Positions 1-38,862 of a DNA stretch of 38,862 bases are shown in pieces. The stretch is from an uncultured Rhizobiaceae bacterium (GTDB taxonomy: Bacteria > Pseudomonadota > Alphaproteobacteria > Rhizobiales > Rhizobiaceae), in contig CATOTF010000001.1 in NCBI GenBank assembly GCA_951813045.1, positions 351,956-390,817 of the forward strand, given 5' to 3'. The notes beneath the pieces were generated by a model. That model saw only the letters and a program-made list of their open reading frames with translations, made no database searches and had not been told where the DNA came from. Numbering within the stretch: the first letter of the stretch is position 1; each line of letters begins with the position of its first letter. The translations under genes and the position numbers were made by a program.

Positions 1-821
1 GCGTTTGCTGCGAGGGTAATTTCACCAAAACGTGCGCCTTGCGCTGTAAAAAAAGCAAATGCGAATAGCAGGCAAAACGAGCGGATCATGATGTCACGAT
101 TCACCCCAAACAGCCGATACAGTGCTGACCTGTCTCGAATGGCAACCCAGTCAAGCTTACCAAGCCGCCGGTTGTGCAACCATCCTATCGTCAGACCAGT
201 AATTGCAGCGATCGCCTCGGCCAAAACAGTTGCCCAGGCGACTCCCTCGATTCCCCAACCTAAATACAGGCCAAACAACAGGGAAAACACGATGTTGGCG
301 CCATTCAATACGGATTGAAGCAATAGTCCGAGATTGGCTTGAGCACGACCAAGTAACCAACCAAGCACCGAATAATTGATCAGAGTCAAAGGTGCTGACC
401 AAATCCGGATCGTAAAATACTGGCGCGTTGCCTCTTCCACTTTGGGAGGAACATCCATCGCCCAGAGGCCGGTTGAAAGAATGAATGGTGCAATCACGAG
501 CACAAGAATTCCAAGTATCAAAGACAAGACCAGTGAACGGACCAACACAATGCGTTGTTCCAGCTCATCACCTGCACCCAACGCCTGAGCTACCAACCCG
601 GTGGTACTGGACCGCATGAAGTTGAATGTCGTAAAAATAATATCGAACAGGATTGCACCAATTGCCAATCCACCGATCAGACTTGCATCCCCCAACCGGC
701 CAACAACTCCGGTGTCCACCAAGCCGATTATTGGCGTCGACAAATATGCAAGGGTCGTCGGCCAGGCAATGGCCGCCACTGTACCGTGGGAAACAACAAA
801 AGCGCGGGGATTATCGCTCAA
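1..821 (-). CDS. MATE family efflux transporter, DinF-like (N-terminal part, runs off left edge)
   Basis: About 273 residues are visible, roughly 60 percent of a usual 440-460-residue MATE transporter; the rest lies left of position 1. These inner-membrane proteins export drugs or metabolites in exchange for H+ or Na+. The translation shows the DinF-type N-terminus (AIAWPTTLAYLSTPIIGLVD), then GRLGDASLIGGLAIG and FNFMRSSTTGLVAQALGAGD. Near the edge it reads RDIMIRSFCLLFAFAFFTAQGA, also typical of the DinF branch. No ATG fits the N-terminus. The best start is a TTG at 821-819, just after the stop of the upstream gene (TGA at 830-828), which suggests translational coupling. A downstream GTG is an alternative. 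The substrate cannot be inferred. Confidence 0.85.
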   Translation of the reverse strand, partial: MSDNPRAFVVSHGTVAAIAWPTTLAYLSTPIIGLVDTGVVGRLGDASLIGGLAIGAILFDIIFTTFNFMRSSTTGLVAQALGAGDELEQRIVLVRSLVLSLILGILVLVIAPFILSTGLWAMDVPPKVEEATRQYFTIRIWSAPLTLINYSVLGWLLGRAQANLGLLLQSVLNGANIVFSLLFGLYLGWGIEGVAWATVLAEAIAAITGLTIGWLHNRRLGKLDWVAIRDRSALYRLFGVNRDIMIRSFCLLFAFAFFTAQGARFGEITLAAN

Positions 822-827
822 GGAATG

Positions 828-1103
828 TCAGGAACGCGAGGAGCGGTAGTTGAGAATGCGAATGATCAGGAATACTGGTACTACAATCGCAGCCCCCAAT
901 AAAAGATATTCAAATGAACTATATACTGCGTCAAAACCCAACTCCCACAAGCGCCTGAAGAAACGGATTATCCCCTCATAGATTGTGACGGGTGACCATC
1001 CCAACGCACTCATCATCACGCCTGCGATAACTGAAAACACGATGAGCTTAATAATGACCCGTAGCGGGGAATCGCCAAGGAAACGGGTTAGAGTTCTGCT
1101 CAT
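828..1103 (-). CDS. Small two-helix membrane protein, DUF6460-like
   Basis: This 91-residue protein begins MSRTLTRFLGDSPLRVIIKL and has two hydrophobic stretches: LIVFSVIAGVMMSALGW near the N-terminus and YLLLGAAIVVPVFLIIRIL near the C-terminus. A WELGFDAVYSSFEY linker joins them. From memory this matches the DUF6460 family of alphaproteobacterial inner-membrane proteins, whose function is unknown. I chose the ATG at 1103 because a GGA lies about ten bases upstream and the conserved family start is MSR. An ATG ten codons earlier has no ribosome binding site. It immediately precedes the MATE gene, so the two are probably cotranscribed. Confidence 0.7.
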   Translation of the reverse strand: MSRTLTRFLGDSPLRVIIKLIVFSVIAGVMMSALGWSPVTIYEGIIRFFRRLWELGFDAVYSSFEYLLLGAAIVVPVFLIIRILNYRSSRS

Positions 1104-1258
1104 ATCTTTATTCCGTCTTTTTATCACGCGCATTAATCAACACGAAGTATATTGCCGCGCTCGAGTTCTAACTTGTGCAACGCTGGATTTGTCAACAGAT
1201 GAAGAATGTCGTTTATGTGGTCAAGCTCTAAACAAATTCAACGACCAACAGACCAAGT

Positions 1259-2029
1259 TTAATCCTTACGGAAAATGACGCTGGCGAGCCAGCCTGTAGC
1301 GATCGCGATAATAACTGCGATTATTCCAAACAATAAGCCGTTTCGATGCGCAAGATCGTAAGTAAACTGCTCAAAACCGATTTTTTTGACCTGCATCTCA
1401 GCAAATTGTGCATTTACAAACTTGCCCTCTTTGAACAGGAATGCCTGGGCAGTGTGGCGACCAATGGGGACATTGGCCGGGACAGAAAGTGTCGCTTTGA
1501 AAAGTGACGGACTTAAGAACTTCACACCGCCAATGCTCTCGCTATAGAGATTTTGCGACAGTTTGAGGCGGTTTAACGATTCTTTGAAGACCTTTTCTTC
1601 CCCAATAGCATCGAAATCTTCGTCGGGAACAACGTTGAGATTCTCAAGCCCGATCTGCAGGATTTTTACATCGTTGGAATCGCTGATTTCTGCCAAAGGT
1701 CTGGTCGTGGCAACCGAGTAGGAAGAAGGAACGTCCCCAAAACGCAGTGACGAACCGTTCACCCAGATGCCAAATTTATTTTCCTTTCGACGGACGATAA
1801 CTTCTTCTTTGGGACCGACCAATACGACAACAATATCATATTTCCCGTCTACAAGTGCTTGTTTGTCCGCATTTTCAATGGACCCGAACACGACAATATC
1901 CGTTCCATCGAAACTCGAAGATATCTCTACAGTTTCCCGCGACAAGCCTATTTGTACGTCGGTTTTTACCTGAGCCTGCACTACGGACATAAATAGTAAA
2001 AACGAAATTGACAGCAGCAGCGATCTCAT
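1259..2029 (-). CDS. TIGR02186-type membrane-anchored protein, partner of TauE exporter
   Basis: A 256-residue protein with an N-terminal signal peptide (MRSLLLSISFLLFMSVVQAQ), a long periplasmic part, and one C-terminal membrane helix (GLLFGIIAVIIAIATGWLAS) ending in a short basic tail. The periplasmic part starts VKTDVQIGLSRETVEISSSF and contains DIVVVLVGPKE and LFKATLSVPANVPIGRHTAQAFLFKEG. This architecture is that of the TIGR02186 family, of unknown function, which I know to sit next to TauE/SafE exporters. The ATG at 2029-2027 shares one base with the TGA of the upstream gene, so translation is coupled. A longer frame begins at 2104 inside the upstream gene but lacks a signal peptide start. 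An accessory role in sulfur-compound export is inference from context. Confidence 0.75.
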   Translation of the reverse strand: MRSLLLSISFLLFMSVVQAQVKTDVQIGLSRETVEISSSFDGTDIVVFGSIENADKQALVDGKYDIVVVLVGPKEEVIVRRKENKFGIWVNGSSLRFGDVPSSYSVATTRPLAEISDSNDVKILQIGLENLNVVPDEDFDAIGEEKVFKESLNRLKLSQNLYSESIGGVKFLSPSLFKATLSVPANVPIGRHTAQAFLFKEGKFVNAQFAEMQVKKIGFEQFTYDLAHRNGLLFGIIAVIIAIATGWLASVIFRKD

Positions 2030-2952
2030 CAGTGACCGGCTCCACCACCGATTGAAAACAACTCGGTCGGCATATTGATCAAATCCCACCCAAGTCTGAT
2101 ACATACCGCCAGAACGATTAGCCCGAGCAAGGCGCGAAGCTGTTCACCTTTAAGTTTCTGCCCCGCTTGAGCACCAAACTGTGCGCCAATCACCCCGCCA
2201 ACCATCAAGATAAAGGCTAGCACGATATCGACGGTCTGGTTTGTGGCTGACTGGGCGATTGTTGTTAACATCGTCACAAACATGATCTGAAACAACGACG
2301 TTCCAATCACGACATTAGTTGGAACGCGCAGAAGATAAATCATAGCTGGCACCATGATGAAGCCGCCGCCGACCCCCATGATGGAAGCTAAAACACCAAC
2401 AAGCATACCCAAGACCAATACCGGAATTACACTCAAATACAGCTTGGATTTATGAAACCTCATTTTGAAAGGCAGGTTTGAAATCCAGGTGTATTGTTTT
2501 GGCAGTTCTGTCGGAGTATCCGAATTTCCCCTATTCTTGCGAATGGCATTAAGGCTCTCAACAATCATCAAGGAGCCGATGGTGCCGAGGAACACCACGT
2601 AAAGAATTGATATTATCAGATCGAGCTGACCAGCGCTTCGCAGAGACGAAAATATCGCAACCCCGATCATTGAACCGGTGATACCTCCGACAAGGAGCAT
2701 TGTTCCAAGTTTTATGTCGACTGTTCCACGCCTGAAGTGGGCTAACGCTCCAGAAAAGGAGGAAGCGACAATCTGATTTGCTTCAGTTGCCACCGCCACC
2801 GCGGGAGGGATGTTGTAAAATATCAAAAGCGGCGTCATCAGGAAGCCTCCACCGACACCGAACATGCCCGATAGAAAACCCACACCTGCTCCCATGCCGA
2901 AAAGCACAAAAATGTTCACCGACATCTCGGCAATAGGTAAATAAATATTCAC
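2029..2952 (-). CDS. TauE/SafE family sulfite exporter
   Basis: A 307-residue integral membrane protein with about eight hydrophobic segments. It has the two internal half-repeats typical of TauE/SafE, each opening with GVGGGF (residues 32-37 and 193-198) followed by a TPLL or VPAM segment. The family exports sulfite, sulfoacetate or related organic sulfur anions across the inner membrane. Length agrees with the family. Its stop overlaps the start of the TIGR02186 gene, so the two probably form one unit. No sulfur-metabolism enzyme is nearby, so the substrate is not fixed. The 184 bases between this start and the end of the PodJ-like gene contain no gene I can support. Confidence 0.87.
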   Translation of the reverse strand: MNIYLPIAEMSVNIFVLFGMGAGVGFLSGMFGVGGGFLMTPLLIFYNIPPAVAVATEANQIVASSFSGALAHFRRGTVDIKLGTMLLVGGITGSMIGVAIFSSLRSAGQLDLIISILYVVFLGTIGSLMIVESLNAIRKNRGNSDTPTELPKQYTWISNLPFKMRFHKSKLYLSVIPVLVLGMLVGVLASIMGVGGGFIMVPAMIYLLRVPTNVVIGTSLFQIMFVTMLTTIAQSATNQTVDIVLAFILMVGGVIGAQFGAQAGQKLKGEQLRALLGLIVLAVCIRLGWDLINMPTELFSIGGGAGH

Positions 2953-3136
2953 GGTTTCGACACTTGAATGTTCAAATCGGTGGGCAATTCCGAATTACAG
3001 CCGCCCCAGCATGCTTGTATTCGGTGTGTGCCCGTTTGCGCCTTCAATTAGCGAGAGTCAAACCCCTGTGGGCCATCCTGGTGCTGTTTTTTAGTCCAAA
3101 CTTGAAATTATTTGGTGCCAAACCACACAAGTGGCC

Positions 3137-4754
3137 TCAAGTTTGTATATCAAGCGCTTTTAGGAGCCTCGTATCAACCGCTCCGGTAACTGGAATACCG
3201 GCGCCACGTTGGAACTCAATGATCGCTTTTTTAGTTTTTGGGCCCATCAGTCCATCCGGCTCTCCAACACTAAATCCCCGTTGATTTAGCAGTGCCTGAG
3301 CTTGTTTTATGGGAGAGTTGGTGGAAACTGCTGCAGATTGTTTGGACGAACCGCCTCTTCCGCGCCATTCTTCAGGAACTGCAACCCGGTTGGCTTCAAC
3401 ATTAAGTTTTCGCGGAGCCCAATTGTTAACTTCCTTACGTGCTTCATCCAGATCATCTGGATCCATCGCATTGGCAACTTCATCGCGTTTCTTACCGGCG
3501 TCGTTATCACCAGTTTTCGCAGCAAGAGCGAACCACTTATAGGATTCGCCTAAGTTTTGCGGAACACCCATACCCTGACCATAAAGAATGCCCAAATTGA
3601 ATTGGCTGTCTTTGATCCCAAAGTTGGCAGCTTTTTGAAACCATTCAACCGCACGCTCAATATTAGGCTGGATTTCCGGTGGGTTACCCATGGCCTGAAT
3701 AACCGCAAGATTGTGCATCGCGCGAGCATTGCCTTGAGCGGCGGCCTTCTCATACCATTTCGAAGCCATAGTGATGTCGCGTTCAACACCAATACCTTTT
3801 TCGTAGAGACTGCCAATTGAATATTGTGCGGGTGCAAACCCAACATCAGCTGAACGCTGGAACCATTTAGCGGACTCACTCATATTACGGGTAACGGTAT
3901 CGCCTTCAGAATAGCGCATACCAAGTTGGAACAGGGCTTTTGCATCGCCCGACGAGGCTGCGGCAACCAATGCTGCAGGGCCTGAACCTGTTGGGACGTC
4001 ATAAACTGCCGAAGGCGTTTCAGATTTTGCTTTCTCCTGAACAACGGGAGGTGCTTCAACCGCTACATTTGCTTTCTCCAGGACCTTACTTATTGGGTTT
4101 TTAACCGGTGAAGGAATCGCGAGTTCTGACGCATTCGTTTCTGGTGAAGCCTTGGCGGTAAAACCATCTGATGCCAAATCAGACTCAGCGGTCAGGTTTT
4201 TCATCAACTCGTTGTAGTTGGTTCCATTTGCTGTATCGGGCGCTCCGTTGCTTTGATTTGTTGGATTGCCCGAATCTTCGGTTGCGTTTTCAACGTTGTT
4301 GAGAATCTTTTCGTATGCCTCTGAGACCTGCGACGCCTGTGGCGACGTTTCATTCGTTGCATTTCCAATTTCTCTAACCTGCGACTTAGCGGTTGCAGCT
4401 TCCGAGACCTGCACGTCCTTCATTTTTGCAACTTGGGTATTTTTACCGCCTGTAATGATGGTGTATCCTTTGAATGCGACAATCGCGAGCAACAATGCAG
4501 CCGCTCCCATTACCAGCGGTTTGCGCAATTTGGACATATCAAAATTTGGTATCAACGCTTCCAGTTTGTCTTTTAGGCCACCGGACCTCGCTTTCTTTTC
4601 GCTGGTCACAACCTCATCACGGACAGCATTCATTTCTGCAGTTGTTGCTTGGAGAGCCCGTCTTGCAGCAGCTACAGCATCGGGGCGAATTTCATCGTCT
4701 CCGCCTAGTTCCGGTTGAAGACGCTGTGGCTCCAGATTGCCATTTGAGTTGGTA
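3137..4754 (-). pseudogene. PodJ-like polar localisation protein, C-terminal half (cut off by IS insertion)
   Basis: The open frame runs from the IS boundary to 3137. It begins in mid-protein with NSNGNLEPQRLQPELGGDDE and DAVAAARRALQATTAEMNA. A single membrane helix follows (VMGAAALLLAIVAFKGYTII), then a low-complexity Asn/Glu/Ala-rich stretch, at least four Sel1-like repeats (such as FQLGMRYSEGDTVTRNMSESAKWFQRSAD and later copies), and a C-terminal peptidoglycan-binding domain (QALLNQRGFSVGEPDGLMGPKTKKAIIEF). Together with the upstream coiled-coil half this is the architecture of PodJ-type polarity factors. An internal ATG at 4633 could start a truncated membrane-Sel1-PGB protein of 498 residues, but it has lost its coiled coil and promoter. 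The gene is very likely inactive unless the IS supplies transcription. Confidence 0.85.
4752..4754. repeat. Target-site duplication GTA, left copy
   Basis: The three bases GTA directly left of the IS terminus reappear directly right of its other terminus at 6385-6387. Deleting the element plus one copy restores the PodJ-like reading frame, which confirms the boundary. Confidence 0.8.
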
Positions 4755-4792
4755 TGGACTTGTCCCGTATTAATTCCGCATCCTGTTCTCGT

Positions 4793-5650
4793 TTAACTCG
4801 TTTTTCGTTCAAATTTGATGGGCGACATTCCTCCTATTGCTGAGTGTCTTCTGCGGCTGTTGTAAAAGCCGTTGATGTATTGGAACAGGGCGTCGGTTGC
4901 TTGCTGTCGTGTTTGCCATGTGCCGCGCCAGATGAGTTCGGCTTTGAGTGTTTTGAAGAACGTCTCGACCACGGCGTTGTCCCAGCAATTGCCTTTTCGG
5001 CTCATGGACACTTTAAACTTCAGTTCACGCATTCGTTTTTGATAATCATGAGAGCAGTATTGACTGCCACGGTCCGTATGATGAATGCAGCCCGGCGGTG
5101 GGTTTCGAAGGGCCAAAGCCCGGTTGAGAGCCTGCAATGCCAAGTCTTTCTTCAACCGGTTGCTGACAGCCCAACCCACCACACGGCGTGAATGTAGATC
5201 GATCATCACTGCCAGATACAGCCAGCCCTCACGGGTCCAGATGTAGCTGATGTCACCTGCCCATTTCTGGTTGGGTTTATCCGCTTGGAAGTTCCGCCCC
5301 AGCAAGTTAGGCGCAATGTTGAAGCGGTGATTGCTATCGGTCGTAGCTTTGTATTTGCGTGTTCTGACCACTCGAATGCCGTTGTCGCGCATCAGGCGGC
5401 CAACACGGCGGTGACCAATAGCAAGGCCGGCTTCCTTCAACTCCTGCGTCATTCTCGGGCGACCATAACTGCCAAGGCTCAAGTGATGCTGTTCACGGAT
5501 GTGCGCCAGAACCACCATGTCATCGCGCTGCCGTTGACTAACAGGGCGGTTGTGCCAGGCACGATAACCACGCGATGTAACATTCAGAATATGGCAAAGC
5601 CGATCCACCGGAACGTGTTTCCTGTGTTCTTCGACAAACGCAAATCTCAC
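4793..5650 (-). CDS. IS3-family transposase OrfB (DDE integrase domain)
   Basis: A 285-residue catalytic subunit. It shows an HTH_21-like N-terminal part (ILNVTSRGYRAWHNRPVSQRQRDD, then YGRPRMTQELKEAGLAIGHRRVGRLMRDNGI) and an rve integrase core with the DDE triad in WAGDISYIW, HHTDRGSQYCS and DNAVVETFFKTLKAEL. It starts with GTG at 5650 overlapping the orfA stop by the sequence GTGA, in the -1 frame relative to orfA. Production by -1 frameshifting as an OrfAB fusion, usual in this family, or by coupled reinitiation are both possible. I did not see a clear A6G slippery run. The frame is complete, so this copy may be active. Confidence 0.92.
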   Translation of the reverse strand: MRFAFVEEHRKHVPVDRLCHILNVTSRGYRAWHNRPVSQRQRDDMVVLAHIREQHHLSLGSYGRPRMTQELKEAGLAIGHRRVGRLMRDNGIRVVRTRKYKATTDSNHRFNIAPNLLGRNFQADKPNQKWAGDISYIWTREGWLYLAVMIDLHSRRVVGWAVSNRLKKDLALQALNRALALRNPPPGCIHHTDRGSQYCSHDYQKRMRELKFKVSMSRKGNCWDNAVVETFFKTLKAELIWRGTWQTRQQATDALFQYINGFYNSRRRHSAIGGMSPIKFERKTS

Positions 5651-5985
5651 TTGCTTTGACCCGCGAAGAACACTGTTGCCTTCTTTAATATCTCCCTCTC
5701 CTCCGTGAGGAGACGAACCTCTCTGCGAAGCCGCTCATTCTCTTTGGCCAGATCAATATCAACCGATGGTGGAAGGTCATCAGGCCGGGATTGTTGTATC
5801 CATTTCGATAACGTCGAAAAGCCGACCCCCAAATCTGATGCCACTTGTTTCCGGGTAAGTCCGCTGGTCAGCGCAATACGCACCGCTTCACGCTTGAATT
5901 CGTCTGTGTGGCCTCGTGCCATAATAGTTCTCCTTGATGGGATTAATCCAATTCAAGGACACGGAACCAAACCGTGACAAGTCCA
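5587..5985. repeat. 399-bp direct repeat, copy 1 (inside full-length IS)
   Basis: This segment reappears directly adjacent at 5986-6384. The two differ at one base that I found: C at 5968 versus T at 6367, inside the terminal inverted repeat. The junction at 5985/5986 joins the IS terminus (...GTCCA) to an internal orfB sequence (GAATATGG...), with only the two bases CA shared at the junction. Confidence 0.9.
5647..5922 (-). CDS. IS3-family transposase OrfA, copy 1 (paired with OrfB)
   Basis: A 91-residue DNA-binding subunit with an N-terminal helix-turn-helix (DEFKREAVRIALTSGLTRKQ, then VASDLGVGFSTLSKWI) and a C-terminal leucine-zipper-like segment (LAKENERLRREVRLLTEEREILKKA) ending FFAGQSK. 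It belongs to the HTH_Tnp_1 family. The ATG at 5922 is preceded by AAGGAGAAC, a good ribosome binding site. It overlaps orfB by four bases. The predicted protein is identical to copy 2 at 6046-6321. Confidence 0.9.
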   Translation of the reverse strand: MARGHTDEFKREAVRIALTSGLTRKQVASDLGVGFSTLSKWIQQSRPDDLPPSVDIDLAKENERLRREVRLLTEEREILKKATVFFAGQSK

Positions 5986-6384
5986 GAATATGGCAAAGCC
6001 GATCCACCGGAACGTGTTTCCTGTGTTCTTCGACAAACGCAAATCTCACTTGCTTTGACCCGCGAAGAACACTGTTGCCTTCTTTAATATCTCCCTCTCC
6101 TCCGTGAGGAGACGAACCTCTCTGCGAAGCCGCTCATTCTCTTTGGCCAGATCAATATCAACCGATGGTGGAAGGTCATCAGGCCGGGATTGTTGTATCC
6201 ATTTCGATAACGTCGAAAAGCCGACCCCCAAATCTGATGCCACTTGTTTCCGGGTAAGTCCGCTGGTCAGCGCAATACGCACCGCTTCACGCTTGAATTC
6301 GTCTGTGTGGCCTCGTGCCATAATAGTTCTCCTTGATGGGATTAATCCAATTCAAGGACACGGAACTAAACCGTGACAAGTCCA
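5986..6384. repeat. 399-bp direct repeat, copy 2 (tandem tail of the IS)
   Basis: A second copy of the IS right end, including orfA, its ribosome binding site and a terminal inverted repeat. It also carries the first 21 or so codons of orfB, truncated at the join with copy 1. It is the side of the insertion that touches the N-terminal PodJ-like half. Confidence 0.9.
6046..6321 (-). CDS. IS3-family transposase OrfA, duplicated copy without an OrfB
   Basis: The protein is identical over all 91 residues to the OrfA at 5647-5922 and has the same upstream AAGGAGAAC site. The following orfB copy is truncated after about 21 codons (MRFAFVEEHRKHVPV...) where copy 1 of the repeat begins, so this copy cannot make a transposase. 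In IS3 elements free OrfA often represses transposition. An extra orfA could therefore damp activity of the element, which is inference from the family and not visible here. Confidence 0.85.
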   Translation of the reverse strand: MARGHTDEFKREAVRIALTSGLTRKQVASDLGVGFSTLSKWIQQSRPDDLPPSVDIDLAKENERLRREVRLLTEEREILKKATVFFAGQSK

Positions 6385-6387
6385 GTA
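6385..6387. repeat. Target-site duplication GTA, right copy
   Basis: Matches the GTA at 4752-4754 on the other side of the IS. It lies directly after the outer inverted-repeat terminus (...GACAAGTCCA). Confidence 0.8.
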
Positions 6388-7134
6388 TCAATACTTTCAG
6401 CCTCAGGTTTATCTTGACCTAAGTTTCCAACGACATTGTTCGCAGTACTACTCACATCACCTACTGCAACCCCCGGCTCCAGAGGAGTGTTGTCATAAAG
6501 TGACGCCTGATTGAGGTGAGCGGTTGGGTCGATTGAAGGTGCATCAACCTTCATCTTCCCTGGCTCACCCATTAAATCAGCAGGCTGTTGGTTCACGCCG
6601 GATTGTTCATGACGGGGTGCTGCTTCCATCAAACTATCAGCCGCGAACGCAGCTTCATTGGTTTGATTTTCCATCGCTGCCACAGATGAAGGTTGTATGG
6701 CGGGCTCGCCATTAGATACAAATGCATCCCGACTTGGCGTCGATGGCGCAGCAATCACAGTCGCCGGACGTGTTGCCACTTCCTCCATTGTATTTTCAAT
6801 CGTGCCAAGACGCTCTGCGACCTGTTGCAGTGTGGACTGGACGTGAAGAACTGATTCTGCGTTTTGCGCATTCCCGCTTTCAGCGGCGATCTGAAGGCTT
6901 TTCAAGTCTTGAGACAAGGCATCGATGATCTGAGCTGACTCGCTTTGAGGACCCATCATGGCGACAGCTTGTTGTGCTGCTTGCTGTGCGGCTTCCAACG
7001 AGAAGTTTTGAGTATTGAGCAATTGATTTTCGATTTGGCTTAACCGGGCTTCAACAGGCGTAAAGTCGACTGTAGTTCCAGCGTCCACATTGTTTAGATG
7101 ATGGAAAATCTGTCCAATCTGCGCTTCCAGATTA

Positions 7135-7743
7135 GACATTTGCGCGGAGCTTGCATCAACATTTGCTGCTTCCTGTACTTGCGACGACAATAATGAAATC
7201 TGTTCTTCAAACGTATTTGTCTGGGATTGTGCAACAGCAGCATTGACATTTGTCGCTTCCTCTAGGCGAGCTGACAGGCCCGCGATTTGCGCCTCAAGCG
7301 TATGAGACTGGGACTGGGCAATAGCGGAATTAACATTTGCCGCTTCCTCTACTCGGGCTGACAGACCAGCAATCTGCTCCTCAAGCGTGTTTGTCTTGGA
7401 GTTTACAATGGCTGAATTTACATTTGCCGCTTCTTCGACACGAGCTGATAAAATCGCGATCTGTTCTTCAAGTGCATTAGACTGCGACTGATTGAGAGTT
7501 GAATTGGAGTTTGTGGCTTTTTCTACCATTGCTGACAGTGTAGCAATTTGTTGCTCCAGCGAACTCGTTTGCGACAGGGCTACAGCTGAATTCGATTTTG
7601 CTGCCTCATCAATGCGAGCTGACAATAATGCTATTTTATGCTCAAGAGAGTTGGGCTGAGACAAGGCATTGGCGGAATTAACATTAGTAGCTTCTTCAAC
7701 GAGAGCGGAAAGCGACGCTATTTGTTGTTCCAGAGTACTAGTC
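7135..7743 (-). repeat. Seven tandem 87-bp repeats in the PodJ-like coiled coil
   Basis: On the minus strand the protein shows seven consecutive 29-residue units with the pattern LExQIaxLSArVEEAaNvNSAxAxSQt. At the DNA level the phrase CTCAAGCG recurs at 7293 and 7380, exactly 87 bases apart. Units are diverged, so this is an old amplification. The 29-residue period is compatible with a continuous coiled coil with a stutter. Confidence 0.8.
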
Positions 7744-9248
7744 TTGGATAAACCTTCTGACGTTTTAGTGCTCAACGCTTCTTCCATGCGTGTGGTTAAT
7801 TTCGCGATCTGATCCTCAAGTGCATCAGTTTGCAGTTGATCCGTTGCAGCCTCAATTCGCGAACTAATCTCGCGCAACTGATCTTCAATAACGCCGGTAT
7901 CCGGTGAAGCTAGCATAGCGTTGGCATTACCCAAATCACCAGCTTCAGCATATTTTTCGAATGAACCCAATCGGTCGGTCAAGCCATCAATACGAACAGC
8001 GAGATTGTCCAGCTGGGGGCCGTTATCCTGTTCTACAACCGAGTCAATTGAGCGCGCGAGTTCTGTCATACGCGCTTCCACGCGATCAAGTGCCGAGAGG
8101 TCGACATCTGGGGTACTGCGGCCAACATTGGATACGGCAACCAAAGCACGCGCAACTTCATCCAGTCGATTTTCAATGGACGATAGATCAATTTCCGATA
8201 CTGGCAATGCGCGAGCGACTTCATCTAACCGGCTTTCAACGGATGATAAATCGAGGTCGACTTTAGGCACGCCGGCCTGAGCTTGTACCTGCGCCTGAAT
8301 TGCGACAGAGCTGGACAATTGCTCCATCTTTGACGCCATTTCTGCGAGCTGTTTTTCCAGCTGGGTGATGGCCAATGTCTGTGGCAGGTCGTCAATAATT
8401 GTTTGCAGGGAGTGGAGTTGTGCACCCAGCTGCTCGACCCGTGGGCCAACCTGATTGGCAGTTTGAATTGAAACCTGATCCAGGTTTCTGGCGAGCTCAT
8501 CAAACCGGGATTTTATTTCACCATATTCCGCATTGTTTTGAGAACGGCTATGGGACTGAATCGCAGATTCAACATCCTTTGCCATTGTGCTGCGTAGATG
8601 ATCAATCTCTCTGGTGAGTTGGTCAAAAGCCTTCTCGTTCGGGTTGTTCTGGGCCTGCAAATCAGCGATTGCATGGGCAATGCGGTCAATCTCCGACTGG
8701 GGAACCGATTGCTGAACAGCAACGGGTTTTGCCACTTCCTTTCGAAGGCTTGCCAGTTCATTTTTCAATGCAGCAAGTTCAGGCCCAATTATATCCTTTT
8801 TCGGCGCAGGTTCTGGTTTTGGTGCTGGTGGAGGTGTGTGCGCTTGGACGGCTGCTGCGTGCTGGTTCAACATGCGCTGACGGTTTGCAATTTCAGCAAC
8901 CGCAGAATTTTGCCTACCAAATTCGCCACTGTGACCCATGTGCGGAGGCATGCCGATGGGAGCCTGACCCCCAATTTGGCCGGAAAGTTGGTTGAGCTGC
9001 GCCTGAATTGCGCTCAGCTCAGAATTTGGTTGCAGGGGTGCCCCTGTTCCAAGTCCGTGTTGTTGAACTTGTGGGTGTGCATAGGGTGGCACGACTGGCG
9101 GGGCAGAATGAAGACGTTGTTCAATTGCGCCAATAGCTCGTTTTAAGTTTGCGATACGATCAGGGTCTGACCCGGAATTATATCCGTTGCCGGGGCCGGA
9201 AACATATGATGGATTGTAGCCAGGGGCTCCAGGATACGCTGCACGCAT

Positions 9249-9538
9249 AGAACTATTCTCACATTTGTGTCGGTCGAGTACCGACAAGGCACAATTGGGC
9301 CAAGGCGCAATTATATTTGGGGCCACTTTCGCCAATCATAGTAAACAGGGCGTTAATTGTTCTTAATTGAGGACAATTGATTGACCATTTGAGTGAGAAA
9401 ACGTTGCAACAAGCACATGGGATTTGACTTCATTGTATTAATTTATCAGAAATGGTTGAATGGCTTTTGGGGGGAGAGTCCAATTCCAGGTTTTTGAAAA
9501 GCCGGGCTCGGAGACACTATCGGAAACAAAGTGAACTC
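9249..9538. other. Divergent intergenic region between PodJ-like gene and MerR regulator
   Basis: This AT-richer 290-base stretch must hold the promoters of both divergent genes. I see no clear sigma-70 pair and no palindrome comparable to the one at 10271. A frame beginning at 9452 extends the MerR gene upstream but has no conserved content. Confidence 0.4.
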
Positions 9539-9964
9539 ATGCAAAATTCTGACATTATTGAAAGTCGGTCGAACCCCTATAAACCGATCGAACATGCCGA
9601 ACAGAGGGTCTATAAAATTGGTGATCTTGCACGCGAATTCGACGTTACCCTGAGAACTCTGCGTTTTTACGAAGACCGCGGACTCATTAATCCAGGGCGC
9701 TCCGGAACAACCCGCCTATATAGCTCGGAGGACCGGGAACGCCTTCGCGTCGCTCTATTTTGCAAGCGTATCGGTTTGTCATTGGGCGATATCCGTCAAG
9801 TGCTGGATTTGCACGAACAAAATGACCGGGACGCTACAACCACCAATAGGATACGACAGGTTTACCTGTCTCAACTGTCTGCGCTGGAGCTTCAGCAACA
9901 GGAAACGATGGAAACTATCGCCGATTTAAAAGGCAAGCTGGCCGAAATGGATAATCAATCCTAA
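9539..9964 (+). CDS. MerR-family transcriptional regulator of the fatty-acid oxidation operon (LiuR-like)
   Basis: A 141-residue regulator counted from the ATG at 9539. It has a MerR winged helix (YKIGDLAREFDVTLRTLRFYED, then RGLINPGRSGTTRLYSSEDRERL), the second helix pair (CKRIGLSLGDIRQVLDL) and a long C-terminal dimerisation helix (LSALELQQQETMETIADLKGKLAEM). No cysteine pair of the metal-sensing MerR type is seen, so the ligand is probably organic or an acyl-CoA. The gene precedes acyl-CoA dehydrogenases in the same direction. A palindrome lies in between at 10271-10286. MerR proteins of the LiuR group control branched-chain and acyl-CoA catabolism in proteobacteria; the assignment here is inference from context and the site. 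A longer frame starts at 9452. Confidence 0.82.
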   Translation: MQNSDIIESRSNPYKPIEHAEQRVYKIGDLAREFDVTLRTLRFYEDRGLINPGRSGTTRLYSSEDRERLRVALFCKRIGLSLGDIRQVLDLHEQNDRDATTTNRIRQVYLSQLSALELQQQETMETIADLKGKLAEMDNQS

Positions 9965-10060
9965 AGGGATTGTTGATTCGATTGTTGATGTCCGAAATTG
10001 CTAAAGCCTGCAGATATTGCAGATAGGTTTATTGTAAATCGTCACATTACACTCTAACCG

Positions 10061-10115
10061 AAAACCCATTCTGACTATTGAAAACCATTCATTTTCGAGG
10101 GATTCAGTGGGTTTT
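10061..10115. repeat. Inverted repeat AAAACCCA / TGGGTTTT downstream of the MerR gene
   Basis: Eight-base arms at 10061-10068 and 10108-10115 are perfect reverse complements separated by about 39 bases. The second arm ends in four T residues. It may be a weak terminator or a chance repeat; the large loop argues against a classical intrinsic terminator. Confidence 0.3.
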
Positions 10116-10270
10116 GACATCTTAATTCCCAAAAAAATACCGATGCGGTCCCTGTTTTGTAGAATTGGTCGGATTTTTCAGGGTCGTAAAAGCACGACAC
10201 GAACTTAAGCTGCCAAAATACGACGCGCGCCCGGCGAAACAAGAAAGTTGACCAGTGTGCGCAAATACAC

Positions 10271-10286
10271 CTTACGTAAACGTAAG
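10271..10286. promoter_or_regulatory. Palindromic operator candidate for the MerR regulator
   Basis: CTTACGTAAACGTAAG has perfect 7-base arms (CTTACGT and ACGTAAG) around AA. It sits upstream of the beta-oxidation operon and downstream of a MerR gene. From memory it closely resembles the LiuR-type consensus (TTTACGT..ACGTAAA). It probably mediates control of 10449-18082. The exact promoter elements around it are not obvious. Confidence 0.65.
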
Positions 10287-10448
10287 AATTATGGACAATT
10301 CAAATTCCTTCTTATATATATGGAGAACCGGTTGCATCATCACTGCATGTGCTGATGATGAGTAACCAAATGCAATGATTTGCCAGAGTTCGGGAACCTG
10401 ACCGCTACTCAACAGATCAACAAACAAAGAATTTGAGAGAATATCACC

Positions 10449-12245
10449 ATGCCCACATATCGTGCCCCAATAGAAGACAGTCTGTTTATTCTCAATGACG
10501 TGCTGAATATCGCCCGTTACAATAACCTTCCCGGTTTTGAAGACGCCACACCCGATACTGTTGAAGCCATTTTGGGTGAAGCAGGAAAAATGGCGGAAGA
10601 GGTTCTCCAGCCGCTCAATGAAGTGGGAGATACCCAAGGTTGCACGTGGCACGAAGACCATACGGTCACTACACCTAATGGTTTCAAGGAAGCCTATGAT
10701 CTTTACTCAGAATCCGGTTGGGGTGCCCTGCCCTTCCCCGAAGAATATGGCGGTCAAGGCCTTCCAGCGACCCTAAATGCGGCTGTGCAGGAATATGTAT
10801 CTTCCGCCAATATGGCCTTTGGCATGTATCCCGGCCTCACCGCGGGTGCTGCAGCGGCCCTGATCACCCACGCATCGGACGAGCAAAAAGCAGCTTACGT
10901 CCCAAAAATGTTGTCTGGAGAATGGTCCGGCACGATGAACCTGACCGAACCCCATTGCGGTACGGACCTTGGGTTGATGCGCACGAAAGCCGTTCCCCAG
11001 GACGACGGAACTTACAAGATTTCCGGCCAGAAGATCTGGATTTCCGCTGGTGAACACGACATGTCCAACAACATCATCCATCTGGTCTTGGCGCGGATTG
11101 AAGGTGCGCCGGAAGGCGTGGACGGCATATCCCTGTTTGTCGCCCCAAAATACCTGCTTGACGGGGACGGTAATCCCGGTGAACGCAACGGTATGACGTG
11201 TGGCTCGCTCGAACATAAAATGGGCATTAACGGCAACGCCACCTGCGTCATGAATTACGACGAAGCTACTGGCTTTCTCGTGGGCACAGAACACCGCGGG
11301 CTTAAGGCCATGTTTGTGATGATGAATGAAGCCCGTCTTGGAGTGGGCATTCAGGGACTTTCACAATCTGAAGTTGCCTATCAAAACGCAGCGGACTGGG
11401 CCCGCGAACGGGTCCAGGGACGGTCCATTTCCGGCACAAAATTCCCTGATCAAAAAGCTGACCCGATTATCGTTCACCCGGATATTCGCCGCGTTCTAAT
11501 GACCGCCCGCTCTTTCAACGAATCCGCCCGAGCTCTGGCCTATTGGACCGCACTTCAGGGGGATTTAAGCCACCGAAGCGACGATGATGAAGTCCGTCAG
11601 GCGGCGGATGATTTCATGGGACTTCTAACCCCCGTGGTAAAAGGTGTTATCACCGACACGGGCTTCGATAATGCTGTTCGCGCTCAGCAAGTGTTCGGCG
11701 GTACCGGATACACCAAAGAACAGGGGGTTGAACAATTTGTGCGCGATGCCCGCATCGCAATGATCTACGAAGGCGCCAATGGCATTCAGGCACTTGATCT
11801 TGTCGGTCGCAAGCTACCATCAAAAGGTGGTCGCGCTGTTCAGGCTTATTTCAAAGAGGTCGGCAAATTCTGTTCAGCCCACAAAGATAATGACGAGATG
11901 AAACCCTATATCGAGCCGCTTTCAAAAGCACTCTCTGATTTGCAAACCGCAACCATGTGGCTGGTGCAAAACGGCATGGCCAATCCGGACAATGCCGGTG
12001 CGGCCTCCACCGATTATATGCATCTGTTCGGCCTTGTGGCGCTTGGCCACATGTGGGGCATGATGGCGGCAACTGCGCAGGAAAAACTGGCGACTGGTGA
12101 CGAAGGCTCCAAACAGTTTCTTGAAAACAAACTGCTGACTGGAAAATTCTTTATGGAACGGATTATCCCGGAAAGCGCCACACATCTGGTTCGCATTCAA
12201 ACCGGTGCGGATACGATGATGGCCTTGGATGCGGAGGCGTTTTAA
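10449..12245 (+). CDS. Acyl-CoA dehydrogenase, large type with C-terminal extension (DmdC/FadE-like family)
   Basis: A 598-residue flavoprotein, about 200 residues longer than a standard acyl-CoA dehydrogenase. The extra length is an N-terminal segment (YRAPIEDSLFILNDVLNI) and a C-terminal domain after residue 455. Recognisable parts are the FAD/substrate loop MNLTEPHCGTDLGLM (163-177), GQKIWISAGEHD (193-204) and the C-terminal motif MIYEGANGIQALDLVGRKL, with Glu441 as the likely catalytic base. The reaction is alpha-beta dehydrogenation of an acyl-CoA thioester, passing electrons to ETF. DmdC (methylmercaptopropionyl-CoA dehydrogenase) belongs to the same subfamily, so the chain-length or thioether preference is open. 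It is the first gene of the operon, with two bases between its stop and the next start. Confidence 0.92.
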   Translation: MPTYRAPIEDSLFILNDVLNIARYNNLPGFEDATPDTVEAILGEAGKMAEEVLQPLNEVGDTQGCTWHEDHTVTTPNGFKEAYDLYSESGWGALPFPEEYGGQGLPATLNAAVQEYVSSANMAFGMYPGLTAGAAAALITHASDEQKAAYVPKMLSGEWSGTMNLTEPHCGTDLGLMRTKAVPQDDGTYKISGQKIWISAGEHDMSNNIIHLVLARIEGAPEGVDGISLFVAPKYLLDGDGNPGERNGMTCGSLEHKMGINGNATCVMNYDEATGFLVGTEHRGLKAMFVMMNEARLGVGIQGLSQSEVAYQNAADWARERVQGRSISGTKFPDQKADPIIVHPDIRRVLMTARSFNESARALAYWTALQGDLSHRSDDDEVRQAADDFMGLLTPVVKGVITDTGFDNAVRAQQVFGGTGYTKEQGVEQFVRDARIAMIYEGANGIQALDLVGRKLPSKGGRAVQAYFKEVGKFCSAHKDNDEMKPYIEPLSKALSDLQTATMWLVQNGMANPDNAGAASTDYMHLFGLVALGHMWGMMAATAQEKLATGDEGSKQFLENKLLTGKFFMERIIPESATHLVRIQTGADTMMALDAEAF

Positions 12246-12247
12246 AC

Positions 12248-13420
12248 ATGACACACCCAACCGAAGCACTCGACATTAAGACACCGGATTGGCGGACGCA
12301 GGAAGATGTTGCCATGTTGCAGAACATGGCCCTGCGTTTCATGGAAGAGGAAATTGCGCCTCATTATGAGCGCTATGAAAAGCAGGAAATGGTGGACCGT
12401 GAAGCTTGGGAAAAGGCCGGTGCGGCCGGTCTCCTGTGCGCTTCCATGCCGGAAGAATATGGCGGGGCCGGTGGCACTTACGCCCATGAAGCGGTAATTG
12501 CAGAGGCGATTGGGCATGCTGGTGTCGATGCCTTCGGTCTGGCGCTCCACAATTCTATCGTAGCACCCTATATTTTGCATTACGGTTCGGAAGACCAAAA
12601 GAAAAAATGGCTTCCCCGGATGGCAAGCGGCGAATTGATCGGTGCCATCGCGATGTCCGAACCCGGTGCCGGGTCTGACCTTCAAGGGGTAAAAACCACC
12701 GCTCTCAAAGACGGCAACCATTACAAGATAAACGGTTCCAAGACCTTCATCACCAATGGGCAACACGCCAATGTGATTGTTCTGGTTGTGAAAACAGACC
12801 CGTCGCTCGGGGCGAAAGGCACGTCTCTTATCGTTGTTGAGACCGACGGTCTTGAAGGGTTTGAGCGGGGGCGAAACCTCGACAAGATCGGTTATAAGGC
12901 CAATGACACGTCAGAATTATTTTTCAACGATGTGCGTGTACCCACTTCCAACCTGTTGGGTGCGGAGGAAGGGAGCGGTTTCTATCAACTGATGGAACAA
13001 TTACCGCAGGAGCGCCTGCTAATTGCCAATCAGGCCATTTGCGCCATCGAAACGGCTTTGGCCCTCACCATCGATTACGTCAAAGAACGTAAAGCTTTTG
13101 GCAAAACAGTTATGGACTTCCAGAATACCCAGTTCAAACTGGCTGAACTTAAAACGGAAGCCAGTGTGGGTCGCGTATTTGTCGACCATTGCGTCGCCCA
13201 ACATCTTGAAGGCGGGCTGGATGCAACCACCGCTTCCATGGCGAAATATTGGGTCACCGATCTGCAATGCAAGGTCATGGATGAATGCGTCCAACTGTTC
13301 GGCGGATACGGCTATATGAATGAATATCCAATCGCCCGCATGTTCCGCGATGCCCGTGTCCAACGCATTTACGGTGGCACCAATGAGATCATGAAAGTGC
13401 TGATCGCGAGGAGCCTGTAG
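12248..13420 (+). CDS. Acyl-CoA dehydrogenase, long-chain (LCAD/IVD-type active site)
   Basis: A 390-residue enzyme of the standard four-domain-family length. AMSEPGAGSDLQGVKT (135-150) and INGSKTFITNG (161-171) form the flavin and substrate loops. The usual catalytic Glu of the C-terminal YEGTNEI motif is replaced by Gly (IYGGTNEIMKVLIARSL). Instead Glu255 in MEQLPQERLLIA stands where LCAD and isovaleryl-CoA dehydrogenase carry their base. The pattern LPQERLLIA plus GGTNEIMK is the LCAD signature. It probably oxidises long-chain or branched acyl-CoA and donates electrons to ETF. The ATG follows two bases after the previous gene and precedes the membrane protein by two bases, so all three are one transcript. 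Confidence 0.92.
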   Translation: MTHPTEALDIKTPDWRTQEDVAMLQNMALRFMEEEIAPHYERYEKQEMVDREAWEKAGAAGLLCASMPEEYGGAGGTYAHEAVIAEAIGHAGVDAFGLALHNSIVAPYILHYGSEDQKKKWLPRMASGELIGAIAMSEPGAGSDLQGVKTTALKDGNHYKINGSKTFITNGQHANVIVLVVKTDPSLGAKGTSLIVVETDGLEGFERGRNLDKIGYKANDTSELFFNDVRVPTSNLLGAEEGSGFYQLMEQLPQERLLIANQAICAIETALALTIDYVKERKAFGKTVMDFQNTQFKLAELKTEASVGRVFVDHCVAQHLEGGLDATTASMAKYWVTDLQCKVMDECVQLFGGYGYMNEYPIARMFRDARVQRIYGGTNEIMKVLIARSL

Positions 13421-13422
13421 TC

Positions 13423-14082
13423 GTGACGCAGGCCGTGGTCACTTCCGGTGTAAATTGGCGCGAGACCTCGCTTGTTCGCAAGGTTCACGGGCTCAACGCC
13501 CGTATACTGGCAATTTTCATTGCCGCACACCTGTTCAACCATTTACATTTCGCACTTGGCGTTGAAGAGCACATCGCGATGATGGACAAGCTGCGGGCCA
13601 TCTATCGCCTGCCGTGGCTGGAATACAGTCTTTACGGATTGTTCTTCGTACAAATTGCCGCCGGTCTTTGGCTCGCCAAAAAGAACTGGAAGCCGGGCAA
13701 CAAGTGGTCATGGGCGCAAGTAATTTCCGGCCTCCTGATCGCATTTTTCCTGGTGCAGCATTTGGCGGCAACAATCTATGTTCGCTCAAATATCGGATAT
13801 ATCGATACGGACGCCCATTGGGCATTGATTGTTGTCCGCGATATTCCATTCAATCTGTATTTCGCGCCTTATTATTTCATCGCCGTTTCAGCCCCGTTTG
13901 TGCACATTGCTTGCGCATTGCATTTTGCGGGCGGTCGGGCATCAACCCTTTACGCCCGCCCGGTCGCGATAGGCGGCGCGTGTCTGTCCGCCTTCATTGT
14001 TGGCTCCATGCTGGTTCAGGCTTCCCAGATCGAATTTCCGGCCGATTATCAACGTTATTTAACGGAAACACTTGGCGCATGA
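13423..14082 (+). CDS. Five-helix, histidine-rich membrane protein (possible b-type cytochrome, SQR/QFR subunit C-like fold)
   Basis: A 219-residue inner-membrane protein with hydrophobic segments near 28-46, 68-84, 98-120, 145-169 and 182-200. Histidines lie inside or at the edge of several helices: His36, His40 and His42 (IAAHLFNHLHFAL), His113 (FFLVQHLAAT), His161 and His167 (FVHIACALHF). The number and placement recall the di-heme cytochrome b subunits of succinate dehydrogenase and fumarate reductase, but I cannot assign it to a named family. It starts with GTG at 13423 behind a strong GAGGAG. It overlaps the thioesterase start by ATGA, so it is firmly inside the beta-oxidation operon. 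A role in moving electrons from fatty-acid oxidation to quinone is inference. Confidence 0.7.
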   Translation: MTQAVVTSGVNWRETSLVRKVHGLNARILAIFIAAHLFNHLHFALGVEEHIAMMDKLRAIYRLPWLEYSLYGLFFVQIAAGLWLAKKNWKPGNKWSWAQVISGLLIAFFLVQHLAATIYVRSNIGYIDTDAHWALIVVRDIPFNLYFAPYYFIAVSAPFVHIACALHFAGGRASTLYARPVAIGGACLSAFIVGSMLVQASQIEFPADYQRYLTETLGA

Positions 14083-14519
14083 ACATGCAGTTTACCAAAG
14101 ACATGGCACCACCATCGGCAAAATGGATGGGGATGGATATAATTGAACATGACCCATCGAAAATGTATTCGAAAGTGTCGTTCGAACCGAACAAGGATAT
14201 GATCAATTTCGGTGGTGTTATCCAGGGCGGGTTCCTCACCGCCATGATGGACGACACAATGGGTTTCAACGCATTCATTTGCCTCGGCATGAAGATGACG
14301 ATGGCATCAATCGACCTGCACACGCATTTCATGAAAGCCGTCCCCCTCGGCCCCATAACCATTGAAGCATGGGTAACGCGGGCGGGGAAATCTGTCGTAT
14401 TTCTGGAAGCCAAACTCCATGGCGAGGATGGTGAGCTTGCCGCGCGAGCAACATCGAGCTCAAAATTACGCCCATTTGTCGGGCTCCAGTATGATATCGG
14501 GGAGAAATCTGATGATTAA
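14079..14519 (+). CDS. PaaI-type hotdog-fold thioesterase
   Basis: A 146-residue single hotdog domain. The core reads MINFGGVIQGGFLTAMMDDTMGFNAF, equivalent to the HGG...D motif of PaaI thioesterases, with Gln in place of the usual His and the Asp pair retained. Later strands (MASIDLHTHFMKAVPLGPITIEAWV and VVFLEAKLHGEDGELAARATSS) match the fold. It probably hydrolyses acyl-CoA or 3-hydroxyacyl-CoA to release CoA when the pathway is overloaded. The ATG at 14079 overlaps the previous stop (ATGA). The open frame extends back to 13614 inside the membrane gene, which is not coding in this frame. About 146 bases without a clear gene follow before the thiolase. Confidence 0.88.
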   Translation: MNMQFTKDMAPPSAKWMGMDIIEHDPSKMYSKVSFEPNKDMINFGGVIQGGFLTAMMDDTMGFNAFICLGMKMTMASIDLHTHFMKAVPLGPITIEAWVTRAGKSVVFLEAKLHGEDGELAARATSSSKLRPFVGLQYDIGEKSDD

Positions 14520-14665
14520 TCACCGCAATGTGTGTTGGAATGATCATATGAACCCCAACGGCAGCTTGGAATGTACAACCGCAAAGACCAATTGCCATAA
14601 AGCACGAAGAATTCCCGCCGCTGTCAAACGCAGCGCTGACATTATGAAAACCAAGGAGACCAACC

Positions 14666-15874
14666 ATGGCTGACGCATATATTTATGACCATGTTCGCAC
14701 CCCTCGAGGCCGCGGCAAGAAAGACGGTTCACTGCATGAAGTAACCAGTAATGCGCTGGCGACGGGTGTGCTCGAAAACATTCGTGACCGAAATGAGTTG
14801 GATACAACCCTCGTTGATGATGTGGTCTTCGGCTGTGTTGACCCGGTCAAGGAAGCCGGTGGGGACATTACCCGTACCGCCGTTTTGCAAGCCGGATACG
14901 ACGAAAGCGTGCCGGGTGTTCAATTGAACCGCTATTGTTCCTCCGGTCTTGATTCTGTCAATTTTGCGGCGGCAAAAATCATGGCTGGCGTTGATGACGT
15001 CGCCATCGGCGGCGGTGTTGAATCCATGTCGCGGATCGGTATCGGTGCCGCCGGCAATGCCTGGCCTATGGACCCGTCGGCTGCGCTCCCGTCTTATTTT
15101 GTGCCCCAGGGTATTTCCGCCGACCTGATCGCAACCCAATACGGCTTCTCACGAGATGACGTGGATGCCTATGCGGTGGAAAGCCAGAAGCGTGCCGCTA
15201 AAAGCTGGGAAGAAGGGCGCTTTAAAAATGCCATCGCTCCAGTCAAGGACGTCAACGGATTGACCATCCTTGACCATGACGAACACATGCGCCCGTCTAC
15301 GGACATGCAGTCTCTTGCATCCCTCAATGCAAGTTTTGCAATGATGGGGGAGATGGGTGGTTTTGACGGGGTTTCCTTGCAGCGCTACCCGCAGTTGGAA
15401 GAGGTCAACCACGTCCACCACGCAGGTAATTCATCCGGTATCGTTGATGGTTCCGGCGCCGTGCTTCTCGGATCTGAAAAAGGTGGGAAATCCATGGGGT
15501 TGAAACCCCGCGCCCGGATCAAGGCTTTCACCAATATCGGTTCAGAGCCCAACATCATGCTCACCGGCCCGGTAAGCGTGACAGAAAAACTGCTCAAGCA
15601 GGCGGACATGAAAGTCGAAGACATTGACCTGTTTGAATTGAACGAGGCTTTTGCCTCGGTCGTACTGCGCTTCATGCAGGCGTTTGAAATTCCCCACGAC
15701 AAGATCAACGTTTGCGGCGGTGCCATCGCCATGGGTCACCCCCTTGGGGCAACCGGCGCGATGATATTGGGCACCGTGCTCGACGAACTGGAACGACGAG
15801 ACCAGAACACCGCACTGATCACACTTTGCGTTGGCGCAGGTATGGGCACCGCAACCATCATCGAACGGGTATAA
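14666..15874 (+). CDS. Acetyl-CoA C-acyltransferase (thiolase)
   Basis: A 402-residue thiolase with all three catalytic elements: nucleophile Cys91 in [19 protein letters not shown], His358 in [13 protein letters not shown] and Cys388 in [13 protein letters not shown]. The N-terminal [17 protein letters not shown] matches the FadA-like branch more than the AtoB branch. It cleaves 3-ketoacyl-CoA with CoA into acetyl-CoA and a shortened acyl-CoA, in the cytoplasm and probably in complex with the next gene product. AAGGAGA stands seven bases before the ATG. The stop is 12 bases before the fadJ-like gene, as expected for a thiolase/multifunctional-enzyme pair. Confidence 0.94.
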
Positions 15875-15886
15875 GGAAACAAAGAC

Positions 15887-18082
15887 ATGAAAAACTTTAC
15901 ACTCGATATAGACGCCGACGGCATTGCCCTGATCAACTGGGACATGCCCGGTAAAAGCATGAACGTCATCGACGAGGTTGTTCTGGAAGAAATGGATGAC
16001 CTGATTAAAAAAGTCGCGTGCGATGAAGCCATCAAAGGCGCTGTGATCACCTCCGGCAAAAAAGCTTTTGGAGCCGGTGCTGATCTGACATTCCTGCAAA
16101 AAATGATGGGGGAATATGAGACCGTCAAAGCTAAGGATGAGCAAAAAGCCGCTCAAATGCTGTTTGACGGGGCCTACCGCCTCAATCAATCCCTGCGCAC
16201 GATTGAGGCTGGAGACAAGCCGTGGGTTGCTGCGATTAATGGCACTGCCCTTGGTGGTTGTTTTGAAATCACGCTCGCCTGTCATGCACGGGTTATGACC
16301 GATGCGGAATCTGCGACCGTGGGCCTGCCGGAAGCCAAAGTTGGCCTGTTGCCCGGAGGTGGTGGCACCCAGCGTGTATCACGACTGGTGAACCCGCAGG
16401 ACGCCATGCAGATGTTATTGCAGGGTAAGGCCCACCGCCCAACGAAAGCCAAACAGCTTAATCTGATCCATGAAGTTGTACCGGCAGCTGACCTTATCGA
16501 ACGTTCAAAACAACTCATCCGCGACGGGTTAAAAGCCAAAGCGCCATGGGATGAAAAAGGCTTTAAAGCGCCTCTTAACCTGTGGTCTCCCGCAGGCGTG
16601 CAGATGATGAGCGCCGGTAACGGGCTGTTGCGCAAGGAAACATATGGCAATTATCCAAATGCCATCAACATCATGAAATGCGTTTACGAAGGGCTGCAAT
16701 TACCTTTCGACACGGCCCTGAAAGTCGAAAGCCGGTATTTCGCTCACACGCTGTCCACGCCGGAAGCCAAGGCCATGGTGCGGACGCTGTTCGTCAACAT
16801 GCAGGAATTGAACAAGGGCGCACGACGCCCGGATGTTGGCGCAAACAAAGTGAAGAAAATCGGCGTTATCGGGGCCGGTTTCATGGGCGCCAGTATCGCT
16901 TATGTATCTGCAAAGGTCGGCATCGATGTGGTGCTCATCGACAGGGATCAGGATGCCGCCGACAAGGGTAAAGCCTGGTCAGAGGACACGCTTGATAAAG
17001 CGATCAAGCGCAAACGTTCCACTGAAGAGAAAAAGGCCGCCCTGCTGGATCACATCACGACAACGACTGATTACGCAAGCCTGTCCGATTGTGATCTCAT
17101 TATCGAGGCGGTGTTTGAAGACAAAGGCATAAAAAAGACAGTCACCGAACAGACAGACGCGGCGACATCCGATAACTGCATTTTTGCTTCGAACACATCG
17201 ACAATTCCGATTTCCGAATTGGCTAAAGCCTCGAAAAATGCGGAGAAATTTATCGGCATTCACTTCTTCTCCCCCGTCGACAAGATGATGCTGGTTGAAA
17301 TCATCATGGGGGATCAAACCGGAGACGAAGCGCTTGCCATGGCGATAGATTACGTCCTGGCGATCAAGAAAACCCCGATTGTCGTCAACGATACCCGTGG
17401 TTTCTACGTCAACCGTTGTGTCATGCGCTATTTGAACGAATCATGGAACATGCTGGTTGAAGGCATTCCTGTCCCGATGATCGACAATGTGGCCAAAGCC
17501 GCGGGCATGCCAGTTGGGCCGCTCACGCTCAATGATGCGGTGGCGATCGACCTTTCACAAAAGGTCATCAAGCAAACGATTGCAGACCTGGGTGAAGATG
17601 CGATTGATCCGCGCCATGTCAAACTCGTCAATATGATGGTGGATGACCACGGCCGTATCGGTAAAAAAGCCGGTAAAGGTTTTTACGATTACCCCCCCAA
17701 ACCCGCCAAGGCGAAACTGTGGCCGGAACTGAAAGAGATGTTCCCGCAACAGGACGCCGAAGATGTTTCCGTTCAGGATATCAAAGACCGGTTTTTATAC
17801 ACAATCGCCATGGAAGCTGCCCGCACCGTTGAAGAAGGTGTTGTCAGTGACATTCGTGAGGCGGATGTCGGGGCCATTCTCGGCTTCGGTTTTGCGCCTT
17901 ATACCGGTGGACCCCTGTCGTTCATCGATAAGGTCGGGCTTGCCGCGTTTGAAAAACGCGCAAAGGAGCTCGCGAAACAATATGGTGATCATTTCAAGCC
18001 GACCAAGTTAATCAGTGAAATGGCAAAAAAAGGCGAAACATTCTACGGGCGTTTTGGTGAACAACTGAAGTCTGCCGCATAA
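15887..18082 (+). CDS. fadJ: Multifunctional enoyl-CoA hydratase / 3-hydroxyacyl-CoA dehydrogenase (FadJ-like)
   Basis: A 731-residue two-part enzyme. The N-terminal crotonase domain has the two acidic residues of the hydratase, Glu127 in [19 protein letters not shown] and Glu149 in [20 protein letters not shown] Rossmann NAD domain begins at [20 protein letters not shown] (GxGxxG 329-334). The dehydrogenase active-site His459 is in [20 protein letters not shown]. Two C-terminal helical domains follow. It hydrates trans-2-enoyl-CoA and oxidises 3-hydroxyacyl-CoA with NAD+. Length agrees with FadJ/FadB. The gene symbol reflects family membership rather than proven orthology. It closes the operon and is followed by a strong terminator. 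Confidence 0.93.
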
Positions 18083-18116
18083 CCGAAAACCTGAAGAACG
18101 CACTATCAGGCCATCC

Positions 18117-18156
18117 AATTGCCGCCCATGCATGCATGAGGCGGCAATTTATTTAC
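18117..18156 (+). terminator. Intrinsic terminator of the beta-oxidation operon
   Basis: Perfect 10-base arms AATTGCCGCC (18117-18126) and GGCGGCAATT (18140-18149) enclose a loop containing ATGCATGCAT and are followed by TTATTT. It starts 34 bases after the fadJ-like stop. Confidence 0.88.
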
Positions 18157-18207
18157 ATTGCTGTTAAGTTATTTCGCTAAGATGCCGATGGAAACATTAA
18201 CATCCGT

Positions 18208-19461
18208 GTGTGCGTTGTGGGACAACCGAAAGATATTTCAGGCGATAATTTTGCGTGTCCCGATAACACGTCGATGACTTCTGACGGCCATTTTCAACTG
18301 GAATGGATAACTGAACCAACCCAGATCGAAAGCCATGTTGACCAGTGGCGTGACCTCGAATCCAATTGTAGCAATCCGTTCACTGCGTTTCAGAGCTATG
18401 GCTGGTGCAGGAGCTGGGCACAGGCCTATTGCGCATCGCAAAATGCGCCATTACCCCGAATGTTGATGATCATGCGGGATGGAACGCTGGTCGCTATCCT
18501 TCCCCTCATGATCACCAACAGTCGAGGGATCAAAACACTCACCCTGTTCGGCGAGCCCCACACTCAGGTTGCCAATTTAATGGTGCGGGATGGTTTTGAT
18601 TGTAACAAGCACATTAAACGGGCATTGCACGCACGTGCTGATCAAGAACAGATTGATATAATCGCACTAGGACCGATTCCTGCTTATTCACCACTGCATG
18701 AGGCTCTGAAAGAAGAAAAACTGAATGAAGATCCAGCCCAATATTTCTCCATCGTTAAATGGAGTCCTAACGATACCCCTTCTGACTATCTGTTGAAATT
18801 GAGCAAAAACCGCCGGAAAGACTTTGGCAAGAAACTGCGCCGCCTGGAAACTATGGGTGAGGTGACCTTCGATCGCTGTTACCAAGAGAACGAAGCGTAT
18901 ACGCAGTTGATCAAAAAGGCTCTGGAATGGAAAAGACAGTGGCTGGTTAAAACAAAAACCATATCGGTTGGCCTTCAACGGAATGGCGTTGAGCAATTTC
19001 TATCCAATATTCGCGACACGCCAAACGGATACAGGCTCGAAGCAGAAGCTCTTCGCGTTGATGGCGAACCAATTGCAATTACGCTAAACATTATCGGCAA
19101 AGGCATGCGTAGCTGCTATTTAACCGCATATGACGATACTTTTACCTCGATTTCGCCGGGCACGCTCGTCCACCAACACGCCATCCAATCAAGTATAACT
19201 GACCAAATCGAAGCATACAATTTTTTGGGCTTCCCAACGCATTTCAAGAAAATGTGGATGACAGATGAAGTCCCACTGCTGCGTTATCAAAATGCACGCT
19301 CCCTGCGCGGTAAACTCTGGACAACCCTTTGGACTAATTTTGCACGGCCTTTGGTGAAACGTGCGGTTAATTCCACGGGCGGGCTTTCCAAAATACCAAT
19401 TGTCGGAATGTTTATCGATGGATGCATGAAACTTCTGTTTAAACAGGGTAACAAAGGTTAG
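18208..19461 (+). CDS. GNAT-fold acetyltransferase, BioF2/CelD-like (FemAB-type) family
   Basis: A 417-residue protein of the large GNAT-related group annotated as BioF2-like or CelD-like. It has a first half DQWRDLESNCSNPFTAFQSYGWCRSWAQAY followed by MLMIMRDGTLVAILPLMIT. A second GNAT half has the signature LLKLSKNRRKDFGKKLRRLETMGEVTFDR, then LRVDGEPIAITLNIIGKGMRSCYLTAYDDTFTSISPGTLVHQHAI. Members act in polysaccharide or peptidoglycan modification; the substrate here is unknown. The start is uncertain: GTG at 18208 is the first in frame, and an ATG at 18274 (MTSDGHFQLEW) is nearer to the conserved part, but neither has a good ribosome site. It follows the operon terminator and is probably transcribed separately. 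Confidence 0.8.
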   Translation: MCVVGQPKDISGDNFACPDNTSMTSDGHFQLEWITEPTQIESHVDQWRDLESNCSNPFTAFQSYGWCRSWAQAYCASQNAPLPRMLMIMRDGTLVAILPLMITNSRGIKTLTLFGEPHTQVANLMVRDGFDCNKHIKRALHARADQEQIDIIALGPIPAYSPLHEALKEEKLNEDPAQYFSIVKWSPNDTPSDYLLKLSKNRRKDFGKKLRRLETMGEVTFDRCYQENEAYTQLIKKALEWKRQWLVKTKTISVGLQRNGVEQFLSNIRDTPNGYRLEAEALRVDGEPIAITLNIIGKGMRSCYLTAYDDTFTSISPGTLVHQHAIQSSITDQIEAYNFLGFPTHFKKMWMTDEVPLLRYQNARSLRGKLWTTLWTNFARPLVKRAVNSTGGLSKIPIVGMFIDGCMKLLFKQGNKG

Positions 19462-19494
19462 GATTCGGGTTCAAACTACCCAGGAATCCAAAAC

Positions 19495-20118
19495 ATGCCC
19501 GCAACAATCGATTATTATTTCTTTGGCGCTTCACCTTTCACCTATCTGGGTCACAAGATGATCGTGGACGCCGCCCGAAAACATGGTGCGACCTTAAATT
19601 ACAAACCGGTCAACCTGTTTGGCCTATGGGAAGTTTCAGGTGCGGTCCCTCCAGGTCAACGACCTCCGGTGCGTCAGCGGTACCGATTGCTTGAACTCCA
19701 ACGATTTCGCGAAATGCGCAACCTGCCGTTAAATTTACAACCGGCGCATTTTCCAATTGATGCAACCCTGGCGGACAGTTGCGTCATTGCCATAATGGAA
19801 CAGGGTGGCGACCCAACTGATTACATGGCATCTGTGTTCGCTGGCGTTTGGGCACAGGAAGCTGATCTGGGTGATGAGGCGGAAATTGCCCAACGGTTGA
19901 ATGCCACCGGATTTGCTGCAGACGAAATTCTTGAACTTGCCAAGTCAGATGAGGTTAGTGCAATTCGCGCCCTGAATACACAAGATGCCATTGAAAACGA
20001 TGCTGTCGGTGTTCCCGCTTATGTGGTGAATGGCGAAGTATTTTGGGGACAGGATCGAATTGAACTTATCGACAGTGCCCTCACAAGCGGAAGAAATGCC
20101 TATCGCGTTGGAAGTTAA
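19495..20118 (+). CDS. 2-hydroxychromene-2-carboxylate isomerase-like protein (DsbA fold, kappa-GST family)
   Basis: A 207-residue thioredoxin-fold protein with Ser13 in the FFGASPFTYLG motif, the position where DsbA has its first Cys and where HCCA isomerases and kappa-class GSTs have Ser. The C-terminal AVGVPAYVVNGEVFWGQDRIELID is the usual cis-Pro and end motif of the family. These enzymes use glutathione, either to isomerise an aromatic-degradation intermediate or to conjugate electrophiles. No aromatic pathway is nearby, so a general glutathione-dependent detoxification role is as likely. A gap of 33 bases separates it from the acetyltransferase. Confidence 0.87.
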   Translation: MPATIDYYFFGASPFTYLGHKMIVDAARKHGATLNYKPVNLFGLWEVSGAVPPGQRPPVRQRYRLLELQRFREMRNLPLNLQPAHFPIDATLADSCVIAIMEQGGDPTDYMASVFAGVWAQEADLGDEAEIAQRLNATGFAADEILELAKSDEVSAIRALNTQDAIENDAVGVPAYVVNGEVFWGQDRIELIDSALTSGRNAYRVGS

Positions 20119-20167
20119 CTCCCGAGCCCGGGCCCAAACCTCGAGTTTTCCCCAGGCCTAAAGATGC

Positions 20168-20211
20168 TGGACACATCCACATCGGCGCTTTAATAATAGG
20201 ACAATATTCCT
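20168..20211 (+). promoter_or_regulatory. Candidate promoter and autoregulatory operator of the S24 repressor
   Basis: A TGGACA -35 box at 20168-20173 is followed after 18 bases by AATAAT at 20192-20197, both one base from consensus. Directly downstream lies the dyad AGGA-CAATAT-TCCT (20198-20211), placed to cover the transcription start. An imperfect outer repeat, GCGCTTTAA and TTAAGGCGC, surrounds it. Autorepression by the adjacent regulator is inference from position. Confidence 0.5.
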
Positions 20212-20225
20212 TAAGGCGCGGTGTT

Positions 20226-20945
20226 ATGTTTTCTCACAATCAGGTTTGGTCGGCTATTGATGCACTAGCACAACAAAAAGATATGTCGGTTTCCCGCCTT
20301 GCCCGGAATGCCGGGCTGGACCCTACGACGTTTAATAAATCGAAACGCACGGCGGGGGGCGGGCGACAAAGATGGCCATCTACGGAATCCCTTTCTAAAA
20401 TTATGGAAGCCACTGGAACATCGATTGACGATTTTCTCGCGCTTATCCGTGGCGATGATGTGGAATTCGCCTCCGAATACTCCGCATTGGCAGGGGGAGG
20501 GGGAGGGGGAGGGGGAGGGGGAGGATTCTCTGATGCGGATTTAGCCCCTTACCAACATCCCAATTCCGTACCCCTTTTAGGCCTGGCACAGGCGGGGGCG
20601 GGCGGCTTCTTTGACGATGCCGGCCTACCCCTTGGTGAAGGTTGGGATGCTGTTGATTTCCCCCGCTCTGACAGCGGGCCGATATACGCTTTGGAAATTT
20701 CCGGGGACAGTATGATGCCGTTATACCGTGATGGTGACCGCATTATCGTCTCCCCAGACGCATCAGTACGACGCGGAGACCGTGTGGTTGTTAGAACCCA
20801 CGACGGTGAAGTTATGGCCAAAGTTCTGGCTCGGCAAACGGCGACCCTTATCGAACTTGCATCCCTCAATCCCACGCACGAAAACCGCACACTTGAGCTC
20901 GTTAACGTAGACTGGATTGCCCGGATTGTCTGGGCCAGCCAGTAA
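20226..20945 (+). CDS. S24-family HTH transcriptional regulator (LexA/CI-like, self-cleaving type)
   Basis: A 239-residue regulator with an N-terminal helix-turn-helix (MSVSRLARNAGLDPTTFNKSK) followed by GRQRWPSTESLSKIMEATGTSIDDFLALI. An unusual run of 11 glycines (90-100) comes next, then a C-terminal S24 peptidase domain. Visible catalytic parts are Ser162 in EISGDSMMPLYRDGDRIIV and Lys199 in GEVMAKVL. A candidate Ala-Gly cleavage bond (A123-G124) sits in LLGLAQAGAGGFF, where LexA has its own. Known relatives are SOS-type or prophage-type repressors; no other phage gene is visible nearby. The Gly run is encoded by about five GGGGGA units. The gene ends three bases before the convergent lysyl-tRNA synthetase. 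Confidence 0.85.
   Translation: MFSHNQVWSAIDALAQQKDMSVSRLARNAGLDPTTFNKSKRTAGGGRQRWPSTESLSKIMEATGTSIDDFLALIRGDDVEFASEYSALAGGGGGGGGGGGFSDADLAPYQHPNSVPLLGLAQAGAGGFFDDAGLPLGEGWDAVDFPRSDSGPIYALEISGDSMMPLYRDGDRIIVSPDASVRRGDRVVVRTHDGEVMAKVLARQTATLIELASLNPTHENRTLELVNVDWIARIVWASQ
20491..20525 (+). repeat. GGGGGA hexanucleotide tandem repeat encoding a polyglycine linker
   Basis: About five consecutive GGGGGA units with a slightly different unit at each end. Each unit adds two Gly codons, so changes in number keep the frame. Five runs of five G separated by single A also meet the pattern for a G-quadruplex on the coding strand. Confidence 0.9.
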
Positions 20946-20948
20946 GGC

Positions 20949-22565
20949 TTAAGCCGAGGTACGCGCCAGCGCCCGCCTGATCATATCAACTGTCTGGGCT
21001 TTACCGTAAAGCGCGGCGAAACTGCCGAACCTTGGCCCTTGATCCTGACCCAACAGCACCTGATAGAGAGCCTGGAACCACTCTCGTAGGTTCTCAAAAC
21101 CGTGCTCCTTGCCGACCGAATAGATTTCCGTTTGAAGAGTCTCTCCGTCGCTTTCATCCGGCATGGCGGCCAGGCGGTCAGCCAACTCACCCATGGCTGC
21201 CCGTTCGTGATCGCTTGGCTCACGGAAATTCTTCGACGGTTTTACGAAATCCTCAAAATAACGGATCGCATAGCCAACCAGTTCATCCAGTTTGGGATTA
21301 TTTTCCGGTGTTGCATCCGCATCGTACTGGCTGATAAACCCCCAAAGCGTTGCCTTGTCGGACGCATTGGACGCGCTGACGAGGTTCAACAGCATGGAGA
21401 ATGAGACCGGCATATTAATTCTGGGCGGGTTACCCGCGTGAATGTGCCAGGTCGGGTTGTTCAGCTTTGCCTTGGGCTCCGCGTCATGCACGGCAGCAAG
21501 GTGCTGAAAATATTCGTCCACATTGCGGGGGATGACATCAAAGAACAGGCGTTTTGCAGTTTTCGGCTTGGCGTACATGAACAGGGACAGGCTTTCTGGT
21601 GAAGCATAGGCAAGCCATTGCTCCATCGTGATACCATTGCCCTTGGATTTTGAGATTTTTTCGCCATTTTCATCCAAAAACAGCTCATAAATAAAGTGTT
21701 CCGGTGCGCGAGCACCTAAAATCCGGCAAATTTTGTCATATAAATTGCTGTTGTTCTGGTGATCCTTGCCGTACATTTCAAAATCAACACCAAGGGCCGC
21801 CCAACGCATGCCGAAATCCGGTTTCCACTGGAGTTTCACGTTGCCGCCGGTAATTGGCAGCGTGATCTCCTCACCATCCTCATCGTCAAATGTAACCGTA
21901 CCGGCTTTCGCATCGACGTTTTTCATCGGGACATAAAGCACCTGCCCTGATTTTGGTGAGATTGGCAAAAACGGGCTATAGGTCGCTTGGCGTTCTTCCC
22001 CTAACGTCGGCAGCATCACAGCCATGATTTCATCGTATTTTTCAGCACAGAGCTTCAAAATATCATCGAACTCGCCACCCTTATAATATTCTGTGGAGCT
22101 GATGAACTCATAAGTAAAATCAAACTGATCGAGAAAAGCGCGCAGACGTGCGTTGTTGTGGGCGGCGAATGAAGCATGCTCATTGCCAAAAGGGTCAGGA
22201 ACCGATGTGAGGGGTTTGCCGAGATGTTCGGCCAACATATCCTTATTGGGAACATTATCCGGGATTTTACGCATGCCATCCATATCGTCGGAAAATGATA
22301 TGAGGCGCACGGCGACCTTATCTTCGGTCAACAGTCGAAACGCATTGAGCACCATAGTTGTACGTGCAACTTCTCCGAATGTGCCGATGTGGGGAAGGCC
22401 GGATGGGCCGTATCCGGTCTCAAACAACACCTCATCTGGATAACCATCGCGCTGATAACGCTTGATGATTTTCTTCGCTTCCACGAACGGCCATGCCTTG
22501 CTTGAATCTGCCGCTTCGACAAATTCAGGGGACGTATCCAAGGGCGGAAAAGCGGGGTTTTTCAT
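20949..22565 (-). CDS. lysK: Lysine--tRNA ligase, class I (LysRS1)
   Basis: A 538-residue class I aminoacyl-tRNA synthetase, the archaeal-type LysRS also found in many alphaproteobacteria. It has the HIGH-type motif in [16 protein letters not shown] and the KMSKS-type motif in [21 protein letters not shown]. It attaches lysine to tRNA-Lys in the cytoplasm. The ATG at 22565 (MKNPAFPP) is preceded by CAGGCAAA. The open frame reaches back to 22646, but its 27 extra residues look non-conserved. The gene is convergent with the S24 regulator. The symbol lysK is used for class I LysRS in some annotations; lysS is used in others. Confidence 0.94.
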
Positions 22566-22776
22566 CGGGTTTTGCCTGATATGTTGGGGAATGCGGACAT
22601 CTAGGGCCAGCGCGCGGAACCTATGGCCGCATCGCTTCCACGTCAACCGAAAAGCCGTGAGGAATGAATGCGGGAAAATAACAGAAATGTCGCACTTGAA
22701 ATTGACAAATAGATTGTAACCGCACCACGCACACCTTAACTTGGGCGGTGAAAAATAACATCATGGATCAATTTCG

Positions 22777-23184
22777 ATGAACGCAATTTCTGTTCAGGAC
22801 ACACTTGTTTACGTCATGGTTTCGATTTCGGCGGTTGACCGAAAAATGGACGAAGCGGAAATGCTGCGCATTGGAAATGTTGTTAAAACACTCCCGGTCT
22901 TCGATCATTACAACAGTGACCAACTGGTCAATGCGGCTAAGACCTGCCGCGATATCCTTCAGGATGAAGAGGGCTTGGATACGGTTCTTGGACTGGCTGC
23001 ATCACTACCCGAAAACCTGCAGGAAACGGCCTATGCGCTTGCTGCTGAAATTGCCGCGGCTGATCTTCTCGTTTCTGCGGAAGAAGTGCGATTGCTTCAA
23101 CTGCTCCGTGCCAATTTGAAAGTCGGCAAGCTCACGTGCGCGGCACTGGAAACAGCAGCGAAAGCGCGCCATCAGACGGCGTAG
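22777..23184 (+). CDS. TerB-family (tellurite-resistance-like) protein
   Basis: A 135-residue all-helical protein with the TerB-like pattern: VMVSISAVDRKMDEAEMLRIGNVVKTL near the N-terminus and ALAAEIAAADLLVSAEEVRLLQLLRANL near the C-terminus. Both carry the acidic D/E motif (AVDRKMDEAE, AADLLVSAEE) that binds metal in TerB-type folds. No other ter genes are nearby, so a real role in tellurite resistance is unlikely; stand-alone TerB domains are common and of unknown function. It begins at ATG 22777 in a divergent arrangement with lysyl-tRNA synthetase. It is followed two bases later by the desaturase-like gene. Confidence 0.8.
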   Translation: MNAISVQDTLVYVMVSISAVDRKMDEAEMLRIGNVVKTLPVFDHYNSDQLVNAAKTCRDILQDEEGLDTVLGLAASLPENLQETAYALAAEIAAADLLVSAEEVRLLQLLRANLKVGKLTCAALETAAKARHQTA

Positions 23185-23186
23185 AT

Positions 23187-23990
23187 ATGGAACAATTTGT
23201 CTCGGAAAATGAAAGCGCAATTCGCCTGACCATATTTCTTGGACTGTTTGCATTGCTTGCGGTCACCGAATTCCTGAGACCCCGCAGGCGACTAACGGCC
23301 TCTAAAACCAATCGCTGGACCACCAACCTATTGATCGTTGTTATCGATTCCGCACTCGTGCGGTTGCTTTTCCCCGCAGCTGCAGTCGGCATTGCACTTT
23401 GGGCGAACGCTGAGGGACATGGATTGTTTAACTGGATAAATGCCCCCCTGTGGATCAGCATACCAGTTAGCATCGTCGTTTTGGATTTTGCGGTTTGGCT
23501 GTCCCATCTGCTCTCCCACAAAATTCCCCTGTTCTGGCGGTTCCACCGCATGCACCATGCCGACAGGGACATCGACGTCACCACCGCCATTCGGTTCCAC
23601 CCCATCGAGATTATCGTCTCGATGGGGTGGAAAGTGGCGTGGGTCATCGCCCTTGGGGCGCCCGCTGTATCCGTCATATTGTTTGAAACAATCCTGAACG
23701 GAACAGCGATGTTCAACCATTCAAATACAAAACTGCCCCTCAGCCTTGACCGGGTGTTGAGGTGGATTGTTGTAACGCCGGATATGCACAGGGTGCATCA
23801 TTCAACGATCAATCGGGAAACCGATTCAAATTACGGATTTAACCTGCCCTGGTGGGACAGGTTGTTCAGCACCTATGTGGACCAACCTGAGCTCGGCCAC
23901 GAGGGCATGAACATCGGTCTGAACGAATGGCAGGATGAACGGCCAACACAGCTTGGATGGTCTCTCAGCGTCCCGTTTTTTAAAAAATAG
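23187..23990 (+). CDS. Sterol desaturase / fatty acid hydroxylase family membrane protein
   Basis: A 267-residue di-iron membrane oxygenase. The histidine boxes are visible in order: SHLLSHK, FHRMHHAD, FNHSN and MHRVHHST, with three or four hydrophobic segments between them. The end GFNLPWWDRLFSTYV is a hallmark of the family. It hydroxylates or desaturates a lipid substrate using O2 at the inner membrane; hopanoid, carotenoid or fatty-acid substrates cannot be told apart. I chose the ATG at 23187, two bases after the TerB-like stop, over one at 23136 inside that gene. The gene contains a 16-base perfect inverted repeat at 23595-23632. Confidence 0.88.
   Translation: MEQFVSENESAIRLTIFLGLFALLAVTEFLRPRRRLTASKTNRWTTNLLIVVIDSALVRLLFPAAAVGIALWANAEGHGLFNWINAPLWISIPVSIVVLDFAVWLSHLLSHKIPLFWRFHRMHHADRDIDVTTAIRFHPIEIIVSMGWKVAWVIALGAPAVSVILFETILNGTAMFNHSNTKLPLSLDRVLRWIVVTPDMHRVHHSTINRETDSNYGFNLPWWDRLFSTYVDQPELGHEGMNIGLNEWQDERPTQLGWSLSVPFFKK
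23595..23632. repeat. 16-bp perfect inverted repeat inside the desaturase gene
   Basis: TTCCACCCCATCGAGA (23595-23610) and its exact reverse complement (23617-23632) flank the six-base loop TTATCG. In the protein this spells FHPIEIIVSMGWK, right after the second histidine box. The mRNA would form a very stable hairpin in mid-gene, with no T-run after it. Confidence 0.9.
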
Positions 23991-23998
23991 CTTCCCGC

Positions 23999-24856
23999 TC
24001 AAAACAGGCTGAGTGGAAAATACCTTAGATAGAGCTCCGCAAAAATGCCCTTGTCGTTGATTGAACGCAGGGCGAAATTGAAAGCATCCTCCAGTTCCCG
24101 GTTGTCTTTTTTAATCGCAATTGTCAGCCCTTTTCCAAAATAGACCTGCGAGAGATAGGGACCACCGACAAACTCACAACAGTCACCCCTGGCGACTTGT
24201 TGTTGCAGCCAAAACGATAAAGCCAGACCGTCGCCAAAATAAGCCGCAATCTCACCTTTTTTAAGCGCCGCCAATGCGGCATCGGAGGTTTCAAAAAGCC
24301 GAAGGCGCATGTCTCCAAAACTCGCTTTGGCATAAGCTGCATGGGCGCGGCCATCGATCACACCAACTTCCTTACCGTTCAGCGCTGTCTCCAACGGATC
24401 CGCATAGCCGCTGCCCTTGAGAGAAACAAACCGTGCGGGGAGCTGGAAATAAGGGCGCGAAAAAGCAAACTTTTGCCGGGCAACAGCATTAGGCGCGAGG
24501 CCGGCCAAAATTGCCTCGCCATTACCGTCAATCATTTCTTTTTCGAGCTCCTCGTAGGGCACCGCCTGTATCTGACACACCGGCAATACTTCAAGCTCGG
24601 TGCAAATTGCCCGTGCCAGATCCACATGAAAACCGGATAGGCGTTTATCCTTGTCGATGAAAGAGAATGGTGCAAAATCAGTTGTGGTGAGGAATTTGAG
24701 GCGGGGAAGGCTTTTCACATCCGGTTTGATAAACCGCTCCTGAGGGTCCCAAAAATTTGGGATTTTTGGTGTGTCCGCAGAAAAGCTCGAACTCATGCCT
24801 AAAAAGGACAGTAGAAATAACGCTAAAAGAAACGCAATGGCGCGAAAAAACCGCAT
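23999..24856 (-). CDS. Periplasmic amino-acid-type solute-binding protein (family 3)
   Basis: A 285-residue protein with a signal peptide (AIAFLLALFLLSFLGMSSSFSA) and a bacterial extracellular solute-binding family 3 domain: LKFLTTTDFAPFSFIDKDKRLSGFHVDLARAICTEL, then ILAGLAPNAVARQKFAFSRPYF, NGKEVGVIDG and a final DKGIFAELYLRYF. Relatives bind polar amino acids or opines in the periplasm and feed an ABC importer; some act as sensor domains. No permease or ATPase gene is adjacent, so it is an orphan binding protein here. It converges with the desaturase-like gene, eight bases apart. Confidence 0.87.
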   Translation of the reverse strand: MRFFRAIAFLLALFLLSFLGMSSSFSADTPKIPNFWDPQERFIKPDVKSLPRLKFLTTTDFAPFSFIDKDKRLSGFHVDLARAICTELEVLPVCQIQAVPYEELEKEMIDGNGEAILAGLAPNAVARQKFAFSRPYFQLPARFVSLKGSGYADPLETALNGKEVGVIDGRAHAAYAKASFGDMRLRLFETSDAALAALKKGEIAAYFGDGLALSFWLQQQVARGDCCEFVGGPYLSQVYFGKGLTIAIKKDNRELEDAFNFALRSINDKGIFAELYLRYFPLSLF

Positions 24857-24944
24857 TATTTAACCAAATTTGAGCCTATTTCCCTTTGCTTAAACCGAAT
24901 TCCACCAAATGGCCAAGACTTGCGGCTCAAATCGCCAAATTCGC

Positions 24945-24973
24945 TTGCGCTTTTTTGTGATTGGGTCTAGTAC
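24945..24973 (+). promoter_or_regulatory. rpmI: Candidate sigma-70 promoter of rpmI-rplT
   Basis: TTGCGC at 24945-24950 and TAGTAC at 24968-24973 are spaced by 17 bases, about 145 bases before the rpmI start. The -10 match is weak. The long leader is where ribosomal-protein feedback could act; no leader structure was identified by eye. Confidence 0.35.
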
Positions 24974-25117
24974 ACCGCAGCTTAGAGCAGACAGGCAGGG
25001 CATGCCTTGGCTGTTCACAATGCGCGAACGGAATTCTTCAACCCGTTCATCTTTCAAACGAACCAGTCATTGCCAAGGTCTCATCGGCCTATCTGTGCGA
25101 TGCATAAGGAGTGCAAA

Positions 25118-25321
25118 ATGCCCAAGATGAAGACGAAATCGAGCGTTAAAAAACGCTTCAAGGTTACTGCCACCGGCAAAGTGCGCGTCGCACAAGCCGG
25201 AAAACAGCATATGATGATCAAACGGTCGAATAAATTTCTTCGCAATGCGCGCGGCACCATGATTCTTTCAGAACCAGATGCCCGCATCGTCAAGAAAATG
25301 ATGCCTTACGGCGTCAGATAA
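25118..25321 (+). CDS. rpmI: 50S ribosomal protein L35
   Basis: A 67-residue basic protein, [20 protein letters not shown], then [31 protein letters not shown], which is L35 throughout. It is a component of the large ribosomal subunit. The ATG at 25118 lies six bases after AAGGAG; the open frame begins much earlier at 25007 but that part is not L35. It is followed by rplT after 30 bases. In many bacteria infC precedes rpmI; here an unrelated solute-binding protein gene on the other strand is the upstream neighbour, so infC is not adjacent. Confidence 0.96.
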
Positions 25322-25351
25322 ACCGTACACCCGAACATCAGGAGTTAGATC

Positions 25352-25756
25352 ATGGCCCGAGTTAAACGCGGTGTAACCGCCCACGCCAAACACAAAAAAG
25401 TCCTCAAAAAAGCCAAAGGCTATTACGGCGCCCGTCGTACGCAGATTAAAACTGCAAAGCAGGCTGTCGAAAAAGCTCAGCAATATGCTTATCGCGACCG
25501 TAAAGCACGCAAACGTTCATTCCGCCAATTGTGGACACAGCGTATCAATGCTGCTGCCCGCGAACACGGTTTGACATATTCACGCCTCATCGACGGTTTG
25601 ACCAAAGCCGGTATCGAAGTTGACCGCAAAAACCTGTCCGACATGGCGATCCACCAGCCCGAAGCATTTGCAGCCGTTGTTGCAGCTTCCAAGAAGGCGC
25701 TGGAATATCTGAAAGACACAACACCAAACGCATTTGAAGGCGCTGTCAAAAGCTGA
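25352..25756 (+). CDS. rplT: 50S ribosomal protein L20
   Basis: A 134-residue basic protein beginning [51 protein letters not shown]. It contains [27 protein letters not shown], the typical L20 sequence. It binds 23S rRNA early in assembly and in several bacteria represses its own operon. It is about 15 residues longer than E. coli L20, the extra part being a C-terminal tail ([14 protein letters not shown]). AGGAG precedes the ATG. The pheS gene follows after a terminator-like hairpin. Confidence 0.97.
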
Positions 25757-25800
25757 CCGCGCTTCCAATATCGGGGCCCTGCCCCAAGTGACATTATTTG

Positions 25801-25840
25801 GAACCCGTGGCAGCTTAACGCTGACGCGGGTTCTTTTTAT
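25801..25840 (+). terminator. Intrinsic terminator or attenuator between rplT and pheS
   Basis: GAACCCG (25801-25807) pairs with CGGGTTC (25827-25833), with an inner CAGC/GCTG pairing, followed by TTTTTATTTT. It ends about 15 bases before the pheS start, so read-through would be needed for rplT transcripts to reach pheS. An upstream GGGGC-CCT-GCCCC hairpin at about 25778-25790 could be a competing structure. No Phe-rich leader peptide is visible. Confidence 0.75.
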
Positions 25841-25854
25841 TTTAAGGCATATCC

Positions 25855-26937
25855 ATGAGTGACATTGAAACGCTTGAAAATTCCATAATGGTCGAGATCG
25901 ACGGGGCCGAGGACGAAAACGCTCTGGAAGCGGTTAGAGTTGCCGCGCTTGGCAAAAAAGGCTCGATCTCTGCCCAGATGAAAACATTGGGGAAAATGAG
26001 CCCGGAAGAACGCCACACCATGGGGCCTTTACTCAATGGATTAAAGGCCAGAGCCACAGAGGCAATCAATACGCGCAAGGATGTGTTGAAACGGGCCGGT
26101 ATCGAAATGCGCCTCGCTAGCGAACGCGTGGACGTGACCCTACCCGTTCGGCCCAACCCGCTTGAAGTCGGACGCATTCACCCCATCAGCCAGGTGATGG
26201 ACGAAATCACGGCAATATTTTCCGATATGGGTTTCAGCGTTGCCGAGGGCCCGGACATTGAGACGGATTATTACAATTTCACAGCGTTGAATTTCCCCGA
26301 AGGTCACCCGGCACGTGAAATGCACGATACATTCTTTTTCAACTCGGATAAAAACGGCGAACGCCGCGTTTTACGCACCCACACGTCGCCGGTACAAATT
26401 CGCACGATGGAGGTTCAAAAACCGCCGATCCGCATCGTCATTCCCGGCAAGACTTATCGTCAGGATTCTGATGCAACCCATTCTGCGATGTTTCACCAGC
26501 TTGAAGGGCTGGTGATCGATGAAAAGACAAACATCGCAAACCTGAAATGGACCCTGCTGGAATTTTGCAAAGCGTTCTTCGAGGTCGATAATATCGACCT
26601 GCGTTTCCGCCCGTCTTTCTTTCCGTTTACGGAACCAAGCCTTGAGGTCGACATAAAATGCGACCGCTCTGGCGCTGAGGTAAAATTCGGCCAAGGGGAA
26701 GACTGGATGGAAATTCTGGGGTCCGGCATGGTGCACCCAAATGTATTGCGCGGCGCTGGCCTCGACCCGGATGTCTATCAGGGCTTTGCCTGGGGCATTG
26801 GTATCGACCGGATTGCCATGCTCAAATACGGCATGCCCGACCTTCGCCCGTTCTTTGAGGCCGACCAGAGGTGGATCAACCATTACGGTTTCCGCCCCCT
26901 CGACATGCCAACACTTTTTGGAGGATTAAGTGGATGA
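25855..26937 (+). CDS. pheS: Phenylalanine--tRNA ligase alpha subunit
   Basis: A 360-residue class II synthetase subunit of normal length. The N-terminal coiled coil ([23 protein letters not shown] type) is followed by the catalytic core. Visible class II elements are [75 protein letters not shown], and motif 3 in [21 protein letters not shown]. With PheT it forms the alpha2-beta2 enzyme charging tRNA-Phe. Its stop overlaps the start of the following uncharacterised gene by ATGA, so the three genes pheS, this gene and pheT are coupled. Confidence 0.97.
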
Positions 26938-27518
26938 CCCATTTTTCAGACGCTGCATTATTAACCGGTGACTTTGCCCATATGGCCGCAGAATTTCGCG
27001 CGGGCACTCGAACTGCGCCAAAGAAAAAAGACTGGAAGAAAGTCGCCTGCGATAATCAGGCCGAAGAGGCGGCGCAGGAGGTTGCCAAGCATATTTTTGC
27101 GCTTCAGCAGTCCATCGATGAAAAAGCCGAAAAGCTGGAGATCATGCATTTCACGGCAGCCGGCCCCATGAAAGTTATGGCACTTGTGCCAGGCGAAGGG
27201 GACATCCTGCGCCTTGATGGTGTGTTGGAATCGGGCAATCCGGTTTCCCAGGCCATGCACGCATCTCAACTGACCCTGACGTTTTTGAAAGCGCCACTGA
27301 AAAAAGATGAACCGGAAGACGACGGACTGGAAATCGGCTTCCTGATTTTTGATGAGCTAACCAAGCGCCGCAAAAAACGCGACAAACTCATTAAAGGGTT
27401 GAGCCTCAGCACAACCCAGACGAAGAAAACGAAAACACGTAAAAAACCGGCTGCAAAGGCTATTCCGGCGAAGACAGGTTCGACAAAAACAGGCGCGACG
27501 AAGAAAGCTACAAAATGA
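26934..27518 (+). CDS. Uncharacterised protein encoded between pheS and pheT, Lys-rich tail
   Basis: A 194-residue protein that I do not recognise. The first 150 residues are a mixed alpha/beta domain ([94 protein letters not shown]). The tail is a strongly basic Lys/Thr/Ala-rich sequence ([20 protein letters not shown]), as in proteins that bind nucleic acid or ribosomes. The ATG overlaps the pheS stop and the stop overlaps the pheT start, both as ATGA, so it is translated with the synthetase. A role linked to tRNA charging or ribosome association is a guess from position and charge. Confidence 0.8.
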
Positions 27519-29929
27519 AGTTCACCCTTTCCTGGCTCAAAGACCATTTGGAAACCGATGCCAGTCTCGATGATATCGTTGAAACACTGACCATGATCGG
27601 CCTTGAGGTCGAAGAAATCGACACGCGTGAGGCGTATAAGCCGTTTACAATCGCCAAAGTGTTGAGCGCCAAACAGCACCCGGACGCTGACAAACTGCAG
27701 GTTTTATCCGTCGACAAAGGAGACGGAGATCCCATTCAGGTCGTTTGCGGCGCGCCCAATGCCCGTGCGGGGCTCATCGGTGCTTTTGCCGGACCCGGCA
27801 CCTATGTGCCGGGCATTGATGTGACGCTGGGTGTGGGAAACATTCGTGGTGTGGAATCCCACGGCATGATGTGTTCCGAACATGAACTCAATATCTCAGA
27901 TAATCATGACGGTATTATTGACCTGCCGGAAGATGCACCCGTCGGCGCGGTTTTTGCAGATTATGCGGGGTTGAACGACCCGATTATCGAAATCGGTATC
28001 ACACCAAACCGACCCGATGCTCTGGGTGTCGCCGGTATCGCAAAAGATCTGGCGGCAGCCGGTCTTGGTAAAATCATTACGCCGGAGGTGCCTTCCGTTG
28101 AAGGAAAAGGCCCTTGCCCTGTATCCGTTGATCTGACTAGCGATGGTGCAGCGGAATTCTGCCCCGCCTTCGGCTTGCGCCTTATTCGTAATGTGAAAAA
28201 CGGCCCATCGCCGAAATGGATGCAGCAGCGGTTAAAGGCCATCGGCCTGCGCCCAATTTCCGCGCTTGTGGACATTACCAATTATGTAACCTTCGATCGG
28301 GGGCGCCCGCTCCACGTTTTTGATGCGGACAAAGTGGCTGGCAATCTCTCTGTTCGTCGAGGTACTGGCGCAGAAGAATTTCTCGGTCTCGACGGAAAAA
28401 TCTATAAACCGGGCAAAGATCATTTCGTCATCGCTGACGACAAAGGCCCTGAATCGCTGGCTGGTATTATGGGCGGTGAAGCATCCGGATGTAGCGACGA
28501 TACAGTCAACGTGTTGGTGGAATCCGCCCTTTGGGACCCGCTTACCGTGGCAAAAACAGGCCGCGAACTGGGCGTTATTACCGACGCCCGATACCGGTTT
28601 GAGCGCGGTGTAGACCCCGCATTCAATATGCCGGGTCTCGATTTCGGCTCCAATCTGGTTCTCGAGTTATGCGGTGGTGAGCCCACCGACGGCATGCTCG
28701 CCGGTGAAGTTCCCGAGCCGAACCTCACCATTGAATACCCCGTTTCAGAAGCGGCACGGCTAACCGGTGTTGCAGTTTCAGCTGAAGAATCCGCTGACAT
28801 TCTGAACCGCCTTGGTTTTGGTGTAAGCGGAATTGGCGACACTTTGACCGTCCACGTACCGGGCAATCGCCCTGACGTTCACGGTAAAGCCGACATTGTT
28901 GAAGAAATCATGCGCATTCGCGGCATCAACAATATCGAACCACAACCGCTCCCTGCCATGGGCGCGGTCGGGCAAAAGATATTGACCACGGGCCAGGTCC
29001 GCACACGCAATTCACGTCGCTCCCTTGCGGCAAGGGGCATGAGCGAAGCCGTGTGCTACTCTTTCATTCCCAAGACCCACGCGGAAGCATTCGGCGGTGG
29101 CGCACCGGAATTGGCGCTTTCCAACCCGATTGCGTCCGATATGTCCGATATGCGCCCAAGCTTGTTGCCAAGCCTGCTAGCGGCTGCAAAGCGCAATGTA
29201 GACAGGGGAACAGGTGATCTGGCCATCTTTGAAGTCAGCCACGTCTATCACGGTATGGAACCAAATGACCAAAAACGGGCCGCTTCGGGCATCCGGCGGG
29301 GCACAGCGAGGCTCGAAGAGAGCGGCAGGGCGTGGAGCGGCAATGCAGCCCCGGTTTCCTGGTCCGATGCAAAAGAAGACGCGCTTGCCGTTATTTCCGC
29401 CTGCGGCATGGACGCCAGCAAAGTGCAGATAGAGGCTGGAGGGCCGGATTGGTACCACCCGGGCCGCAGCGGCACAATCAAACTCGGTCCAAAAGTGGTT
29501 CTGGGCACATTCGGCGAATTTCACCCCATGACACTCGAACTCATCGACGTATCGGGGCCTCTGTGCGGCTTTGAGGTTTTCTTCGATGCTATCCCCACAC
29601 CAAAGGCAAAAGCCAACCGCAGCAAAGGCGTCTTAACGGTTTCACCCTTGCAACCGGTCAAACGCGATTTCGCCTTCATCATGGATAAAACGGTTGAAGC
29701 AACCCTTGTTCTGCGAGCCGCCAATGGTGCTGACAAAAAACTGATTTCGGATGTCAAAATATTTGATCTGTTTGAAGGCGCATCAATCGGTGAGGACAAA
29801 AAATCTCTGGCGATTGAAGTCACACTTCAGCCGATGGATAAAAGCTTGACGGATGATGAAATCGAAGCGATTTCCAACAAGGTGATCGAGAATATCGGCA
29901 AGACGGTTGGTGGCGTGTTACGCGGATGA
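27515..29929 (+). CDS. pheT: Phenylalanine--tRNA ligase beta subunit
   Basis: An 804-residue protein with the complete PheT domain order: N-terminal strand ([21 protein letters not shown]), tRNA-binding OB domain ([21 protein letters not shown]), B3/B4 editing domain (around [29 protein letters not shown]), B5 domain ([23 protein letters not shown]), catalytic-like core, and the C-terminal anticodon-binding FDX-ACB domain ([24 protein letters not shown]). It starts at ATG 27515, overlapping the previous gene. Length is normal and no break was seen. Confidence 0.97.
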
Positions 29930-30088
29930 TCACATCAAATTTTTGTATTGATGAGCTCGCAGCCGTTTTTTCGACCCGAAAAGTATGATAATGAGCAATG
30001 CAGCAGGTAAATTGAGGTTAATAACCCATTAACCGGCTGTATGGTTGTGTTCGCCAGTCAGCCTTTATCCTGTGTGAGGAATTCTACA

Positions 30089-31081
30089 ATGGTTCGCAGA
30101 CTCGTCGCTTTGGCCGCTTTTTCAATTCTGATTGGATTAACGGGTCTCATGCCCGCACATAGCGCAGAACCAGCAGCAAAACGCCTATTTGGTGCGAAAA
30201 AGGACGGCGCGGCAATGCCGGCCGCCGTTTTTGGATCTTACGCCAAAGGCTGTGTTGCCGGAGCCATTAAACTGGAAAATGACGGTCCCACATGGCAGGC
30301 AATGCGCCTGTCGCGCAACCGCCATTGGGCGCACCCAGAACTTATCGCCACCGTCAAGCAATTGTCCCGTGACGGTAAGAAAGTCGGCTGGAACGGCCTT
30401 ATGGTTGGTGATCTCACCCAGCCGCGCGGCGGGCCGATGCTTTCCGGCCACGCCTCGCATCAGGCCGGTCTGGATGCCGACGTCTGGCTCACCCCTATGC
30501 CCAACAAGCGTCTCACATACAAAGAGCGAGAACAGCTTTCCGCAACCTCCATGCTGGCCACTCGCAATGGCAAGCTGACCAACCATAAGCTCAACACCAG
30601 GCGCTTTACCAAGGCCCATGCGGGTATCATTCGCACCGCTGCCCAATACCGCAATGTTGAGCGCATCTTCGTGCACCCGACAATAAAACGGGAATTATGC
30701 CGCCAATTTCCCAAACGCCCCGCGTGGCTTAAAAAAGTCCGCGCCCAGTTTGGCCACCACTATCATTTTCACGTCCGTATCGGCTGCCCTAAAGGTTCAT
30801 CAGGCTGCAAGCCGCAACGGGCGGTTCCATCCTATGGCTGTGATAAAGCAACCATGGATTATTGGTTCAAAGTGGCCTATGGACCGCGGCGGAAGCCTAA
30901 ACCGGGTGCTAAGCCGCCCAAGATTCGCAAAAAACGCGATATCCGGATGAGCGACTTACCCCGCCAATGCCGTGCGGTGCTTACCGCATCGGGGAATCTG
31001 GGAAGCCAGGCAAATACTGTACTATCGGCCTATCAACCCGTCGGTAGGGTGGCCACACCCTCACCGCGACCGAAAAAATAA
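30089..31081 (+). CDS. mepA: Penicillin-insensitive murein endopeptidase (MepA, peptidase M74)
   Basis: A 330-residue secreted protein. A signal peptide (LVALAAFSILIGLTGLMPAHSAEP) is followed by an M74 domain. It has the zinc-binding and catalytic segments GGPMLSGHASHQAGLDADVWL, VERIFVHPTIKRELC and FGHHYHFHVRIGCPKGS. It cleaves the D-Ala-meso-DAP cross-link of peptidoglycan in the periplasm. The C-terminal part is Pro/Lys-rich (PRRKPKPGAKPPKIRKKRDIRM), longer than in E. coli MepA. A TGAGGA site precedes the ATG at 30089; the frame extends back to 30041 without a better start. It converges with the YjbR gene after ten bases. Confidence 0.92.
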   Translation: MVRRLVALAAFSILIGLTGLMPAHSAEPAAKRLFGAKKDGAAMPAAVFGSYAKGCVAGAIKLENDGPTWQAMRLSRNRHWAHPELIATVKQLSRDGKKVGWNGLMVGDLTQPRGGPMLSGHASHQAGLDADVWLTPMPNKRLTYKEREQLSATSMLATRNGKLTNHKLNTRRFTKAHAGIIRTAAQYRNVERIFVHPTIKRELCRQFPKRPAWLKKVRAQFGHHYHFHVRIGCPKGSSGCKPQRAVPSYGCDKATMDYWFKVAYGPRRKPKPGAKPPKIRKKRDIRMSDLPRQCRAVLTASGNLGSQANTVLSAYQPVGRVATPSPRPKK

Positions 31082-31091
31082 ATTCGGAACG

Positions 31092-31448
31092 TTAAAGCCC
31101 CAGTTCAGCCCGTTTCGCGCGGGTGAGTTTTGCAGCCACCATGCTGTGGGCCGCTTCAACGTAGGCTTTTATATCCTCGCCACTAAGCGCGTTTGGCGAT
31201 TGCAACTGTACCCATGTATAACGGCCAAGATAGGGTGACGGCTCAATATCGGACTGTTCGGTCAGCATTGTAAATGCCATCTCGCTGGCTTTGAAACCGA
31301 TCTTGAAGTCTTTAGTCCCATGCCCCCATTTTGACGTCAAGGCAAAAACCTTGCCACCGACTTTCCAGACATGCGCACCGCCCCATTGCACCACCATTTC
31401 CGTTGCCGGAAGACCGTCGCAATAGATGTCAAACTCGTCGAGATCCAT
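31092..31448 (-). CDS. MmcQ/YjbR family protein
   Basis: A 118-residue protein of the YjbR fold: [37 protein letters not shown], then FKASEMAFTMLTEQSDIEPSPYLGRYTWVQL and a C-terminal helix. The family has a DNA-binding-like CyaY fold but no established function. Its ATG overlaps the stop of msrA (TAATG), so it is cotranscribed and translationally coupled. The frame could extend to 31511, but the extra residues overlap msrA. Confidence 0.85.
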   Translation of the reverse strand: MDLDEFDIYCDGLPATEMVVQWGGAHVWKVGGKVFALTSKWGHGTKDFKIGFKASEMAFTMLTEQSDIEPSPYLGRYTWVQLQSPNALSGEDIKAYVEAAHSMVAAKLTRAKRAELGL

Positions 31449-32113
31449 TACGCCTGTATGGCTGTCGGTTGCGGTGCCGGGCAAGCAATGCCCACGCCCC
31501 CGAGATTGCAATAACCATTGGGGTTTTTGGCCAGATATTGCTGGTGATATTCCTCAGCATAATAAAACGTCGGTGCATCCAGTATCTCAGTCGTGATACC
31601 GCCTTTGCCGCCTACTGAAAGCGCATTGCCATAGACCTTCAATGAAGCTTCCGCCGCCGTTTTTTGTGCATCGGACGTTGTATAAATGCCGGACCGGTAT
31701 TGGGTTCCCCTATCGTTACCCTGGCGCATGCCCTGGGTCGGGTCATGGGTTTCCCAAAACAGTTTCAAAAGCTTGGCAAATGAGATTTCTTCCGGAACAA
31801 AAACGACGCGAACGGTTTCATTGTGCCCCGTCAAACCCGTACAAACTTCATTATAGGTCGGGTTTGGAGAGATCCCCGCCTGATAACCAGCGGCGGTGAC
31901 CCACACCCCCTGTTGTTCCCAAAACAACCTTTCAACGCCCCAAAAGCACCCCATGCCGAAAAAAACTTCTTCCGTCCCTTCAGGTAAGCCTTTCAAGGCG
32001 CGCCCGTTGACGAAATGGTTTTCAGCTGTGGGCAGCGGGTCCGGGCGCCCCGGCATCGCCGTTTCTTTGGTAGGCGGTTTTAATTTGCTGGTCAGGCGAT
32101 CGATGAGAAACAT
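31448..32113 (-). CDS. msrA: Peptide-methionine (S)-S-oxide reductase MsrA
   Basis: A 221-residue enzyme. The catalytic Cys56 is in [16 protein letters not shown], and later motifs [33 protein letters not shown] and [19 protein letters not shown] are typical of MsrA. Two more cysteines near the C-terminus (Cys202 and Cys211) would serve as recycling residues. It reduces oxidised methionine using thioredoxin, in the cytoplasm. The N-terminal 45 residues ([19 protein letters not shown]) are the variable extension. No signal peptide is visible. An msrB partner is not nearby. Confidence 0.95.
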
Positions 32114-32146
32114 TGTACATACCTCTTTATAGGTCGAATATCATGG

Positions 32147-32509
32147 CTACCGGCTGGCAAAGCGGCCATAAGGATTTTTGCGCTGCTGCCCAAGTTTTAA
32201 AAAAATCATAGCAACAATCAACAGAAACAACCAACTGGGGATTTTCAACACAGATACAAGTATCGGGTCCCAAAGCCAAGTTATGCCCCAGGAAAACACA
32301 ATCTGCTCCGCTTCCGCCAGGGATTGCGGGCTGACACCAGCCCAGGTGCCACCCAGAGGCGTCAATACAATCTCAGATGCGGTGATTGAACGGGTGATAT
32401 CCAGCACCGCAAATACCACTGAAAGGGCAAGAATAGTGATGCCGAGTATCTTAAAGACAAAATGGAACAAAATACACTCCAACCGTTCCGCCAGACTTTG
32501 AGCCAACAC
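32147..32509 (-). CDS. Small alphaproteobacterial membrane protein of unknown function
   Basis: A 120-residue protein with two hydrophobic helices (ILGITILALSVVFAVLDI near the N-terminus and VLKIPSWLFLLIVAMIFL near the C-terminus). Between them is TRSITASEIVLTPLGGTWAGVSPQSLAEAEQIVFSWGITWLWDPILVSVL. I recall similar uncharacterised proteins in Hyphomicrobiales with an IASS/TASEIVLTPLG motif, but no function. The start is a GTG at 32509 with a GGAG very close to it, so the true start may be a few codons further in. It is probably in the same direction as msrA with 33 bases between. Confidence 0.6.
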   Translation of the reverse strand: MLAQSLAERLECILFHFVFKILGITILALSVVFAVLDITRSITASEIVLTPLGGTWAGVSPQSLAEAEQIVFSWGITWLWDPILVSVLKIPSWLFLLIVAMIFLKLGQQRKNPYGRFASR

Positions 32510-32898
32510 TCCGGGCTTTTACGCCAGATCAAGCAGTAGTTTGAATAATGGAAACTCAATAGGCGGGCTACACCGCAAACGTCTATAATATTACATTGAA
32601 CTCGATCAAGGCCAACGAAAATACGCATAAATGAACCATTTGACCAAACATAATCATATCGTCACAAAAGAGTGTTGAATCCACTTCAATGTTATGTGTA
32701 TATCCGCTGGTGTTGATTTTATCAGCTCATTTTCGTGACAGGCGTTTGGTGTCATCATCTTACATCTATCATGGAAATATATGGAGAGATGGTCGATTGG
32801 TCGAAGGCGCATCTTTATCTGGACTTGCTAGATAAACTCCCATAATTGCGAAAGCTTTTCTTAGACCCACCCGAGGTTAACCTCTGTGTGTATAAATT
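32510..32898. other. 389-base intergenic region upstream of tRNA-Ser
   Basis: No protein gene is supported. It contains a truncated copy of the tRNA-Ser 5' half at 32782-32811 and AT-rich sequence that would hold the tRNA promoter. I see no rRNA or other tRNA. Confidence 0.5.
32782..32811 (+). repeat. 30-nt partial copy of the tRNA-Ser 5' half
   Basis: The bases TGGAGAG.TGG.CGA.TGGTCGAAGGCGCA match 32898-32927 with three mismatches. The copy covers acceptor strand and D-arm only; no anticodon arm, T-arm or CCA end follows, so it cannot be a functional tRNA. Confidence 0.8.
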
Positions 32899-32988
32899 GG
32901 AGAGGTGGCCGAGTGGTCGAAGGCGCACGCCTGGAAAGTGTGTAGGCGGGTGACCGTCTCCAGGGTTCGAATCCCTGTCTCTCCGCCA
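32899..32988 (+). tRNA. tRNA-Ser (GGA)
   Basis: A 90-base type II tRNA including an encoded CCA. The acceptor GGAGAGG pairs with the 3' strand TCTCTCC with one G-T wobble, followed by discriminator G. The anticodon loop CTGGAAA has anticodon GGA. A long variable arm (TAGGCGGGTGACCGTCT region) and the T-loop GGTTCGAATCC complete it. It decodes UCC and UCU codons. It marks the left border of an accessory segment. Confidence 0.97.
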
Positions 32989-33138
32989 TAAATTTCTATA
33001 TCTTGTTGAATTCATGGATTTATTTTAGCGTTTTTTAAGCGAGTCCCACTTTCTGTCCCACTCTATGCGCTCAGTGTTTGCAATTATTGGATTAAAAATA
33101 CCCGTTCTTGCAGTCTATCGAAGCTGTTTGCACAAAGT

Positions 33139-33465
33139 TTATTTTTGATCGTGTACCCATTTCAGATTAAAACGAGCTTTTGGTGCTTGGCTCGCGGCGC
33201 TGGACGGCTGGCCCGCGGTTAGATGGGCTAGTTTTACGACATTCAAACATTCATCAAGCGAGCTTTCGTAACCGGTGTTACCCGTGGTCATCCATTGCAA
33301 ACTCCATTGCCATCGATCTTGTCTTGGGCCGTGAGTATGTCGAATGATCCGCGCAATGCAGTCACTTTGGAAATAGACTGCTCTGTCGTAACAGGGATCG
33401 ATGCCCTGCAGGTCGGTGGGTCGGTGGGTCGGTGTGAATAGTCGCTCATGCGATACAGTTACCAA
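33139..33465 (-). CDS. Small hypothetical protein of the accessory region
   Basis: A 108-residue frame. Its middle, YFQSDCIARIIRHTHGPRQDRWQWSLQW, then ESSLDECLNVVKLAH, resembles small uncharacterised proteins common in alphaproteobacterial plasmids and islands that read IYxxxxGPqxGRWxWSxxw. That resemblance, not a known function, is why I list it. The only start at the frame's edge is a TTG at 33465 with no good ribosome site, so the N-terminus is uncertain. It is transcribed away from the SRAP gene. Confidence 0.5.
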   Translation of the reverse strand: MVTVSHERLFTPTHRPTDLQGIDPCYDRAVYFQSDCIARIIRHTHGPRQDRWQWSLQWMTTGNTGYESSLDECLNVVKLAHLTAGQPSSAASQAPKARFNLKWVHDQK

Positions 33466-33521
33466 ATTGACGGGCCGGTCGAACGCTCCCTAGACTGTAT
33501 TTCTGATACCGGAGAAAAGCC

Positions 33522-34178
33522 ATGTGCGGACGCTTTGTCATTGATTACACTTGGGCTGAAATCCATGCAGCCATGTCACTTATCCCTGTTGTCGCCGCTG
33601 GGCGAAATGATCCTGCCCGGCACAACGTGGCCCCGACGCAAGATATAGGTTTCCTGACGCAATCTGATGGCGAATATGTGGTCAAGGATGGCCGCTGGTG
33701 GTTAGTACCGCACTGGGCAACGGAATTACCAAAATACCCCATGTTTAATGCCAGATCAGAAACCGTGAGAGAGAAGTCATCGTTCCGCACCGCCTTCGAG
33801 ACCAAACGTTGCCTGATACCAGCAAGCGGCTATTATGAATGGACGAAAGGTGACGATGGCAAGAAAGACCCTCATTTCATTTACCTGCCAAATAAGCAAC
33901 CATTCTGCTTTGCTGGCCTCTGGGCTTACAACTCTAATCTGGATATTACATCCTGTACCATCCTTACTGCCGCTGCGGTGCCGGAAATTGAACCACTCCA
34001 CCACCGAATGCCGATCATCTTGGATCAATCGCTCTATGAACAATGGCTGACTGGCGAGCCCACCTCAGCCTATCAACTGTTGAATGATAATCTGTGTAGC
34101 TATTTGCAAAGTTGTCGGGTTGGGCGAGAGGTGGGTAAAAGTACCGCGACCGGCGCGGGTTTGATTGAACCATTGTAG
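33522..34178 (+). CDS. SOS response-associated peptidase (SRAP, YedK/HMCES family)
   Basis: A 218-residue SRAP domain with the full active site: Cys2 after Met1 (MCGRFVID), Asn76 and Arg78 in MFNARSETV, Glu106 in ASGYYEWTK and His161 in LHHRMPIIL. The protein forms a thiazolidine cross-link with abasic sites in single-stranded DNA through Cys2 and so shields them. GGAGAAAA precedes the ATG. SRAP genes are frequent cargo of phages and conjugative elements, where they fit single-strand DNA transfer, and here one sits beside a conjugation-type ATPase gene. Confidence 0.93.
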   Translation: MCGRFVIDYTWAEIHAAMSLIPVVAAGRNDPARHNVAPTQDIGFLTQSDGEYVVKDGRWWLVPHWATELPKYPMFNARSETVREKSSFRTAFETKRCLIPASGYYEWTKGDDGKKDPHFIYLPNKQPFCFAGLWAYNSNLDITSCTILTAAAVPEIEPLHHRMPIILDQSLYEQWLTGEPTSAYQLLNDNLCSYLQSCRVGREVGKSTATGAGLIEPL

Positions 34179-34207
34179 ATAATATTGATACATATATTTA
34201 TACCCCC

Positions 34208-34745
34208 CTAAAGCATTGTTTTTGCTGAGAAAACCCGTCCCTGTCGTCCATCCATCATCAGTTTGATGAAAAGATCATAATTGGCGAGGTTCACCATATC
34301 CCTTGGTTCGGGAACCTTGCCTCCAAACTGCTTGCACAGAATGGGCGCATCAGTAGCCCCGACCCGAAAGGCCATCACGGTACCAACATTCCCCATTACC
34401 GCCTCAAATACTTCTTTGGATAGTTGTCCGGTATGCTGATGTGCTAAAACCAGACCGAGCCGATACTTTCGTAGCTCACTGAGCAAGTCGGCAAAGGCAG
34501 TCGTAGTGAAGCTGTGAAACTCATCCAAATATAGAAAATACGATCTGCGGTCGGCTTCTGGTTGGCTCTGCCTGCTGTATGCCGCCAACCCTAGACTGGA
34601 AGTTATCAAGCCTCCGAGAATGTTGGAAACATCGACTCCAATCCGTCCTTTGGCCAGATTAACAATCAGGGTTTGCCCCTCGTCCATCAACTGACGAAAC
34701 CGCAATGGTTGTTCCGGTTCACACACCGCCTTGCGTACTACCGGA
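34208..34745 (-). pseudogene. Conjugative-transfer-type ATPase, C-terminal half (split by IS)
   Basis: The downstream half of a TraD/TraG/HerA-like ATPase. After the IS boundary it reads RKAVCEPEQPLRFRQLMDEGQTLIVNLAKGRIGVDVSNILGGLITSSLGLAAYSR, then a Walker B-type FLYLDEFHSFTT, ELRKYRLGLVLAHQHTGQL, and ends FSAKTML. Joining 36255 to 34737 after removing the IS and one 8-bp duplication restores a 385-residue frame (LAHPVVRKAVCEPE across the join). Alone this half has no Walker A motif and no own start. ATPases of this type drive DNA through type IV secretion channels; no virB genes are in the window. Confidence 0.85.
34738..34745. repeat. 8-bp target-site duplication CTACCGGA, left copy
   Basis: CTACCGGA abuts the left IS terminus and is repeated at 36255-36262 against the right terminus. 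It encodes part of the HPVV motif seen on both sides of the insertion. Confidence 0.88.
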
Positions 34746-34829
34746 TGTTCCCCGTCAGCATTCATGAGACAGAGGTTTGATTTTTCTTAAGAGATGATTT
34801 TGGTTCATCGTAGCCCTTATGGAGCGAAG

Positions 34830-35204
34830 ATGAGACATAAATCAGGAACCCAAGGATCAGGTTCAGAGAAATTGATCCGAACCATCAAACGCAAGACCCG
34901 CCGTCAGTATAGTGCGGAGGAAAAGATCCGCATTGTGCTTGATGGCTTGCGCGGTGAAGACAGCATAGCTGAACTGTGCCGCCGTGAAGGTCTTGCTGAA
35001 AGCATGTACTACAAATGGTCGAAGGAGTTTATGGAGGCCGGTAAAAAGCGTCTGTCAGGCGATATAGTGCGTGAGGCTTCCACCGATGAGGTCAAAGGTC
35101 TGCGCCGTGAAGCCCGTGATCTGAAGGAATGCGTGGCAGATCTCACGCTGGAAAACCGTCTTCTTAAAAAAAGCATGATCGCGGATGGGGAGGATATCGA
35201 ATGA
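34830..35204 (+). CDS. Transposase OrfA, HTH protein of the 1509-bp IS
   Basis: A 124-residue protein from the ATG at 34830 (MRHKSGTQGSGSEKLIRTIKRKTRRQYSAEEKIRIVL), which has GGAGCGAAG before it. It has an HTH_Tnp_1-like part (LDGLRGEDSIAELCRREGLAESMYYKWSKEFMEAG) and a C-terminal coiled coil (EVKGLRREARDLKECVADLTLENRLLKK). It binds the IS ends. Its stop overlaps the OrfB start as ATGA. A longer frame starts at 34794. Confidence 0.9.
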   Translation: MRHKSGTQGSGSEKLIRTIKRKTRRQYSAEEKIRIVLDGLRGEDSIAELCRREGLAESMYYKWSKEFMEAGKKRLSGDIVREASTDEVKGLRREARDLKECVADLTLENRLLKKSMIADGEDIE

Positions 35205-36181
35205 GATACCCAGCATCTGAGAAACTGGAAATCATCCGAATTGTTGAACAATCACATCTGCCAGCCAAGGTGACACTTGATAAGCTTGGCGTCTCACGGC
35301 CAACTTTTTATCGCTGGTATGATTTGTATCAGCGATTGGGTGAGACAGGATTGGAAGACAAACGTTCTGGTCCCAACAGAGCCTGGAACCGCGTGCCAGA
35401 AAATATACGGGCACAGATCATTGATCTGGCCCTTGATCAACCGGAACTGTCTCCTCGTGAACTGGCTGTGACATTCACAGACACGAAGGCCTATTTTGTA
35501 TCGGAAAGCTCAGTGTACCGACTGCTCAAGGCCCTGGACCTGATCACCAGCCCGGCATTTATCGTCATGAAAGCTGCCAGTGAGTTCCGCGACAAGACCA
35601 CAGCCATCAACCAGCTGTGGCAAACAGACTTCACCTATCTGAAGGTCATTGGCTGGGGTTGGTTCTATCTCAGTACGATCCTTGATGATTATTCGCGATA
35701 CATCATTGCCTGGAAGCTGTGTACCACCATGAACACATCGGATGTGACCGATACATTGGAAATGGCGCTTCAGGCCTCAGGCTGCGACAGGGCCAACGTT
35801 GCGCATAAACCCCGGCTACTATCTGATAATGGCCCCTGCTACATATCCAGTGATCTGGCAGAGTGGTTGGATGGCAAAGGCATGGGTCATGTTCGCGGTG
35901 CGCCTTATCACCCGCAAACCCAAGGCAAGATTGAACGCTGGCATCAAACCCTGAAGAACCGCATCTTGCTGGAACACTACTTCATACCAAGTGACTTAAA
36001 CCGGCAGATCGAAGCTTTCATCGAACATTATAATCATCACAGATACCACGAGAGCCTGAGTAATCTCACGCCTGCGGACGTCTACTTCGGGCGCAAAAAT
36101 GAGATATTGAAGCGAAGAGAAAGGATCAAACAAAAAACCATCGAAACGCGGCGCTTGCAACACCGCAAACAAGCCGCATAA
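35201..36181 (+). CDS. Transposase OrfB, DDE integrase of the 1509-bp IS
   Basis: A 326-residue catalytic subunit. An N-terminal helix-turn-helix (LPAKVTLDKLGVSRPTFYRWYDLYQ) is followed by a Trp-Asn-Arg hinge and an HTH_21-like part (ELSPRELAVTFTDTKAYFVSESSVYRLL). The rve core carries its DDE residues in LWQTDFTYLKV, LLSDNGPCYISS and QGKIERWHQTLKNRI. The frame is intact, so the copy may be active. It starts with ATG overlapping OrfA. No frameshift site is needed for the arrangement seen. Confidence 0.92.
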   Translation: MRYPASEKLEIIRIVEQSHLPAKVTLDKLGVSRPTFYRWYDLYQRLGETGLEDKRSGPNRAWNRVPENIRAQIIDLALDQPELSPRELAVTFTDTKAYFVSESSVYRLLKALDLITSPAFIVMKAASEFRDKTTAINQLWQTDFTYLKVIGWGWFYLSTILDDYSRYIIAWKLCTTMNTSDVTDTLEMALQASGCDRANVAHKPRLLSDNGPCYISSDLAEWLDGKGMGHVRGAPYHPQTQGKIERWHQTLKNRILLEHYFIPSDLNRQIEAFIEHYNHHRYHESLSNLTPADVYFGRKNEILKRRERIKQKTIETRRLQHRKQAA

Positions 36182-36254
36182 TACAAACAACAGATGAGCT
36201 AGAGTCTCTCTTAAATCAGACCACCATCTGTCTCAAATACCCTGACTACGAACA

Positions 36255-36262
36255 CTACCGGA
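36255..36262. repeat. 8-bp target-site duplication CTACCGGA, right copy
   Basis: Identical to 34738-34745 and directly adjacent to the IS terminus GAACA at 36250-36254. Confidence 0.88.
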
Positions 36263-36882
36263 TGCGCCAGAAAGGCTCCAAGCTTGTTGGCAATCGGTGC
36301 CACACCATCTGCAGCCGACTTGTAATTCATTGCGGGGTATTCACGTTCCCAAAAATAACGAACCTGTTCATCGGTAACACCCGCCGTCACTTCTTTCCGA
36401 AAACCTGAATGCAAAAACATCGGTATGATATCTTTCAAAGTGGAACCGGGCCGCTCCAACAGAGCCAATACCGAATACCGCAATAGGTGCTCCATCCGGG
36501 CACCCCAGGCATCGCTCCATTGCTTTTTCAGAGTTTCAATCAATCCTGACGCCACCAATGGTCGGTGTTCGGCTGAGACACTGGTGATGGGGTTGTATCC
36601 ATATGGTGATTTTGAATCAGCTACGTCCCAATACAGTACGTCACAATCCATCCCCGCTCGAACCGAGCCAGCTAAATCACCGTGCGGATCAAGCAAGCAA
36701 AATCCCTGACCGTGTCGGGCATCCTGCAACATCATGTTCAAAAGCAACGTTGATTTACCCGTCCCGGTTTGACCAATGATGTATTGATGAAACAGCCGGT
36801 CTGACTGCCGGATACCAAATGATCTATGGGGCGGACGGCCACGTGTGAGACCAAGTGCAGTGATGTACTGATTGGGATGCAT
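36255..36882 (-). pseudogene. Conjugative-transfer-type ATPase, N-terminal half (split by IS)
   Basis: The upstream half of the split ATPase. It begins MHPNQYITALGLTRGRPPHRSFGIRQSDRLFHQYIIGQTGTGKSTLLLNMMLQ with a clear Walker A (GQTGTGKST). FCLLDPHGDLAGSV and YNPITSVSAEHRPLVASGLIETLKKQW follow, to LGAFLAHPVV at the break. The frame then reads into the IS and stops at 36211 with the tail VFETDGGLI. No membrane helices are present, unlike classic VirD4, so it may be a soluble coupling-type or HerA-like ATPase. The start could also be a TTG at 36906. It lies 253 bases from the LuxR-type gene start-to-end boundary region and shares its direction. Confidence 0.85.
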
Positions 36883-36948
36883 CGCTCTATGATGGTATGA
36901 GCGCAAAGTGGTCGGTAGACTACTGGAATGGCGGATTGGGCCGCTAAC

Positions 36949-37695
36949 CTAAATTACCCCGAGAGCGGCGGCTTTATACACTGCCAACGTCATATTGGGT
37001 GCCTCAAATCTCTTCCTGATCTGCGTTTGCAATTTACGTACTTTAGCTTTTGAGAAGTCGAGACGGTGTGCAATTTGTTTGATTGGGAAACCGTGGGCGG
37101 AAATGCATAATATTTTTATATGCTCGTCGGTAAGGTTGTAGTGATCTATGCCCAGTCGGCGGTTTTCGAGGTGGGCGTAGTACAGGTGGACCAGTTCTTC
37201 GAGTTCGGCCTTGTGGACGATCATGTATTTTTCGAGTGTTTTGCCGGTAGCGTCAGGATCACCTACCAGACTAATCCCTCCAAAAAAGGGTCCGGCTCCC
37301 TTAAGTGATATGGTAACGCCGTAGATTAGGCCAACATCGCGTGACCATTGATCCGCTACCGTTAGCTGATTGGTTGGCAGTGACAGAAGACGTGACCAAA
37401 AAAACCAGCCGTGCCGATGAAAACAATGGTGTACAAAAGTGTCGGTGCGCCACAGGTTATGGGCCTTGTATTCCCCAAGCACGTTGGGTGTGAGGGTGCT
37501 GCGCCCAATATATTCTCCCACTGAACCGTCCCAGAGTTTTGGAACTAGTGCGAAGTTGAAACAAACAACACCATGGTGTTGGGCTAGATGTCGCTGCATT
37601 GCCTCATCTTGCGCATCATGATCTTGCACCGCAGCCAGCGTATCAGCGAACTCCCGGTTGCGGTCGAATTGAATTTGTTGGTCAAGGGGGTACAT
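36949..37695 (-). CDS. LuxR-type transcriptional regulator with autoinducer-binding-like domain (LuxR solo)
   Basis: A 248-residue regulator. The N-terminal part (about 30-180) looks like an autoinducer-binding domain: VCFNFALVPKLWDGSVGEYIG, then YKAHNLWRTDTFVHHCF with Asp85, FFWSRLL with Trp100 and GLIYGVTISLKG with Gly126. The Pro that follows the Asp in typical receptors is Thr here. The C-terminal helix-turn-helix (188-248, LTDEHIKILCISAHGFPIKQIAHRLDF) ends LAVYKAAALGVI as in LuxR proteins, though it lacks the usual Glu of the LTxRE motif. AGGAGAAG precedes the ATG at 37695. No luxI-type synthase is in the window, so it would sense a signal made elsewhere, or a different ligand. Confidence 0.82.
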   Translation of the reverse strand: MYPLDQQIQFDRNREFADTLAAVQDHDAQDEAMQRHLAQHHGVVCFNFALVPKLWDGSVGEYIGRSTLTPNVLGEYKAHNLWRTDTFVHHCFHRHGWFFWSRLLSLPTNQLTVADQWSRDVGLIYGVTISLKGAGPFFGGISLVGDPDATGKTLEKYMIVHKAELEELVHLYYAHLENRRLGIDHYNLTDEHIKILCISAHGFPIKQIAHRLDFSKAKVRKLQTQIRKRFEAPNMTLAVYKAAALGVI

Positions 37696-38084
37696 TTACC
37701 CGCTTCTCCTCATTGGTGCTTCGGGTTAGTCATCGTACTGGCACCACTAAGCAGTGGACACGGGAACGCGGGGATACCAGCCGTCAGTTCGGTTGGTATC
37801 CTCCAAAAGCGTCAATAGTTGGATGTAGGTGCTTTGCACCACGGATGAATTTCAGCTACACATCTTCCATGTGGCGTTACACCCACTGAACTCGGGTTTC
37901 CTCTGTCGGGGAGCCTACCGAATACAATACCGTTAAGTTCGACCTAAGAGTGGCCACTTTTGGGAGCCGGACGTATGGAAATAGGTGGGGCAAGAAAACA
38001 CCCGTGTTCACTTGTGTAACCTGCCCGGCTCCAGAAGGAGTCGGGTGGTTCTTTGTTACAAACTTGAACTCGGGAGAAACCCTT
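37696..38084. other. 389-base intergenic region between LuxR-type gene and decayed secreted-protein gene
   Basis: No gene is supported; the open frames here have no recognisable content. It would hold the divergent promoters and contains the strong inverted repeat at 38024-38045. Confidence 0.45.
38024..38045. promoter_or_regulatory. Inverted repeat CCCGGCTCC-AGAA-GGAGTCGGG
   Basis: Nine-base arms with one G-T wobble around AGAA, 39 bases before the next start codon. The 22-bp dyad has the size of a LuxR-type operator but could equally be an RNA hairpin in the leader; TGGTTCTTTGTT follows. Both readings are inference. Confidence 0.35.
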
Positions 38085-38686
38085 ATGAACTTTAAAAAAC
38101 CTATTGGACCAAGCGCGTTGGCATCCGGCATAATCTTCATTAGCTCATCAGCTTGGGCCGCTGAACCTGACCTCCAACCGCGTGATACTTTCACATACAG
38201 TGTTCGGGGGAAGTCCGTAGCACAACAATACGTTGGCCAGACCGGGAACGGCGAACATCAGTTCAAGATCGGCAACAAGACTTTCTGCTAGCCGCTAACA
38301 TGTCCACCATCACAGCAACCAGTGGAACCAAAGTGGCACCGCATAACGGCCAACTGCAACTTGATGCCAATAAAGCTGATGGCAAGGCCACAGGTTGGAG
38401 TGGCGTGGAAAGCCAAATACTCCGTTACAAAGCGAGGTAGCACCGTCAAGAAAACCCGCGACTGCAAGGTGGCCAAATATGCAAAGAAGAAGGTGAAAGC
38501 TGGCACCTTCAACGCTATCTCGTCAACTGTTCCATCAAAACCGCTGGCAAGTCGGGGAAATCCTATACCGCCACATGGTATGAGGAAAAATCACTGCGGG
38601 CCTTGGTTCATGCGTCGGGACCAAAGCGCGGCAATCTGAAAACCAAATTTGAACTGATAAAACTCAAACGTGTGGGGCGTAGCTGA
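38085..38686 (+). pseudogene. Secreted-protein gene broken by a stop and at least one frameshift
   Basis: The first frame starts MNFKKPIGPSALASGIIFISSSAWAAEPD, a clear signal peptide, behind GGGAG, and stops at TAG 38289-38291. Protein-like sequence resumes in the same frame (VGVAWKAKYSVTKRGSTVKKTRDCKVAKYAKKKVKAGTFNA). It then continues only in another frame from about 38513 (RYLVNCSIKTAGKSGKSYTATWYEEKSL to ELIKLKRVGRS, stop at 38686). Pieces in a third frame (about 38299-38437) also look protein-like. I do not recognise the family. Either the gene has decayed or the sequence here has indel errors. The last TGA overlaps the next ATG, suggesting a former operon. Confidence 0.6.
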
Positions 38687-38793
38687 TGAAATCCTCCTCA
38701 AATTATGCTGTTTTGCTCGGCTTCACCTGTTTGACCGGCGGTGCCGTACTGTTCGTAGTCAGGGTATTTGAGACAGATGGTGGTCTGATTTAA
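38686..38793 (+). pseudogene. Start of a small secreted or membrane protein gene, truncated by the second IS copy
   Basis: The frame starts with ATG overlapping the previous stop and encodes MKSSSNYAVLLGFTCLTGGAVLF, a signal-peptide-like segment. It then enters the IS terminus at 38750 and ends VFETDGGLI, a tail entirely supplied by the IS. The same tail ends the N-terminal half of the split ATPase, because both genes ran into the same IS end. Confidence 0.65.
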
Positions 38794-38862
38794 GAGAGAC
38801 TCTAGCTCATCTGTTGTTTGTATTATGCGGCTTGTTTGCGGTGTTGCAAGCGGCCGCGTTTC
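38750..38862 (-). mobile_element. Inverted partial copy of the 1509-bp IS, runs off right edge
   Basis: From TGTTCGTAGTCAGGGTATT onward the sequence is the reverse complement of the end of the first copy (36254 downward). One extra G in GCGGCCGC at 38850-38857 is the only difference found. The end of its OrfB (stop at 38823-38825, minus strand) is visible. The extra base would shift the frame near the OrfB C-terminus. Confidence 0.88.

Follow-up and report, generated by a model that had tools for sequence, protein, structure and literature searches.

The window analysed here, a stretch of 38,862 nucleotides, forms the right-hand end of contig C1 (390,817 bases) in the 4.84-Mb, two-contig genome of an uncultured member of the Rhizobiaceae (G000). 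Among the 16S rows listed for the plasmid collection, the top one is at 93.9%, to Phyllobacterium, with one further record in the 95 to 99% band; the organism is therefore treated as Rhizobiaceae-type and is not assigned to a genus. It carries a podJ-type gene in two pieces, both on the minus strand, with insertion sequence (IS) DNA between them. The features of the locus are as follows.

1259 to 2104, minus strand: Alph_Pro_TM protein, a conserved podJ neighbor (neighbor scan)
2029 to 2952, minus strand: TauE/SafE permease, conserved, downstream of podJ (neighbor scan)
3137 to 4754, minus strand: C-terminal half of podJ, with linker, hydrophobic anchor (by eye), Sel1 repeats, and PG_binding_1 domain (Pfam)
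4752 to 4754, no strand: left copy of the target site duplication GTA, an exact match to the right copy
4755 to 5985, minus strand: complete IS3-family element of 1,231 bp, ends TGGACTTGTC, with G at IS position 18
4793 to 5650, minus strand: orfB transposase (rve domain) of the complete IS (NCBIfam NF033516, over the cutoff)
5647 to 5922, minus strand: orfA (HTH_Tnp_1) of the complete IS (PF01527, over the cutoff)
5986 to 6384, minus strand: 399-bp 5' piece of a second IS copy, left end at 6384, with the majority variant A at IS position 18
6385 to 6387, no strand: right copy of the target site duplication GTA, an exact match to the left copy
6385 to 9248, minus strand: N-terminal half of podJ, coiled-coil region and linker, ATG at 9248, homologous to the N parts in 13 of 14 other genomes of the genus
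7125 to 7820, minus strand: eight 29-residue repeats in the coiled-coil part of podJ (motif starts at residues 477 to 680, spaced by exactly 29)
9452 to 9964, plus strand: MerR-type regulator upstream of podJ (neighbor scan)
10449 to 12245, plus strand: acyl-CoA dehydrogenase of 598 residues, a conserved podJ neighbor (neighbor scan)

The two halves of podJ fit together exactly. From the ATG at 9248 to the last base ahead of the duplication, the N side measures 2,861 bases, and the C side, with one GTA counted, measures 1,618 bases; joined without the insert and with one GTA removed, they give 4,479 bases in phase, i.e., 1,493 codons including the stop, or 1,492 before it. Neither half contains an internal stop codon, and the open frame across the insertion site runs for 1,520 codons from stop to stop, compared to 134 for the runner-up among the six frames. 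Translation and base counts bear out the coordinates, strand, and stop-free in-frame join given for this gene in an earlier note on the same DNA. As it now stands, the N-terminal open reading frame encodes 960 amino acids, of which 955 are native and the last five (GLVTV) come from the IS, with the stop codon at 6366 to 6368 inside the element. In the C-terminal half, the earliest ATG, GTG, or TTG start is the ATG at 4633.

The domain architecture is that of PodJ. Sel1 (E value of 1.4e-35, in four stretches) and PG_binding_1 (E value of 1.6e-16) both score over the Pfam cutoff in the C-terminal half, which provides the Sel1/TPR-like repeats and the peptidoglycan-binding domain expected at the C end of a PodJ protein. 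The coiled-coil assignment of the N region comes from its repeats, where Tandem Repeats Finder (TRF) reports a period of 87 over 7198 to 7490, and from an SMC match below the cutoff. Between this region and the Sel1 part, a hydrophobic stretch, visible by eye in the translation, is a candidate single transmembrane anchor; the break in podJ lies just ahead of it, in a poorly conserved linker. PodJ of Caulobacter crescentus, as described, runs from coiled coils through a linker and a membrane anchor to Sel1/TPR-like repeats and a peptidoglycan-binding domain, a layout that the G000 gene would share. That protein has 974 amino acids and its long form, PodJL, is proteolysed to PodJS (residues 1 to 702), according to PMC8980812; it is thus cut by a protease, whereas the gene in G000 is cut by a DNA insertion, and the 29-residue coiled-coil repeats are an extra in the latter. 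No further PodJ was seen in G000 among the matches listed, the best three of four, which comprise the gene itself and two Sel1-level matches, the better with an E value of 8.8e-12.

The gene neighborhood is largely kept across relatives and is the one expected of rhizobial podJ. TauE is found downstream of the podJ C part in all 20 loci fetched, and Alph_Pro_TM is found in 19 of them, being absent from L032, which stops at its contig end. The acyl-CoA dehydrogenase gene is present in 17 loci (absent from L047 and from L033 and L034, whose contigs stop on that side), and MerR was found, on the same flank, in 11. Sinorhizobium meliloti, which, like Agrobacterium tumefaciens, we take to belong to the same GTDB family as G000, has at L116 an unannotated gap between the acyl-CoA dehydrogenase gene and TauE plus TIGR02186, the same neighbors as those of podJ in G000. 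The gene in this gap is presumably S. meliloti podJ1, and as recorded it is itself frameshifted. PodJ1 and the A. tumefaciens PodJ (Atu0499) come from a group related to G000; the genes of these two organisms are treated as working in PMC5686542 and PMC10659215, in contrast to the interrupted gene of G000.

Searches for the C part covered 40 relatives: 14 genomes of the same genus (all the others available for it), 10 of the same family, and 16 of the same order. Within the genus, 13 of the 14 genomes contain it at podJ level in one open frame of 1,007 to 1,440 amino acids, the exception being the 0.9-Mb genome G014 with only a weak match (E value of 9.4e-5). In those 13 genomes, the N part, with its long coiled-coil region, is found in the same frame as the C part, so that the polypeptide split in G000 is whole in every homologue from the genus; the nearest relatives are only about 60% identical. 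The C part lies inside one long open frame in 7 of the 10 family genomes, with weaker matches in G019, G020, and G022, and inside one of 904 to 1,520 amino acids in 14 of the 16 order-level genomes, with a weak match in G027. In the order-level draft genome G033, a single in-frame stop separates podJ pieces of 549 and 414 amino acids. Outside the genus, whole-genome searches matched the N part in only 3 of 26 genomes (G021, G024, and G039), and because it is mostly unrecognizable there by sequence, the continuity of podJ beyond the genus rests on frame length. Among four named Rhizobiaceae records, those of Shinella (1,308 amino acids) and Neorhizobium (1,105 amino acids) have one podJ frame, and the two from Sinorhizobium (L116 and L117) have its parts in different frames as recorded. 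In a scan of genome contigs, the sole hit at podJ level was L091, which comes from a metagenome-assembled genome of the same genus. An uninterrupted allele, which the earlier note had proposed to look for in related genomes, thus exists, and these homologues, together with the C-part domains and the retained neighbors, support its PodJ-type assignment. Among the papers listed in literature searches on podJ, none has a title about a podJ split by an IS.

The insert proper covers 1,630 bases (4755 to 6384), with an exact GTA duplication on either side. The earlier note had attributed the split to a single IS at 4752 to 6384; the insertion and its exact duplication stand, but one GTA copy occupies 4752 to 4754, and a single-copy insert is rejected, as the insert is a complete IS plus a 399-bp piece of another copy. 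The complete element is assigned to the IS3 family by its orfA with HTH_Tnp_1 and its orfB with rve, which overlap in different frames, by the NF033516 match of the transposase (E value of 6.7e-107, over the cutoff), by its terminal inverted repeats, and by the 3-bp (in some cases 4-bp) duplications. Against 1,846 plasmid records, the top row reaches 72.3% over the whole length, and 78 records have a best piece of 80 to 90%; in genomes of the same genus, matches are at 78 to 86% over long stretches and at up to 96% over short ends. A near-identical element was not seen outside G000 in either of these two sets.

The 399-bp piece sits upstream of the complete IS in the direction of the transposase and differs from it at one base, IS position 18 (A in the piece, G in the complete copy). 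L053 is a second composite, built alike but broken at a different point: 826 bp from an A18 copy run straight into a complete G18 copy, and GAC is duplicated on the outside. The inner junction coincides in both composites with the precise end of the complete copy. Such a junction calls for one copy having transposed into another already in place, and for this reason simple unequal crossing-over was set aside as the source of the partial copy. Most simply, a majority-type (A18) copy probably entered podJ first and generated the GTA duplication, a G18-type copy would then have transposed into it at approximately IS position 400, and the remainder of the first would have been lost when the two recombined as overlapping direct repeats. 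This order of events is suggested by one diagnostic base and the junctions; on this reading, the first insertion was followed by one or more further transpositions into the podJ locus and probably by a recombination event.

The same element is abundant elsewhere in the genome. Of 75 candidates in the genome, 40 were scored, and 40 copies were read, so that at least 40 complete copies are present: 4 match the window copy exactly, and the other 35 differ from it by a single base, in every case IS position 18. Duplications of 3 bp flank 15 of these copies (for the two composites, judged by their outer flanks) and duplications of 4 bp flank 3 more, with neither found at the remaining 22. When an interrupted long frame was defined as one of 200 codons or more, 75 or more of them on each side of the IS, such frames were found at 11 of the 18 copies with a duplication and at none of the 22 copies without. 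The sites are the window, L056, L063, L065, L066 (second copy), L067, L069, L083, L084, L087, and L088. From each of the ten interrupted frames other than podJ, a single piece was scanned; eight gave Pfam matches (transglutaminase-like, UPF0176/rhodanese, AAA_16 with cyclase, GTA_TIM, DsbD, transposase, PmbA/TldD, and Oxidored_FMN), with none in the other two. L057 and L077, which have no duplications of their own, appear to have swapped flanks: GAG is common to the left flank of L057 and the right flank of L077, which hold two EamA pieces, and TTT is common to the left flank of L077 and the right flank of L057. Among the 25 sites that lack a 3-bp duplication, triplets are shared in 12 of 600 ordered pairs, close to the 9.4 (600/64) expected by chance, so what speaks for this exchange is that it is reciprocal and involves two EamA pieces. 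Recombination between IS copies has therefore probably rearranged the genome.

Neither half of podJ shows clear decay. The mean identity of the C half to seven family outgroups is 35.8% in G000, the second lowest of 14 values, and 34.5 to 38.7% in the 13 intact homologues; the N half is 33.8% identical to three distant homologues of the same genus, compared to 32.0 to 35.0% for 10 homologues. Together with the near-identity of the IS copies, this supports a recent insertion, as the earlier note had argued from the undecayed halves.

Comparison with the relatives thus indicates, with a probability that we put at about 90%, that a single ancestral podJ was cut by a recent IS3-family insertion in the course of an IS burst, leaving a composite insert and an N fragment that would lack an anchor. 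That the halves were always separate genes, with the IS between them by chance, has next to no probability: the stop in G033 and the frameshifts at L116 and L117 would agree with it, but none of the 13 homologues within the genus consists of two genes. A naturally split podJ was rejected on the strength of these 13 single frames, which are joined by the long frames in 7 family and 14 order genomes and by two of the four named records, and both the frame and the duplication fit a single ancestral gene. It is very improbable that only some of the cells carry the IS at podJ or that its placement there is an assembly error. A 1,231-bp element with at least 40 near-identical copies is a hard repeat; against this stand the exact duplication, the partial copy with its different base, the related flanks on both sides, and the fact that the copies lie within an assembly of only two contigs.

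The remaining alternative accepts the insertion and concerns its outcome. A split podJ might act as two genes, an untethered polar N scaffold and a membrane/periplasmic C protein made from the ATG at 4633, with polarity largely kept. In favor of this reading, the break falls in the poorly conserved linker ahead of the anchor, both halves are free of clear decay, and G000 has, in a 274-aa open frame, a match to DUF2497, which we take to be the PopZ family and which is also found, in frames of their own, in 10 of the 14 other genomes of the genus. As described in PMC8980812, Caulobacter PodJ(1-635), which has no anchor, accumulates at the poles and recruits PleC, and the cytoplasmic or the periplasmic part alone could gather there; upon coexpression in Escherichia coli, PodJ without its periplasmic domain or without its intrinsically disordered region (IDR) still interacts with PopZ (PMC10127582). 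Several observations argue against it. The earlier note was right that ATG 4633 is the first usual start of the C half, but the methionine is also the majority residue at this position in intact homologues (consensus of eight sequences) and is therefore no evidence for a start, and a scan for one promoter type, sigma-70, found no match at 4600 to 6500; expression from this codon is possible but unsupported. Moreover, the insertion is too recent for the open frames of the halves to indicate selection. We therefore regard the two-gene outcome as unlikely, and a variant in which a soluble scaffold and a free membrane/periplasmic protein would both work, the tether being dispensable in a lineage apparently without flagella, as quite unlikely.

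Under the preferred reading of a disrupted gene, the cell could make the N fragment, with its coiled coils and linker but without a membrane anchor, whereas the C fragment, with the anchor, Sel1 repeats, and peptidoglycan-binding domain, would be cut off from its native start and either lost or perhaps made weakly from ATG 4633. The most likely outcome would be an untethered PodJ scaffold that works partly or not at all. Since the N fragment stops short of the anchor, as does the laboratory construct PodJ(1-635), which reaches the pole, complete loss of PodJ function is not certain, and the loss of a polarity factor proposed in the earlier note is overstated, although the pole, division, and envelope effects that go with it are plausible. 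Deletion of podJ in Agrobacterium leads to splitting of the growth pole, constriction faults, and minicells, and podJ1 mutants of S. meliloti have envelope defects, as described in PMC5686542 and PMC10659215, respectively. For untethered PodJ in this group, the prediction would be pole splitting along with division and envelope faults, and no flagellar fault. FliF and FlhA were both matched in the same 5 of the 15 genomes of the genus, and G000, like 9 others, has no match to either, which makes a flagellar effect implausible and leaves envelope and division effects plausible; the motility consequence put forward in the earlier note does not hold. Stalks, to our knowledge, are not to be expected in Rhizobiaceae.

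The mechanism itself is ordinary gene disruption by an IS. What it has produced is a natural podJ insertion allele with a defined breakpoint just ahead of the membrane anchor, in a gene that is whole in 13 of 14 relatives from the genus. Also put on record are a second composite locus and an IS burst, which at the sites read has broken ten long frames besides podJ and has probably rearranged genes. Were this strain in culture, it could show in nature the effect of an anchorless PodJ truncation.

The composite insertion in podJ has a counterpart elsewhere in the same genome, at the IS-bearing locus L053:
L053, 5683-7739: composite IS, consisting of an A18 copy (A at IS position 18) of 826 bp followed directly by a complete G18 copy.
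This element is flanked by an outer target duplication, GAC, and it is built in the same way as the podJ insert in the window.

Other copies of the IS have flanks that suggest rearrangement. At two loci on contig C2 of this genome, L057 and L077 (about 1,668,000 and 1,908,000), the flanks of the IS copies are swapped: two EamA transporter pieces, ~239 kb apart, have the triplet GAG in common, and the reciprocal flanks share TTT. At L066, a single IS copy interrupts a cyclase/AAA_16 gene, the later part of which sits between two IS copies. Beside the IS copy at L075, a flanking stretch seems to carry on this later part, and TAA is common to both loci, as if one gene had been cut by two IS copies and rearrangement had occurred afterwards.

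In two other genomes of the genus, G002 and G011, related IS elements are represented by numerous short terminal pieces; most of these show 80-94% identity, and they are frequently located at contig ends, which suggests that IS expansion has taken place in further members of the genus as well. A third genome with same-genus placement, G014, is very small (0.9 Mb in one contig); neither a podJ-level match nor matches to DUF2497 (PopZ), FliF, and FlhA were found in it.

In two named Sinorhizobium records (L116 and L117), the N and C parts of the podJ-like gene lie in different, overlapping frames, reflecting either a sequencing error or a real frameshift. The coiled-coil part of podJ in the window contains an array of repeats:
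7125-7820, minus strand: 29-residue repeat array, with eight motif matches at a spacing of exactly 29 residues.
When 20 relatives were scanned with the same motif, 10 had one match and 10 had none. The array looks like a lineage-specific repeat expansion within a polar scaffold, and it probably predates the IS burst, because the repeat copies have diverged (72% matches).
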